Shown in pieces: positions 1 through 64,000 of a stretch of 64,000 bases of DNA. Both the position numbers and the translations under genes were made by a program. The DNA lies in assembly GCF_003050935.1 (NCBI RefSeq), contig NZ_QAOX01000008.1, forward strand, positions 124,001-188,000. Direction: 5' to 3'. This DNA is from Luteibacter sp. OK325 (lineage in GTDB: Bacteria; Pseudomonadota; Gammaproteobacteria; Xanthomonadales; Rhodanobacteraceae). Positions within the stretch are counted from its first letter, which is position 1, and every line of letters begins with the position of its first letter. The notes beneath the pieces are model-generated. The model was not told the origin of the DNA and did no database searches. It saw only the letters and a program-made list of their open reading frames with translations.

Positions 1-712
1 AGTACATGCCGGCGGTCGGCCAGGTGAAAGAGAACTTGCCGTCCTTGTCGGTGGTGGTGTCCATCTCGTCCTGGGCGTTGCGATAACGCGTGGCGCCGTT
101 GATGGCGGCGACCTTGAGGTTGGCTGCGGGCTTGCCGTCGAGCAGCAGCTGGAAGGTGGCCTTCTCACCGGCCATGAGGTCGTTCGGCTTCGTCACCGGG
201 ACGAGTTCGAGGCCCTTGTTGGTCGGCTTCAGCGCACCGTCGCTTGGCGTACCCTGGGTGACGAAGGTTTCCACGCGCGAGGACATCTCGCTGACCTGCA
301 CGTTCTTTGCGTTGGCCGGGATGGCGGCTTTTAGTTCATCCGCCTTGCCACGCCAGCGCTTCTTCTGGCCATCCACTTCGTAATTCGCGAACAGGCCCTG
401 GTTGACGAGCGCCAGACGGTAGGTGCCCTTCTGCGGCACGGCCAGGTCGAACGTGCTGCGGTACTTGCCGGTGGCCGCGTTCTCCGGCTTCACGGTGGTG
501 CCGTCGGGGGCGGTGATCACCAGTTGGTCGAGCTGCGCCGGGAAGTGATCGGGGTAGTAGAGATCGTTGGACACGGCGGCATCCACGGTCACCCAGGCGT
601 CGTCGCCGGAGATCACGGTGGCCGAGGGCACCATCCACATCTTGTGTGCCTGCGCGGCAACGGGCAGGACCAGGGCAGCGCACAGGGCGGCGCGAACGAA
701 TGCATGCTTCAT
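1..712 (-). CDS. DUF4198 family exported protein, C-terminus cut by window edge
   Basis: The visible part is 237 codons read leftward from an ATG at 712. It starts with a hydrophobic signal sequence ending near AQA, followed by an HKMWM motif and a Gly-Asp-Asp-x-Trp-Val-Thr stretch typical of DUF4198 proteins, which are exported beta-sandwich proteins often found with metal-uptake genes. The protein is all beta-like and lacks catalytic motifs I can name. It lies 12 bp downstream of the DUF2271 gene and is probably in the same operon behind the Fur-like box at 1926-1945. A role in iron or other metal handling at the cell envelope is inferred from that context. The stop codon lies left of position 1. 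Confidence 0.85.
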   Translation of the reverse strand, partial: MKHAFVRAALCAALVLPVAAQAHKMWMVPSATVISGDDAWVTVDAAVSNDLYYPDHFPAQLDQLVITAPDGTTVKPENAATGKYRSTFDLAVPQKGTYRLALVNQGLFANYEVDGQKKRWRGKADELKAAIPANAKNVQVSEMSSRVETFVTQGTPSDGALKPTNKGLELVPVTKPNDLMAGEKATFQLLLDGKPAANLKVAAINGATRYRNAQDEMDTTTDKDGKFSFTWPTAGMY

Positions 713-724
713 GGGTGACTCCGG

Positions 725-1237
725 TTACGGATTGAGGTCGAGGTTGATCTGGCGGAGTTCGTCCGTGCCCTTGGCGGACAGGTGCGTGGGTGCCTTCACC
801 GGCCAGTCGAACGCGATGCGCTGCGCTTCGCGACCGCCGACTTCGCGCGCGGCCTCGACCACCAGCTCGTAGTGACCGGGCGCGAGCGTACCCAGCGGGG
901 GGTTGCCATCGGTGAGGCGCAGCTGGTGCTGGCCGGCGGGGCGCGTGGCACCTGAGACGCCGTCGATCGGCATGGACTGGTCACGGCCGCTGCGGCGCCA
1001 CCACTGGCGCATGTCTTTCAGCCACTTGGTGCCTTCGCCATCGGCCTTTTTCATGTCGTACCAGATCGCAAGATTGGCCGCGACGCTGTGGTCTTCGCGC
1101 TCCACCCACACGGCGACATACGGTCGGTGATACTCGGCCACCTTCAACGTGGGGATTTCCACGGTGAGGTTCAGATCGGCAGCTGCGGCAGGCGCAGTCG
1201 CGGCAACGCACAGGAGAAGCGGAATCAGACGACGCAT
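725..1237 (-). CDS. DUF2271 domain-containing exported protein
   Basis: This 170-residue protein starts at the ATG at 1237, where a signal peptide (MRRLIPLLLCVAATAPA then AAAD) begins. The open frame extends further upstream, but that part overlaps the PepSY gene and lacks a signal sequence, so the shorter start is chosen. The mature part shows the DUF2271 pattern: PYVAVWVE near the N-terminus, a WLKDMRQWW stretch and an IDGVSGATRP motif. The last resembles the flavin-attachment region of FMN-binding proteins, as is usual for this family beside PepSY and ApbE-type genes. It sits 11 bp after the PepSY gene and 12 bp before the DUF4198 gene. The biochemical role is unknown; an envelope redox or iron function is inferred. 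Confidence 0.85.
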   Translation of the reverse strand: MRRLIPLLLCVAATAPAAAADLNLTVEIPTLKVAEYHRPYVAVWVEREDHSVAANLAIWYDMKKADGEGTKWLKDMRQWWRRSGRDQSMPIDGVSGATRPAGQHQLRLTDGNPPLGTLAPGHYELVVEAAREVGGREAQRIAFDWPVKAPTHLSAKGTDELRQINLDLNP

Positions 1238-1248
1238 GGGCGGATCCG

Positions 1249-1872
1249 TCAGTGAATGAAAATGAGGGCGATGACCGCCGGAAGGACGAAACCGAGGGCC
1301 ACCATCGGCCAGGTCATACGACGTTGCCCCGCGTGCATCTGCAGCAGGAGCAGGCCGGTGAGTGCGAAGACGACACAGGCCAATGCGAACACGTCGATGA
1401 ACCAGCTCCACACCGGACCGGTGTTGCGGCCCTTGTGCAGGTCGTTCACGTAGGCGAGCCATCCGCGATCCGTGGTCTCGTACTGAACCTGGCCGGTCTC
1501 CCGGTCGATGCTGACCCAGCCATCGCCACCGGGCCGCGGCATCGACACGGCCACTTCGTCGTCGCTCCAGTCGCCCGCGCGTCCTTCGATGTGTGCTCCG
1601 GTGTGTGCGGCCACGAATGCGGCGATCGATATCGGCAGCGGCGCGGATTTCTCACGCGGCGCGACGAGGTGGCTGAGCAGTTCGGGTGGCAGGGTGGCTT
1701 GGCGTCGCTCGACGTGCGGCGACGCTTCGATGCGCGCAGCATGATTGAGCGTGAATCCCGTCACCGAGAACAGCAGGAGCACCACCAGCGAGATGGCCGA
1801 ACTGATCCAGTGCCAGCGGTGCAGGTGCTTTAGCCAGAACGCACGGCGTTGCCGGTCGACGGTGTCGCGCAT
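1249..1872 (-). CDS. PepSY-associated transmembrane helix protein
   Basis: The 207-residue protein has an N-terminal cytosolic segment with KHLHRWHW, a first membrane helix at about residues 24-44, a periplasmic PepSY-like region (WVSIDRETGQV), a YVNDLHKGRNTG motif and two C-terminal membrane helices. The histidine-containing helix ends match the PepSY_TM family, a minimal relative of PiuB-type membrane proteins found with siderophore systems. It is first in a three-gene leftward operon whose promoter at 1915-1943 overlaps a Fur-like palindrome. A role in reducing iron or moving electrons across the inner membrane is an inference from the family and its regulation. Confidence 0.87.
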   Translation of the reverse strand: MRDTVDRQRRAFWLKHLHRWHWISSAISLVVLLLFSVTGFTLNHAARIEASPHVERRQATLPPELLSHLVAPREKSAPLPISIAAFVAAHTGAHIEGRAGDWSDDEVAVSMPRPGGDGWVSIDRETGQVQYETTDRGWLAYVNDLHKGRNTGPVWSWFIDVFALACVVFALTGLLLLQMHAGQRRMTWPMVALGFVLPAVIALIFIH

Positions 1873-1914
1873 GCGGTTGAGGGCCCCTGCAGCCAGTGGT
1901 CGGAAAGCCTGGTG

Positions 1915-1943
1915 ATGTTAACAGCAATGCGAATCGTTCGCAA
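1915..1943 (-). promoter_or_regulatory. Candidate sigma-70 promoter of the PepSY operon
   Basis: Read leftward, TTGCGA (1943-1938) is separated by 17 bp from TAACAT (1920-1915), a fair -35/-10 pair about 45 bp before the PepSY start codon. The Fur-like box overlaps the -35 hexamer and the spacer, which is where a repressor would be expected. Confidence 0.5.
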
Positions 1944-1945
1944 TT
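1926..1945. promoter_or_regulatory. Fur-box-like palindrome
   Basis: The sequence AATGCGAATCGTTCGCAATT contains the perfect dyad GCGAA-TCG-TTCGC, extended to AATTGCGAA/TTCGCAATT on one side. It closely resembles the AATGnGAATnATTCnCATT form of gammaproteobacterial Fur operators. It lies between the PepSY operon and a two-component system and could affect both directions. Confidence 0.65.
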
Positions 1946-2023
1946 GAGGCAACGTGAACGGGGCCGAAAATCCTGCCACGACAACATGCGTGCGTCTCCT
2001 TCCGGAGCGTATCCTTCCCCACC

Positions 2024-2698
2024 ATGCGCATCCTCCTAGCCGAAGACGACGCCGCCATCGCCGCGGCCGTACGCTCCTCCCTCGAACAGGGTGGTCACGC
2101 CGTCGACCATGTTCCCGATGGCGCCAGTGCCGACAACGCCCTGCGCGATCACGATTACGACTTGCTGGTGCTCGACCTGGGCCTGCCCATGCTTGACGGC
2201 AGCGAAGTGCTGGCACGGGCGCGAAAGCGCGGCGCCAGTCTTCCGGTGCTGGTGGTCACCGCACGCGAGGGCCTGAAAGAGCGCGTGCGCGTGCTCGATC
2301 TCGGCGCTGACGATTACCTGGTGAAGCCTTTCGCGCTGGCCGAGTTCGATGCGCGCGTGCGCGCCCTGCTCCGCCGCCGCAGCAGCAACGGCACACCGGA
2401 ATTCCGCATCGGACGCCTGCGCCTGGACATCCCCGGTCACCGCGCCTGGATCGGCGAGGTACCGCTCGACCTGACCGCACGCGAGTTCGGCCTGATTGAA
2501 GCGCTCGCCATCCGCGCCGACAAAGTCACCAGTCGCGCCCAGCTGGTCGAAGCCCTGTGCAACTGGGACGAAGACCTCACCGACAACGGCCTGGATATCG
2601 CCCTGCACCGCCTCCGCCGCAAGCTGGGTGGCTCGGGCACGAGCGTGCGTACCATCCGCGGCCTGGGCTACCTGCTCGAAGAATCCACGGATGCCTGA
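2024..2698 (+). CDS. OmpR-family response regulator
   Basis: The 224-residue protein has an N-terminal receiver domain and a C-terminal winged helix. The acidic pair (EDD, residues 7-9), phospho-acceptor Asp51 in LVLDLGLP, the conserved Thr in VVTAREG and the Lys in VKPF are all present. The DNA-binding half contains the LTAREFGLIEAL and RLRRKLGG patterns of the OmpR/PhoB class and ends with the usual TIRGLGYLL. Its last codons overlap the start of the histidine kinase by 8 bp, so the pair is translationally coupled. The sequence is closest in style to TctD/QseB regulators. The Fur-like box lies about 80 bp upstream. Confidence 0.93.
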   Translation: MRILLAEDDAAIAAAVRSSLEQGGHAVDHVPDGASADNALRDHDYDLLVLDLGLPMLDGSEVLARARKRGASLPVLVVTAREGLKERVRVLDLGADDYLVKPFALAEFDARVRALLRRRSSNGTPEFRIGRLRLDIPGHRAWIGEVPLDLTAREFGLIEALAIRADKVTSRAQLVEALCNWDEDLTDNGLDIALHRLRRKLGGSGTSVRTIRGLGYLLEESTDA

Positions 2699-4118
2699 GC
2701 GTCGCCATGCGGGGCACCGTCCGTCCCAGCCCAGCCTGCGCCGCCGCCTGCTCACCTTCCTGCTGGTACCGGTCCTGGGCTTCCTCCTGCTTGACGCGGT
2801 GATCGGCTATTTCGTCGCCCTGGCCTATTCCAACCGGGTGCACGACTCGGATCTTTCCGACTCAGCGCTGACCCTGTCCGAGATGATCGGCAACGACGCG
2901 CTTCGCGGCGAACTCACCGCCCAGGCGCGCTTCCTCCTCGAATACGATCCCGACGGACGCAACTACTACACGGTGTTCAGCGATCGACACGGTCGGCTCA
3001 TCGGCAACGCCGAGCTGTCGGGGCCGGAAGGCAGCGTGCCTACCGACGGGCCGCCGCGGCTCTATGACACCGCCCTGGGTCGCAAGCCCTTGCGTGCGGC
3101 GGTCATGCGGGTGAGCAATCGCAACGAAGCGGGTGACGTGCTGACGATTACCGTGGCCGAGAGCCTGCGCGACCGGCACATGCGCGCGCGCGAGATTCTT
3201 TTCCTCACCCTGCCGATGCAAGCCCTGCTGATCATGGCCGTGTTGTGCCTGGTGTGGTTTGGCGTGAGCCATGGCCTGCGTGTGCTGGAGCCGTTGACGG
3301 CGCGCCTGAGCCGGCGCGGGCATGACCTGGGTCCGATCGGCGAGGAAGACGTCCCGATCGAGATCCTGCCGCTTACCCGCACCATCGACGATCTCTTTGC
3401 GCGCATGCGCAACATGCTCGGCCTGCAGGAGCGCTTCATCGCCGATGCCGCGCACCAGTTGCGCACACCGCTTGCCGGCATCCAGTTGCACGTCGAACGT
3501 TTCGAGGCCACCCTCGATGGAACCCAGCGGACCGAGGCCCTCGGCCACGTGCACCGCCTCGCCGCACGTGCGGCGCGCACATCGGCGCAATTGCTTGCGC
3601 TCACCCGCACCCAATCGCCCGACCTGCCCGACCAGGACGGCATGGCCGTCATCGACCTGTCCACCGTGGTGCCCGAAGCGGTGGCCATGCGCGTGCACCA
3701 GGCGCTATCGCTCGGCGTCGACCTCGGCTACGAAGGCATCGACGGCGCGTGCCTGATACGTGGGGACGCGCTCCAGGTCCAGGAGGTCATCGACAACCTG
3801 GTCGACAACGCCTACCACTACGCAGGCCGTGGCTGCACGGTCACCGTGTCGCTCTCCCGGGAGGTGGACGAGTTCGTGCTCGCCGTGGACGACGATGGCC
3901 CGGGTGTCGCCGATGCTTTCCTCACCCTGCTGGGCGAACGCTTCTTCCGCGTGCCCGGCGGCGACGAGGACGGCACGGGCCTGGGCCTGTCCATCGTGGA
4001 GAGCATCGCCGAGCGGCATGCCGCGCAAGTAGCGTTCCTGCATGCGGCCTCCGGCGGTCTCCGGGTGGAGGTTCGGTTCCCGGCGGTGACAGGAAAGCCA
4101 GCTGAAACCACGCACTGA
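2691..4118 (+). CDS. Sensor histidine kinase, TctE/QseC type
   Basis: The 475-residue kinase starts at ATG 2691 inside the end of the regulator gene; longer in-frame readings overlap that gene and are rejected. A membrane helix at about residues 22-45, a periplasmic sensor of about 120 residues and a second helix near 172-192 are followed by a short HAMP-like linker. The H-box FIADAAHQLRTPLAG has His255 as phosphorylation site. The ATPase part shows the N-box (DNLVDNAYHYAG), DDDGPGV and GTGLGLSIVESIA. The AAHQLRTPLAG form is characteristic of TctE-like kinases, which often sense carboxylates. The signal here is unknown; the neighbouring Fur-like site only hints at metal-linked expression. Confidence 0.92.
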   Translation: MPERRHAGHRPSQPSLRRRLLTFLLVPVLGFLLLDAVIGYFVALAYSNRVHDSDLSDSALTLSEMIGNDALRGELTAQARFLLEYDPDGRNYYTVFSDRHGRLIGNAELSGPEGSVPTDGPPRLYDTALGRKPLRAAVMRVSNRNEAGDVLTITVAESLRDRHMRAREILFLTLPMQALLIMAVLCLVWFGVSHGLRVLEPLTARLSRRGHDLGPIGEEDVPIEILPLTRTIDDLFARMRNMLGLQERFIADAAHQLRTPLAGIQLHVERFEATLDGTQRTEALGHVHRLAARAARTSAQLLALTRTQSPDLPDQDGMAVIDLSTVVPEAVAMRVHQALSLGVDLGYEGIDGACLIRGDALQVQEVIDNLVDNAYHYAGRGCTVTVSLSREVDEFVLAVDDDGPGVADAFLTLLGERFFRVPGGDEDGTGLGLSIVESIAERHAAQVAFLHAASGGLRVEVRFPAVTGKPAETTH

Positions 4119-4160
4119 GACCATGCTCTTCATGAGCAATCCAGGATACGAGGCTTCGGC

Positions 4161-4997
4161 GTGAGCAACCCGGCAGAATTCCAGTTCGAGGGCGGGCGCG
4201 ACGGTGTCCTGCTGATCCACGGACTGACTGGCACGCCTACCGAGATGCGTATCCTTGGCAAGGGCCTCAACCGCGCCGGGTTTACCGTCGTCGGCGTGCG
4301 CCTGGCTGGTCACTGCGGCACGGAAGAAGACCTCCTCGCCACCACGTGGGAAGACTGGTACGCCAGCGTCGAGGCTGCCGCGGAAGAGCTCCGTGGGCGC
4401 GTCGACCGCGTCTTCGTCGCCGGCCTCTCTATGGGTGCCCTTCTGGCGCTGCGCCTGGCCGCCGTTCGCCCCGACTGGGTCGACGGCGTGGGCGTGTTCG
4501 GCGCCACGTTCCGCTACGACGGCTGGTCGATTCCCTGGACGGGCAGATTCTCGTTCATGCTGCCGATGTTCAAGCGCCTCGGCATTGGCAAGAACCGCGT
4601 TTTCATCGAGCAGCCCCCCTACGGCATCCGTGACGAGCGCCTGCGTGCGCAGGTCAGCGCCGCGATGTTCTCCGGCGACAGCGAAGCTGCCGGCCTGCCA
4701 GGTAATCCCTGGGACGCGCTGGCCGAGATGGTCGAGCTTTCGCGCGATGTGCGTCGTCGCCTGCCCGATGTCGTCGCGCCGTGTTTCGTCGCGCACGCAG
4801 CGGACGACGACGTCGCCAGTGTGGCCAATGCGGACCTGGTCGCGCGCCGCGTGCGCGGGCCGATCGAGATGCTCCTGCTTGGCGACAGTTATCACATGAT
4901 CACGATCGACCGCGAGCGGCGCATGCTGATCGAACGCACGGCCGATTTCTTCAGCCGTGTCTCCCGCGACGCGCGACCTTCGCGCATGGCCGCCTGA
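4161..4997 (+). CDS. Alpha/beta hydrolase, carboxylesterase/monoacylglycerol-lipase type
   Basis: The 278-residue enzyme starts at GTG 4161, with ACGAGG about 8 bp upstream; no ATG start in frame fits better. LLIHGLTGTPTEM gives the oxyanion-hole HG motif. The nucleophile elbow is GLSMG, the acid is probably the Asp in the HAADDDVAS stretch, and the base is the His in DSYHMITID. This order and size match the Est30-like serine carboxylesterases (serine aminopeptidase S33 fold), which act on short acyl esters or monoacylglycerols. No signal peptide is visible, so it is probably cytosolic. It is followed after 4 bp by a transporter pair on the same strand, but a functional link is not evident. 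Confidence 0.88.
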   Translation: MSNPAEFQFEGGRDGVLLIHGLTGTPTEMRILGKGLNRAGFTVVGVRLAGHCGTEEDLLATTWEDWYASVEAAAEELRGRVDRVFVAGLSMGALLALRLAAVRPDWVDGVGVFGATFRYDGWSIPWTGRFSFMLPMFKRLGIGKNRVFIEQPPYGIRDERLRAQVSAAMFSGDSEAAGLPGNPWDALAEMVELSRDVRRRLPDVVAPCFVAHAADDDVASVANADLVARRVRGPIEMLLLGDSYHMITIDRERRMLIERTADFFSRVSRDARPSRMAA

Positions 4998-5001
4998 TCG
5001 G

Positions 5002-5361
5002 ATGCACGGCCTGGCCCTGGCGCTGTTGATCGCCTATGTCGTGCTCGATACCGCCGGGCAGCTGGTCTTCAAGGCAGTGGCCAGTGACGGTCGCGCCGGG
5101 GACGGGCTCGCACGTTGGCGCTACATGCTTGCACGTCCCTGGATATGGGTCGGCATCGGCTGCTACGTCGCCGTGTTCCTGGTCTGGATCGCCTTTCTCT
5201 CGCTGGTGCCGCTATCAGAGGGCGTCCTGCTTGGCGCGCTCAACATCGTCGCGATCATGGTCGCGGGGCGCATCCTCTTCCATGAGCGCCTCACCCCATT
5301 GCGCGTCACCGGCATCCTCCTGGTGGCTGCGGGCGTCGCCATCGTCGGCGCCGGCTCGTGA
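5002..5361 (+). CDS. Small four-helix transporter, EamA/SMR-like, subunit 1
   Basis: The 119-residue protein starts at ATG 5002, just after the esterase stop. It has four predicted membrane helices (about 3-22, 40-60, 68-92 and 98-117), so it is one half of an EamA (ten-helix DMT) transporter or a small-multidrug-resistance-like subunit. The sequence PLSEGVLLGALNIVAIMVAGRILFHE is the classic EamA half-repeat with a conserved Glu after the third helix. The next gene encodes a second, divergent four-helix protein overlapping it by 4 bp. The arrangement resembles heterodimer pairs such as MdtIJ or ArnEF, so the two probably assemble together. The substrate is unknown. Confidence 0.8.
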   Translation: MHGLALALLIAYVVLDTAGQLVFKAVASDGRAGDGLARWRYMLARPWIWVGIGCYVAVFLVWIAFLSLVPLSEGVLLGALNIVAIMVAGRILFHERLTPLRVTGILLVAAGVAIVGAGS

Positions 5362-5756
5362 AGCGCTTCTACCTTATCGGCTTCACGCTTCTGCTTGCGT
5401 TCGACACGGTCAACCTGCTCTGCTTCAAGGCGGCCGGCATGCATGCCCTGCCGCTGGAGATGAGCATGGCGTGGTTGCTCCGCGTGTTCTCGCATCCGTG
5501 GGTGTACGGCGCGATAGCCGGTTACATCGGGGCCTTCGTCACCTGGATGAGCCTGCTCAAACATGCACCGATCGGGCCGGCCTTCGCGGCGTCCCACCTG
5601 GAAGTCGTGACCGCGATGGCGCTGTCCTGGTGGGTGTTCGCTGAACCGGTAAGCATCACGCAGATCGTCGGCGCCGGCGTCATCGTCGCCGGCATCATCT
5701 GCCTGGCCTTCGCCGAAGGCAGTGAAGACACAGCCGGTCGTATAGTTCCCGGCTGA
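5358..5756 (+). CDS. Small four-helix transporter, EamA/SMR-like, subunit 2
   Basis: The 132-residue protein begins at a GTG that overlaps the stop of subunit 1 (GTGA), which implies coupled translation. It has four hydrophobic helices and the EamA half-repeat pattern PAFAASHLEVVTAMALSW followed by WVFAEPVSITQIVGAGVI. Compared with subunit 1 it has the same topology but little sequence identity, as expected for an antiparallel heterodimer. A short polar tail follows the last helix. A REP-like palindrome begins 22 bp after the stop. Transport of a small metabolite or lipid-linked compound is possible but cannot be specified. Confidence 0.8.
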   Translation: MKRFYLIGFTLLLAFDTVNLLCFKAAGMHALPLEMSMAWLLRVFSHPWVYGAIAGYIGAFVTWMSLLKHAPIGPAFAASHLEVVTAMALSWWVFAEPVSITQIVGAGVIVAGIICLAFAEGSEDTAGRIVPG

Positions 5757-5777
5757 CATTGACGCGCTTCGCGCGTA

Positions 5778-5843
5778 TCGCCGATGAATCGGCTCCTACA
5801 AGAGCACCTGTGCGAGCTCCTGTAGGAGCCGATTCATCGGCGA
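5778..5843. repeat. REP-like palindrome, perfect inverted pair
   Basis: Two 23-bp arms (5778-5800 and 5821-5843) containing GGAGCCGATTCATCGGCGA face each other as a perfect inverted repeat around a 20-bp loop. The element lies between the convergent transporter pair and tsaB. At least ten relatives occur in this window, all intergenic. Confidence 0.95.
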
Positions 5844-5855
5844 TGGGAGCTAGCC

Positions 5856-6545
5856 TCAAGCTCGCCCCTGCTCCACCAACGTCAACGCCACCTTGTCGCG
5901 CAAGTACACCGGCAAGGCCAACTCCGGCGCCACGGCTTCGCCATTGCGAAAAGCCCGCGCCGCCACTTCGGCAACGTGCCGGGCCTGCGGAAAACGCGCA
6001 CCGTCAGCCGAGCGGATCGGCGCGGTAATGCGTTCCCGGAGAATCGCCTCATACGTGGCCCACCCCGTGCCGACAACGTGCCATGCCGTAGCATCGGGCA
6101 ATACCAGCGCGGCCGCCGTATCGACGCGCTCGCGATCGATAAGCGTGACACTGCCATCGTCCTCGCGCCGCCATGCGGCGACATAGATCTCACCCATGCG
6201 CGCGTCGATCACGGAAAGTATGGCGGCATCGTCTTCGGGTGCTTCCAGCGCCAGCGCCTGCAACGACGACACCGTGACGACGGGCACGTCCAATGCCATC
6301 GCCATGCCCTGTGCCAGGGACACGCCCAGACGTACGCCCGTAAAGGCACCCGGGCCACGCCCCACGGCAATGCCGTGGAGCGAGGTGCGGCTCAGGCCGG
6401 CTTCGGCGAGCAGGTCGTCGGCCATGGGCAGGACGAGTTCGGCATGCCTGCGCGGCGCTATCTCGCTGCGCTCGATCACTTCGTCACCGTGGACGAGGGC
6501 GACCGAGCAGGCTTCCGTGGAGGTTTCGATGGCAAGGAAGTTCAT
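5856..6545 (-). CDS. tsaB: tRNA threonylcarbamoyladenosine biosynthesis protein TsaB
   Basis: TsaB partners with TsaD and TsaE to put the threonylcarbamoyl group on A37 of ANN-decoding tRNAs in the cytosol. The 229-residue sequence has the ASKHA-fold N-terminus LAIETSTEACSVAL, the signature GIAVGRGPGAFTGVRLG and the IDARMGEIYVA stretch, all diagnostic of TsaB/YeaZ. The C-terminal part ends in PVYLRDKVA, as in other proteobacterial TsaB proteins. TsaB lacks the TsaD metal-binding histidines, as expected. The start at 6545 overlaps the end of creD by 4 bp, so both are likely on one transcript read leftward. Confidence 0.95.
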   Translation of the reverse strand: MNFLAIETSTEACSVALVHGDEVIERSEIAPRRHAELVLPMADDLLAEAGLSRTSLHGIAVGRGPGAFTGVRLGVSLAQGMAMALDVPVVTVSSLQALALEAPEDDAAILSVIDARMGEIYVAAWRREDDGSVTLIDRERVDTAAALVLPDATAWHVVGTGWATYEAILRERITAPIRSADGARFPQARHVAEVAARAFRNGEAVAPELALPVYLRDKVALTLVEQGRA

Positions 6546-7879
6546 GGCGTTTCCGACGTGGCGTTGAGCGGTACGCCCTGGGCGTACCAGTCGATCCGGC
6601 GGGTCAGGTACATCAGCAGCGCGATGACTGCCACGAGCACGACCGAGCCGATCAGCAGCGCGTACTGTTCCGCGCCGATCAGGCCATACAGTATGGCGTA
6701 AACCAGGGTGAGGACGCCGCCAAGCGCCAGGCCGGCCGTCCGCGCGCGCAAGGCCGCCATCGCATACCCTCCCACAATCAGAACCACCGTGGCGGCGGCG
6801 ACGGCGTAGGCCGGGCCAAATCCGATCTGTTCGGAAAGGGCAAGCAGGAGCACGTAGAAGCTGGTCATCGCCGCGCCGACCAACAGGTATTGCACAGGAT
6901 GCAGGCGCAGGCCCTTCAAGACTTCGAACAGGAAGAACGCCACGAAGGTGAGCGCGATGAAGAGCAGGCCGTATTTGCCGGCTCGATCGTTCTGCTGGTA
7001 CACACCGCCGGGCTGGTACAGCTTAACGCCAAAGGCCGAGGCCTCCAGGCGATCGGATACGTCACGGTTCGTCGCATCCCAATGCTGGCCGTACGCGCGA
7101 TTGAGATCGAGGATTTTCCACGAGGCATCGAAGCCCGCCGACGTGACGCTGCGTCGTGTCGGCAACAGGGAGCCGGTGAAGCTGGGGTCGGGCCACGGCG
7201 AGCGCATCTGCACGCTGTTCGTACGCGCCAGGGGAAGCGCCGAAAAGGACTCCGTGCCGGCGACGCTGAGCTTGAGTTCGAATTCGACCGGCGCTTCGCG
7301 ATCCGGCTCGATGATGATCGGCGCCGACAGCACCGTGTACGGGCCCATGCGTGCGGTGGACGACGACAAGCGCACCGCATGGCCATCGACCATGACCGAG
7401 GTGATGCCCTGCAGGCCACGTGTATCGGCGATCAGCACGCGGACTTCCGATTTGCCGGTGAACCAGGTGGCACCCGCCTCGGCAGCGAACCGGCGCAGAT
7501 CGGCGGGAAGGAAATGGCCACGGATGGTGACTTCGCCGGTATAGGTCGGTACCACGTACATGCCGGACGAGCGCTTGTCGACAGTGAGGTCGGCGACCGT
7601 GTCGAGGGCATCGGCGAGGACGATTTCCGTACCGTCGACGAGCTTGGCGACGGCACCTGCGGCGTCGTGCGTCTCGCGCTGGGTTGGCACGGCAAGTACC
7701 AGGCCACCGATGACTTGTGGGCCACCCCAGCCATCCGCAACCCGGGTGACGGCCGTATCGCGCATGGCCTGTCGCTCGCGTACCAGGCCATCGGCCTGGG
7801 TCAGCGGAATCAGCATGAGCAGGGCAAGCAGCCCGATACCCAGCACCTTGGCGGTAATCGATTGCATCCAGCGAAACAT
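6542..7879 (-). CDS. creD: Inner membrane protein CreD
   Basis: The 445-residue CreD-family protein starts at ATG 7879 behind GGGAGAGG; upstream in-frame sequence without a ribosome site was not included. One N-terminal membrane helix (about 9-28) is followed by a periplasmic domain of roughly 260 residues (RERQAMRDTAVTRVADGWGG is the usual entry) and five to six C-terminal membrane helices starting near FIALTFVAFFLFEVLKG. The HPVQYLLVG motif is diagnostic. In enteric bacteria creD is controlled by CreBC and affects envelope integrity and beta-lactam or colicin sensitivity. No creBC genes are next to it here; the downstream partner is tsaB, overlapping by 4 bp. Confidence 0.93.
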   Translation of the reverse strand: MFRWMQSITAKVLGIGLLALLMLIPLTQADGLVRERQAMRDTAVTRVADGWGGPQVIGGLVLAVPTQRETHDAAGAVAKLVDGTEIVLADALDTVADLTVDKRSSGMYVVPTYTGEVTIRGHFLPADLRRFAAEAGATWFTGKSEVRVLIADTRGLQGITSVMVDGHAVRLSSSTARMGPYTVLSAPIIIEPDREAPVEFELKLSVAGTESFSALPLARTNSVQMRSPWPDPSFTGSLLPTRRSVTSAGFDASWKILDLNRAYGQHWDATNRDVSDRLEASAFGVKLYQPGGVYQQNDRAGKYGLLFIALTFVAFFLFEVLKGLRLHPVQYLLVGAAMTSFYVLLLALSEQIGFGPAYAVAAATVVLIVGGYAMAALRARTAGLALGGVLTLVYAILYGLIGAEQYALLIGSVVLVAVIALLMYLTRRIDWYAQGVPLNATSETP

Positions 7880-8004
7880 CGGCCTCTCCCTTCCTGATAG
7901 ATGGGAACGATGCTGGGCCGGTCGTGGGTGCGCTATCGGCGCCGGCCATGGCAAAGCGCGGGCGAGGAGGGGCGAAACGGAGTCGACCCGGCCCGAGGGG
8001 GAAA

Positions 8005-9930
8005 TCAGGCCTGGGAAGACACCGGAGCGAAGAAGGCCGTGACATCGGCGAGCTCGCGCGTGCGCGGCATGGGCGGCAGACTGGCAAGGAACAGCCGGCC
8101 ATAGCCCTTGGTGCTGAGCCGCGGATCGCACAGCACCAGCACGCCGCGATCGTGCACGTCGCGGATGAGGCGCCCCGCGCCCTGCTTCAGCGCGATGACG
8201 GCCGTCGGTACCTGCCAGCCCATGAAAGGATTGATGCCCGCTTCCTCGAGCGCTTCAAGCCGCGCCTGGAGGACGGGGTCGTCGGGCATGGCGAAGGGCA
8301 GTTTGTCGATGACGACCACGCTCAGGGCTTCGCCGGCCACATCCACGCCTTCCCAGAAACTCGCCGCGCCCAGCAGCACCCCGCGGCCGCTGGCGCGGAA
8401 TTCCTCGAGGAGGCGATGTCGCGGCGCAGTGCCCTGGACGAACAACGGCCACGGCACGCGACCTTCGAGCAGTTCCGCCGCACGGCGCAGGGCACGGTGC
8501 GAGGTGAAGAGCAGGAACGCGCGGCCGTCGGAGGCGTCCAGCACGGGACGGATCGCCGCGATGACGCGGTCGGTGTAATCACGTGCCGCAGGATCGGGGA
8601 GGTCCTTGGGCAGATAGGCGAGCGCCTGGCGCTGGTAGTCGAACGGACTCTCCACATGCAGCGTCTGCGGGTCCTCGATACCGAGCTGGCGGGCGAAGTG
8701 GGCGAAGTCGCCGGCAATCGACAAGGTGGCCGAGGTATGGATCCATGCTGCGTCCGTAGCCGTGCGCATCGCGCGGAGCGGCGTGGCCAGATCCAGCGGC
8801 GTGGCGTGCAGGGCGAAACCACGCGGCCAGGTTTCATACCAGCGCACGTCGGAGGCCGAATGCTCCTCGGCGATACGGTCCAGCCGCAGGCTGAGCATCT
8901 GCGCGCGTTCGAACACGTTGGCCAACCCGCGCGAGCGCTCGCCCAGCGAGGAAAGCAGGTCGGCGAGTGCGGCCATCACCTCGCGCAGCTCGCCAAGAAG
9001 TCCGTGCACCACTTCGTCGCGGTCGAGCGCGCCAAACGGGCCGCGTGCCGGCAAGGGATCCATGGCCAGGCGCAGGCGCTTGACCAGGTCCTGGACCACT
9101 TCCACCGGCTCGAGCAGCTGGCTCGTTGCGCCGGTGACGCCCTGCGCTTCGGCCAGGGCATCCTGGGCAAGGTCCACCATCTGTCGCGCGCTGACACTTT
9201 GTGAGAAAAACTGGCCGGCCAGCTCGGGAATCTGGTGTGCTTCATCGAGGATGAAGGCGTCGGCGCCCGGCAGAATCTCGCCGAAGCCTTCCTGTTTCAG
9301 GGCGAGATCGGCCATCAACAGGTGATGATTGACCACGACGATATCGGCCTCCATCGCCTCGCGGCGCGCCTTGACCACGTGGCAGTCGTCGAAGAACGGG
9401 CACTCCGTTCCCAGGCAATTCTCAGGCGTGGAGGTGACCCGCGGCCACACCGGGGAATCCTCGGGAATGTCGATCATTTCCATGCGGTCGCCGCGACGGG
9501 TGCGGGCCGACCACGCTCGGATCGCGGAGAGCTGGCTGGCCAGCTGGCGGTCGGGATTGCCCTCGCGGACGGCCTGGTCCAGCCGATACAGGCACAGGTA
9601 ATTGGACCGGCCCTTGAGCAGGCTGGTCCTGGCGCGGCTGCCCAGCACCGCGTGGACGCGCGGCAGGTCGCGGAAGAACAACTGGTCCTGCAGGGCCTTG
9701 GTCCCGGTGGAAACAATGATCTTGCGCCCCGACATCAAGGCAGGGACCAGATAGGCGAAGGTCTTGCCGGTGCCGGTGCCGGCCTCGGCAATCAGGACGT
9801 CACGCTGGTCGATGGCCGTAGCCACCGCTCCCGCCATGCGCTCCTGCGCCTCGCGGGGCGCGAAACCGGGTACTTCACGGGCAAACGGGCCCTCCGCGCC
9901 GAGGATCGCGGCCACATCGGATGCAGTCAT
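8005..9930 (-). CDS. DinG/YoaA-type ATP-dependent DNA helicase
   Basis: The 641-residue protein is an XPD-like superfamily 2 helicase. Walker A is EAGTGTGKT (residues 49-57) and the DEAH box is at 229-232. Four cysteines at 113, 172, 177 and 183 sit where the 4Fe-4S cluster domain of DinG, YoaA and XPD is held. C-terminal motifs include the FTSHRALR and [11 protein letters not shown] stretches and QGAGRLIRD (motif VI). The length matches YoaA better than E. coli DinG (716). YoaA works with the chi subunit of DNA polymerase III; holC, which encodes chi, is 3.5 kb away in this window. GAGGG lies almost against the ATG, so initiation spacing is tight. No LexA-type box is seen in the 55 bp shared with valS. 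Confidence 0.92.
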
Positions 9931-9985
9931 CCCTCAAGTATCGCCTACAATGGCAGTCTTTTCGTCGCGAGCCGAGAACCCACGC

Positions 9986-12745
9986 ATGGATAAGAGTTTC
10001 GAGCCCAGCCAGATCGAGTCGAAGTGGTACGCCCAGTGGGAGTCCAACGGCTATTTCAAGCCGTCGGGCAAGGGCACGCCCTACACGATCATGCTGCCGC
10101 CGCCCAACGTCACGGGCACGCTGCACATGGGCCATGCGTTCCAGCACACGATCATGGACACCCTGGTCCGGTACCACCGCATGCGTGGCTACGACACCTT
10201 GTGGCAGCTGGGCACCGACCACGCGGGCATTGCCACCGAAATGGTCGTCACCCGCCAGCTCAATGCGGAAGGCAAGCAGCGCTCGGACTTCGACCGCGAA
10301 TCGTTCATCAGCCGCGTATGGGAATGGAAGGCCGAGTCCGGCGATACGATCGGCCGCCAGATGCGCCGCATGGGTGTATCGGGCGACTGGAGCCGCGAAG
10401 TCTTCACCATGGATCCGGGCCCGTCGAAGGCCGTGGTCGAAACCTTCGTGCGCCTGCACGAGGAAGGCCTGATCTACCGTGGCCAGAAGCTGGTCAACTG
10501 GGACCCGGTATTGAAAACCGCGATCTCCGACCTCGAAGTGGTCAGCGAGGAAGAAGACGGTTCAATGTGGTCGATCCGCTATCCGCTTGCGGACGGTTCG
10601 GGCGAACTTGTCGTCGCCACCACCCGCCCGGAAACCATGCTGGGTGACGTCGCCGTCGCCGTGCATCCGGAAGACGAGCGCTACGCGCACCTGATCGGCC
10701 GCATGCTCAGCCTGCCGCTGTCCGACCGCCAGATCCCGATCATCGGCGACGACTACGTCGAGAAAGACTTCGGCACCGGCTGCGTGAAAATCACCCCGGC
10801 GCACGACTTCAACGACTACGCCATCGGCCTGCGTCACAACCTGCCGATGATCAACATTCTCACCGACGACGCGAAGATCAACGACGCGGCGCCGGAGAAA
10901 TACCGCGGTCTGGATCGCTACGTCGCGCGCAAGGCCGTGCTTGCCGACCTCGAAGCCGCCGAGCTCCTGGTCGAAACGAAAAAGCACAAGCTGCAGGTGC
11001 CGCGCGGCGACCGTACCGGCCAGGTCATCGAGCCATACCTCACCTGGCAGTGGTTCGTGAAGATGGACACGCTCGCCGCTCGCGGCCTGCAGCTGGTCGA
11101 ACAGGGCGACGTGAAGTTCGTCCCCGAGAACTGGATCAATACTTACCGTCACTGGCTTGCCAACATCCAGGACTGGTGCATCAGCCGCCAGCTGACCTGG
11201 GGTCACCAGATTCCCGCCTGGTACACGGCCGACGGCGCCATCGTCGTGGCGCATGACGAGAGCGAGGCGAAGGCGAAGGCCGCGGAGCTCGGTTATACCG
11301 GCGCCCTGCGCCGCGACCTCGACGTGCTGGAAACCTGGTTCTCGTCGTCGCTGTGGAGCCATTCCACGCTCGGCTGGCCCGATCCGCAGGCGCAGGCCGA
11401 GCGCGGTTTCGACCGCTACCTGCCGACCAACGTGCTGGTCACCGGCTTCGACATCATCTTCTTCTGGGTCGCCCGGATGATCATGATGACCGACCACTTC
11501 ACCGGCGAAGTGCCGTTCAAGGACGTCTATGTCACGGGCCTGATCCGCGACAAGGACGGCCAGAAGATGTCCAAGTCCAAGGGCAACGTGCTCGACCCGC
11601 TCGACCTCATCGACGGCATCACGCTGGACGATCTGGTGGCCAAGCGCACGAGCAGCCTGATGCAGCCGAAGATGGCCGAGAAGATCGAGAAGGCCACACG
11701 CAAGGAATTCGCCGAAGGCATCCCCGCGTTCGGTGCCGATGCGCTGCGCTTCACCTTCGCCTCGCTTGCTACGCATGGTCGCGACATCAAGTTCGATCTC
11801 GAGCGCGCGGCTGGCTACAAGGCTTTCGTCAACAAGCTGTGGAACGCCTCGCGTTTCGTGCTGATGAACCTCGGTGAAGACGCGAAGGTCACGCCGACGA
11901 AGCCGACGACGGAAGCCGAGCGCTGGATCCTCACCCGCCTGCACGACACGCTGGCGACAGTGAAGGAACAGCTTGCGGGCTATCGCTTCGATCTCGCTGC
12001 CCAGGCGCTGTACGAGTTCACCTGGAATGAGTTCTGCGACTGGTTCCTCGAGCTTTCCAAGCCGGCGCTGAGCGGTAACGACGACGACGCCGTGGCCTCG
12101 ACGCGCTACACCCTCGTCCACGTGCTGGAGACGCTGCTGCGCGCGTTGCATCCGATCATTCCCTTCGTCACCGAAGAGATCTGGCAGAACGTGCGGCCGG
12201 TGCTCGGTATCGAGGGCGAGACGATCATGCTGCGTCCCTACCCCGAAGCCACGGACGTCGAAGCCGATGCCACGGCGACGGCCGAGATCGAATGGGTCAA
12301 GGATGTGCTCACGGGTGTGCGCCGCATCCGTGCCGAGATGAATATCTCGCCGGGCAAGGTCATTCCGCTGCTGTTCGCCGACGGCGATGCCGCCGATCGT
12401 GGACGCGCGGGGAAGTTCGCCGCGCAGATCGCCTTCCTCGGCCGTGTGGAAACGCCGGTCTGGGTCGACGGTGACGAGCCCGCCGCTGCGGTCGGCGTGG
12501 TCGGCGGCATGCGCGTGCTGATCCCGCTGGAAGGCCTGATCGACGTGGGCGCGGAGAAGACCCGCCTGGCCAAGGAGATCGCCCGCATCGAAGGCGAAGT
12601 CCGCAAGTGCGAAGCCAAACTCGGCAATGCGAACTTCGTCGCCAACGCACCTGCCGAGGTCGTCGAACAAGAGCGCCAGCGCATCGCCGACTGGACCCAC
12701 CAGGCGCAGGCCATGCGCGAACAGGTCGTGAAGCTCGGCGGCTGA
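9986..12745 (+). CDS. valS: Valyl-tRNA synthetase
   Basis: ValS charges tRNA-Val in the cytosol. The 919-residue protein starts at ATG 9986 ([11 protein letters not shown]), which matches family N-termini; earlier in-frame codons overlap the helicase. The HIGH motif appears as HMGH (47-50) within [13 protein letters not shown], and KMSKS is at 527-531. Between them is the CP1 editing domain with [10 protein letters not shown] and [12 protein letters not shown]. The [15 protein letters not shown] block and a C-terminal tRNA-binding coiled coil (about 850-915) complete the class Ia enzyme. In many gammaproteobacteria valS follows pepA-holC on the same strand; here it faces them, with about 700 bp of repeats between. 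Confidence 0.98.
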
Positions 12746-12783
12746 CTACGACGGGTTCGGTCCACCGTAGAGGGTGAGGCGCT

Positions 12784-12925
12784 GAGCCTTCGGTGCCCAC
12801 CCTCGCTGCTCAGACAGTCCTCCGCGCTTCGTACCGGAAAGGCCGCTGCGCGGCCCGTGTATCTATCTGGCCTACGGCCGCTCCACTTGTGCGGAACTCG
12901 CCTCGAGGGTGGGCACCGAAGGCTC
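12784..12925. repeat. Large palindromic element, copy A
   Basis: This 142-bp unit is closed by a perfect 22-bp inverted repeat (12784-12805 with 12904-12925). Inside are GC-rich hairpins, including GGCCGCTGCGCGGCC and a GGCC-tac-GGCC palindrome. Its reverse complement aligns over nearly its whole length with copy B at 13128-13265, with a core about 90 percent identical by eye. The outer stem differs from copy B at several positions, yet both stems stay base-paired. Each copy could fold as a closed multibranch structure in DNA or RNA. I do not recognise a named family. Confidence 0.85.
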
Positions 12926-13127
12926 TCCCGAGCCCTGAGGTTCGCGTGGGTCGAGCCAAAGCCGCGCGACAGCATCGTCCGCAGGCACGGCGGCACAGGA
13001 GCGAGGAAGGTGTTCGGCGACCGGGTACCAGCAGCCGCTTCCGCTTCGCCCCGGTGTTCCGGAAGCGGCCGGGGCCGACGACGGCACCACGCCACGGCTC
13101 TCCTCCCACTCAACCGTATCGTTGTGA
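12926..13127. other. 202-bp spacer between the two palindromic elements
   Basis: No credible gene is seen. The spacer holds one clear inverted repeat: CCGCTTCCG (13035-13043) pairs with CGGAAGCGG (13060-13068), overlapping a second pairing of GCCCCGG with CCGGGGC. Open frames run across this segment in several directions, but they come from GC-rich composition and have no start context or recognisable domains. Confidence 0.6.
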
Positions 13128-13265
13128 GAGACCTTGGCGTCCACCCTCGAGGCGAGTTCCGCACAAGTGAGCGGCCGTAGGCCACATAAGACATGGGCCG
13201 CGAAGCGGCCTTCCGCACCGAACGCGGAGGACTGTCTGAGCAGCGAGGGTGGACACCAAGGTCTC
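13128..13265. repeat. Large palindromic element, copy B, inverted relative to A
   Basis: This 138-bp unit is closed by arms 13128-13149 and 13244-13265, which pair at 21 of 22 positions. The core carries GGCCGCGAAGCGGCC (a perfect 6-bp hairpin), GGCCGTAGGCC and TCCGC-accgaac-GCGGA, so three internal hairpins inside a closing stem are plausible. Orientation is opposite to copy A. The outer stem begins GAGACCTTGG here, where copy A read in the same sense begins GAGCCTTCGG; both pair with matching changes on the far side. Confidence 0.85.
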
Positions 13266-13411
13266 CCCCGCGAGACGCCCAAGTGTAGAGAGCCACGACG
13301 AAGCCGAGCCGCCCCGCGAGGCCGGAAGCGAGCCATGCGCGAGGCGCGAGGTGCGAAAGAATGCCCGGCCTGAAAGCCGGGCACCCGGGCCCCGGTAATG
13401 CGTGGAGACCC
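13266..13411. other. Non-coding tail of the repeat region
   Basis: GC-rich sequence without a supportable gene. It ends with a perfect 8-bp hairpin, TGCCCGGC (13362-13369) against GCCGGGCA (13376-13383), which has no T-run after it and so is not an obvious intrinsic terminator. Confidence 0.55.
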
Positions 13412-13440
13412 AAAAAAAATCCCGCCAACTGGCGGGATTC
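13412..13440 (-). terminator. Rho-independent terminator of pepA-holC
   Basis: Read leftward, AATCCCGCC-AGTT-GGCGGGATT forms a 9-bp stem with a 4-base loop, followed by a run of eight T in total. It lies 5 bp after the holC stop codon. Confidence 0.93.
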
Positions 13441-13444
13441 TTTC

Positions 13445-13867
13445 TTACATATCGTGCTTGTTCACTTCAAAGCCGGCTTTCTTGTAGTCCGTCCACCGGC
13501 TACGCGACCCCTCGCGTTCCGCGGGGTCCGCCGCGACCACCTCGAGCACGCGATCGAAACGTCCCGGCGCGCAGACCTCGCGCAGGTTGATCACCATAGG
13601 CCGGTCTGCCACCTCGACGCCCGGCGGCACGATCAGCACCGCCGTGTTCGCGTCATCGTCGTCACCGGCGAGCTGGTGCGGGATGAAACTGTCTTCATCG
13701 AACGACCACAGGTACTCGTCGATCGCCTCGGCCTGCTCGAAATCGCGGGTGAGGATCAGGGTTGGCTGCTGCACACCGAAGGCACGCTTGGCCAGTTCGC
13801 AGACCAGCAGCAGCGGATCCTCGCGAAACCGCGGTTTGTCGATCAGGTAGAAGTCGGCGCGCGGCAT
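13445..13867 (-). CDS. holC: DNA polymerase III chi subunit
   Basis: HolC (chi) joins psi in the clamp-loader complex and binds single-stranded DNA-binding protein at the replication fork. The 140-residue sequence starts PRADFYLIDKPRF and contains LLLVCELAKRAFGVQQPTL, the DEYLWSFDEDSFIPHQL core and the late DRVLEVV and WTDYKKAGFEV segments typical of HolC. Length agrees with E. coli chi (147). It lies 10 bp after pepA on the same transcript and ends at an intrinsic terminator. The YoaA-like helicase gene nearby is of note because chi also binds YoaA in E. coli. Confidence 0.95.
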   Translation of the reverse strand: MPRADFYLIDKPRFREDPLLLVCELAKRAFGVQQPTLILTRDFEQAEAIDEYLWSFDEDSFIPHQLAGDDDDANTAVLIVPPGVEVADRPMVINLREVCAPGRFDRVLEVVAADPAEREGSRSRWTDYKKAGFEVNKHDM

Positions 13868-13877
13868 ACGGTCGAGA

Positions 13878-15368
13878 TCAGCCGGCGGCGACGCGGTCGA
13901 GCAGCCACTGCGTCAGCAGCGGTACCGGACGACCCGTGGCCATGCCCTTGCGACCTTCGTCCCACGCCGTACCGGCGATGTCGAGGTGCGCCCAGCGGCG
14001 GCCTTCAGTGAAGCGTGCCAGGAAGCAACCCGCGGTGATGGCGCCGGCGTACTTGCCGCCGATGTTCGCCACGTCGGCGAAGCCCGATTCGAGCTGGCTC
14101 TGGTAGTCGTCCCAGAGCGGCAGGCGCCAGGCGCGATCCAGCGTGGACTCGCCGGCGGCGAGGAGTTCGGCCGAGAGCGATTCGTCCTTGGTCATGAGGC
14201 CACTGGCGTGCTTGCCCAGCGCCACCACGCAGGCACCGGTGAGGGTGGCGGCGTCGATCATGGTGTGCGGATCGAAGCGCTTGCCGGTGTAGGTCAATGC
14301 ATCGCAGAGGATCAGGCGGCCCTCGGCGTCGGTGTTGAGCACCTCGATGGTGATGCCCGACAGGCTGGTCAGGACATCGCCGGGGCGATAGCTGTCGCCG
14401 TCCGGCATGTTTTCCACAGCCGGGACGACGCAGACGAGGTTGACCGCCAGCTTCAGCTTCACCGCAGCGACGAAGGCGCCGAGTACGCCGGCCGCGCCGC
14501 ACATGTCGAACTTCATCTCCTCCATGCCCGGACCGGGCTTGAGGCTGACGCCGCCGGTGTCGAAGGTGATGCCCTTGCCGACGAAGGCGTAAGGACGCTC
14601 GCCGTCCTTGCCCCCGTTCCACTGCAGGATGACCAGGCGCGGCGCGTTGGCCGAGCCACGGGCCACCGCCAGCAACGAACCGAAGCCTTCACGCTCCATG
14701 TCGGCGCGGTCGAGGGCCTCGAAGGTCACGCCCTCGTTGGCATCGGCGAAGGCCTTGGCCTGGTCGGCGATGTAGTCGGGATTGCAGATGTTGGGCGGCA
14801 GGTTGCCGAGCTCCTTCGCATAGCGGACGCCCTCGGCGATCGCGCGGGCTTCGGCCAGGCCGGTTTCGCCGTCGGCCGGGCCGATGAAGGTCATCGTGGC
14901 GAGCTCCGGCTGCGCCTTGTCGCGCGGCTTCACAGTGGCGGTGTAGCGGTAGGCGGCGTGGTCGGTCGCCAGAGCGGCAACGCGCAGGCGCCAGGCGGCA
15001 TCGCGGCCCGGAACCTCGACCTCGGGCAGCCAGTTGACGGCCTCCGTGACGGGCAGCCGGCCCACGGCGCGGGCGGCCTCCAGGATCACCCGCTGGTAAC
15101 GGGCGGCGTCGAAGGTTTTCTGCGCGCCAAGGCCCACGACCAGCACGCGGGCAGCGGCGACGCCGGCCGGGTGCAGCAGGGTGACGAGGTTGCCGACCTT
15201 GCCGGTGATGTCACCCGCCTCGACGAGACGCTTGATCGCCCCGCTGGCAGCGGTGTCGATCCGCGCGGCGGCGCTGGTCAGGACACCGTTCTCATAGACG
15301 CCAACCACGGCGACCGGGGTCGCGGTGGATTCGGGAGCGTTGGAACCGAGGCTGAACTGAACCGTCAT
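13878..15368 (-). CDS. pepA: Leucyl aminopeptidase
   Basis: PepA is a hexameric cytosolic M17 aminopeptidase with two metal ions that removes N-terminal residues; in enteric bacteria it also binds DNA. The 496-residue protein starts at ATG 15368 ([10 protein letters not shown]); upstream in-frame sequence belongs to the shared promoter region. The M17 metal and active-site blocks are clear: [16 protein letters not shown], the [11 protein letters not shown] stretch, and the signature [16 protein letters not shown]. It is followed after 10 bp by holC, the usual order. It diverges from lptF across 97 bp. Confidence 0.97.
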
Positions 15369-15465
15369 AGCTAACTGTCCTGCAAAAGCCCGCCGGGGCC
15401 CGGACAGGCTAGACTTGTGGTTTGCCGGCCAGGACTGACGCGGCACGAACCGCCAATTCTACCAA

Positions 15466-16569
15466 ATGCTCAGCATCCTCGACCGTTACTTCCTGCGCGA
15501 ACTTGCCTACGGTGTCATTGCGACCGCCGTGGTTCTGCTCGTCATCTTCGCCGGTGGCGCGTTCGCGACGGTCCTGCAGAAGGTGGCCAACGGCAGTATC
15601 CAGCCGAGCGTCATGTTCGAGGTACTCGGCCTGCAGATGGTCGACCTGCTCTCCACCCTGCTGCCCATGTCGGTCTTCCTGGGCACGCTCACGGCCCTGG
15701 GCCGGATGTACCGCGAGAGCGAAATGCACGTACTGGCCTCCTCGGGCATGGGGCCGCGCGGCCTGCTGCGGCCCGTGACCCTGCTTGCCGTCATCGCCAC
15801 GATCGTGGTCGGCCTGGTCTCCCTCTGGCTCGGGCCGCTTTCGGCCCGCAGCGCCGACACGATCATCGCCGCCGCGAACAAGTCGGTGATCGCCGCCGGC
15901 CTAGACGCCGGCCGCTTCACCGAACTGCCGGGCAAGGGCGGCATCATCTTCGTCGACACCCTCAGCCGTGACGGCACCGTGCTGGGCAAGACCTTCATCG
16001 CCACCGACCGCGTGGACAGCGACAATCGGCCGCAGGTGCGAGTGGTCAATGCCAAGAGCGGCCACATGTACCAGGAGAGCGACGGCGTGAACCGCTTTCT
16101 CGCCCTCTTCGACGGCTGGCAGTTCGAAATCCCGCTGGGCACGGACAACTGGCGGCGTATGAAGTACGAGCGCAACGACGTCTCGCTGTCGAACATCTCC
16201 GACGACGACGACGACACCGACCCGGCCCACGAATCGACCACCAGCGACCTGTTCAGGAAGCCCACGGCCGACGGCCTGGGCGAGCTGGTCTCGCGCTTCG
16301 CCGCCCCGGTCAGCACCCTGGTGCTGATGATGATGGTGCTGCCGATGTCCCGGCAGGCGCCACGCGACGCACGTTACGGCCGCCTGCTGATCGCGGTGCT
16401 GGCCTACTTCCTGTATGTGATCTGGCAGCTGATCGCACGCACCCAGATCATCAAGGGGCACCTGCACACCTCCGTACCGATCTGGGTTCTCCATGTGATC
16501 GTGTTCGGCGTGGCGGCGTGGTTCTTCTGGCGCCAGAACGCGCCGCGGCAAGTGAAGGTAACCGCGTAA
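15466..16569 (+). CDS. lptF: LPS export permease LptF
   Basis: LptF pairs with LptG and the ATPase LptB2 to extract lipopolysaccharide from the inner membrane. The 367-residue protein begins MLSILDRYFLRELAYGV, a standard LptF start, with three N-terminal membrane helices, a periplasmic beta-jellyroll of about 150 residues and three C-terminal helices (VSTLVLMMMVLPMS onward). An acidic stretch (DDDDDTD) lies in the periplasmic loop. It overlaps lptG by one base (TAATG). LptB, LptA and LptC are not in this window, as is usual. Confidence 0.96.
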   Translation: MLSILDRYFLRELAYGVIATAVVLLVIFAGGAFATVLQKVANGSIQPSVMFEVLGLQMVDLLSTLLPMSVFLGTLTALGRMYRESEMHVLASSGMGPRGLLRPVTLLAVIATIVVGLVSLWLGPLSARSADTIIAAANKSVIAAGLDAGRFTELPGKGGIIFVDTLSRDGTVLGKTFIATDRVDSDNRPQVRVVNAKSGHMYQESDGVNRFLALFDGWQFEIPLGTDNWRRMKYERNDVSLSNISDDDDDTDPAHESTTSDLFRKPTADGLGELVSRFAAPVSTLVLMMMVLPMSRQAPRDARYGRLLIAVLAYFLYVIWQLIARTQIIKGHLHTSVPIWVLHVIVFGVAAWFFWRQNAPRQVKVTA

Positions 16570-17666
16570 TGGCTTCGCTGACCATCAAGCGGGCGGACCG
16601 CCTCATCGGCATGACCGTGCTCGGCACCCTGCTCCTGGTCTGGCTGGTACTGACCGGCTTCGATGCCCTGACCCAGTTCGTGCGCCAGCTCGGCAACATC
16701 GGCAAGAACGGCTTCACGCTCTACGACGCCATCGCCTACATCATGCTGACGGTGCCGCGGCGCCTCTACCAGATGTTCAGCAACGCCGCCCTCATCGGCG
16801 GTCTGCTCGGCCTCGGTAGTCTCGCCGCCACCGGCGAACTCACCGCCCTTCGCGCGGCGGGCATGTCGAAGCTGCGCATTGCGGCCTCGGCCGCCGGCGT
16901 CATCGCCGTTCTCACCGTCGGCGTCGTCGTGATGGGCGAAACCGCCGGCCCCTACGGCGATCAGCACGCGCAGGCGATCCAGGTGCGCATGCGCTCGAGC
17001 AATCTCGGCGCCACGAGCAGCGGCCTGTGGGCCCGCGACGGCGGCAAGATCATCAATGCCAAGTCAGCCATCGCGTTGCAGGACGGCGACCGCACCACGG
17101 TAAAACTGGTAGATGTGCGGGTGTACACCTTCACCGCCGACGGCCAGGTGCAGGAGTTCTCGCACGGCGACAGCGCCATTCACGACGGCAACCGCTGGAT
17201 CATGACCAACGTCCGCAACACGACGCTGGACGACAAGGGTACGCACGCCACGCAGCAGGCCACGCAGACCTGGGCCTCGCATCTCAATCCCCATGTGCTC
17301 GAGCAGTCGGTGATCCATCCGGAGTACCTGTCGATGGCCGACCTGCGCCGCAACATGCGCTACCTGGAGGCCAACGGTCAGAATCCCGGGGCTTATGCGG
17401 TGGCCTTCTGGGGTCGCGCGTTATTCGCGGTAAACACCCTGATCCTGGTGCTTTGCGCGATGCCGTTCGCCTTCGGCTCACTGCGATCGGGCGGCTTCGG
17501 AAAACGCCTGTTCCTCGGCGTGATCATGGCCATCGGCTGGTACTTCCTGCAGGGCGCCATGGTCAACTTCGGCACGGTGTACGGCTTGCCACCCTTGTTA
17601 GCGAACCTGTTGCCGACAAGCCTGCTGGTCATCGGTGCGCTCACTTACTTCAGGCGATTCGGCTAG
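16569..17666 (+). CDS. lptG: LPS export permease LptG
   Basis: LptG is the partner of LptF in the LptB2FG extractor. The 365-residue protein starts at the ATG overlapping the lptF stop; the first segment KRADRLIGMTVLGTLLLVW enters the first helix. It shows the same plan of three helices, periplasmic domain and three helices, with GELTALRAAGMSKLRI in the cytosolic coupling loop and PFAFGSLRSGGFGKRLFLGV late in the protein. Its last 17 bp overlap the end of the convergent hybrid kinase gene, so the two transcripts meet tail to tail without an intrinsic terminator. Confidence 0.96.
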   Translation: MASLTIKRADRLIGMTVLGTLLLVWLVLTGFDALTQFVRQLGNIGKNGFTLYDAIAYIMLTVPRRLYQMFSNAALIGGLLGLGSLAATGELTALRAAGMSKLRIAASAAGVIAVLTVGVVVMGETAGPYGDQHAQAIQVRMRSSNLGATSSGLWARDGGKIINAKSAIALQDGDRTTVKLVDVRVYTFTADGQVQEFSHGDSAIHDGNRWIMTNVRNTTLDDKGTHATQQATQTWASHLNPHVLEQSVIHPEYLSMADLRRNMRYLEANGQNPGAYAVAFWGRALFAVNTLILVLCAMPFAFGSLRSGGFGKRLFLGVIMAIGWYFLQGAMVNFGTVYGLPPLLANLLPTSLLVIGALTYFRRFG

Positions 17667-20600
17667 CTCCTTCCGGCACCGGCGTCGACACCGCGTCGAG
17701 CACCTCATCCAGCTCGTCGCCGGTCATCGGTTTGCGCAGTAGTGCATTCATGCCAACGTCGCGGATCGCCCGCATTTCGTCACCCGCCGAGCGTGCCGTC
17801 ACCGCCACGATGGGAAGGCTTGCAAGCTTGTTCATGCGACGCACCATGCGCGCAACCTGGAAACCATCGACCAGTGGGAGGTCGAGATCCAGCAGGAGCA
17901 CGTCGTAGACATTCCTCGACACTTCAGCCATCGCCGCCAGACCGTCGCCTACCACGGTGACCTGATGGCCACGCTGGCCAAGCAGGCCCGCCATGACATC
18001 GGCGATCACAGCATCGTCCTCGACCAGAAGCAACCGGCGACCCGGGTTTGTCCGCCGCGTCGATCGCGATACCGCACACGTACGGCCCTTGCATGCACAG
18101 GTTCGAAGCGGGAGCCTCACGATGAAGGAGGTGCCCAGGCCAGGTCGGCTTTCAACGGCGATGTGCCCGCCCATGAGCGTGCAGAGTTCGTGGCAGATCG
18201 CCAGCCCGAGTCCCGATCCCTGCGCCCGCTGCGGCGAACCGCCCTGCTCGAAACGCGAGAAAAGACGGCCACGCAGCTCATCTGAAATGCCCGGCCCCGT
18301 ATCGGTCACCGTCATTGACAGTGTCTCGTTATCGCGGCGAAGGTGCAGACCCACCGAGCCGGTGTCGGTGAACTTCACCGCGTTGTTGACGAGGTTCTGC
18401 AGGATCTGGCGCAGGCGGATCGTATCGCCACGAATCGCGACCGGCACATCGGCGTCCACCCGTACCGAAAGGGCCAGGCCTTTTTCTCTTGCGTTGCCCG
18501 CCGTCAGTGCGATCACCTCATCCGCCAGCGCATGCAGTGGGACGCATTCGACTTCGAGCAGCAAACGGCGCGATTCGATCCGGGTGATGTCGAGCGCGTC
18601 GTTGACCAATCGCAGCAGCGTCTTGCCCGAGTGACGCACGGCGTCGACGTAACCGCGCTGCGTCTCATCCAGCGGCGTCTGCGCCATGAGTTCGGCCATG
18701 CCGAGTACGCCGGTCATGGGCGTGCGGATCTCGTGCCCCAGCGTGGCCATGAACTCGGTTTTCGCGGCATTGGCTTCTTCGGCAAGCCGCTGTTGCTGTT
18801 CGGCGAGCCGGAGGCGGAGCGCCTGCCGCACACGGTGACGCGCCGCGACGATGCCGCCGCCCGCAAGCACGAGAGCCAGCGCGACATAGATCAACCACGC
18901 CCACCAGCGTAGCCACGGCGGTGCGTCCACGATGATCGTCAGTGCCACCGGTGCACCATCGACCTCGTTGCGCTGCGCACCGTAGATCGCCAGGTGATGC
19001 GTGCCGGGACTGAGCTGACCGAACGTGCGCTCACCCTGTTTTCCGGTTCGTAGCGCCGCGACCACACCGTCATGATCGAGCGCGAAATCGATGTGGTTGC
19101 GTTCTGGATTCACGTAGGACAGGGCGCGCGAACGTACCGTCAGGTCACGGTCGTTCCAATCCAGGTGGAGCGTGTCGTCGACGATGGGCAAGGATCGACG
19201 CGTGCCTTCTCGCGACGCAGTGGCGCCAAGTACGACGATGACAGGCCGGCGCGCGTGATCGCGCTGGTGGTCGGGGCGGAAGCCGACCAGTCCGCCAAGC
19301 GTGGCGCCGTACATGGTGCCGTCGGCGAGCAGTACCGTGGTCGCGTTGGTGAATTCGCCATTGGCCAGGCCGTCGGCGAGGCCGAAGGGTCGGAAGCTCC
19401 CTGGTGCGGGATCGAAGCGCCAGACACCGGTCTGCCCGTAAAGCCACAGGCGTCCCATGAGGTCCTTGCGCACGTTGAGGATGTCCGCCGACGGAAATCC
19501 CTGTGCGCCGCCGAGGCTGCGTTGCAGCCGTGCCCGGTTGCCGTCCCACACGTAATGCTCCAGCGCCGCGGGGCGGACGATCCAGAAGCCGCCGCCGTCG
19601 GGCTCGAACGCACTGACGCGACCCGGCGCCACGCCTTCGACGTAGCGCATCTGCCCCACGCTGCGGTCGAAGCGGGCCAGGCCCGCAACGCTGGCCTGCC
19701 AGAGCTCACCGTCAACCATCTCGATCTGCCGCGTATCGGCCGCGCCACGTCGGGATTCCACGAACGGCACGGCACTCGCGCTGGTAAGGGCGCCGTCCAG
19801 GGCGAAGAGACCGCGGCCGACCGCTGCGACGTAGAGTGTGCCGTCGGACGCGGCGGCCATCGAGGTGACGGCGCGATCGATGGTGCTGCGGAACAGCGGC
19901 TGCGCGCCACGGTCCGAAGCGATCGACAAGCCATCCACCCCGCCGGCGAGGAGACGCCCATCCGCCGTTTCGAGCAGGCTCTGCACCCGCGCCGCGCCCA
20001 GGTCGAATCCTCCCGACGCACGTCCGGTCGACGGATCGAAGCGTCGGACCCAACCACGGAAACCACCCACCCATAGTTCCCGGTCGCCGTGTGCCGCGAC
20101 CGCTGTCACCGCGCGGCCGGGAAAACTCCACGGATCGGTCGCCACGTGGGCAAAGCGTGTGAAGTCCTCCCAGCCCGGTCCGAGATACGCCAGGCCGCCG
20201 TCACTGAGGGCAAACCAGAGCCCGTGCTCGCGATCCTCGATCATGTCGCTGACGGTGCGGCCGGGCAGCCCTCCGGGAGCAGTCCACGAATCGGCGACGG
20301 TGTGCGGTCGGCCATGGCGGTCGATGATGGACAGGCCGTCGAGAGTGGCGATCCAGACGGTGCCGTGGCTGTCGACCAACGAGCCGCGAACATGCTGCGC
20401 CGCCACGCGTTTGTCCGGATGGATGCGACCGTCGTTGGCAAGGCGGTAGAGCCCGGCGTCGGTTGCGAAGTGCAGCTCGCCGCTGCTGCCATCAATCCGC
20501 ATGACCCGCGGCTTGCCACCGTCGGAAAACGGGACAGCCTCCGGCTGGCCGTCGCGGTCGATCACGTCCACGCCGGCCTCCCCGGCCACCCATACGCGAC

Positions 20601-21171
20601 CATCGTCCGCGGCGTATAACGCGCGGATGGTGGACGACGACAATCCGTCGGGGCTGCTCGCCAGGTGCTCGAATCCGCTACCGTCCGGGCGCATGCGGTC
20701 GAGCCCCTTTGACGTGCCCACCCAGATCGATCCGTCGCGCGACTGCGTGACCGCGCGCACATCGTCGTCCGACAGGCCGTCGCGCCATTGCACGAAGCCG
20801 CCGGTCACGGGGTCGTAGCGCGCCAGGCCGATGTCGGGGCCACCGATCCATACGCGATCGTCGTGGTCGATGTAGAGCGCCGACAGCGGGCCGGCAGGCA
20901 TCGCGTGGTTTCGCTCCGCACCGATGCCGGGCACGATGAACTCGACACCGTCGAAACGGGCCAGGCCCATCGCGGTCGCCACCCAGATGAAGCCGCGGGC
21001 GTCCTGCGCCACCGCCTTGACCTTGCTGCTGGGCAGGCCTTCGTGCAGCCCGAAGCCGCGAAATTGAGGGGTGGGAACCGGCGGCATGGGCGTGGTGGCC
21101 ATGACGGGGGTGACAACGGTCAGGAAGACCGCGGCCACGAGAATCCATCTCGCGAAGAGCGTGTGGTGCAT
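17650..21171 (-). CDS. Hybrid sensor kinase with periplasmic propeller and receiver
   Basis: The 1,173-residue protein starts at ATG 21171 behind AAGGA; an ATG ten codons earlier lacks a ribosome site. After a signal peptide, repeated motifs such as GFIWVATAMGLARFDG, DRVWIGG and GTVWIATLDGLSIID mark about a dozen two-component-regulator propeller repeats (roughly residues 40-630), then a Y_Y_Y domain (about 670-760) and one membrane helix. The cytosolic part has a HisKA domain (His813 in GHEIRTPMTG), an ATPase domain (GSGLGLAICHEL) and a receiver with Asp1095. Unlike many Bacteroides relatives it has no AraC domain, so output must pass by phosphotransfer. Such sensors often respond to sugars or oligosaccharides; the ligand here is unknown. 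Confidence 0.92.
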   Translation of the reverse strand: MHHTLFARWILVAAVFLTVVTPVMATTPMPPVPTPQFRGFGLHEGLPSSKVKAVAQDARGFIWVATAMGLARFDGVEFIVPGIGAERNHAMPAGPLSALYIDHDDRVWIGGPDIGLARYDPVTGGFVQWRDGLSDDDVRAVTQSRDGSIWVGTSKGLDRMRPDGSGFEHLASSPDGLSSSTIRALYAADDGRVWVAGEAGVDVIDRDGQPEAVPFSDGGKPRVMRIDGSSGELHFATDAGLYRLANDGRIHPDKRVAAQHVRGSLVDSHGTVWIATLDGLSIIDRHGRPHTVADSWTAPGGLPGRTVSDMIEDREHGLWFALSDGGLAYLGPGWEDFTRFAHVATDPWSFPGRAVTAVAAHGDRELWVGGFRGWVRRFDPSTGRASGGFDLGAARVQSLLETADGRLLAGGVDGLSIASDRGAQPLFRSTIDRAVTSMAAASDGTLYVAAVGRGLFALDGALTSASAVPFVESRRGAADTRQIEMVDGELWQASVAGLARFDRSVGQMRYVEGVAPGRVSAFEPDGGGFWIVRPAALEHYVWDGNRARLQRSLGGAQGFPSADILNVRKDLMGRLWLYGQTGVWRFDPAPGSFRPFGLADGLANGEFTNATTVLLADGTMYGATLGGLVGFRPDHQRDHARRPVIVVLGATASREGTRRSLPIVDDTLHLDWNDRDLTVRSRALSYVNPERNHIDFALDHDGVVAALRTGKQGERTFGQLSPGTHHLAIYGAQRNEVDGAPVALTIIVDAPPWLRWWAWLIYVALALVLAGGGIVAARHRVRQALRLRLAEQQQRLAEEANAAKTEFMATLGHEIRTPMTGVLGMAELMAQTPLDETQRGYVDAVRHSGKTLLRLVNDALDITRIESRRLLLEVECVPLHALADEVIALTAGNAREKGLALSVRVDADVPVAIRGDTIRLRQILQNLVNNAVKFTDTGSVGLHLRRDNETLSMTVTDTGPGISDELRGRLFSRFEQGGSPQRAQGSGLGLAICHELCTLMGGHIAVESRPGLGTSFIVRLPLRTCACKGRTCAVSRSTRRTNPGRRLLLVEDDAVIADVMAGLLGQRGHQVTVVGDGLAAMAEVSRNVYDVLLLDLDLPLVDGFQVARMVRRMNKLASLPIVAVTARSAGDEMRAIRDVGMNALLRKPMTGDELDEVLDAVSTPVPEGASRIA

Positions 21172-21277
21172 ACGCTGTATTCCTTGTTCGATCCCGATCA
21201 TGCCATAGCGTCGCCAAAGCCGAACAGGCGCGACTGCCTACGGACGGTAAGCATTCGCCCGCGCTCTTGCCTCTAGA

Positions 21278-22741
21278 ATGGCTGGCATGTCACGCCGACT
21301 TCGTCTCCTGATCGCGGCCATCGGCATTGCCGCCCTCGCCTGGCTGCTCTTTGCCGCGCTGGAGCGTGCGCTGTCGCTGGCGCAGCGTTTCATGAGCCTG
21401 CCGGAAGGTGTGCGCTGGCTGATCGGCGGCCTGCTTGCGGTCATCGTCGCGCTCGGCGCGGCCGCGGCGGTGTGGCTCCTGCGTCCGCGCAAACCGCGTG
21501 CGCCGATCGTCGCCCCCGATCGCGCCTCGCTCGAATCGCGCATCGCCGCACTGCGCGAATCGGACGCCGACGTTGAGGAACTTCGTAGTGAACTCGGCGA
21601 ACTCGACCACCGCCGGGCGTCGGGCTCCATCTATCTGGCCGTCTTCGGTGAGATCTCCACCGGCAAATCCAAATTGATCGCTGCGCTGGTCCCCGGCTCG
21701 ACGCCGATGAGCGATGTACGTGGCGGTACCACACGGGAGGTTGCCCACTACGAAGGCGATGCCCCGTCAGGTGAGCACTGGACCGTGGCGGACGTGCCGG
21801 GCTCGGCCGAGGCCGATGGCGACGAACGCGAGCGCATGGCACGGGACGAGGCGCTGCGTGCGCACGCCGTGCTCTACGTCTGCGCTGGCGACATCACCCG
21901 GACCCAGGCTGGGGAGCTCCGCTGGCTGGGCGATTTTGGCAAGCCGTTGCTACTGGTCGTGAACAAGGCGGACCAATGGACGGAGTCGGAACGTGAACAG
22001 CTGATCGCACGCCTGCGCGAACGCAGCGAAGGCATCCCCGATGCGATCATCGCGGTCAGTGCGGGCGGTGAGGAAAGTTTCACCCGCCATCTCGCCGACG
22101 GCTCCAGCGAAGACGTGCGCCGAACCCGCCGTGCCGACCTGGGCGCGCTGCCTGATGCCCTGCGCCGGATACTGGCGCCCGGCGCGGCGGCGCTCGAGGG
22201 CCAGCGCGAAAATGCGGTACTCGCAGGTTTGCACGAACGCACCAGCGAAAAGGAAGCCACCTGGCGCGCCGTGGAGGCTGAACGCATCGTGCGCCGGTAT
22301 GCGCGACGCGCCATCGTCGGCGCAATGGCTGCCGTGGCACCGGGGACGGACCTGGTCATCCAGGGCGCGCTCGCCGCTGGTCTCGTCCGCGCGCTGGCGG
22401 CGCTGTACGGCGTTCGCGTGACGGACGTGGAAATCGAAAGCCTGTTGCGCCAGGCGCGACTGACCTTGCGGACCGGCACCTCGGTGGTCCTTGCCGTCGC
22501 CGGCAATGCGCTGAAGGCCTTTCCCGGCCTGGGCACCCTGGGCGGTGGCGTATTGCACGCCTTCGCCTACGCGCTGATTTTCGACAGCCTAGGGCGTGCC
22601 CTCGCCGCAAGCCTTGCGGAGCGTCAGAGCCTGGATCAGGCGGATGCCGGCGCGCGGATGCGTGACCTGCTCGGCGACACCGGCGCTTCCCGCCTGCGCC
22701 GGCTCGCCGATCTGACCGGGGAGGCGCTACGGGATCGCTGA
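21278..22741 (+). CDS. Membrane-anchored GTPase with YcjF/DUF697-like C-terminus (first copy)
   Basis: The protein is up to 487 residues; the ATG three codons later (21287) is an equally possible start. Two N-terminal membrane helices (about 8-27 and 47-67) precede a G domain: P-loop GEISTGKS (124-131), the G3 motif DVPG and the G4 motif NKAD. The C-terminal half has Gly/Ala-rich hydrophobic segments (AVAPGTDLVIQGALAAG and GNALKAFPGLGTLGGG) like those in YcjF/DUF697 proteins. The gene at 24606-25949 is a distant paralogue lacking the N-terminal helices. Between them are yceI, a cytochrome b561 gene and a second yceI on the same strand. Function is unknown; a stress-linked role at the membrane is inferred. 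Confidence 0.78.
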   Translation: MAGMSRRLRLLIAAIGIAALAWLLFAALERALSLAQRFMSLPEGVRWLIGGLLAVIVALGAAAAVWLLRPRKPRAPIVAPDRASLESRIAALRESDADVEELRSELGELDHRRASGSIYLAVFGEISTGKSKLIAALVPGSTPMSDVRGGTTREVAHYEGDAPSGEHWTVADVPGSAEADGDERERMARDEALRAHAVLYVCAGDITRTQAGELRWLGDFGKPLLLVVNKADQWTESEREQLIARLRERSEGIPDAIIAVSAGGEESFTRHLADGSSEDVRRTRRADLGALPDALRRILAPGAAALEGQRENAVLAGLHERTSEKEATWRAVEAERIVRRYARRAIVGAMAAVAPGTDLVIQGALAAGLVRALAALYGVRVTDVEIESLLRQARLTLRTGTSVVLAVAGNALKAFPGLGTLGGGVLHAFAYALIFDSLGRALAASLAERQSLDQADAGARMRDLLGDTGASRLRRLADLTGEALRDR

Positions 22742-22845
22742 GTGAACAATGCGTTCCCCGCGAATGGGCTGACAAGGCGTCCGCTGTCGGCCACACTGCT
22801 CCTCGTCTGCCGCCCCGCGGCCCCGTCGGAACAGGCCCAGCACGC

Positions 22846-23472
22846 ATGCGTATTGCCAGTTTCTTCCTTATGTTCGGCCTGGCTGTCGCGCCGGTCGCGG
22901 CAAGCGCCGAAGCGCTCAGCTATCACATCGATCCCGTACACAGCCAGTTGTTGTTCAACGTCGAACACAATGGCTTTTCACGCTCGTTCGGGCGACTACG
23001 CATCACCGACGGGACCATCCGCTTCGACCGCGACGACTGGTCGAAGTCGTCCGTCGACGCTACGATCGATCTCACCTCGGTAGACATGGGTGACAGCGCC
23101 TGGGACAAGGTCGTCCGCGGCAGTGACCTGCTCGACGCCGACCGTGCGCAGACAGCGCGCTACGTCAGCGACTCGGTAGAAAAGAAGAACGACGACGAGG
23201 GCGTCGTGCACGGCAAACTGACCCTGCGCGGCGTGGCCTTGCCCCTCGACATCCCTTTTCGGGTCAACCGCGTCGGCAAGACCATCTACGGCCTGCACAC
23301 GGTGGCCGGCTTCTCCGCCCAGGTATCGGTCGATCGCACGGCCTACGGCATGACATCCAATCGCAACTCGATCGGCACTAACGTAGCCGTCTGGCTCGAA
23401 ATCGAAGCGATTCGTGGCGGCGAAGGCAGCCCTTCCAACGACAAGGAAAAGACCGATGTCCCTGCGCAGTGA
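22846..23472 (+). CDS. YceI family periplasmic protein (first copy)
   Basis: YceI proteins are periplasmic lipocalin-like beta barrels that bind long isoprenoid chains. The 208-residue protein has a signal peptide (MRIASFFLMFGLAVAPVAAS), then the family start YHIDPVHSQLLFNVEH, a DATIDLTSVDMG segment and KLTLRGVALPLDIPF near the end of the barrel. An extra polar tail (GGEGSPSNDKEKTDVPAQ) follows the barrel. Its last 17 bp overlap the cytochrome b561 gene. The pairing of yceI with a b561 gene is the yceI-yceJ arrangement known from E. coli. Confidence 0.92.
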   Translation: MRIASFFLMFGLAVAPVAASAEALSYHIDPVHSQLLFNVEHNGFSRSFGRLRITDGTIRFDRDDWSKSSVDATIDLTSVDMGDSAWDKVVRGSDLLDADRAQTARYVSDSVEKKNDDEGVVHGKLTLRGVALPLDIPFRVNRVGKTIYGLHTVAGFSAQVSVDRTAYGMTSNRNSIGTNVAVWLEIEAIRGGEGSPSNDKEKTDVPAQ

Positions 23473-24040
23473 CCACACCCGCTGGAGCACGGCCGCGAAG
23501 ACCTTCCACTGGGTGATGGCGCTATTGATCCTCGGCAACGGCGCGTTCGCTTTCTGGATGGATGGTCTCAAGCCGTCGCTGCAGAAGATCAACCTGTTCG
23601 CCCTGCACAAGTCGATCGGCCTCACCGTGCTCGCCCTTTTCCTGCTGCGCGTGCTCTGGCGCGCCATCGACCGGCGGCCGCCGGACGTCCCGGCGCCACG
23701 CTGGCAGCACCTCGCCGCGAAGACGGTGCATGGATTCCTTTACCTGCTGATCGCCGCCATCCCACTGTCGGGCTGGGCGTTCAATTCCGCTCACGGCTTC
23801 CCGCTGCAGTATTTCAAGCAGTTCAATCTTCCGGCACTGGTGGAAAAGAACCCGGAGCTGTCCGATACGCTGGGTACGGTCCACGTCTACCTGTTCTGGT
23901 TCCTGCTGCTGGTGCTCGTCGCCCATGTCGGCGGCGCGCTCAAGCATCACTTCATCGATCGCGACGACACGCTCCGCCGCATGCTGCCGTTCGGCCGTGC
24001 GAAGCGGATGCCCCCCACACATCCCGGAGACACGCCATGA
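23456..24040 (+). CDS. Cytochrome b561 (YceJ-like)
   Basis: The 194-residue protein starts at ATG 23456 behind AAGGAAAAG, within the end of the upstream yceI. Four membrane helices carry the histidines expected to bind two b-type hemes: FHW in helix 1, LHKSIG entering helix 2, KTVHGFLYLL in helix 3 and TVHVYLFWF in helix 4. This is the proteobacterial cytochrome b561 pattern; relatives move electrons between ubiquinol and periplasmic acceptors such as superoxide. It overlaps the second yceI gene by 4 bp, so all three genes are translationally coupled. Confidence 0.92.
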   Translation: MSLRSDHTRWSTAAKTFHWVMALLILGNGAFAFWMDGLKPSLQKINLFALHKSIGLTVLALFLLRVLWRAIDRRPPDVPAPRWQHLAAKTVHGFLYLLIAAIPLSGWAFNSAHGFPLQYFKQFNLPALVEKNPELSDTLGTVHVYLFWFLLLVLVAHVGGALKHHFIDRDDTLRRMLPFGRAKRMPPTHPGDTP

Positions 24041-24597
24041 TCCTGACTACCCGCCGCCTGTCCGTTCTTGCTCTCGCGTTCGCTCTTCCGCTGGCTGCCT
24101 CCGCAGCGGATTACAAGGTCGGCCCCGGCAGCACGCTCGGTTTCAGCGGCAAGTTCCAGGGCCAGCAGTTCGACGGCAGTTTCGGTAAGTTCGATGCCGC
24201 GATCAGCTTCGACGCCGCGAATCTGGCCACGTCGAAATTCGATGTCACGGTAGACGTCTCCACCGCGAAGACTGGCGACGGCGATCGTGACGATGCACTT
24301 CCGGGCTCCGATTTCTTCGACACGAAGAAGTTCGCCACCGCACACTACGTCACCACGGGTTTCAGCAAGAACGCGAAGGGCGACGTCATCGCCAACGGCA
24401 ACCTGACGCTGCACGGCGTGACCAAACCAGTGGCACTCAAGGTCGCGTTCTCGCCGAACGCCGGCGGCGCGCGCCTGTCTGTGACAGGTACGCTTAAGCG
24501 TCTCGATTTCGGCGTCGGCAGCGGCGAGTACAAGGACACCTCGACGATTGCCGACGAGGTGCTGGTCAATGGTTCGCTGAACCTGTTGCCGAAGTAA
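24037..24597 (+). CDS. YceI family periplasmic protein (second copy)
   Basis: This 186-residue YceI-like protein has a signal peptide ending near AASAAD and the family landmarks YKVGPGSTLGFSGKFQGQQF, GNLTLHGVTKPVALKV and a final strand with EVLVNGSLNLL. It is clearly diverged from the copy at 22846-23472, with which it flanks the cytochrome gene. A polyprenyl-quinone or similar lipid ligand is expected from the family. The start overlaps the cytochrome stop as ATGA, and the second GTPase follows after 8 bp. Confidence 0.93.
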   Translation: MILTTRRLSVLALAFALPLAASAADYKVGPGSTLGFSGKFQGQQFDGSFGKFDAAISFDAANLATSKFDVTVDVSTAKTGDGDRDDALPGSDFFDTKKFATAHYVTTGFSKNAKGDVIANGNLTLHGVTKPVALKVAFSPNAGGARLSVTGTLKRLDFGVGSGEYKDTSTIADEVLVNGSLNLLPK

Positions 24598-24605
24598 GTC
24601 CGACA

Positions 24606-25949
24606 GTGGCGGGTTTCCGCGAACGCTTTCGCGGTCTCGCCGACCGCTTCCGTCGAGGTGCGCCCGCCGCGCCCACGGTGGATGCGCGCGGCGGCCCCGT
24701 GGCGGCGAGCCTGCGCGGGCTGCTGGACGATCCTTCGATCCCGGGCAATGTGCGCGAAGCAATGGCGGCGGATTTTCGCCGCGTCGAAACCATGCTCGAT
24801 CGCCTCGAGCGCGACGAACTCCACGTGGCCGTGTTCGGCCGCGTTTCGGCCGGCAAGTCAGCGCTGGGCAACGCCCTGCTGGGTCGCGACGCGTTCACTG
24901 TAGGCGTGCTCCACGGCACGACCACCGAGGCGGATGCGGCGCGCTTGGACGAGGCCAGCAGCGCCGGCCTCGTGCTCATCGACACGCCAGGTATCAATGA
25001 ACTCGGCGGTGAAGCACGCGAGAAGCTCGCTTTTGAAGTCGCCGAGGTGAGTGACCTGATCGTGTTCGTCGCCGACGGCGACCTGACGCGTGAGGAACGC
25101 GACGCCCTGCGCACGCTGGCAGCGACCCGGCGGCCCCTGCTGCTCGTGCTGAACAAGACCGACCGCTATTCCGACGAGGAACGCGAAGGCCTTCTCGAAC
25201 AGCTACGCCAGCACAGCGCTGGCCTGGTCCGCCGCGAAGACGTGATCGCCGTGGCGGCGCGGCCTGGCGCGCGCAATGTCATCGAGACGGATGCCCAAGG
25301 TCATGAACGACGGACATCCGCAGCCTCGGCCGCCGACGTCACGGCGTTGAAGTCACGATTGCTCGCGATCGCCGAGCGCGAGGGGAAGACCTTGTCGGCG
25401 ATCAATGCCGGCCTGTTCGCCGGACGCCTCACCGACCAGGTGACCGGGCGGGTCGCAGCCACCCGGCGCAACGTAGCCTCCGGCGTCATCCGTCAGTACT
25501 GCATCGCCAAGTCCGTGGCGGTCGCGCTCAATCCCATACCGGTCGCCGACCTGCTGCTGGCAGGCGGACTGGATGCGGCGATGGTCGTGCAGCTGGGCCG
25601 CGTGTATGGACTGCCGCTGACACGTAGTGAATCGGGACGTCTGGTCGCGGTCATCACCACCCAGCTCGCCGCCCTGATGGGCGCCGTCTGGGGCGTGCAA
25701 CTGGTGGCATCAGCCCTGAAGGGTCTCAGCGGTGGCCTCTCCGTCGTCGTCACGGCAGCGGCGCAGGGCGCGCTGGGCTGGTACGCCACGGTCCTGATCG
25801 GCCGCGCCGCCGAGCACTACCTCATCACCGGCAAGTCCTGGGGCGAACACGGCGCCAAACGCGCCGTCGCCGACATCGTCGCCAGCCTTGACCGCGATTC
25901 CATCCTGCGCGAAGCGCGCGAGGAAATCCTCCGCCGCTTGCGGCAATAG
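24606..25949 (+). CDS. GTPase with YcjF/DUF697-like C-terminus (second copy)
   Basis: The 447-residue protein starts at GTG 24606, 8 bp after yceI. It lacks N-terminal membrane helices but has the G domain: P-loop GRVSAGKS (78-85), DTPG and NKTD. Downstream are hydrophobic segments (VALNPIPVADLLLAGGLDAAMV; GLSGGLSVVVTAAAQGALGW) of the DUF697 type, suggesting membrane insertion or association. It shares overall plan with the product of 21278-22741 but little sequence beyond the G motifs. The close spacing of the five genes from 21278 to 25949 suggests one locus, though 104 bp separates the first GTPase from yceI. Confidence 0.8.
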   Translation: MAGFRERFRGLADRFRRGAPAAPTVDARGGPVAASLRGLLDDPSIPGNVREAMAADFRRVETMLDRLERDELHVAVFGRVSAGKSALGNALLGRDAFTVGVLHGTTTEADAARLDEASSAGLVLIDTPGINELGGEAREKLAFEVAEVSDLIVFVADGDLTREERDALRTLAATRRPLLLVLNKTDRYSDEEREGLLEQLRQHSAGLVRREDVIAVAARPGARNVIETDAQGHERRTSAASAADVTALKSRLLAIAEREGKTLSAINAGLFAGRLTDQVTGRVAATRRNVASGVIRQYCIAKSVAVALNPIPVADLLLAGGLDAAMVVQLGRVYGLPLTRSESGRLVAVITTQLAALMGAVWGVQLVASALKGLSGGLSVVVTAAAQGALGWYATVLIGRAAEHYLITGKSWGEHGAKRAVADIVASLDRDSILREAREEILRRLRQ

Positions 25950-25954
25950 ATAAA

Positions 25955-26066
25955 TGTAGGAGCCGATTCATCGGCGAATAAGGGAATGTAGGAGCCGATT
26001 CATCGGCGAAAAGCCAACGAAGCGGTGACGCCGGAACGCCCATTCGCCGATGAATCGGCTCCCACA
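25955..26066. repeat. REP-like cluster, two direct arms and one inverted arm
   Basis: Two direct arms (25955-25977 and 25987-26009) and one inverted arm (26044-26066) of the GGAGCCGATTCATCGGCGA type follow the second GTPase within 5 bp of its stop. The extra direct arm looks like a local duplication. Confidence 0.93.
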
Positions 26067-26078
26067 AAAGACCTGCCT

Positions 26079-26315
26079 TCAGCGGCGATGCGCCTGGACA
26101 AACACCCTCACCGCCTCGACATCGAACGGCCAATCCAGTTCCGCACCATCACTGCGCTGAAGCACCGGCACCCGAACGCCGTAGCGGGCTTCGAGCACGT
26201 CGTCGTCATCGATCCAGGACGAAGCGAAATCGGGCAGGCGCGCTTCGGCCAGCACGTCCAACGCCAGGTCGCAAAGGTGACAGTCGTCTCGCTGAAACAG
26301 GGTGAACTCGGACAT
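26079..26315 (-). CDS. Glutaredoxin-like protein (DUF836 type)
   Basis: The 78-residue protein has a CHLC motif (Cys12, Cys15) at the N-terminal end of the first helix, then VRVPVLQRSDGAELDWPFD, which supplies the cis-proline typical of thioredoxin folds. The size and the sequence FTLFQRDDCHLCDLA fit the small glutaredoxin-like DUF836 family. It is probably a cytosolic thiol-disulfide protein. It diverges from sdaA, whose start is 74 bp away. Substrate unknown. Confidence 0.88.
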   Translation of the reverse strand: MSEFTLFQRDDCHLCDLALDVLAEARLPDFASSWIDDDDVLEARYGVRVPVLQRSDGAELDWPFDVEAVRVFVQAHRR

Positions 26316-26388
26316 GCGCAGGTGTATGGGGTCAGTGGCAGGCAGGCGTAGAATAGCCGGCTACTCCCCGTAGCCAACTCCCCAAGCC

Positions 26389-27771
<1,383 letters not shown>

Positions 27772-27795
27772 TAACCAACGGCTAAGGCGGCTGTT

Positions 27796-27875
27796 TGTGG
27801 GAGCCGCTTCAGCGGCGAAAAGCCAACGAAACGGCTTAGCCGGGAAGGCCATCGCCGGCAAAGCCGGCTCCCACA
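27796..27875. repeat. REP-like palindrome, second subtype
   Basis: The left arm (27796-27818) carries GGAGCCGCTTCAGCGGCGA; the right arm (27852-27875) reads TCGCCGGCAAAGCCGGCTCC, with a changed hairpin tip that keeps its own internal pairing. It lies between the convergent ends of sdaA and the small secreted protein gene. Confidence 0.88.
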
Positions 27876-27883
27876 TGGTTTGA

Positions 27884-28264
27884 CTACCGCGTCGGGCACA
27901 TCCGGGGCAGCCGGTCGACGGTCTCGACACGGACCGGTTCGTCCTCTCCCCACCAGTTGGCGACCGCCGTATAGCAGATACGCAACTTGCCGCGGCGGGT
28001 GTCGAAGCGCTGTTTGCTGGTATAGGCAAAGCACGATACCGAGGCCAGATGACCCAGTTCGCGCATCGTGATGGCGCAGCGCCGCACGGATTCCACCGGG
28101 TCTTCGCCAGGGTACAGAGTGAAGTAAAAACCCTTGGCGGTACGGTCGTAGGACTCTGAATCGATCAGCCGGCCTTTGTCGTTCCATTGCTCATCGGCTG
28201 CGGCAACGCCGCATACCGATATGGCAATGAACAACACGCCGCTGGCGACCACCTTCGAACGCAT
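27884..28264 (-). CDS. Small secreted protein of unknown function, four cysteines
   Basis: I do not recognise the family. The chosen start (ATG 28264) has AAGGGG about 6 bp upstream and gives a 126-residue protein with a signal peptide (MRSKVVASGVLFIAISVCG then VAAADEQW). The mature part of about 103 residues has four cysteines (RRCAIT, VSCFAY, RICYTA, RMCPT), enough for two disulfides in the periplasm, and several aromatic residues. An in-frame start 27 codons earlier lacks a signal sequence and ribosome site. It diverges from the APC permease; no operon partner is seen. Confidence 0.7.
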   Translation of the reverse strand: MRSKVVASGVLFIAISVCGVAAADEQWNDKGRLIDSESYDRTAKGFYFTLYPGEDPVESVRRCAITMRELGHLASVSCFAYTSKQRFDTRRGKLRICYTAVANWWGEDEPVRVETVDRLPRMCPTR

Positions 28265-28423
28265 CCGAACCCCTTCATCCCTACCGCGTCGGCCAGTGTA
28301 TATCGACGCGAGCCCGGTTGCGCGACGGCGCGCGCTGGCTGACATGCGCGGCCGGGGCTGTCATCATCCCGCCCTTGTGCCGCCATGGGCCGGGTTCCCC
28401 CGTCCCGTCCGACCGGAGTCATC

Positions 28424-30094
28424 ATGTCCCACCACGCTATCCGCCGCGATGTCGGCGCTTTCGCCCTGATGCTGACCGGCCTGGGCTCGATCATCGGCTC
28501 AGGCTGGCTCTTCGGCGCCTGGCACGCCGCCCAGCTCGCCGGCCCCGGTGCGATCTACGCCTGGCTCATCGGCGCCGTGATCATCCTGTTCATCGCCCTG
28601 ACCTATGCGGAACTGGGCGCGATGTTCCCCGAGTCCGGCGGCATGGTGCGCTATGGCCACTACTCGCACGGTTCGCTGGTCGGCTTCATCGCCGGCTGGG
28701 CCAACTGGATCGCCATCGTCTCGGTGATCCCGGTCGAGGCCGAGGCCTCCGTCCAGTACATGGCTTCCTGGCCCTGGGAATGGGCGCAGTGGACCAAGGG
28801 CCTCTATGTGGTGACCGCCGGCCACGGCGAGCTGACGCCACCGGGCCTGGCCATCGCCGCGGTGCTGGTCATGGTTTATTTCTTCCTGAACTTCTGGAGC
28901 GTGAAGCTGTTCGCCAAGAGCAATACGGCGATCACCGTGTTCAAGCTCGTCGTTCCGGCCGCCACGGGCATCGCGCTCATCTGCACCAGCTACAACCCGG
29001 GCAACTTCCACATCGGCGCCAATGGCGGCACGCACGCCATCGACATTTCGTCGATCCTCACCGCCGTCGCCATCTCCGGCATCGTCTTCAGCTTCAACGG
29101 TTTCCAGAGCCCGGTGAATCTTGCCGGCGAAGCCCGCAACCCGGGGCGCAACGTGCCGTTCGCCGTGATCGGCTCGATCCTGCTGGCCACCGTGGTCTAC
29201 GTGCTGTTGCAGATTGCCTTCATCGGCGCCGTGCCGCCCGACCAGCTCGGCAAGGGCTGGGCAGGCCTGGAATACGCCTCGCCGTTCGCTCAGCTGGCGA
29301 CTGCGCTGATGATCAACTGGATGGCGATCCTGCTGTACGCGGACGCCTTCGTCAGCCCCAGCGGTACCGGCGCCACGTACACGGCGACCACCGCGCGCAT
29401 GATCTACGCCATGGAGCGCAACGGCCAGCTGCCAAAGATCTTCGGCCACATCCACCCGCGCTTCGGCATCCCGCGTCCGGCCATGTGGCTGAACCTGGTG
29501 GTGAGCTTCCTCTTCCTGTTCTTCTTCCGCGGCTGGGGCACCCTGGCGGCGGTGATCTCGGTGGCGACGATCATTTCCTACCTCACCGGCCCGGTCAGCG
29601 TCATGACCCTGCGTCGCACGGCGCCGGAAATGAAACGACCGCTGCGCATCCCCGGCCTGCCGTTGCTTGCCGCCCTCGCCTTCATCTTCGCCACCGAACT
29701 GCTGTACTGGGCGAAGTGGCCACTCACTGGCGAGATCATCCTGCTGGTGGTCGTCGCGCTGCCGCTGTACTTCTACTACACCGCCAAGAGCGGCTGGGAA
29801 GATTTCCGTCGCCACATGGCCGGCGCATGGTGGCTGGTCGCCTACCTGCCGACCATTGCGCTGGTTTCCTACGCGGGCAGCACCACCTTCGGCGGCCACA
29901 ACTACATTCCGTACGGCTACGATCTCGGCGTCGTTGCCATTATCGGCATCGTGTTTTACTTGTGGGGTGTTTCCGCCGGCTGGCGCACGCCGATGGTCGA
30001 AGCCGCCCGCTTCAACCACGACGAGATGCACGGGGATGACCCGGTGGTTCCGCCCAGTGCGGATGAAGCGGCCAGGGTTACTGGCCACCACTGA
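28424..30094 (+). CDS. APC-family amino acid permease
   Basis: The 556-residue protein starts at ATG 28424 behind GGAG. It has about 12-14 membrane helices. The first helix contains the substrate-contact motif GLGSIIGSGWLFG typical of the amino acid-polyamine-organocation superfamily, and SFNGFQSPVNLAGEARNPGRN after helix 6 is an APC hallmark. Related xanthomonad proteins are called aspartate-proton symporters, but the substrate cannot be read from the sequence. The C-terminal tail (DDPVVPPSADEAARVTGHH) is polar and cytosolic. A strong intrinsic terminator follows 6 bp after the stop. Confidence 0.88.
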   Translation: MSHHAIRRDVGAFALMLTGLGSIIGSGWLFGAWHAAQLAGPGAIYAWLIGAVIILFIALTYAELGAMFPESGGMVRYGHYSHGSLVGFIAGWANWIAIVSVIPVEAEASVQYMASWPWEWAQWTKGLYVVTAGHGELTPPGLAIAAVLVMVYFFLNFWSVKLFAKSNTAITVFKLVVPAATGIALICTSYNPGNFHIGANGGTHAIDISSILTAVAISGIVFSFNGFQSPVNLAGEARNPGRNVPFAVIGSILLATVVYVLLQIAFIGAVPPDQLGKGWAGLEYASPFAQLATALMINWMAILLYADAFVSPSGTGATYTATTARMIYAMERNGQLPKIFGHIHPRFGIPRPAMWLNLVVSFLFLFFFRGWGTLAAVISVATIISYLTGPVSVMTLRRTAPEMKRPLRIPGLPLLAALAFIFATELLYWAKWPLTGEIILLVVVALPLYFYYTAKSGWEDFRRHMAGAWWLVAYLPTIALVSYAGSTTFGGHNYIPYGYDLGVVAIIGIVFYLWGVSAGWRTPMVEAARFNHDEMHGDDPVVPPSADEAARVTGHH

Positions 30095-30100
30095 TAAACG

Positions 30101-30127
30101 AAACCGCCCTTCGGGGCGGTTTTTTTT
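30101..30127 (+). terminator. Rho-independent terminator of the APC permease gene
   Basis: ACCGCCC-ttcg-GGGCGGT forms a stable 7-bp tetraloop hairpin (30103-30120), extended by A-T pairs and followed by seven more T. Confidence 0.95.
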
Positions 30128-30129
30128 GT

Positions 30130-30250
30130 GTGTGGAACCCGCTTCTGTGTGGAACCCGCTTCTGTGTGGGACCCGCTTCCGTGTGGGAGCCGCTTCAGCG
30201 GCGATAGCAAGGTTGCCTCGACACCATCGCCGGCCTAGCCGGCTCCCACA
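30130..30250. repeat. REP-like element with 17-bp tandem expansion of one arm
   Basis: Three 17-bp units (30130-30146, 30147-30163, 30164-30180), the first two identical GTGTGGAACCCGCTTCT, run directly into a normal REP arm (30181-30204, GGAGCCGCTTCAGCGGCGA). The third unit is intermediate in sequence. The inverted partner arm is at 30226-30250. Confidence 0.92.
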
Positions 30251-30264
30251 GAAAGCGGACCGCA

Positions 30265-31332
30265 CTACAAGGCGAGCACATCTCCCAGCAACGCCTGCGC
30301 CGTAATCTCCGGGCCAGCACCCGGGCCTTGAATGACCAGCGGCGTCGCGTGGTAGCGCGTGGTAGTCAATGCGAACTGGTTGTCTGTCCCCGACAGACGC
30401 GATGCCGGATGCTCGGGGCCTACTTCGAACAAGCCGACGCGGGCACGGCCACGCTGGTTCAGACGCGCGAGGTAGCGCAGTACCTTGCCGTTCGCCTTCG
30501 CCGCGGCCTGGCGTTTACGTAGCGGCTCGTCGAGCTCTTCGAGGCGATCGAGGAACGTTTTCGTATCCAGCGAACGAAGCGCCTCGGGGACGAGACTTTC
30601 GATCTCTACTTCCTCACTGCCCAACGAGAAGCCTGCGTTGCGCGCAATGATCAGTAGCTTGCGCGCGACGTCTTCACCCGAAAGGTCCGACCGCGGATCC
30701 GGCTCGGTGAAACCGAGGCGGCGGGCATCGCGCAGCAACGCGGAGAAGGGGCGGCTACCGTCGTACTGGTTGAACAACCAGGAGAGCGAGCCCGAAAAGA
30801 CACCTTCCAGCGTGAGCAGGCTGTCGCCGCACTGGCGCAGGCGACGCAGGGTGGACAAGACCGGCAGGCCAGCGCCGACCGTGGCGGCATCGCCGTAGAT
30901 ACTGCCATTGGCCGAGGCCGCCTGCAGCGCGCGCCAGCCCGATAGCGGACCACCAGCTAGCGCCTTGTTGGCGGTAACAACGTGGTAGCCCGCCGCCAGC
31001 CACTCCGAATGACGACTTGCCTCGGTGGCGCAGGCTGTCGCGTCGATAACGACCTTGCGTGAAGCTCCGGTCGCGTCTAGCGCGGCCAACAGCGGCGCAT
31101 TCTCGCGTCCATCCCTACCCTTGCTCAGACGTTCAGCAACTTCGGCCGGGACGACGCCATCGGCAACGGCATGCTGGCGACGTGAATTGGCCGCGCCAAC
31201 GAGGCGTAGCGAGCGCGCCGCAGGCGTCGCCAGCAATGTGAGCAACGCACGACCGACCACTCCCGTGCCCAGGAGCACGACTGCCGTGCGCGGAGGCACG
31301 TCAACGACGGGCGCCACAACCACCGCGCTCAT
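30265..31332 (-). CDS. hom: Homoserine dehydrogenase, monofunctional
   Basis: The enzyme reduces aspartate semialdehyde to homoserine with NAD(P)H, supplying methionine and threonine. The 355-residue protein has the Rossmann motif VVLLGTGVVGRALL, the VVTANKALAGG block, the SIYGDAATVGAGLPVL region and the signature FSGSLSWLFNQYDG, then FTEPDPRSDLSGEDVARKLLIIAR with catalytic acidic and Lys residues. It lacks the aspartokinase domain of MetL/ThrA and a clear ACT domain, and resembles the C-terminal half of MetL. It overlaps metB by 4 bp as the last gene of metX-metB-hom, so it should be under the SAM riboswitch. Confidence 0.94.
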   Translation of the reverse strand: MSAVVVAPVVDVPPRTAVVLLGTGVVGRALLTLLATPAARSLRLVGAANSRRQHAVADGVVPAEVAERLSKGRDGRENAPLLAALDATGASRKVVIDATACATEASRHSEWLAAGYHVVTANKALAGGPLSGWRALQAASANGSIYGDAATVGAGLPVLSTLRRLRQCGDSLLTLEGVFSGSLSWLFNQYDGSRPFSALLRDARRLGFTEPDPRSDLSGEDVARKLLIIARNAGFSLGSEEVEIESLVPEALRSLDTKTFLDRLEELDEPLRKRQAAAKANGKVLRYLARLNQRGRARVGLFEVGPEHPASRLSGTDNQFALTTTRYHATPLVIQGPGAGPEITAQALLGDVLAL

Positions 31333-32522
31333 GCGCCGACCTTGCGTTTAGAGGTGACTGAAGCGACCGCGGCGGCGCGGGCGAGCGCGGCATCGAGGTC
31401 GGCCAGCAGGTCGTCGCCGTCTTCGATGCCAACGGACAGACGCAGGAGGCTATCCGAAATGCCTGCAACCACACGAGCCTCGGGAGCCATGGATGCATGC
31501 GTCATCGTGGCTGGATGGGCGACGAGGCTTTCTACGCCGCCGAGCGATTCCGCCAGCGAGAAGTAGCGTAGACCGTCGACGAAAGCTTCAATCGCATCGT
31601 TGCCGCCGGCGACCTCGAAGCTCAGCATGGCGCCAAAGCCCTTCTGCTGACGCTGTGCCAATGCGTGACCAGGGTGCGAGGCCAGACCGGGGTAATACAC
31701 GCGGGAAACGGCGTCGTGGCTGTCCAGGCGCTCGGCAATACGGTGTGCGTTCTCTTCATGCGCACGCAGGCGGACGGCGAGTGTGCGTACGCCGCGCAGC
31801 GTAAGGAAGCTATCGAATGGCGAACCGGTCAGACCGTTGCAGTTGCCCCACCACTTCAGCTGCTCGGCAACCGCCTGATCCCCGGCAATGACCGCGCCGC
31901 CTACGACGTCGCTATGGCCATTGATGTACTTCGTGGTCGAGTGCACGACGATGTCGGCGCCCAGCTTCAACGGCTGCTGCAGGGCCGGCGAAAGAAAGGT
32001 GTTGTCGACGACGACCAGCGCACCCACCGCATGAGCCGCCTGCGACACGTGACGCACGTCGGTGATCCGCAGTAGGGGGTTGGACGGCGTCTCGATCCAG
32101 ACCAGTGCCGGTTTAGCGGCGAGGCCGTCGGCAAGCGCCGTGGGGTCTGTGAAGTCGACGAAGCGGACACTGAAGCGGCCCTTCTTCGCCCAAGCGTCGA
32201 GCAGGCGCCACGTGCCACCGTAGCAATCGTGGGCGGCGAGGACCAGCGCGCCCGCGGGAACCAGTTCGAGTGCGAGAGCCACCGCCGACATGCCGCTGCC
32301 GGTGACGACGGCGCCCGCGCCTTCCTCGAGTTCGGTGAGTGCTTCACCGAGCAGGTCGCGCGTGGGATTGCCGCTACGCGAATAGTCATACGCGCGCTTG
32401 CGACCGAAGCCCTCGAAGGCGTAGTTGGTGGAAAGGTGCAACGGGGGCACCACGGCGCCGTGCTGCGTATCGGATTCGATGCCGGCGCGCACGGCGCGGG
32501 TACAAAGGCGGGAATCGGTCAT
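31329..32522 (-). CDS. metB: Cystathionine gamma-synthase / O-acylhomoserine lyase (PLP enzyme)
   Basis: This 397-residue Cys/Met-metabolism PLP enzyme joins an acyl-homoserine with cysteine to give cystathionine, or with sulfide. The PLP lysine lies in HSTTKYINGHSDVVGGAV, the phosphate-binding region is GSGMSAVALAL, and NPTRDLLGEAL and ESLGGVESLVAHPATMTHAS are family signatures. Specificity for succinyl or acetyl homoserine, and MetB versus MetZ activity, cannot be settled from the sequence; the metB name follows its place beside metX and hom. The start lies 3 bp after the metX stop. Confidence 0.9.
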   Translation of the reverse strand: MTDSRLCTRAVRAGIESDTQHGAVVPPLHLSTNYAFEGFGRKRAYDYSRSGNPTRDLLGEALTELEEGAGAVVTGSGMSAVALALELVPAGALVLAAHDCYGGTWRLLDAWAKKGRFSVRFVDFTDPTALADGLAAKPALVWIETPSNPLLRITDVRHVSQAAHAVGALVVVDNTFLSPALQQPLKLGADIVVHSTTKYINGHSDVVGGAVIAGDQAVAEQLKWWGNCNGLTGSPFDSFLTLRGVRTLAVRLRAHEENAHRIAERLDSHDAVSRVYYPGLASHPGHALAQRQQKGFGAMLSFEVAGGNDAIEAFVDGLRYFSLAESLGGVESLVAHPATMTHASMAPEARVVAGISDSLLRLSVGIEDGDDLLADLDAALARAAAVASVTSKRKVGA

Positions 32523-32525
32523 GAC

Positions 32526-33563
32526 TTAGTGGTCTCCGCGACAGTCGTTGAGTGCGTGACGCAGCACGGGAGCGATCTGCACGGTTTCTTTGAGGAAGGC
32601 GTCGTGGCCGTAAGGCGACTCCACGACTTCGAGGGTGGCGGTGCCGGCCAGACGACGCTGCAGTTCGCAGAGGTCGGCCAGCGGCACGAGCCGGTCGGAG
32701 GGGAAACCGACCAGGGTCGTCGGTGCCGTGACGCGTTCCGGTGATACGTCGTGCAGGTCGATCGACTCGGACAGGGCGAGGAAACGCTCGGCCTCGAAGC
32801 GCTCGACGAAACGGCGGCCGGCATGCTCGAGGTAATCCTCCACGGGGAAATGGAAGCGACCATCGCGAAGTTCCGGACCCGCGGCGAAACGACGGGAAAA
32901 TTCTTCGCTGCCGCGATAGGTGGTCATGGCGAGCTGGCGTGCGAGGGCGAGCGCTTCGTCCGTGCGCCCCGAGTCAACGCCGAGCCGCACGATGCTGCGC
33001 TGGATCGAACGCTGCGCGGTGGACAGTGGGTGTGGACGATGCGCGCCGGCAAGCAGGATCAGCGACTTCAGTTTGTCCGGGTGGTTCGCAGCAAAAGCGA
33101 GTGCGGTCATCGCTCCGTACGACGAACCCACGAATGCCTGCACGCGGCCGATACCCAGTTCATCGACGAGGGCGGCCAGCGCGGCGGCCTGGTCTTCGCT
33201 CGACACCGACTCGGCCTGGCCGAGATCGGCGGGGACCAGCCAGTCAATCGCGAGCACACGGCAGTGATCGAGGTCGATGGCCGCACCACGGCCAACCAGT
33301 TCCTGCCACCACCCTGTACTGCGTTCGCGACCGGTGCATACATCGCGGTCGGCGGAGATGCCGCCCTGGACGATGATCGTCGGTGCGTGCGGCGCGCCGC
33401 ACCAGAGGTAATGGACGTCCACCTCGACGGCGTCACTGCCGTACTTCGGCGTGAACGACACCCTGCGCGTACCGCGCTGCTCGGTGAGATCGGCTGCGCT
33501 GCGCGGCGCGGGGGAAACAACCGCTTCGGGGAGGGAGATCACGATGAGGGGCTCTGCTGACAT
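32526..33563 (-). CDS. metX: Homoserine O-acyltransferase, MetX family
   Basis: The enzyme activates homoserine by acylation, the first committed step of methionine synthesis. The 345-residue alpha/beta-hydrolase-fold protein has the nucleophile motif GSSYGAMTALAF, the acid Asp in FPSDRLVPL and the base His in SPYGHDAFL. VQGGISADRDV is the family N-terminal oxyanion region. Experimental work on MetX enzymes has shown that some members, including those of this lineage, use succinyl-CoA instead of acetyl-CoA, so the acyl donor is left open. It is first in metX-metB-hom, with a 97-bp gap to a SAM-I riboswitch. A Shine-Dalgarno AGGA lies about 9 bp before the ATG. Confidence 0.94.
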   Translation of the reverse strand: MSAEPLIVISLPEAVVSPAPRSAADLTEQRGTRRVSFTPKYGSDAVEVDVHYLWCGAPHAPTIIVQGGISADRDVCTGRERSTGWWQELVGRGAAIDLDHCRVLAIDWLVPADLGQAESVSSEDQAAALAALVDELGIGRVQAFVGSSYGAMTALAFAANHPDKLKSLILLAGAHRPHPLSTAQRSIQRSIVRLGVDSGRTDEALALARQLAMTTYRGSEEFSRRFAAGPELRDGRFHFPVEDYLEHAGRRFVERFEAERFLALSESIDLHDVSPERVTAPTTLVGFPSDRLVPLADLCELQRRLAGTATLEVVESPYGHDAFLKETVQIAPVLRHALNDCRGDH

Positions 33564-33660
33564 GGTCCGGATTCCTGCGTTCGGGATCGAGCCCAGCGGG
33601 GAACCGGCAGTCGGAGTGTCCCTTCAAGCGGATGCGCGTACGCATGCCCGCAAAGGACAT

Positions 33661-33770
33661 CCCATCTATCGGCTGACGTGAAGACACGCCCCGCAGGAGT
33701 TGGCACCGTCGCGGAAATCCGCAGGTTGCCCCGGCTTCAAAGGGCCTGTCCCTCAGCCGGTCTCGATGAG
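33661..33770 (-). promoter_or_regulatory. SAM-I (S-box) riboswitch of metX-metB-hom
   Basis: Read leftward from 33770, the leader shows the S-box consensus: P1 strand CUCAUC, then GAGGGACAGGCCC, GAAGCCGGGGCAACC and GGUGCCAACUCCUGC in the right order and spacing, closed by GAUGGG (33666-33661), which pairs with the first strand. A P3 hairpin (GCGG-auuu-CCGC) lies between the CAACC and GGUGCC blocks. The aptamer binds S-adenosylmethionine and normally turns expression off. A long hairpin with stem UGUCCUUU/AAGGGACA follows, but no U-run, so transcription attenuation by an intrinsic terminator is not obvious and the expression platform is unresolved. Confidence 0.95.
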
Positions 33771-33778
33771 TGGAATTG

Positions 33779-33807
33779 AAGATACGCCCGGATCCGATAC
33801 GTGTCAA
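33779..33807 (-). promoter_or_regulatory. Strong sigma-70 promoter of metX-metB-hom
   Basis: Read leftward, a perfect -35 TTGACA (33807-33802) and TATCTT (33784-33779) are separated by 17 bp. The predicted transcript start lies a few bases before the S-box P1 helix, so the riboswitch sits at the extreme 5' end of the mRNA. Confidence 0.85.
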
Positions 33808-33865
33808 CAGCCGTTTAGACGTCCAGATGTCTAGAAGTCTTCTTTTCCAATGACAGAGAATTCCT

Positions 33866-33971
33866 TGTGGGAGCCGCTTCAGCGGCGAATGGGCGTCGCC
33901 ATGTAGCCACGCCTTATCGCCGCTGAAGCGGCTCCCACACAGGCCCGGTCGCCGATGAATCGGCTCCTACA
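33866..33971. repeat. REP-like cluster with both subtypes
   Basis: An inverted pair of the GGAGCCGCTTCAGCGGCGA subtype (33866-33888 and 33917-33939) is followed 9 bp later by one inverted arm of the other subtype (33949-33971). It lies between the divergent metX promoter and the cysteine-synthase-like gene; no promoter for the latter is evident outside the repeats. Confidence 0.92.
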
Positions 33972-34023
33972 GCGGGAACGCGGCGCCAATTACAGGGGGT
34001 CGTCAAGGCGCTAGGATTGACCC

Positions 34024-35040
34024 ATGACTACCCATGCCAGCTTCGCCGCCGCCATCGGCAATACCCCCCTCCTCCGCCTGCGGTATGCCTCGGAGGCAAC
34101 CGGTTGCGAGATCCTCGCCAAAGCGGAGTTCCTGAACCCGGGTGGCTCGGTGAAGGACCGCACCGCACTGGGCCTGCTGGACGATGCCGAGCGCCAGGGA
34201 CTGCTCCGGCCGGGCGCGATGCTGGTCGAGGGCACCGCGGGGAACACGGGCATCGGCCTGGCCCTGCTGGGTGCCAGCCGTGGCTACCACACACTCGTCG
34301 TCATGCCGGACACGCAGAGCCAGGAGAAGATCGACGCCCTTCATGTCGCCGGGGCGCAGGTGCGCCTTGTTCCGGTGGCGCCGTTCACGGATCCCGGCCA
34401 TTACGCCCGGACGGCCCGCCGGCTGGCCGAGGAGATGAACGCCACCGATCCCGGCAGCGCCTGGTTCGCGAACCAGTTCGACAACACCGCCAATCGCGAC
34501 TGGCACGAGGCCCACACCGGCCGGGAGATCTGGGAGCAGACCGGCGGCCGTATCGATGGCTTCGTCTGCGCGGCGGGGACTGGTGGCACCCTGGCTGGCG
34601 TCGGCCGGGCCCTGAAGGCCCGTCGCGCCGACATCCGCATCGCGCTGGCCGACCCGGCAGGCTCGGTCTTCGCCCGCTACGTCCAGACCGGCGAACTCGT
34701 CGGCGAGGGGAGCTCGATCAGCGAGGGCATCGGTAACAGCCGGATCACGGCCAATTTCGAGGGCGCGCCGATCGACCTGGCCTGGTCCATCCCGGACGAC
34801 GAGTCCGTCCCGCTGCTTCACGACCTGCTCCACCGCGAGGGCTATTGCGTGGGCGGCTCCAGCGGCGTGAACGCGGCGGGTGCCATCCGGCTGGCCCGCG
34901 AACTCGGGCCCGGCCATACCATCGTGACCGTGCTCTGCGACGGCGGCATGCGCTACCAGGCCAAGCTGTTCAACCCGGCATTCCTGCGCAGCAAGGGCAT
35001 TCCGGTGCCATCGTGGCTGGGCACCGCCTTCCCGGGTTAG
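34024..35040 (+). CDS. Cysteine-synthase-like PLP enzyme
   Basis: The 338-residue fold-type II PLP enzyme resembles O-acetylserine sulfhydrylases. IGNTPLLRLR and NPGGSVKDRTAL (PLP Lys44) open the protein, VEGTAGNTGIGLAL binds substrate carboxylate and GTGGTLAGVGRALK binds the PLP phosphate. The loop GTAGNTG has Ala where CysK has Ser (TSGNTG), and the C-terminus lacks the usual CysK ending, so it may be a cystathionine-beta-synthase-like or other amino-acid synthase instead of the main CysK. It stands alone, next to the methionine operon but divergent from it. Confidence 0.83.
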   Translation: MTTHASFAAAIGNTPLLRLRYASEATGCEILAKAEFLNPGGSVKDRTALGLLDDAERQGLLRPGAMLVEGTAGNTGIGLALLGASRGYHTLVVMPDTQSQEKIDALHVAGAQVRLVPVAPFTDPGHYARTARRLAEEMNATDPGSAWFANQFDNTANRDWHEAHTGREIWEQTGGRIDGFVCAAGTGGTLAGVGRALKARRADIRIALADPAGSVFARYVQTGELVGEGSSISEGIGNSRITANFEGAPIDLAWSIPDDESVPLLHDLLHREGYCVGGSSGVNAAGAIRLARELGPGHTIVTVLCDGGMRYQAKLFNPAFLRSKGIPVPSWLGTAFPG

Positions 35041-35051
35041 CGCCAGACCCG

Positions 35052-35132
35052 TGTAGGAAGCCGATTCATCGGCGATCCCGCGGCAGCGGGCCAGACGGTG
35101 GCACACCTCATCGCCGCTGAAGCGGCTCCCAC
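35052..35132. repeat. REP-like element with arms of two different subtypes
   Basis: The left arm (35052-35075) is of the GATTCATC subtype with one inserted A; the right arm (35111-35132) is of the GCTTCAGC subtype. The arms therefore pair imperfectly across the loop, though each can form its own small hairpin. The loop contains TCCCGCGGCAGCGGG, shared with the elements at 36863 and 61805. Confidence 0.9.
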
Positions 35133-35187
35133 GGGTCAATTGGCTGATAGAATAAGCGGTTAGCCTATCTATCCCGGCCCGAAGACC

Positions 35188-36789
35188 ATGTCCTCACACC
35201 TCACCGAAACCCGCCGCCGGCGCAGCTTCGCCATCGTCAGCCACCCCGACGCGGGCAAGACCACGCTGACCGAAAAGCTGCTGCTGTTCGGTGGCGCGAT
35301 CCAGATGGCCGGCTCGGTGAAGAGCCGCAAGGCCGCACGCCACGCGACCTCGGACTGGATGGCGCTGGAAAAGGAACGTGGCATTTCGGTGACCTCGTCG
35401 GTCATGCAGTTCCCGTACGACGACGCCATCGTGAACCTGCTCGATACCCCGGGCCATGCGGACTTCTCCGAGGACACGTATCGCGTGCTTACCGCGGTCG
35501 ACTCGGCCCTGATGGTGATCGACTGCGCGAAGGGCGTCGAGGAACGCACCATCAAGCTGATGGAAGTCTGCCGGCTGCGCGATACGCCGATCATGACCTT
35601 CATCAACAAGCTCGACCGCGAGGGCCGCTCGCCGATCGAACTGCTCGATGAAGTCGAATCCGTGCTCGGCATCGCCTGCGCACCGCTCACCTGGCCGATC
35701 GGCATGGGCTCACGCCTGAAGGGCGTTTATCACGTACTGCTCGACGAAGTGCATGTGTTCGAACCGGGCAAGAACGCTACCCGACAGGACTCGACCATCT
35801 TCAAGGGCCTCGACCATCCGGATCTCGCCGCCCGCATCGGCCAGTCCGCACTGGACGAACTGCGCGAGGAACTCGAACTGGTGATCGGCGCGTCGAATCC
35901 GTTCGACATCGAAGCCTATCTTGCAGGCAAGCAGACACCGGTTTTCTTCGGCTCTGCGGTGAACAACTTCGGCGTGCAGCTGTTGCTCGACTTCTTCGTC
36001 GAACACGCGCCGTCACCGCGCTCGCGCGATACGCTAACGCGCGTAGTAAAGCCGGAAGAAGAGAAGCTCACCGGTTTCGTTTTCAAGATCCAGGCCAACA
36101 TGGATCCGGCCCACCGTGACCGCGTGGCGTTCATGCGCGTCTGCTCGGGCACGTACACGGCAGGCATGAAGATGCAGCAGACGCGCACAGGCAAGGAAGT
36201 CCGCATCGCCAATGCGCTTACCTTCATGGCCTCCGACCGCGAGATCGTCGAGCGCGCCTACCCGGGCGACGTCATCGGCCTGCACAACCACGGCAGCATC
36301 ACCATCGGCGACACCTTCACCGAAGGCGAGTCACTCTCGTTCACCGGCATTCCGAACTTCGCACCGGAGCTGTTCCGTCGTGCACGCCTGCGCGATCCGA
36401 TGAAGATGAAGGCCCTGCAGAAGGGTCTCGCCCAGTTGTCCGAAGAAGGCGCGACCCAGTTCTTCCGGCCGCTGATGTCGAACGACCTCATCCTGGGTGC
36501 GGTCGGCGTGCTGCAGTTCGACGTCGTCGCGTACCGGCTGAAAGACGAATACAACGTGGACTCGGCGTTCGAACAGGTCGGCGTCTCCACCGCGCGCTGG
36601 ATCCATTGCGACGACGCGAAGAAGCTCGAGGAATTCCGTGAAAAGAACGCCGGCAACCTGGCGATCGATGGCGCGGGGGAGCTGGTCTACCTCGCGCCGA
36701 CTCGCGTGAACCTGCAGCTCGCCCAGGAGCGCTGGCCCACGGTGCGCTTCGCCGCCACGCGCGAACACGCCGCCTCGGTCGACGTCTAA
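35188..36789 (+). CDS. prfC: Peptide chain release factor 3
   Basis: RF3 is a translational GTPase that removes RF1 and RF2 from the ribosome after termination. The 533-residue length matches E. coli RF3 (529). G1 is [10 protein letters not shown]2 includes the RF3-type switch [15 protein letters not shown]3 is [14 protein letters not shown] and G4 is NKLD. The following AINNFG-like [26 protein letters not shown] stretch and the domain III sequence [13 protein letters not shown] are diagnostic of RF3 and separate it from EF-G. It is monocistronic, with REP-like elements on both sides. Confidence 0.97.
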
Positions 36790-36797
36790 CACCGAGC

Positions 36798-36944
36798 TGT
36801 GGGAGCCGCTTCAGCGGCGAAAAGCCAACGGAGCGGTGAGGCCGCAAGCTCCATGCAAAATGGTAGGAGCCGATTCATCGGCGATCCCGCGGCAGCGGGC
36901 AAGATTGCCGCGAGCACCCGATCGCCGATGAATCGGCTCCTACA
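36798..36944. repeat. REP-like cluster, both subtypes
   Basis: A single GCTTCAGC-type arm (36798-36820) is followed by a GATTCATC-type inverted pair (36863-36884 and 36922-36944). The linker after the first arm (AAAAGCCAACGGAGCGGTGA) nearly repeats the linker at 26010 and 27819. Confidence 0.92.
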
Positions 36945-36953
36945 GCTGGAAAG

Positions 36954-38615
36954 CTACAGAGGCGCCGGGTTGAGGAATCGGTGGATAGCCTGGACCACCA
37001 CCGAGCCTTCACCCACGCCGGACGCCACGCGCTTAACCGACCCCGAGCGAACGTCGCCGACCGCGAAGACGCCGCGCAATGTCGTCGCATACGGCGATGG
37101 AGTCGCATAACCATCCGCATCGCGACCGGTGAGCACGAAGCCTTTCTTGTCGAGATCAAGGCAGCCCTGCAGCCAGGCGGTATTCGGTTCGGCGCCGATC
37201 ATCACGAAGAGGGCGCCGATCTTCTTGCGCTCCTGCTTGCCATCGGCCTGGCACGCCCAGCCAACCTCGCGAAGATAGGTGTCGCCGTCGAGATGGTCGA
37301 TCTGGCAGTGCGTGTGCAAGGTAATCCGCGGCGACTGCTGGATACGTTGGACGAGATAGTCGGACATGGTCGCAGCCAGTCCGTTGCCTCGCACGAGAAT
37401 GTGCACATGCGCGACGGTGCGGGCGAGGAACATCGCCGCCTGGCCTGCGCTGTTCCCTCCGCCCACCACCGCGACTTCTTCGCCCGCGCAGAGCTGCGCT
37501 TCCATGGCGGTCGCCGCATAGTGGATACCCTGCCCTTCGAAGCGCTCGTAGTCGACGTGTTCCAGCTTGCGATAGCGGGCGCCGGTGGCAATGACGATGG
37601 CACGCGCCGAGGCGACGCTGCCGTCGTCCAGGCTCAAGCGGTAGGGGTGACGTCCGCAGTCCACGCTTTCCACGGCGCGCGCGATGGCCATATGCGCACC
37701 GAACTTCATTGCCTGCACCTGGGCGCGGCCGGATAGCGCCTGCCCCGAGATGCCGGTGGGAAAGCCCAGGTAGTTCTCGATCTTCGAACTGGTACCCGCC
37801 TGCCCGCCGGGTGCGAGTGCCTCGATGACCAGGGTATCCAGGCCTTCCGAGGCCGCGTACACGGCGGCGGCCAGGCCGGCCGGGCCGGCGCCAACCACGA
37901 CCACGTCGTGCACGTGATCCGTGTCCAGCTCGATGCTGATGCCCAGGTCGTCGGCGAGCTCGCCAATGGTCGGACAGCGCAGGACACGCCGGTCCGGCAT
38001 GATCACCACGGGGCATTCGTTGGCGTCGAGGCCGAAGCCCTCGAGCAGGTGCGCGGCGTCCTCGTCGATGTCCGTATCGAGGAGCCGGTAGGGGTAGCCA
38101 TTGCGAATGAGGAAGCTGCGCAGCCGCGCGGTGTCTGCGGCGTGTGCCGAACCGGCCAGAATGACGCCGCCCTGGCCGCTCTGGATCAACCCCACGCGGC
38201 GCAGGATGAAGGCACGCATGATGATTTCGCCAATGTCCGGCTCACCCGAGACCAGCTTGCGGAAGCTGGTCGGATTCATGCGCACCAGGCGGGTCTCCGT
38301 GCCCGTGCGTCCGTTGACCATGATCTTGCGCTCACTGAAGAGATCCACTTCTCCGGTGAACTGGTTGGGACCGTGTACAACGAAGATGTTCGGCGTACCG
38401 TCCTCAGCGGTGTCGTAGACCTCGATCGAGCCATCGATCACGAAGAAGTAGTCGATGCGGCGCTCGCCACGGCGGAACAGCATGGTGCCGGCGGGAACGA
38501 CCTCCTCCACGCCGTACTTCACCAGCCGCGCGGACATCTCCTCGTTGAGGTGCGGAAAGGTCTGCTCGCGGCGATTCGACGGACTCGACGGATCGTTTTC
38601 GGACGGTATGGCCAT
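36954..38615 (-). CDS. cNMP-binding domain fused to thioredoxin-reductase-like flavoprotein
   Basis: The 553-residue protein has three parts. Residues about 25-150 form a cyclic-nucleotide-binding-type beta roll (GTMLFRRGERRIDYFFVIDGSIEV; FTGEVDLFSERKI). Residues about 150-235 resemble a thioredoxin fold without a CxxC pair. From about 237 the FAD/NAD(P) module shows VVVVGAGPAGLAAAVYA, EALAPGGQAGTSSKIENYLGF, VVGGGNSAGQAAMFLAR and GVFAVGDVR. The redox CxxC of true thioredoxin reductases is missing: the matching segment reads YAATAMEAQLCAGEEV. The protein is thus probably a signal-gated oxidoreductase using another acceptor. Proteins with a receiver or cNMP domain before the same module are known as a family. 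It is transcribed alone. Confidence 0.9.
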   Translation of the reverse strand: MAIPSENDPSSPSNRREQTFPHLNEEMSARLVKYGVEEVVPAGTMLFRRGERRIDYFFVIDGSIEVYDTAEDGTPNIFVVHGPNQFTGEVDLFSERKIMVNGRTGTETRLVRMNPTSFRKLVSGEPDIGEIIMRAFILRRVGLIQSGQGGVILAGSAHAADTARLRSFLIRNGYPYRLLDTDIDEDAAHLLEGFGLDANECPVVIMPDRRVLRCPTIGELADDLGISIELDTDHVHDVVVVGAGPAGLAAAVYAASEGLDTLVIEALAPGGQAGTSSKIENYLGFPTGISGQALSGRAQVQAMKFGAHMAIARAVESVDCGRHPYRLSLDDGSVASARAIVIATGARYRKLEHVDYERFEGQGIHYAATAMEAQLCAGEEVAVVGGGNSAGQAAMFLARTVAHVHILVRGNGLAATMSDYLVQRIQQSPRITLHTHCQIDHLDGDTYLREVGWACQADGKQERKKIGALFVMIGAEPNTAWLQGCLDLDKKGFVLTGRDADGYATPSPYATTLRGVFAVGDVRSGSVKRVASGVGEGSVVVQAIHRFLNPAPL

Positions 38616-38749
38616 CGTGCAATTCCAGGTGGGATCGGGCGCGACAGCCCGCGGCTGTCACGTTAGCGGACGCGCCGCCGGCCTTCTTGTATCGGAGCAC
38701 CATCATGCCTGCGTAGACTGCGGCCGCAAGCCCCGCCCCCGAGAAATCC

Positions 38750-39658
38750 ATGTTCGCCAACGAGACCATCGCCATGCCGCCGGGCCATCCTTTCCGCCTG
38801 CTGCAGGTTCCGCTGGCCAGGCTCCTCCTCTTCTTCACCTTGCTGAAGGTGTTCCAGTGGATCGAGGGCCAGGTGTGGACCGCGCTGGGATTGCCCGGAG
38901 GGTTCATCCCCTTTCGCGATACCACCATGCCGATGGAGGCCCTGCGCCTGGCTCCCATCGTGCTGGCGTACTGGCTACTGGCAAGGCTGGTCGAACGGCG
39001 CAGACTCGACGAACTCGCCCCCGCGAGGGCGCTGCCGCACCTGCTCATCGGCCTGGTGGGCGGAGCGCTCTGTTTCTCCCTGATCGTCGCCGCGCTATGG
39101 GCGCTGGGTGCCTTCGTGGTCGACGGCGTGAACCGGGACGTCGACTGGCTCGGCCCCATTCTCGTCATGGGCGTGGGCGCGGGCGTCGGCGAGGAAATCA
39201 TCAGCCGCGGCGTGATCTTCCGCATCGTCGAGGAAGGCCTGGGCACCTGGGCCGCCCTGCTGATTTCGGCGGCCGTATTCGGTGGCCTGCACCTATGGAA
39301 CCCCAATGCGACCCCATGGAGTGCCCTGGCCATCGCGCTCGAGGCCGGCCTGCTGTTCGGCCTGATCTACCATCTGACCCGGTCGCTCTGGGTCTGCATG
39401 GGTGCCCACGCGGCCTGGAACATCGCCCAGGGCCCGTTCTACGGCATCCCGGTGTCGGGCTTCGAACAACGCGGCGTGCTCGCCTCACACATGCAGGGGC
39501 CCGCCTGGCTCACGGGAGGCGCCTTCGGTGCCGAAGCCTCCGTCGTCGCCCTTTGCATCTGTTCGGTCGTCACCGCCGTATGTCTTGCCGTGGCGGTCCG
39601 CCGCGGCAGTCTGGTTCCACCGCCCTGGCGGCGTGCCGGCCATGCTCAACGCGACTGA
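38750..39658 (+). CDS. CPBP-family intramembrane protease
   Basis: The 302-residue protein has about seven to eight membrane helices and the complete CPBP (CAAX protease / bacteriocin-processing) signature: EEIISR at 148-153, FGGLH with His181, and GAHAAWN with His220. These residues form a glutamate-type intramembrane protease site related to Rce1. Substrates in bacteria are mostly unknown. The start ATG 38750 gives MFANETIAMPPGH before the first helix. It precedes the large hybrid kinase gene by 47 bp on the same strand and might share its transcript. Confidence 0.88.
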   Translation: MFANETIAMPPGHPFRLLQVPLARLLLFFTLLKVFQWIEGQVWTALGLPGGFIPFRDTTMPMEALRLAPIVLAYWLLARLVERRRLDELAPARALPHLLIGLVGGALCFSLIVAALWALGAFVVDGVNRDVDWLGPILVMGVGAGVGEEIISRGVIFRIVEEGLGTWAALLISAAVFGGLHLWNPNATPWSALAIALEAGLLFGLIYHLTRSLWVCMGAHAAWNIAQGPFYGIPVSGFEQRGVLASHMQGPAWLTGGAFGAEASVVALCICSVVTAVCLAVAVRRGSLVPPPWRRAGHAQRD

Positions 39659-39705
39659 GCAAAGGTCGATACCATGCAGAACGCCACCTTCCCATCGGTC
39701 ATCGC

Positions 39706-43359
<3,654 letters not shown>

Positions 43360-43360
43360 G

Positions 43361-44200
43361 GTGGACGTCGAAGACATCGAACTCCAGCTGTTCGTGCGCG
43401 CCATGCAACTGCGCCACGGCTACGACTTCAGCGAGTACGCACCGGCCTCGCTGAAGCGTCGCGTGCAGCAGCTGGTACGCACGCACGACGCGGGATCGAT
43501 CAGCGAGCTCAATAGCCGGCTCTTGCACGAGGAGGGTTTCGTCACACGCGTGATCGAGGGCCTATCCGTGCCGGTCTCGGAGATGTTCCGCGACCCGCCG
43601 GTGTTCCGCACCCTGCGTGACAAGGTATTTCCCGTGCTGGCCTCGTATCCGGAGATCAACATCTGGCAGGCCGGCTGCGCACATGGCCAGGAGGTCTATT
43701 CGCTGGCGATCCTGCTCGAAGAAGCCGGCCTGTATGAGCGCTCGCGCATCTACGCCACCGATTTCAACGATGCCGCACTGGCGGTCGCGGCGGATGGCAT
43801 CTACGCCACACGAGAGGCACGCGACTGGTCGCGTAACTACATCGAAGCCGGTGGCAGTCATTCGCTGAGCGACTACTACAGTGCGCGCTACGACTTCATC
43901 AAGCTCGACAAGCGCCTGCGCCGCAACGTCACCTTCTTCAACCACAACCTGGTCACTGACGAAGTGTTCTGCGAGGCGCACCTCATCCTGTGCCGGAACG
44001 TCCTGATCTATTTCAGCAACACCTTGCAGGATCGCACTCTCGGCCTGTTCCGCGACAGCCTGGTTCGCGGCGGATTCCTCTGCCTGGGTACGCGCGAGAA
44101 TATCGACTTCTCGCCAGCCGCCGCGGGCTTCGCGGACGTGGATCACGCGCTGCGCATTTACCAGGTAGGCGGCGCAGGCGCGAGGCCGCTGGTCCGATGA
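43361..44200 (+). CDS. cheR: CheR-type protein-glutamate methyltransferase
   Basis: The 279-residue enzyme starts at GTG 43361, preceded by AGGAG at optimal distance and 1 bp after the kinase stop. It has the CheR N-terminal helical domain (FSEYAPASLKRRVQQLV), the SVPVSEMFRDPPVFRTLRD region and the SAM-binding motif IWQAGCAHGQEVYSLAI, where many CheR proteins have ACSTGEE or GCSTGEE. ILCRNVLIYFS is the conserved late motif. It methylates receptor glutamates in chemotaxis systems, but no receptor, CheA or CheW gene is nearby. The target may be the coiled coil of the hybrid kinase. It overlaps cheB by 4 bp. Confidence 0.9.
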   Translation: MDVEDIELQLFVRAMQLRHGYDFSEYAPASLKRRVQQLVRTHDAGSISELNSRLLHEEGFVTRVIEGLSVPVSEMFRDPPVFRTLRDKVFPVLASYPEINIWQAGCAHGQEVYSLAILLEEAGLYERSRIYATDFNDAALAVAADGIYATREARDWSRNYIEAGGSHSLSDYYSARYDFIKLDKRLRRNVTFFNHNLVTDEVFCEAHLILCRNVLIYFSNTLQDRTLGLFRDSLVRGGFLCLGTRENIDFSPAAAGFADVDHALRIYQVGGAGARPLVR

Positions 44201-44766
44201 CGACACGCCAGGCCATCGTGATCGGCTGCAGTGCCGGGGGCCTCACCGCCCTGCAATGCCTGCTGCCCGGTCTCGACCCGCGACTGGGCGTCCCGGTTGT
44301 CGTCTGTTGCCACACCGGTTCGGCCGACGTCACCATCCTGGTCAACCTGCTCGGTCGCCATGCCAGCCTGCCTGTTGTCGAAGCCGCGGAGCGGGCGCCC
44401 GCCGACCCCGGGGTGATCCATATAGCACCCAGCGGTTACCACCTGATGGTCGAGCCGAACCTTCATTTCTCGCTGAGCGTCGATGAAAAGGTCGCTTACT
44501 CACGACCGTCGATCGACGTCCTTTTCGAAACAGCGGCGGACGCGTGGCACGACGGCCTGATTGCCGTGCTACTGACCGGCGCCAATTCCGATGGTGCCCA
44601 GGGATTGGTCGCCGTACGTCATGCCGGCGGCTACGCCATCGTGCAGGACCCCCTTACCGCGGAGGCGGATGTCATGCCCCTCGCCGGACTGGAGGCGGCG
44701 GGCGCAGACGCCTGCCTGCCCCTCGATGCCATCGCGGCCAGGCTCAACGAACTATGCCTTCCATGA
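44197..44766 (+). CDS. cheB: CheB methylesterase domain protein without receiver
   Basis: The 189-residue protein contains only the CheB C-terminal methylesterase domain. The triad fits by motif and spacing: Ser12 in GCSAGGL, His39 in CCHTGSAD and Asp132 in TGANSDGA; IHIAPSGYHLMVE and ATLTGANSDGA-like blocks are standard. The receiver that activates classic CheB is missing, so control must come from elsewhere, perhaps from the three receivers of the kinase or the RR-GGDEF protein. It overlaps cheR and the next gene by 4 bp each (ATGA). Confidence 0.9.
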   Translation: MTTRQAIVIGCSAGGLTALQCLLPGLDPRLGVPVVVCCHTGSADVTILVNLLGRHASLPVVEAAERAPADPGVIHIAPSGYHLMVEPNLHFSLSVDEKVAYSRPSIDVLFETAADAWHDGLIAVLLTGANSDGAQGLVAVRHAGGYAIVQDPLTAEADVMPLAGLEAAGADACLPLDAIAARLNELCLP

Positions 44767-45752
44767 ATACGAATCGTCCCAAGATCCTCGTCGTCGACGA
44801 CACTCCCGCCAACCTGGTGGCCATGCGCCGACTGCTCGCACGCGCGGATGCCGATATCTTCGAAGCCGCCAGTGGCAACGAAGCGCTGGCCCTGTGCCTG
44901 GACCATCAGTTCGCACTGGTCCTCCTGGACGTGAACATGCCGGAGATGGACGGCTTCGAAGTGGCGCAGTTCATCTCCGAAACCGACCATCTCAGCGAGA
45001 CGCCGATCATCTTCGTCACGGCGGCTTACGCGGACGACATCAATCGCATCAAGGGCTACACGGCGGGCGCAGTCGACTACATCGCGAAGCCGATCAATGA
45101 CGTCATCCTGCAGTCGAAGGTGAAGATTTTCCTCGAGCTGTATCGTGCCCGCGCGCTGCTGCAACAGGCGTTGGACGAGTTGTCGTTGCGCAACCAGCAG
45201 CTCACCACCGAGGTGGCCGAGCGCACGCGCATGGAACAGCTGGTCCGTCACCAGGCCACCCACGATGCGCTCACCGGCCTGCCCAATCGCACCCTGTTCC
45301 GCGATCGCCTGGAGGATGCCATCGCCGTGGGCGATGCCGAAGGCGGTTCGTTCGCACTGGCATACATCGACATCGACGGCTTCAAGGGCGTCAACGATGG
45401 CCACGGGCACGCCGCTGGCGACGCCCTGCTGAAAGCGATCGCGGGTCGCCTCGATAGCCGCACGCGCGAGTCGGATACGGTCGCCCGACTGGGCGGCGAC
45501 GAGTTTGCCGTGCTGCTGAACGACGCCGCCGATGCGCAGTCCGCGCTGGCCCGCTGCCAGACGCTGTGCGATGCGATCGCCGAACCCTACACGCTCGAGG
45601 TCAACGGCTCGCGACTGGCCGTGACCATCGGCGCCAGCATCGGCGTGACGCTGTTCATCCCCGGCGATGCCTACGACCGCATCGTGGCCGCCGCCGATAC
45701 GGCCATGTACGACGCCAAGCGATCGGGCAAGAACCGTTGCGTGTTTGGTTGA
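44763..45752 (+). CDS. Response regulator with GGDEF diguanylate cyclase domain
   Basis: The protein makes cyclic di-GMP from GTP, presumably when its receiver is phosphorylated. The start at ATG 44763 overlaps the cheB stop; an ATG three codons earlier is possible. The 329-residue sequence has a receiver (Asp56 in LLDVNMPEMDG, KPIND with the conserved Lys), a helical linker and the cyclase domain. The active loop is GGDEF (244-248) and an RESD inhibitory-site motif lies five residues before it (235-238), so product feedback is likely. No EAL domain follows. It ends 1 bp from the end of the convergent lysR gene. Confidence 0.93.
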   Translation: MNTNRPKILVVDDTPANLVAMRRLLARADADIFEAASGNEALALCLDHQFALVLLDVNMPEMDGFEVAQFISETDHLSETPIIFVTAAYADDINRIKGYTAGAVDYIAKPINDVILQSKVKIFLELYRARALLQQALDELSLRNQQLTTEVAERTRMEQLVRHQATHDALTGLPNRTLFRDRLEDAIAVGDAEGGSFALAYIDIDGFKGVNDGHGHAAGDALLKAIAGRLDSRTRESDTVARLGGDEFAVLLNDAADAQSALARCQTLCDAIAEPYTLEVNGSRLAVTIGASIGVTLFIPGDAYDRIVAAADTAMYDAKRSGKNRCVFG

Positions 45753-45753
45753 G

Positions 45754-46629
45754 TCAGAGACTGGCCAGGAACGCTTCCAGCACCGCCCCGCGATATCGCT
45801 GCCGATGCAACAGAATCGACAGTGTCCGTGTCAGGTCGAGAAACGGCGTCGGCACCACCACCAGCCGGCCTGTCTTCACCGCATCCACGATCGCCACCTC
45901 GGGCAGACACGCGATACCAAGCCCGGCGATCACCGCCTGCTTGATCGCTTCGGACTGATCGAGCTCGAGCACCACCCTTCCTTCAGGCAAGGCCGCCAAC
46001 GCCCGCTCACTGAGCGCGCGCGTGGCCGAACCACGCTCGCGTAACACCCAGCGCGCGCCGGCGAAATGTTCCCGCTTCGGGCGGGCCTTGCCGGCGAGCG
46101 CATGGTCGGGGCGGGCGCAGACCACGAGACGATCCTCACGCCACGGTCGGGACTCGATCGCGGGATGATTGACCGGCCCTTCGACGCAGCCGATGTCGAA
46201 GTCATGATCGAGCACGCCCTGGGCGATGCGCGCCGTATTGGCGACACCAAGCCGCAGCGCCACGCCAGGATGTTCCGCGGCGAACGGGCCAAGCAGGTCG
46301 CCGACCAGATAATTACCCACCGTGTTGCTCGCCCCGATGCCGATATCTCCGGTGAGCTCGACCACCGAACCTTCGGCTCGGCGACCGAACTCGGCATGGC
46401 GCTCGATCAGCTCCCTCGCCAGGGGCAAGAGCTCGCGTCCGCGGTCGTTCAGGCGGAGTCGTCCGCGCTCGCGAGCGAAGAGTGGCGACCCGATCTGCCG
46501 CTCCAGCTCGGCCAGCGCCATGCTCGCCGCCGGCTGACTGAGGAAAAGGCGTTCGCTGGCAGCGCGGACGTTACCGGCGGTGGCGATGGCAACGAAAACC
46601 TCGAGCTGACGGGGGCTGATGGCATGCAT
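45754..46629 (-). CDS. LysR-family transcriptional regulator
   Basis: The 291-residue protein has the LysR helix-turn-helix (QLEVFVAIATAGNVRAASERLFLSQPAASMALAELE, given in overlapping parts as residues 8-43) and a periplasmic-binding-protein-like effector domain. It diverges from a YeiH-family membrane gene, the same arrangement as yeiE-yeiH in enteric bacteria, where YeiE is a LysR regulator. It probably controls that gene through the palindrome at 46628-46642. The effector is unknown; sulfite has been proposed for YeiE proteins, and transfer of that role here is inference. Confidence 0.92.
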   Translation of the reverse strand: MHAISPRQLEVFVAIATAGNVRAASERLFLSQPAASMALAELERQIGSPLFARERGRLRLNDRGRELLPLARELIERHAEFGRRAEGSVVELTGDIGIGASNTVGNYLVGDLLGPFAAEHPGVALRLGVANTARIAQGVLDHDFDIGCVEGPVNHPAIESRPWREDRLVVCARPDHALAGKARPKREHFAGARWVLRERGSATRALSERALAALPEGRVVLELDQSEAIKQAVIAGLGIACLPEVAIVDAVKTGRLVVVPTPFLDLTRTLSILLHRQRYRGAVLEAFLASL

Positions 46630-46642
46630 AAGTCTTACTTAT
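46628..46642. promoter_or_regulatory. LysR-type T-N11-A operator overlapping the lysR start codon
   Basis: ATAAG-TCTTA-CTTAT is a perfect 5-bp dyad containing T-N11-A. It overlaps the lysR ATG by two bases and lies about 50 bp before the yeiH start, fitting autoregulation plus control of the divergent gene. Confidence 0.6.
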
Positions 46643-46691
46643 ACGATTGATCAGGTATTTTCAATATTCTTATCCATGGCAATACGGGAAA

Positions 46692-47735
46692 ATGACCTCC
46701 TTGCCCGAAAGGATCGTCCCCGTGCCCGCTGTCGCCCTCCCGCCTCAATCCGCGCCACGCCTTCCGGGCATCCTCCTCGCCCTGTCGGTCGCCGCCGCGG
46801 CCTTCGGCCTCGGCCGGCTCATGCCCCTGATCGGCGGTGCCGTCTGCGGCATCGTGCTGGGTATCCTCGTGCGCCATTTCGCGCCGCCCGAGGAACGTTT
46901 CCAGCCCGGCATCCGCTTCGCTTCGAAGCAGGTACTTCAGTGGTCCATCATTGCCCTCGGCTTTGGTCTCAGCCTCACTCAGGTGGCCCATACCGGCATG
47001 GAATCGCTCTCGGTGACGCTGGCGACGGTCGCCGCCGCGGGCCTGGCGGCATGGATCCTCGGCCGCTTGCTCGGCGTGCATGGCAAGCTGAAGCTGCTGA
47101 TCGGCGTGGGCACCGCCATCTGCGGAGGCTCGGCCATCGCCGCGGTGGTTCCCATCATCAAGCCCGACGAGCACGACACCGCCTTCGCCATCTCGACGAT
47201 CTTCCTGTTCAATCTCGTCGCGGTGCTGCTATTTCCCGCGCTTGGCCACTGGATGGGCCTCTCCGACCTGGGCTTCGGCCTCTGGGCAGGCACCGCCATC
47301 AACGATACTTCGTCGGTGGTCGCGGCCGGCTACAGCTACAGCCACGCGGCCGGTGATTTCGCGACGATCGTGAAGCTCACGCGCGCCACGCTGATTATCC
47401 CGATCAGCCTCGGCATTGCGCTTATCGTCGCCTGGCGGGAGAAGCGCAGCGGTGCGACCGACTTCAGCCTGGCGAAGATCTTCCCCTGGTTCATCGTCTG
47501 GTTTCTCGTGGCTTCGGGCATCCGCACGGCCGGCTTCGTTCCCGAAGTCGCCCTGCCGGTGATTCACTTCGTTGCGGAGTGCCTGATCATCGTCGCGCTG
47601 ACGGCGATAGGCCTGTCGGCGGATCTGCGTCGGATGGCTTCGACGGGGCCGCGGCCGATTCTGCTGGGGCTTGGGGTGTGGGCGGCAGTGGCGTTGACCA
47701 GCCTGCTTGTGCAGCACCTTATCGGGCGCTGGTAG
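46692..47735 (+). CDS. YeiH-family inner membrane protein (putative sulfate/sulfite exporter family)
   Basis: The 347-residue protein has about ten membrane helices and the family motifs ALGFGLSLTQV, GVGTAICGGSAIAAVVPIIKPD, GTAINDTSSVVAAGYSYS and ADLRRM near the C-terminus. These define the YeiH/YadS-like group (UPF0324) annotated as putative sulfate exporters. The start ATG 46692 is chosen; an ATG 15 codons earlier would add a polar, aromatic-rich segment across the regulator site. It is divergent from a LysR gene, likely its regulator. The transported species is not established. Confidence 0.88.
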   Translation: MTSLPERIVPVPAVALPPQSAPRLPGILLALSVAAAAFGLGRLMPLIGGAVCGIVLGILVRHFAPPEERFQPGIRFASKQVLQWSIIALGFGLSLTQVAHTGMESLSVTLATVAAAGLAAWILGRLLGVHGKLKLLIGVGTAICGGSAIAAVVPIIKPDEHDTAFAISTIFLFNLVAVLLFPALGHWMGLSDLGFGLWAGTAINDTSSVVAAGYSYSHAAGDFATIVKLTRATLIIPISLGIALIVAWREKRSGATDFSLAKIFPWFIVWFLVASGIRTAGFVPEVALPVIHFVAECLIIVALTAIGLSADLRRMASTGPRPILLGLGVWAAVALTSLLVQHLIGRW

Positions 47736-47743
47736 CCCGCACA

Positions 47744-47823
47744 TGTAGGAGCCGATTCATCGGCGATGGGTGCTTGCGGCAACTCCGCTCTGTTGGCTTT
47801 TCGCCGCTGAAGCGGCTCCCACA
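47744..47823. repeat. REP-like element with arms of two different subtypes
   Basis: The left arm (47744-47766) is of the GATTCATC subtype and the right arm (47801-47823) of the GCTTCAGC subtype, as at 35052-35132. It begins 8 bp after the yeiH stop. Confidence 0.92.
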
Positions 47824-47833
47824 TTACTTATAC

Positions 47834-47863
47834 AAAAAAACCCGGGCCGTGCATCCGGCCCGG
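47834..47863 (-). terminator. Rho-independent terminator of the aminotransferase-phosphatase operon
   Basis: Read leftward, CCCGGGCCG-gatgca-CGGCCCGGG gives a 9-bp GC stem followed by seven T. It ends the leftward transcript 36 bp after the aminotransferase stop. Confidence 0.93.
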
Positions 47864-47899
47864 GCAAGCTCACTTAAACCATCGCAAGGCTGCCGGGTA

Positions 47900-49303
47900 T
47901 CAGCCGCGCTTGGCCAGCGTCAACAGCTGGTCGAGCAACGCGATGGCCAGGTCGATTTCGTCATGCGTGATGTCGAGCGACGGCGCGAACGTGATCACGT
48001 TCTTGTACCAGCCGCCCACATCGAGCACGAGACCGATCTTCTTGCCGTTGTGGGTGAGACCGCCGGCAAGACCGATGTCGACCATGCGGTCGAGCAGCGC
48101 CTTGTTCGGCGTGAAGCCGTCGTCCGTGCAGATCTCGGCGCGCAGTGCGAGACCGAGGCCGTCCACGTCGCCGATTTCCTTGTGACGCTTCTGCAGGTCG
48201 CGCAGGCCGTCGAGGAAGTGCTTGCCCTTCTCCGCCACGCGCGTGCCGTAATCGAGCTCGTAGCCCATCTTGATCACTTCCAGGCCCAGCGCGGTGCCGA
48301 GCGGATTGGAATTGAATGTGGAATGGGTCGAGCCCGGCGGGAAGATCTCCGGGTTGATCAGCTCTTCACGCGCCCAGATGCCCGAAAGCGGATTGAGGCC
48401 GTTGGTCAGCGCCTTGCCGAACACCAGCACATCGGGGCTCACGCCGAAATGCTCGATGGACCACAGCTTGCCGGTGCGCCAGAAGCCCATCTGGATTTCG
48501 TCGACCACCATCAGGATGCCGTACTTGTCGAGCACCTTCTTCAGATCGATGAAGAAGTTCTTCGGCGGGATGACGTAGCCGCCGGTGCCCTGGATCGGCT
48601 CGACGTAGAACGCTGCGTACTCGGCCTCACCGACCTTGGGATCCCACACGCCGTTGTATTCGGTTTCGAACAGGCGCGCGAACTGGCGCACGCAGGCGTC
48701 GGAGTACTCTTCCGGCGTCATGCCCTTCGGGCGACGGAACGGATACGGGAACGGGATGAACTGCGCCCGCTCGCCGAAATGGCCGAAGCGACGACGGTAG
48801 CGGTAGCTGGAGGTGATTGACGAGGCACCGAGCGTACGGCCGTGGTAGCCGCCCTCGAAGGCGAACATCAGGCTCTTGCCGCCGCGCGCGTTGCGCACGA
48901 TTTTCAGCGAATCTTCCACCGCCTGCGCGCCACCGACGTTGAAGTGGCAACGGCCGTCGAGACCGAACTTCTCTTTCGCGTCGACCGCGATGGTCTTGGC
49001 GAGCTCGATCTTGCCCTGGTGCAGGTACTGGCTGGCCACCTGCGGCAGCAGGTCGATCTGCGCCTTCAGGGTGTCGTTGAGGCGCTTGTTGCCGTAACCG
49101 AAGTTCACGGCCGAATACCACATCTGCAGGTCGAGGAACGGGATGTTCTCGCTGTCGTAGATGTAGCTGCCTTCGGCATGACGGAAGATCTTCGGCGGGT
49201 CGACGTAATGCACGGTGTCGCCGAAAGAACAGTACTTCGCCTCGTCGGCGAGCAGGGTCGCGTCGTCGATGACGACCTGCGGAGTCTTGGTGAGGATGGT
49301 CAT
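47900..49303 (-). CDS. Class III PLP aminotransferase, substrate unknown
   Basis: The 467-residue protein starts at ATG 49303 (MTILTKTPQVV); in-frame sequence further upstream overlaps the phosphatase gene. It is a class III (ornithine/acetylornithine-like) aminotransferase: FNVGGAQAVEDSLKIVR, the EGGYHGRTLGASSIT block, VDEIQMGFWRTGKL and the PLP lysine Lys297 in FGKALTNGLNPLSG. The GFWRTGKL segment differs from the GxGRTGK form of N-acetylornithine enzymes, so it is a separate subgroup. The overlapping upstream gene is a HAD phosphatase, suggesting that a phosphorylated intermediate is dephosphorylated before or after transamination. The pathway cannot be named. Confidence 0.87.
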   Translation of the reverse strand: MTILTKTPQVVIDDATLLADEAKYCSFGDTVHYVDPPKIFRHAEGSYIYDSENIPFLDLQMWYSAVNFGYGNKRLNDTLKAQIDLLPQVASQYLHQGKIELAKTIAVDAKEKFGLDGRCHFNVGGAQAVEDSLKIVRNARGGKSLMFAFEGGYHGRTLGASSITSSYRYRRRFGHFGERAQFIPFPYPFRRPKGMTPEEYSDACVRQFARLFETEYNGVWDPKVGEAEYAAFYVEPIQGTGGYVIPPKNFFIDLKKVLDKYGILMVVDEIQMGFWRTGKLWSIEHFGVSPDVLVFGKALTNGLNPLSGIWAREELINPEIFPPGSTHSTFNSNPLGTALGLEVIKMGYELDYGTRVAEKGKHFLDGLRDLQKRHKEIGDVDGLGLALRAEICTDDGFTPNKALLDRMVDIGLAGGLTHNGKKIGLVLDVGGWYKNVITFAPSLDITHDEIDLAIALLDQLLTLAKRG

Positions 49304-50016
49304 ACGGGAATTTCCTGGACGTTCGTCGCGGTCATGGGCATTACGGTCTGCGGCAGCAAGGTGCCGTCGATCAGGGAGGGAAGCAGTTCGATGGCTTCGT
49401 CGAAGCTGGCAATCGGCACATAGGGAATGCCGGCGGCGCGGCAGTGCTCGATCAGGCGGTTCTTGGCGAAGACGAAATCCACACGATCGGCGGCACAGAA
49501 ATCCGAAGCGCCATCGCCGATCAGTAGTGTCTTGCCACCGCGCGCCTTGGCGATGTCGACCCGTGCGCACTTGCAGGTGCCGCTACGGCAACCGGCCACG
49601 CTATAGGGCGAGGTGAGGTTCCACGCGCGCGTGTCGACCTGGTTCAGATGATTGGCCACGGTCGGCAGGCTGTCGATGCCGTGGCTGGCAAGGATGGCGT
49701 GGATCGCCTGGTCCAGACCGTCGCTGACGATCTCCATGGGGATGCCGTAATCGATCGTCAACTTTACGAAGGCGGCGAAACCGTGGTCGATATGCAGACC
49801 ATCGAGATGACGATCCAGTTCGGCGCGGCTCATGTCGAGCAGGGCAACCTGGCCGGCCATGCACACGGCCGAACCGATCACGCCCGCACGCCAGTCGCGC
49901 TCGAGGATTTCCCATCCGGGACGGCCGAAGCGGTCCAGTAATGAGTCGATGACGTCCTCGACGGCGATCGTGCCGTCGAAGTCGCACAGGATGTTCCAGT
50001 CAGGTGAGCTCAGCAC
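49300..50016 (-). CDS. HAD-superfamily phosphatase, MtnX-like (HAD-IB)
   Basis: The 238-residue protein has HAD motif I at CDFDGTI (Asp12, Asp14), motif II with Ser in EIVSDGLD, and motif IV GDGASDFCAADR. This is the phosphoserine-phosphatase/MtnX branch. It also carries a compact cysteine set, GCRSGTCKCAR, which resembles the metal-binding insertion seen in MtnX-like and related phosphatases. Its end overlaps the aminotransferase start by 4 bp, so the two are co-translated and probably act in one short pathway. No methionine-salvage genes are nearby, so a 2,3-diketo-phosphate substrate is doubtful. Confidence 0.87.
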   Translation of the reverse strand: MLSSPDWNILCDFDGTIAVEDVIDSLLDRFGRPGWEILERDWRAGVIGSAVCMAGQVALLDMSRAELDRHLDGLHIDHGFAAFVKLTIDYGIPMEIVSDGLDQAIHAILASHGIDSLPTVANHLNQVDTRAWNLTSPYSVAGCRSGTCKCARVDIAKARGGKTLLIGDGASDFCAADRVDFVFAKNRLIEHCRAAGIPYVPIASFDEAIELLPSLIDGTLLPQTVMPMTATNVQEIPV

Positions 50017-50148
50017 AACGTAAGCAGCCGTTTTTCAGGATGCTGCGCAGGCTACGTGGCCTCCCTTTCCGACCCCTTTCCCGGTGAGGAAAGCGTGAGC
50101 TAAGCCAGCTTATGGCATGCTTTGGCCATCCCCACCCCGGCTATTCGC

Positions 50149-50913
50149 ATGCGTCGTTCGTGTTCTGCCGCCCTGTCCCTGCTCGTGGCCTGCGCGGCCG
50201 TCCATGCCGAAGACGATAATGCGCCGACGTATGCGTTCGGCGCGGGCGCACAGCGCATGCCCGCCTGGCAGGGATCAAAAGATCACCGCAACCAGGGCAT
50301 CCCGTATATCGACATCGAGATTCCTGGGCTGGGCGAACTTTCCACCGCGGACGGCCTCATGGTCGACCTCATCCACGGCGAGCACTGGCATGGCGGCCTG
50401 TACGGCAACTGGCTGTGGGGTCGCACACGCGACGACCTGGGGCCGCTGGGCGGCAAGGTCGCTTCGCTTTCACCACGTTTCCAGACCGGCGGCTACCTCG
50501 AATACGCCTTCACGAAAAAGTTCAGCATCGGCAGTCACCTCGCGCACGATACCAACGGTGCCGGCGCCTATGCGGCAATCTACGCCGACTACCAGTTGCC
50601 CGATGTCTGGTACATACAACACTCCCTCGAAGTGCAGGTGGAAGGCATGAACGGCCCCGCGATGCGCCGCTTCTTCGGCGTCACGCCTATCGAAGCCGGC
50701 AATCTCGGCACGCGCGCATGGCGCCCTGGCGCCGGCGGTGAATCGGCGGACATCGAATACGACGCGTTCATCCCTACTTCGCAGCAGACCGGCTTCGCAT
50801 TAGCCGTGAAGTACGGGAAGCTCTACGGCGATGCCGCGTCCAGCCCCTTGGTCGACCGCTTCGGATCCAGCCGCCAGGTCACCGAGACGCTGGCCTTCGT
50901 CTATCACTTCTGA
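50149..50913 (+). CDS. MipA/OmpV family outer membrane protein
   Basis: The 254-residue protein has a signal peptide (MRRSCSAALSLLVACAAVHA) and a beta-barrel domain with alternating aromatic residues, beginning YAFGAGAQRMPAWQGS and ending in the outer-membrane pattern TETLAFVYHF with terminal Phe. The MipA/OmpV family includes murein-scaffolding MipA and osmotic or antibiotic-related porin-like proteins. A TTG nine codons earlier is a less likely start. It is transcribed alone, between the divergent phosphatase gene and the convergent CPBP gene. Confidence 0.88.
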   Translation: MRRSCSAALSLLVACAAVHAEDDNAPTYAFGAGAQRMPAWQGSKDHRNQGIPYIDIEIPGLGELSTADGLMVDLIHGEHWHGGLYGNWLWGRTRDDLGPLGGKVASLSPRFQTGGYLEYAFTKKFSIGSHLAHDTNGAGAYAAIYADYQLPDVWYIQHSLEVQVEGMNGPAMRRFFGVTPIEAGNLGTRAWRPGAGGESADIEYDAFIPTSQQTGFALAVKYGKLYGDAASSPLVDRFGSSRQVTETLAFVYHF

Positions 50914-50922
50914 GGCGACGCC

Positions 50923-51702
50923 TCAGGCCAGGTCGGCATCCAGGCCATCGCGTTCGAACTGCGTCGGTATCGCGAACAGCACGCCCATCATGATCAGGTG
51001 CGCCGCGGCCGAAAGGAATGGCGCCCAGATCGCCGACAGCACGTCGTGCGGCAGGATGTCCCCGATCAGCACATTGGCCAGGTTCCAGCCCCAGTGCATG
51101 CCGACAGCCAGCCACAACGAGCCCGTGCGCACGACGGCGGTCCCATAGGCCAGGCCGAAACAAAACAGCGTCACCCATTCCGTCGGTCCTCGCCCCAACC
51201 GGTAGAGATGGTCGAGTACATAGAGCACGCTGGATGCGAGGACAAACATCCACGGCTGCCAATGGATGCGAGCGGCGCGATACGGAAATCCACGGGTGAG
51301 GATGTCCTCGGCCAGCGACGGCACCAGGGTGACGAGTAACGCCCAGGGAATCGACGACAGGAAAGACACTGCCGCCACCGGCGTCGACTCCGGCGCCCGT
51401 GCGGCGTAAACGTTCAGGGCCATGCCGACGCACACGGCGACGTACTTCATGAGCAACGCGAGTGCCAGGCCGCCGACTAACAGCAGCGGTGTCGCACGTC
51501 GCCATTCCAACGCATACGCCTCATAGCCGCGGAAGCCCAGCCAGCGAGCCAGCGGCCACGCGCCCACCAGCATGGCGAGAAGGAAGGCTGCCTGGACGGA
51601 CACACTGCCGAGCAGGCGAGTGCCGATACCTTCGGCCGCCTGATACAGGACGAACAGGAGCGCGAACGCGAGCGCGGTGCGCCGACGGCCGTTCGAAACC
51701 AT
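50923..51702 (-). CDS. CPBP-like membrane protein with altered catalytic motif
   Basis: The 259-residue protein has six to seven membrane helices and a degenerate CPBP signature: motif 1 is EDILTR (Glu132, Asp133, Arg137) in place of EExxxR, motif 2 has Tyr161 in place of Phe before His165 (YVLDH), and motif 3 is GMHWGWN with His203. The Asp for Glu change could keep an acidic catalytic group or mark a reduced activity. The start ATG 51702 was chosen because upstream in-frame residues are arginine-rich and unlike a membrane-protein N-terminus. The intact relative in this window is at 38750-39658. Confidence 0.8.
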   Translation of the reverse strand: MVSNGRRRTALAFALLFVLYQAAEGIGTRLLGSVSVQAAFLLAMLVGAWPLARWLGFRGYEAYALEWRRATPLLLVGGLALALLMKYVAVCVGMALNVYAARAPESTPVAAVSFLSSIPWALLVTLVPSLAEDILTRGFPYRAARIHWQPWMFVLASSVLYVLDHLYRLGRGPTEWVTLFCFGLAYGTAVVRTGSLWLAVGMHWGWNLANVLIGDILPHDVLSAIWAPFLSAAAHLIMMGVLFAIPTQFERDGLDADLA

Positions 51703-51767
51703 GGATTCCCCGGTACGAGTGTCGCTGCCGGCAAGCTTAGGGCGTGAACGCGTTGTGCGCCATAGGT

Positions 51768-52082
51768 TCAGCGGTCGTCGCGGGTCCAGATCGCGCCGTC
51801 GCGCTCCTGGATGGGGAACACCGTGACCGGCTCGTAGGCCGGTGGGCAGGTCACCTCTCCCGTGCGCAGGTCGAAACGCGCTCCGTGACGCACGCATTCC
51901 ACTTCGAAGCCGACCACCGGGCCTCCGGCCAGTTCGCCGCCATCGTGCGTACAGACATCCTCGATGGCATAGAGCGCCCCGTCGATGTTATAGACGGCAA
52001 TGGCGGTATCGCCGTCCCAGACCACCCGGAACTCGCCCGGCAGGAGCTCGCTACGCGTGCCGACGCGAACCCAGTCGTTCAT
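51768..52082 (-). CDS. Rieske 2Fe-2S ferredoxin-like protein
   Basis: The 104-residue protein is a soluble Rieske domain: Cys44-Thr-His46 in VCTHDGGEL and Cys63-x2-His66 in CVRHGARFD bind the 2Fe-2S cluster through two Cys and two His. The FD and PPAYEPV segments fit NirD/biphenyl-dioxygenase-ferredoxin relatives. It overlaps the acetyltransferase gene by 4 bp at its start. Family members carry electrons to oxygenases, but no oxygenase or reductase gene is in the neighbourhood. In many proteobacteria a similar Rieske gene sits downstream of suf genes, and here the suf operon lies just upstream on the same strand. Confidence 0.92.
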   Translation of the reverse strand: MNDWVRVGTRSELLPGEFRVVWDGDTAIAVYNIDGALYAIEDVCTHDGGELAGGPVVGFEVECVRHGARFDLRTGEVTCPPAYEPVTVFPIQERDGAIWTRDDR

Positions 52083-52612
52083 GCGCTGAGCTCCTTGACC
52101 AGGTACTCGAAACGGAGATCGTCCCGTTGCGGCAGGCCGAAGCGCTCATCCCCGTAGGGAAACGGTTTGGTCCGACCGCTGCGAACATAGCCACGACGCT
52201 CGTACCAGGCGATCAGTTCCGCGCGGATGTCGATCACCGTCATCTCGATTCGCTCGCTCCCCCATTCCCTGCGGGCAATGCGTTCGACTTCCTCGATGAC
52301 CAGGCGGCCGATGCCGGCTCCCTGCAGCGGAGGGTGCACGGAAAACATGCCGAAGTAGCAGACCGGCCCCTGGTGTTCGATGTAGCAGGAGGCGCCGATG
52401 GCGCCATCGCGCTCGAACAGCACGAAGCGACCGTCCTCGCTGGTCAGCAACGCCTCGATCTCGGTGACATCGGTACGACGGCCATGGAGGAAGTCGGCCT
52501 CGGTGGTCCACCCGGCACGGCTGGCGTCCCCGCGGTAAGCAGACTCGACCAGGGCCGCGATGAGGGGCGCGTCGGCGGCGGTAGCCGTACGGAAAGTGTG
52601 CGTCGGTGTCAT
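52079..52612 (-). CDS. GNAT-family N-acetyltransferase
   Basis: The 177-residue protein shows the GNAT fold: the acetyl-CoA pyrophosphate loop appears in GAGIGRLVIEEVERIARR, preceded by a strand with MFSVHPPLQ and followed by EMTVIDIRAELIAWYERRGYVRSG, the typical motif B tyrosine region. The substrate is unknown. It precedes the Rieske gene with a 4-bp overlap and lies 70 bp after sufS on the same strand, with a REP arm between. Confidence 0.87.
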   Translation of the reverse strand: MTPTHTFRTATAADAPLIAALVESAYRGDASRAGWTTEADFLHGRRTDVTEIEALLTSEDGRFVLFERDGAIGASCYIEHQGPVCYFGMFSVHPPLQGAGIGRLVIEEVERIARREWGSERIEMTVIDIRAELIAWYERRGYVRSGRTKPFPYGDERFGLPQRDDLRFEYLVKELSA

Positions 52613-52632
52613 GGGCGGGCGGCGGCTATTTC

Positions 52633-52655
52633 TGTAGGAGCCGATTCATCGGCGA
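52633..52655. repeat. Solitary REP-like arm
   Basis: One arm of the GGAGCCGATTCATCGGCGA type with no inverted partner nearby, located between sufS and the acetyltransferase gene. Confidence 0.85.
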
Positions 52656-52682
52656 ATGGGTGCTCGCGATAATATCGTTGCG

Positions 52683-53930
52683 TCAAAGCAACAGCTTGCG
52701 GACCTTGCCGATCGCCTCGATGAAACCGTCAACCTCGGTCTTCGTGTTGTAGAAGGCCAGCGACGCGCGCAGCGTTGCCGGTACACCGAAGAAATGCATG
52801 AGCGGGTGCGCGCAATGGTGGCCCGAGCGAACAGCCACGCCCTGCAGGTCCAGCAGGGTTGCCATATCGTTGGCGTGCGCGCCCTCGAGCAGGAACGAGA
52901 CGACCGGCTCCTTCTCCTTCGCGCGGCCGAAGATCCGCACCCCGGGCAGGTTCTCGATGGCTTTGGTGGCATAGGCCAGCAAGTCTTGCTCGTACGCCTC
53001 CAGGCGATCGAAGCCGATGTCCTCGATGTAACGGATAGCTGCGGCCATGCCTGCGAAACCGGCTATGTTCGGCGTGCCGGCCTCGAAGCGATGCGGCGGA
53101 TCGGCGAACACCGTGCCTTCAAAGCGCACCTCGCGGATCATCTCACCACCGCCGAAGAACGGCGGCATCGCCATCAGGTGCTCGCGCCTGGCCCAGAGCG
53201 CACCAGTGCCGGTGGGCGCGAGCATCTTGTGCCCGGTAATGGCGTAGAAGTCGCAGCCCAGGGCCTGCACATCGATACGACGATGCGGCGCCGCCTGCGA
53301 GCCGTCAACCAGCAGCGGGATGCCGCGCTTGCGGCATTCGCGTGCTATCTCGCGAATCGGATTCACCGTACCCAGCACGTTGGAAACGTGCCCGACGCAG
53401 GCGAGCTTCACCTCGGGCGTCAGCATCTCGAAGAACTTCTCGAGGATCAGTTCGCCGTTCGTATCGATCGGTGCGGCCTTGACGGTCGCGCCGGTACGCT
53501 CGGCCACGAGCTGCCACGGAACAATGTTGGCGTGATGCTCCATCACCGTAGTGAGGATAGCGTCGCCGGCTTTCAGTCGCGGCAACGCATAGCTATAGGC
53601 GACCAGGTTGATCGCCTGCGTGGTGCCGGAAGTGAGGATGACTTCGTCACGCGACGACGCATTGATGAACCGCGCCAGGGCATCGCGAGCACCCTCATAC
53701 GAGGCGGTCGCTTCTTCGCCCAACGTATGCACGGCGCGCGCGACGTTGGCGTTGTGCTGGCGATAGTGACGGTCCACGGCCTCGATCACCGACACCGGCT
53801 TCTGGCTCGTGTTGGCGTTATCGAAGTAGATCAGCGGCTTGCCGTGGACGGTACGCGACAGCAGCGGGAAATCGGCGCGGATGCGCTCGACATCGAGCGG
53901 CAAAACCGCTGGCTCGGGCTTGGCGTTCAT
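52683..53930 (-). CDS. sufS: Cysteine desulfurase SufS
   Basis: SufS removes sulfur from cysteine and passes it as persulfide to the SUF scaffold. The 415-residue class V PLP protein begins at ATG 53930. PLP binding is seen in YAITGHKMLAPTGTGALW (Lys of GHK) and VMEHHANIVPW; the catalytic cysteine lies in VAVRSGHHCAHPLM, the group II (SufS) pattern with a short loop. No SufE or SufU gene follows in this window, so the sulfur acceptor must be encoded elsewhere. It is last in the suf operon, 28 bp after sufD. Confidence 0.96.
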   Translation of the reverse strand: MNAKPEPAVLPLDVERIRADFPLLSRTVHGKPLIYFDNANTSQKPVSVIEAVDRHYRQHNANVARAVHTLGEEATASYEGARDALARFINASSRDEVILTSGTTQAINLVAYSYALPRLKAGDAILTTVMEHHANIVPWQLVAERTGATVKAAPIDTNGELILEKFFEMLTPEVKLACVGHVSNVLGTVNPIREIARECRKRGIPLLVDGSQAAPHRRIDVQALGCDFYAITGHKMLAPTGTGALWARREHLMAMPPFFGGGEMIREVRFEGTVFADPPHRFEAGTPNIAGFAGMAAAIRYIEDIGFDRLEAYEQDLLAYATKAIENLPGVRIFGRAKEKEPVVSFLLEGAHANDMATLLDLQGVAVRSGHHCAHPLMHFFGVPATLRASLAFYNTKTEVDGFIEAIGKVRKLLL

Positions 53931-53958
53931 GGCTTGGCTCCGGTATTCGGTGTTGGCG

Positions 53959-55280
53959 TTATTCGGCGGACGGACCGGTGGGCAGGTGCGCAACGAGCAG
54001 GTCACCCAGATGCTCGCGCAGGGCCTCGTTCGGCAGCGATTCGAGGGCGGCGCGGCAGAACGCCAGGGTGAGCAGGCTGCGCGCCTGCGCCAACGGAATA
54101 CCGCGCGAACGCAGATAGAACAACGAACGTTCGTCGAGCTGGCCGATGGTCGCGCCGTGCGCGGCCTTGACCTCATCGGCGTATATCTCGAGTTCCGGCT
54201 TGGTGTCGATCTCGGCCTGGGCCGAAAGCAGCAGGTTCTTGTTGCTCAGGGAGGCGTCGCTACCGTCGGCACCTTCCGCGACGACGATGGCGCCGCGGAA
54301 TACGCCACGCGAACGGCCGTCGGCGATACCGCGCCACAGCGCATCCGACGCCGTGTCGCGGGCGTTGTGACGCACCTCGAGCTGGGTATCGATGTGCTGG
54401 CGGCCGCTCAGCGCGAAGACGCCGCGCGAATCGAAACGCGCGCCATCACCGACAAGTTCAGTGGTGAGCTCGTGGCGCACCAGCGCTCCACCGAGCTCCA
54501 GCGCGTGTACGGTTGCGGCGGCATTCGCCTCAATCCGTACATGACTGCGACGGACCAGGGTCGTTGCGGCAGAGGCGTCCTGCAGGACGACCAGTCCGAG
54601 GGTGGCGCCTTCCCGCACGACAACGTCGGCGACAACGGTACCCAGCTGGGTGGCTTCACCGAGGGAAACAAAATGCTCGACCACGTCGGCACGGGCGCCC
54701 TGCCCCACGTCGACCAGCACGCGAACGTGCCACGCGGTATCGGGTTGCGAACCACTCGACACGTGGACGATGTGCAGCGGCCTGCCGACATGCGCCCCGT
54801 CAGCGATATGCAGCACGAGGCCATCGATCGCCAACGCCGCATTCAGGTGGGCGAAGGCATCGGCGGCGCCGCGGCGGTAACGGTTTGCCAGCGCGAAGCG
54901 TAGCGGTTCCGGCTGCGTTTCCAGCGCTACGCCCAGCGGCGCCAGCGACACGCCGACGCTCCCTTCCAGTGCGGACAGGTCGGCGCGGAACGCACCGTCG
55001 ACGAAGACGATACGCGAGCCTTCGACACCCGGGAGGGCAAACGAGGAGGGATCCACCACGAAGCCGTTCGCCACACCGGCATCGGCGAGTGAAAACGCGC
55101 GCTGCGATAGCGCGCGGAGCGGCGTGTATTTCCAGGACTCGTTACGGGATTCAGGCAGGCCGGTTTCGGCGAGCGACTCCAGGTTTTCGCGACGCGCGGC
55201 ATCGAGCCAGGCGATGCCGCTGGGCGGCACGGCCGTGGCGGCGTCCAGCGCCGCCCGCACGAACGGGGACGGCGCCTGGC

Positions 55281-55284
<4 letters not shown>
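53959..55284 (-). CDS. sufD: Fe-S assembly protein SufD
   Basis: SufD forms the SufBC2D scaffold with SufB and the ATPase SufC in the cytosol. The 441-residue protein has the SufD N-terminal helical region (PESRNESWKYTPLRAL), the beta-helix core, and the ending KAAHGATIGQLDERSLFYLRSRGI, which is the SufB/SufD C-terminal signature with the conserved His of GATIG-type motif upstream. Lower conservation compared with SufB is normal. It overlaps sufC by 4 bp. Confidence 0.95.
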
Positions 55285-56083
<799 letters not shown>

Positions 56084-56084
<1 letters not shown>

Positions 56085-56491
56085 CAGGGCGTGAGGTGCG
56101 ACAGCGCGTCGAGCGCGTCGTCGCGGCGATCCCAGGGCACGAAGAGGTGATCGTGCAGGAACGCGGAAACCGGGTTGCAGGGAATACCGCGCTTAGCCAG
56201 CGCGGCGGAAACGGCGGCCATCAGGCCCACCGCGGTAAGGCTCGACTGCACGCGCAAGGTGATGCGAGCCCATAGCATGCGCTCGTTGCCGAGGGTTTCT
56301 TCGTCGACATCGACGATGAGCGTGGTGCCCTCGGCCTCGCGAAACATCATCAGGGCGTCGGCCATACGCTCACGCGCCTTCTCATGGGAGGCGTGCAGGA
56401 AGCGCTTGGGCACCGGGTCGAGTTCCGGATCCAGCGCAGCCAGCAAGGTGCGCAGATCGGTCAGGCCCGGTGCGGAGCCGGCGATGCCCAT
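56084..56491 (-). CDS. ACT-domain protein inside the suf operon
   Basis: The 135-residue protein ends in a double ACT-like pattern: TTLIVDVDEETLG, SSLTAVGLMAAVSAALAKRGIPCNPVSAF and HDHLFVPWDRRDDALDAL. This is the small ACT-domain family (ACT_7/DUF2241 type) usually linked to amino-acid binding. It starts 2 bp after the sufB stop and overlaps sufC by 1 bp, so it is translated with the scaffold genes. A role in sensing cysteine or in another amino-acid signal for cluster assembly is speculation from position only. Confidence 0.85.
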
Positions 56492-56493
56492 GC

Positions 56494-57968
<1,475 letters not shown>

Positions 57969-57972
<4 letters not shown>

Positions 57973-58421
57973 GCGTTCGCCTGCGCGACCTGGGTCGCAT
58001 CCTTCGCCGGCGCCGTGGGGCGCCCGGCCAGCATCTGAGCCAGGGTCATGGCGCGCAGCACGCCGCCGATGGCCCCGGAAACCGAGCGCCAGCTGTCGCT
58101 GACACCACATTGGGCCTGACGGTCGCACTGGCCCTGGGCCACGCTGCATTCCGTCATGCCGATCGGCCCTTCCATCGCCTCGACGATGTCGGCCAGGCTG
58201 ATCGCCTCGGCCGGACGCGCCAGCCGATAGCCGCCGTTAACGCCACGAAACGACTCCACCAGCCCCGCATGGCCGAGCAGCTTGAGCAGCTTCGACACCG
58301 TGGGCAGCTCCAGACGCGCCTCATCGGCGATCTGGGCAGTGCTCAGAACGTCGGAAGGGTGCGCGGCGATGCATGTCATCACCACGGTCGCGTAATCGGT
58401 CAATCGGCTGACACGAAGCAT
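57969..58421 (-). CDS. Rrf2-family regulator of the suf operon (IscR-like)
   Basis: The 150-residue protein has an Rrf2 winged helix ([40 protein letters not shown]) and three cysteines at 92, 99 and 105, almost the same places as the cluster ligands of E. coli IscR (92, 98, 104). [12 protein letters not shown] is the family wing motif. It probably binds a 2Fe-2S cluster and represses its own operon when clusters are plentiful, the known logic of IscR/SufR-type regulators. It is the first gene of the suf operon, with a dyad over its likely -10 element at 58446-58460. The acidic-alanine tail is unremarkable. Confidence 0.93.
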
Positions 58422-58445
58422 CGGGGAAGGGGCACAGTCAATACC

Positions 58446-58482
58446 GGACCAAAATGGTACTGTTTTCCGGCCGACTGTGCAA
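58446..58482 (-). promoter_or_regulatory. Candidate suf promoter with overlapping operator dyad
   Basis: Read leftward, TTGCAC (58482-58477), a 17-bp spacer and TACCAT (58459-58454) form a plausible sigma-70 promoter. The -10 lies within GGACCAAAATGGTAC (58446-58460), a near-perfect dyad, in a good position for autorepression by the Rrf2 protein. Confidence 0.55.
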
Positions 58483-58490
58483 TGTGACAG

Positions 58491-58511
58491 GCCGCCGAAG
58501 CGGCTCCCACA
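58491..58511. repeat. Degenerate solitary REP-like arm
   Basis: GCCGCCGAAGCGGCTCCCAC matches the GCTTCAGC-type arm with a shortened tip and no partner. It separates the suf promoter from the small downstream gene. Confidence 0.7.
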
Positions 58512-58534
58512 GAAAAACCGGCGCCCCGGCCCGG

Positions 58535-58744
58535 TCAGCTGCCGCGCTCGTGCGCCCGGATGGAAGCGATCATGGCGATCAGCCGCGAGGTCTCACCCGC
58601 TTCCACCAGATCCTCCGCGGTCCGGAAGCCCAGCTCGGCAATGGGGTCCTCGACGAACCAGGCGCGGCGCCTGGCCCGGTTCGGCTCGACATGGCGGGCC
58701 GCGGCCATCACACGCGCTGTATCGCAAAGCAGGCGAACGCTCAT
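58535..58744 (-). CDS. 69-residue protein resembling the ParS/MbcA/Xre antitoxin C-terminal domain
   Basis: The short protein reads RRRAWFVEDPIAELGFRTAEDLVEAGETSRLIAMI and then a terminal helix (overlapping parts of residues 25-69). The pattern W-x-x-x-P-I-x-x-L-G-x-x-T-A-x-x-L-V-x-x-G resembles the toxin-binding DUF2384 domain of type II antitoxins. No helix-turn-helix of usual size and no RES-domain toxin partner are visible nearby, so it is unlikely to be a complete toxin-antitoxin system. It lies 9 bp upstream of the mlaA stop on the same strand order (mlaA first). The ribosome-binding site is weak. Coding status is likely but the family call is tentative. Confidence 0.55.
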   Translation of the reverse strand: MSVRLLCDTARVMAAARHVEPNRARRRAWFVEDPIAELGFRTAEDLVEAGETSRLIAMIASIRAHERGS

Positions 58745-58753
58745 GGGGGAGTC

Positions 58754-59536
58754 TCAGGGATTGACCGGTAGGCCTGTGGCGGCCCGCCCGTCACTGCTGG
58801 GCACGGTGGTGTGGACCGAGCCCTCGCGTCCATCCTCGACCAGCGCGACGCGATGTGCAGCGGCGGCATCGCGTAGCGCGGCGTAGTAATCGGGCGACTG
58901 CTCGAGCTTGTCGGTCAGCGGCAGAGCACGGGCCCGCCCATCGACGATGCCGCCTACCGTGCCGACGAGCTGGACGTCCCCCACGGTGTCGGAGTTATTC
59001 CCAAGCCGATTGAAACCCAGGGTCAGGATGCGCCCGAAGGTGTCGCGGACGTTCGATGACCCGAACACCGGTAGCTCCACGGTATGCCCGGGCCCCATTC
59101 CCCACACACCGAAGGTCTGGCCGAGATCGGCACTGTGGTGCGGCATGCCCCAGTGATTGGCGACATCGAAGATGCCGGCCACACCTACCGTGCTGTTTAC
59201 GATGAAGCGGCCGGCGGTGTTGAGGGATCGCAGCATATTCGCCTGGAGCAGGTCGTTGGCGAAGACCAGCGGCTCCTGCAGATTCTGCGCAAAGTTGCGC
59301 ACACCGTTGCGCACCGGCTGACCCAGATGGGAGTAGCCCCGCGCCACCGGACGCAGGATCGCGCGGTCCACGCCTTTGTTGAAAGCGAACACTTTGCGGT
59401 TGATTGGCTCGTCCTGCGCAGCGGGAGCGGCGCCCTCGTTCGTCTCGCCCTTCTTTACGCCGTGAGAGCAGGCGGAAAGCGCCAGCATCGCGACAATCGC
59501 TGTGAATTTCGGGGTAGAACACTGGGAAACGGTCAT
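58754..59536 (-). CDS. mlaA: MlaA family lipoprotein (phospholipid transport)
   Basis: MlaA (VacJ) sits in the outer membrane and removes surface-exposed phospholipids for return to the inner membrane. The 260-residue protein starts at ATG 59536 with GAGAGA upstream. It has a lipoprotein signal ending in LSAC (Cys23), then NRKVFAFNKGVDRAILRPVARGY, RNFAQNLQEPLVFANDLLQ, RFIVNSTVGVAGIFDVA and FGVWGMGPGHTVELPVFGSSNVRD, all family blocks. It is not next to mlaBCDEF. It diverges from the two-component pair at 59705. Confidence 0.95.
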   Translation of the reverse strand: MTVSQCSTPKFTAIVAMLALSACSHGVKKGETNEGAAPAAQDEPINRKVFAFNKGVDRAILRPVARGYSHLGQPVRNGVRNFAQNLQEPLVFANDLLQANMLRSLNTAGRFIVNSTVGVAGIFDVANHWGMPHHSADLGQTFGVWGMGPGHTVELPVFGSSNVRDTFGRILTLGFNRLGNNSDTVGDVQLVGTVGGIVDGRARALPLTDKLEQSPDYYAALRDAAAAHRVALVEDGREGSVHTTVPSSDGRAATGLPVNP

Positions 59537-59704
59537 CTTGATCTCTCGGTTGGGCGGGCTTCGCCTGAGAGTGACGACCGTTTGCGTACCGCGTTTATCC
59601 ACTTCGCGTCTGGCCGGACATAGTGTTTCCGGGCAGAAATAAATGACAAAGAGAGACGGCAACCCGATATACATATCGCCACGTACAACGGAATCCGGCC
59701 CGCC

Positions 59705-60418
59705 ATGCAACGCCTTCTCATCGTGGACGACGACGAGGAAATCCGCTCGCTGCTGCAGCGGTTCTTCCACAGGAACGGCTTCGAGACCGACATGGCAGCC
59801 TCGGGCAAGGAGATGGATGCCCATCTCGCAAAGGCCTCCTACGATCTCATCCTGCTCGACGTGATGCTGCCTGACGAGGATGGATTCAGCCTTTGCAAGC
59901 GGCTTCGTGCGACCGGGCGGACGGCCATCATCATGGTGACCGGCGTCGTCGAGGCCACCGACCGTATCGTCGGACTCGAACTCGGCGCGGATGACTACGT
60001 CACGAAGCCCTTCGATGCGCGTGAGCTGCTCGCCCGCGTGCGCGCCGTACTTCGCCGAAGTGAAGTCGCACCGCACCAGCCCCCGGCGAGCAGCCTTGCC
60101 CCCATGCTTTGCTTCAGCGGGTGGCGCCTCGACGTCATGCGGCGCGAACTACGCTCTTCCGATTTCACCCTGACGCCGCTCTCCGGTGGCGAGTTCGAAC
60201 TACTGGTGGCCTTCGTGCAACACCCGCAGCGCATCCTCACCCGCGAGCAACTCATCGACATGTCGCGCGGGCCGGCACATGACGCTTTCGATCGGAGCAT
60301 CGACGTGCAGGTGAGCCGCCTGCGCCGCAAGATCGAGGAAGACCCCAGCGATCCCGAGATCATCCGCACCGTGCGCAACGTGGGGTATCTGTTCGCGTCG
60401 ACCGTGGAACGGCTGTGA
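59705..60418 (+). CDS. OmpR-family response regulator
   Basis: The 237-residue protein has a receiver (Asp52 in LILLDVMLPDEDGF; VTGVVEATD with the switch Thr; VTKPFDA with the Lys) and an OmpR-type winged helix (LTPLSGGEFELLVAFVQHPQRILTREQL in overlapping parts; QVSRLRRKIEEDP; TVRNVGYLF). The sequence style is near OmpR. The gene overlaps the kinase by 4 bp. The target genes are not visible; mlaA, 168 bp away and divergent, is a candidate by position only. Confidence 0.94.
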   Translation: MQRLLIVDDDEEIRSLLQRFFHRNGFETDMAASGKEMDAHLAKASYDLILLDVMLPDEDGFSLCKRLRATGRTAIIMVTGVVEATDRIVGLELGADDYVTKPFDARELLARVRAVLRRSEVAPHQPPASSLAPMLCFSGWRLDVMRRELRSSDFTLTPLSGGEFELLVAFVQHPQRILTREQLIDMSRGPAHDAFDRSIDVQVSRLRRKIEEDPSDPEIIRTVRNVGYLFASTVERL

Positions 60419-61773
60419 TTCACCCGCGCCGCTGGGCGGCAGACACGATCAGCCGGTGGTTCGCTATCAACATCGTAGTGGCGGTGATCATCGCGGCAGG
60501 CATGAATGCTGCATTCGTTGCCCTGGCAGGTGTCTGGGCGAAGCCGGGCATCGAGGAGATCGGCCTTGTCGATCAGGCCGTCACCATTACGCGAATCATG
60601 GATGGCGCACCGGTCGCATGGCGGCCGCAACTGGCAGCGGCCGCGAAGAACGAGACCTTCGACGCAACCTGGCTCCCCAACGAAGACGCACTGCCCGTTC
60701 CCGTCACAAATTCAATGTTCCGCTCCGGCAGTGAAAAGATCAGGACGTTGCTCCAACGCCCCGGTGTGCGGGTCATCGCCTACGAACCCGGCGATGCGTA
60801 TCGCCAGGGCCGCGCGGAAACGCACTACGGACTCGCGATCAGCCTGTCGGATGGATCCTGGGTGCTATTCGTGACGCCTGAACGAAGCTGGGGCCTACAT
60901 GCATGGGTTCGCACGCTTCTTACCGGCAGCTTCGTTCTCGCCTGTAGCCTCTGTGTCGCCGCGCTCGCCAGCCGACGACTGGCTCGCCCCATGGAACGAT
61001 TTGCCCGGCAGGCGCAGCGTTTCGGTGCCGACGTCAACGCGCCTCCGGTGCAAGTCACCGGGCCCCTCGAGATCCGGCTCGCCGGCCAGGCCTTCAACGA
61101 AATGCAGTCCCGCGTGCAGCGCTACGTGGCGGATCGGACGCACATGCTCGCCGCCATCTCCCATGACCTCCGAGCCCCGTTGACGCGCATGCGCCTGCGC
61201 GGCGAGTTCATCGAGGACGAGGAGCAACAACGAAAGCTGTTCCGCGACGTCGACGAGATGCAGGCGATGGTGAACGCATCGCTGGACTTCTTTCGCGACG
61301 ACAGTGAGCAGGAAGCCGCCACTCGCTTCAACTTGTCCGAACTGATCAACACCGTCCTCGATGATTTTCGCGACGCGGGTGACGACGTCGCCTTCCGCGC
61401 CAGTGAAAGCATCGCCTATGTCGGTCGCCCGCTGACCCTGCGCCGCGCAATCGCCAACCTGGTCGACAACGCAGTGAAATACGGCGTGCGCGCGACGGTT
61501 CGCCTATCCGCAGGCACCGAGTGGGTCGAGGTTCTGATCGATGATGACGGTAGCGGCATTCCCGAACATCTGCGCCAGGATGTCTTCCGACCGTTCTACC
61601 GGGTGGAAAGTTCACGCAACCGCAAGACAGGCGGCGTTGGACTGGGTCTCGCCGCGGCGCGCTCCGCAGTGCGCGGCCACGGCGGTGATATTTTGCTGGA
61701 GAGCCGGGTTTCCGGTGGGTTACGGGTCCGCGTGCGGCTGCCGGTGCTGAGCGGGGGCCCTGCGGAAGCCTGA
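60415..61773 (+). CDS. EnvZ-like sensor histidine kinase
   Basis: The 452-residue kinase starts at GTG 60415 within the regulator stop (GTGA). It has a membrane helix at about 20-40, a periplasmic domain of about 125 residues, a second helix near 165-185, a HAMP domain and the H-box AAISHDLRAPLTRMRLR with phospho-acceptor His250, the form found in EnvZ and relatives. The ATPase domain has NLVDNAVKYG, DDDGSGIPEH and GGVGLGLAAARSAVRGHGG. The C-terminus ends soon after the domain. The signal is unknown; osmotic or envelope sensing is a guess from similarity. Confidence 0.93.
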   Translation: MIHPRRWAADTISRWFAINIVVAVIIAAGMNAAFVALAGVWAKPGIEEIGLVDQAVTITRIMDGAPVAWRPQLAAAAKNETFDATWLPNEDALPVPVTNSMFRSGSEKIRTLLQRPGVRVIAYEPGDAYRQGRAETHYGLAISLSDGSWVLFVTPERSWGLHAWVRTLLTGSFVLACSLCVAALASRRLARPMERFARQAQRFGADVNAPPVQVTGPLEIRLAGQAFNEMQSRVQRYVADRTHMLAAISHDLRAPLTRMRLRGEFIEDEEQQRKLFRDVDEMQAMVNASLDFFRDDSEQEAATRFNLSELINTVLDDFRDAGDDVAFRASESIAYVGRPLTLRRAIANLVDNAVKYGVRATVRLSAGTEWVEVLIDDDGSGIPEHLRQDVFRPFYRVESSRNRKTGGVGLGLAAARSAVRGHGGDILLESRVSGGLRVRVRLPVLSGGPAEA

Positions 61774-61792
61774 CACCCGATGCCTTGCCTGA

Positions 61793-63725
<1,933 letters not shown>

Positions 63726-63735
63726 GCCAGCTCTT

Positions 63736-63819
63736 TGTAGGAGCCGATTCATCGGCGAATGGGCGCTTGCGACATCCTGACCCGCTGCCGCGGGGATCGC
63801 CGATGAATCGGCTCCTACA
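63736..63819. repeat. REP-like palindrome after amtB
   Basis: Inverted arms of the GATTCATC subtype (63736-63758 and 63797-63819). The loop reads CCCGCTGCCGCGGGGATC near its end, the reverse complement of the linker in the elements at 35052 and 61805, so it is the same element in the opposite orientation. Confidence 0.93.
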
Positions 63820-63838
63820 GAAGACAGTGGATGCAAAG

Positions 63839-63869
63839 AAAGAGCCGGCGATATGCCGGCTCTTTTTTT
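63839..63869. terminator. Bidirectional intrinsic terminator between amtB and the His-rich gene
   Basis: AAAGAGCCGGC-GATAT-GCCGGCTCTTT is an 11-bp stem followed rightward by four more T and preceded by A-rich sequence, so it can stop both the amtB transcript and the convergent one. Confidence 0.93.
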
Positions 63870-63885
63870 GCATCCACGCAGAAGA

Positions 63886-64000
63886 TCAGCGATTCACCCA
63901 ATGGCACTGGCGGGTGGTGTGATAGTGACCATGGTGGTCGGACACGCGCGCGTTGTGGCAGACCTGGTGACGATGGTGCGCCGGAGGATGGTGGGGATCC
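63886..64000 (-). CDS. C-terminal end of a histidine-rich protein
   Basis: Only the last 37 codons are inside the window, read leftward to the TGA at 63888-63886. They encode PHHPPAHHRHQVCHNARV and DHHGHYHTTRQCHWVNR, about 30 percent histidine with two cysteines in CHN and CHW contexts. Small exported metal-binding proteins in this lineage have similar tails, but the N-terminus is missing and the family cannot be confirmed. The stop codon is 17 bp from the shared terminator, which supports this reading frame. Confidence 0.6.
   Translation of the reverse strand, partial: DPHHPPAHHRHQVCHNARVSDHHGHYHTTRQCHWVNR

Follow-up and report, generated by a model that had tools for sequence, protein, structure and literature searches.

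The two large palindromes located between valS and holC in the soil bacterium Luteibacter sp. OK325 are the arms of a single element. Judged from its sequence, this element is probably a MITE-like, non-autonomous transposable element that carries a pair of structured arms pointing outward. The family has the marks of a MITE, namely ISL3-like terminal repeats, 8-bp target duplications, a short length and no transposase gene. Its interpretation as an ISL3-ended, terminator-targeting MITE family is well supported by the copies compared, and a model in which the arms are paired, face outward and would fold in a strand-specific manner is supported. The original prediction was partly supported: it caught the structure correctly and missed the mobile nature. 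The window refers to the whole stretch of 64,000 nucleotides that was analysed. Its own genome is designated G000, other genomes are numbered G001 and so on, and L numbers denote the loci that were read.

Table 1. Parts of the element and of its insertion site in the window (positions are those of the window)
Feature	Position	Strand	Description
Left outer part, shortened	12746..12783	none	between the valS stop codon and arm A
Arm A	12784..12925	minus (putative folded, RNA-sense strand), leftward out of the element	142 bp
Arm A closing stem	12784-12805/12904-12925		22 bp, GAGCCTTCGG...; halves 22/22 complementary
Spacer	12926..13127	none	separates arms A and B
Arm B	13128..13265	plus (putative folded strand), rightward out of the element	138 bp
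Arm B closing stem	13128-13149/13244-13265		GAGACCTTGG...; halves 95% (21/22) complementary
Right outer part	13266..13389	none	common to other G000 copies (by eye)
Degenerate right terminal inverted repeat	13390..13411	minus	4 mismatches to the 20-base end pattern
Target	13412..13443	minus	A8 run and hairpin, the intrinsic terminator of holC

The palindromes are real, and their closing stems have the pairing and the sequences originally quoted for them. Arms A and B also lie in opposite orientation as described, being inverted repeats of each other with 91% identity over the outer 43 nt and 89% over 44 nt. They were taken to be two elements; arm A, the spacer and the inverted arm B instead make up one unit, because an inverted pair of arms was found in 19 of 20 further G000 loci that were read (L009-L028). 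One arm only is present in L012, and the pair in L027 has one arm truncated. The window element extends rightward beyond arm B as far as position 13411, where its right end adjoins the U-tract of the holC terminator (an A8 run on the given strand). The hairpin at 13412-13443 scored as terminator-like on the plus strand only. No left terminal repeat was recognised in the window copy in the interval that separates arm A from the valS stop codon, and an 8-bp target duplication was not demonstrated for this copy, in which the right end alone is recognisable. The flanking genes are convergent, with valS on the plus and holC on the minus strand. A scan of 12600-13520 found no sigma-70-like site, a result of little power at a chance expectation of 0.1. 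A coding reading of 12784-13265 was rejected: open reading frames exist there, but indels between copies break the frames (by eye).

The same site is occupied in one other genome. The window's HolC protein shares 99% identity with its counterpart in Luteibacter sp. dw_328, whose valS-holC site (L050) carries the element with CCCCGGTAATGGGTGAAGAACC as its right terminal repeat. Among 12 loci named Luteibacter, a valS match lay beside holC in eight, and L050 was the one of these eight readable loci that contained the element. The other seven had no arm and an intergenic region of 82-246 bp with other repeats inside, so they provide no clean empty target. In L053 and L058, the site holds another repeat, of type TGTAGGAGCGCGCCTGCGCGCGA or TGTAGGAGCCCACCCTGTGGGCGA, which also occurs in flanks or spacers in G001, G003, and G010. 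This type resembles GTAG-type REPs and is found close to similar sites.

Copies of the arms are numerous in the window's genome. A search with arm A returned at least 40 near-full matches of 91-100% identity, counting the window copy (scoring covered 40 of 83 candidates). There were 74 hits with a 15-base core pattern, namely 71 exact cores, one variant, and two unrelated hits; the resulting 72 arm cores include a few partial tandem copies. Aligned units share an arm A, a ~200-bp spacer, and an inverted arm B within a longer repeat, and a second subfamily has a different spacer (L025, L026, and L028). By exact core pattern, the 72 cores contain 28 adjacent outward pairs. Outward pairs also numbered 22 in G010 (44 of 46 cores), six in G003 (12 of 20), and four in G007 (8 of 20). 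Pairing is not universal, as the remaining cores of G010, G003, and G007 were single by the exact core pattern, and no inward or same-strand core pairs within 3 kb were found in these three genomes. The polarity of pairs was counted from core positions in G000, G010, G003, and G007.

How widely are the arms distributed? A covariance search with strict filters and 13 scored candidates per genome detected arms in 14 of the family's 233 genomes, and a blastn search found them in 15 of 61 genomes, the window's own counted. Every one of these genomes belonged to Luteibacter (14 of the 23 of the genus in the covariance search), so among the genomes searched by either method the arms were found in this genus only. 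G005 and G018 (weak) were detected by blastn only and G021 (weak) by the covariance search only. Thus, the expectation of many copies in related genomes was borne out. A comparison of 12784-13265 with plasmids and phages gave no match. In L023, tandem units of ~25 bp (GTGACGTAGCAGCGCAGAGCCTTCG) adjoin arm A on the outside and finish with the bases that open its stem. In G008, a complete 308-bp element (L157, 694-1001) has both terminal repeats and T-runs on either side with a single arm.

Evidence for a transposon comes from the ends of the copies, which lie outside the arms and read GGTTC[A/T]TCGCGGA.T.CCGG in opposite orientations left and right. Among the two-armed G000 copies, eight were found with both of these ~20-bp inverted ends (L009, L016, L017, L022, L024, L028, L034, and L038) and measure 651-711 bp. 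Both ends were found, allowing four mismatches or fewer, in copies of G000, G008, G019, and G022. Exact terminal repeats were limited to 7 of 23 Luteibacter genomes, compared to 14 to 15 with arms, depending on the search. The outer ends differ in G001, G003, G007, and G010, so the vehicle of the arms is not established in those genomes. Target duplications of 8 bp were seen in the two copies whose runs are not homopolymeric throughout, CTTTTTTA in L009 and AAAAAAGA in L024. Runs of A or T border both sides of the copies in L016, L022 (a 291-bp copy), L028, L031, and L034, where the length of a duplication is not fixable, and L017, L035, and L038 show no clear target duplication.

The ends also favour particular sites. 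Of 45 distinct G000 ends scored with three mismatches or fewer allowed, 43 had a T or A run of at least four bases within 4 bases, compared to 49 of 5000 random positions of the window. Immediately ahead of the run, 26 of the 29 T-run ends had a GC-rich stem with 5 or more bp, compared to 12 of the 96 runs of four or more T in the window, terminators being among those 96; the hairpin test covered the 29 T-run ends, the 14 further ends having A runs. Taken together, the runs at 43 of 45 ends and the hairpins before 26 of 29 T-run ends indicate that copies insert, for the most part, in the U-tracts of intrinsic terminators.

What kind of transposase recognises such ends? ISL3-family elements have ~20-bp terminal inverted repeats and make 8-bp AT-rich duplications. 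An ISL3 transposase was found in G013, where it scored 294.9 bits with NF033550 (cut-off 180) and also matched PF01610, PF13542, and PF14690. The left end of this IS (GGTTCATCGCTGATAACCGT) comes after TTTTTTTT, and its right end (CCCCGGTATTCCACGATGAACC), on a second contig that overlaps the first, comes before TTTTTTTTT. Four more G013 contigs break 2-4 bases past such an end; three of these adjoin T/A runs, and the fourth contig end (C97) adjoins AATTATTTT, which is not a pure run. Arms are absent from the IS sequence that was read. Relatives of the transposase at E <= 1e-30 occur in 18 of 233 Rhodanobacteraceae genomes. Of 22 ISL3 loci read by eye with up to three mismatches (L149 and L185 being one place), 15 had like ends beside T or A runs, a few of them interrupted, and none were seen in the other seven.

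By protein search, no ISL3 transposase was found in G000 or in 22 of the 23 Luteibacter genomes altogether, G013 alone having one. The sole PF01610 hit in G000 was rejected as a transposase since it is a DesA-type desaturase with an ISL3-like tail (model NF049919). Hits at the same profile positions in other Luteibacter genomes are probably the same desaturase gene, whose identity was checked in G000 and, by its C-terminus, in G013. The terminator of this desaturase gene holds a MITE in G000 (L030, near 1678) and an ISL3-type IS end in G013 (L154, near 1118). A 56-aa PF01610 match with an internal stop codon in G020 (C1:123039-123275; L131, L155) is perhaps an ISL3 remnant. Long pairs (1.1-2.6 kb apart) were considered as possible autonomous versions, which would have a gene between their arms, and three of them were read for open reading frames. 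The frames found were an IS30-like one in L247 (G007) and an IS110-like one in L249 (G001), both named by reading of the sequence, and an unnamed 165-aa frame in L245. In the titles and abstract openings that the literature search covered, mostly those of papers outside subscription journals, nothing was found on ISL3 elements choosing terminators. Likewise, a search for Luteibacter together with MITE, in which subscription journals lay mostly outside the range, found no paper.

The predicted folds of the arms are far more stable than those of shuffled sequences. As single strands, arm A gave z = -7.6 on the plus and -9.0 on the minus strand, and arm B gave z = -7.0 on the minus and -7.3 on the plus strand; in each of these four folds, none of 200 dinucleotide shuffles was as stable. 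In an alignment of 39 arms from eight genomes, the consensus fold reached -55.8 kcal/mol in the orientation of copy A, with two of the 22 stem columns unpaired, and -76.3 kcal/mol in the complementary orientation, with all 22 stem columns paired. In the complementary orientation, 99.2% of 1560 cells were paired, compared to 35-47% in slid controls. Double changes were found at 11 pairs, compared to 5.2 in shuffles, with a covariation score of 0.171 compared to 0.067. None of 500 shuffles matched the observed covariation, which upholds the claim of paired stem changes, here far beyond shuffles and slid controls. The counts are uncorrected for phylogeny, and because the arm sequences are related they are not to be read as probabilities. 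The inner hairpin covaries as well, with C-G replaced by G-C at columns 74/83 and G-C by C-G at columns 75/82.

The imperfect pairs of the 22-bp stem indicate which strand would fold. In 93 distinct arms read as copy A, there were 78 A·C and 8 G·T pairs. The split of A·C to G·T was 25 to 0 in A-type arms, 35 to 7 in B-type arms, and 18 to 1 in the others. Extending the set to 13 genomes (158 of 160 arms) gave 105 A·C and 10 G·T pairs. When each was counted once per genome, column, and pair, the numbers were 35 and 7 (binomial 1.5e-5, uncorrected for descent); since the copies are related by descent, all such counts exaggerate independence. A control for mutation in the inner columns found 16 C>T and 15 G>A changes, with no bias on that strand. 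Substitutions in the stem halves were unequal, with eight C>T and three G>A in the 5' half and six G>A and two C>T in the 3' half. The A·C pairs of the copy A reading are G·U pairs on the complementary strand. In other words, G·U is tolerated on one strand only. A cruciform would fold on both strands and produce no such bias, so the asymmetry speaks more for a fold on one strand, whether of RNA or of single-stranded DNA. A folded RNA or a cruciform had been put forward originally; a one-strand fold stands, and the cruciform is disfavoured. RNA is the simplest reading of the asymmetry, with a single DNA strand as the alternative. Because the arms are inverted, the strand that would fold points outward from the spacer on both sides.

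The element had also been proposed as a new, unnamed class. In agreement with this, Rfam had no match to the window's arms up to E = 1, but the ends and targets of the element are those of an ISL3-type transposon. Sub-threshold Rfam matches outside the arms (Leu_leader, SNORA43, Ysr276, Thr_leader, several eukaryotic miRNAs, and others) were taken as chance.

The arms are better conserved than the sequence between them. Within G000 (16 of 21 units), the mean pairwise identity was 97.1% and 94.1% for the two arms and 83.4% for the spacers. When G000 was compared with six pairs of four other species, identities were 84-95% in the arms and 27-61% in the spacers, where gaps were scored as differences, so that the lowest spacer values partly reflect length.

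Some arms are longer. In G001, G007, and G010 there are arms that measure ~240 nt and share the closing stem, other arms being 138-144 nt. Three G001 loci (L171, L238, and L239) have elements that combine a long arm with a short one of 139-140 nt. The long arms of G010 gave five matches to TwoAYGGAY (RF01731) at 26.1-34.6 bits, below the gathering score of 43, each on the outward strand as judged from core positions. In 19 long arms, the outward strand had 22 ANGGAN sites, 18 of them in loops of stems of at least 4 pairs, compared to 19 sites and none in loops on the other strand. At least one such loop was present in all 12 long arms of G007 and G010 and in none of the seven of G001; examples from G010 and G007 are L235 (608-854), L175 (696-936), L254, L245, and L246. 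In 38 short arms, none of them from G000, the outward strand had one site and no ANGGAN loop, and the other strand had eight sites and two loops. The two arms of the window have no ANGGAN site on the outward strand (by eye). CsrA sites are described as hairpins with GGA in the loop, usually occurring two together, and TwoAYGGAY is proposed to bind CsrA (PMC4333381). This likeness suggests CsrA/RsmA as a candidate partner of the long arms in two related species. The loops were found after the fact and say nothing about the short arms of the window, and their restriction to the outward strand of the long arms fits the outward polarity.

Could the arms act as DNA instead? A hairpin formed by one DNA strand may be the substrate of a recombinase or of a HUH (RAYT-like) transposase, comparable to REP doublets or integron attC sites. 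The inverted pair around a spacer is arranged as in REPINs, the strand asymmetry fits a single DNA strand too, and Y1_Tnp genes, which are RAYT candidates, are present in 22 of 23 Luteibacter genomes. However, they are equally common without arms (seven of seven genomes in which no arm was found), complete elements have terminal inverted repeats and target duplications, and the inner hairpin has, at its GTAG-like position, the variants GCAG and GAAG. HUH enzymes, to our knowledge, make neither terminal inverted repeats nor target duplications. We consider this explanation unlikely. An element spread in trans by a reverse transcriptase, like a retron, is very improbable. A long base stem with a conserved interior does resemble a retron ncRNA in outline, but the ends and duplications are those of a DNA transposon, RVT_1 (PF00078) was found in 5 of 23 Luteibacter genomes and not in G000, and arm matches occurred in only G010 and G018 of those five.

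Two further explanations were considered. Template switching offers a way of correcting long palindromes, and hairpin-templated repair or conversion may keep the stems complementary without selection, with the arms as passive filling of a MITE; in line with this, 11 of the 24 pairs in the long helix were invariant across the 39 arms. Such repair alone predicts similar numbers of A·C and G·T pairs, yet 105 and 10 were found. Furthermore, arms A and B are no more alike within an element than between elements (0.886 in both cases, 16 units), and the inner core is conserved between species but the spacers are not. This explanation has a low probability in our judgement. A benefit to the host may alternatively explain why the element is retained: between genes, it may stop transcription in both directions or stabilise mRNA 3' ends. 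Nearly all scored ends lie beside terminators, the window copy sits between the convergent valS and holC, and the folds are very stable. On the other hand, the valS-holC site was filled in one of eight readable Luteibacter loci, host terminators remain intact beside the element, and a simple stem would need far less sequence conservation than the core shows, which together make a host function of this kind improbable.

The favoured reading is a MITE-like element with paired outward arms. An ISL3-type transposase supplied in trans may move it, as suggested by the like ends, the type of target, and the one site shared with the G013 IS. An 8-bp duplication inside the U-tract would leave a terminator tail on either side, and with a tail on both sides the insertion would be nearly harmless. 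Each arm would be a structured RNA, or else a folded single strand of DNA, whose reading runs outward from the spacer; its retention may reflect a need for the fold in spreading the element or in a product of the element. Our preferred guess is that the two arms give regulatory RNAs, one in each outward direction, with a protein as their binding partner. A fuller model is tentative and, in our estimate, plausible rather than probable: a new structured RNA specific to Luteibacter, present in divergent pairs at tens per genome, may ride on successive DNA-transposon vehicles that target terminators, its fold being needed for spread and the long arms of some species serving as mobile decoys of the global regulator CsrA/RsmA. 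We judge it rare to find together a transposon in terminator U-tracts that would leave two tails, arms more conserved than their spacer, and a strand-specific signature of RNA folding. Whether functional structured RNA is carried by small mobile elements of bacteria could be tested on this family, which is also a natural system in which to study insertion targeted to terminators.

The ends and targets of the element are like those of the ISL3 IS of Luteibacter G013. It differs from that IS in that it has no transposase, shares the ends alone, and carries two inverted structured arms absent from the IS. Its targeting of terminator U-tracts sets it apart from ISL3 elements and MITEs generally. 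Class C group II introns also settle just downstream of intrinsic terminators, but they are retroelements with a ribozyme and a reverse transcriptase. The long arms of G007 and G010 resemble CsrA/RsmA-binding sRNAs such as RsmY and CsrB in having ANGGAN hairpin loops on the outward strand, whereas the short arms of the window have no such loop and no match reaches the gathering score. REPINs consist of two inverted palindromic units around a spacer, are intergenic, and occur in many copies (PMC3116915). The element shares this arrangement with the REPINs and BIMEs moved by RAYTs. However, the units of REPINs are 20-40 nt, whereas its arms are ~140 nt and come with terminal inverted repeats and target duplications; a conserved GTAG-type tag of the REPIN kind is not present in the arm fold. 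ERIC, YPAL, and NEMIS fold strongly near gene ends. No sequence relation of the arms to these repeats or to RU elements is known to us. RU elements are enterobacterial palindromic intergenic repeats of 100-170 bp, described as MITE-like (PMC2759123). Unlike ERIC, YPAL, NEMIS, and RU elements, the arms appear as inverted pairs in an ISL3-ended element, and the strand that would fold has a fixed polarity.
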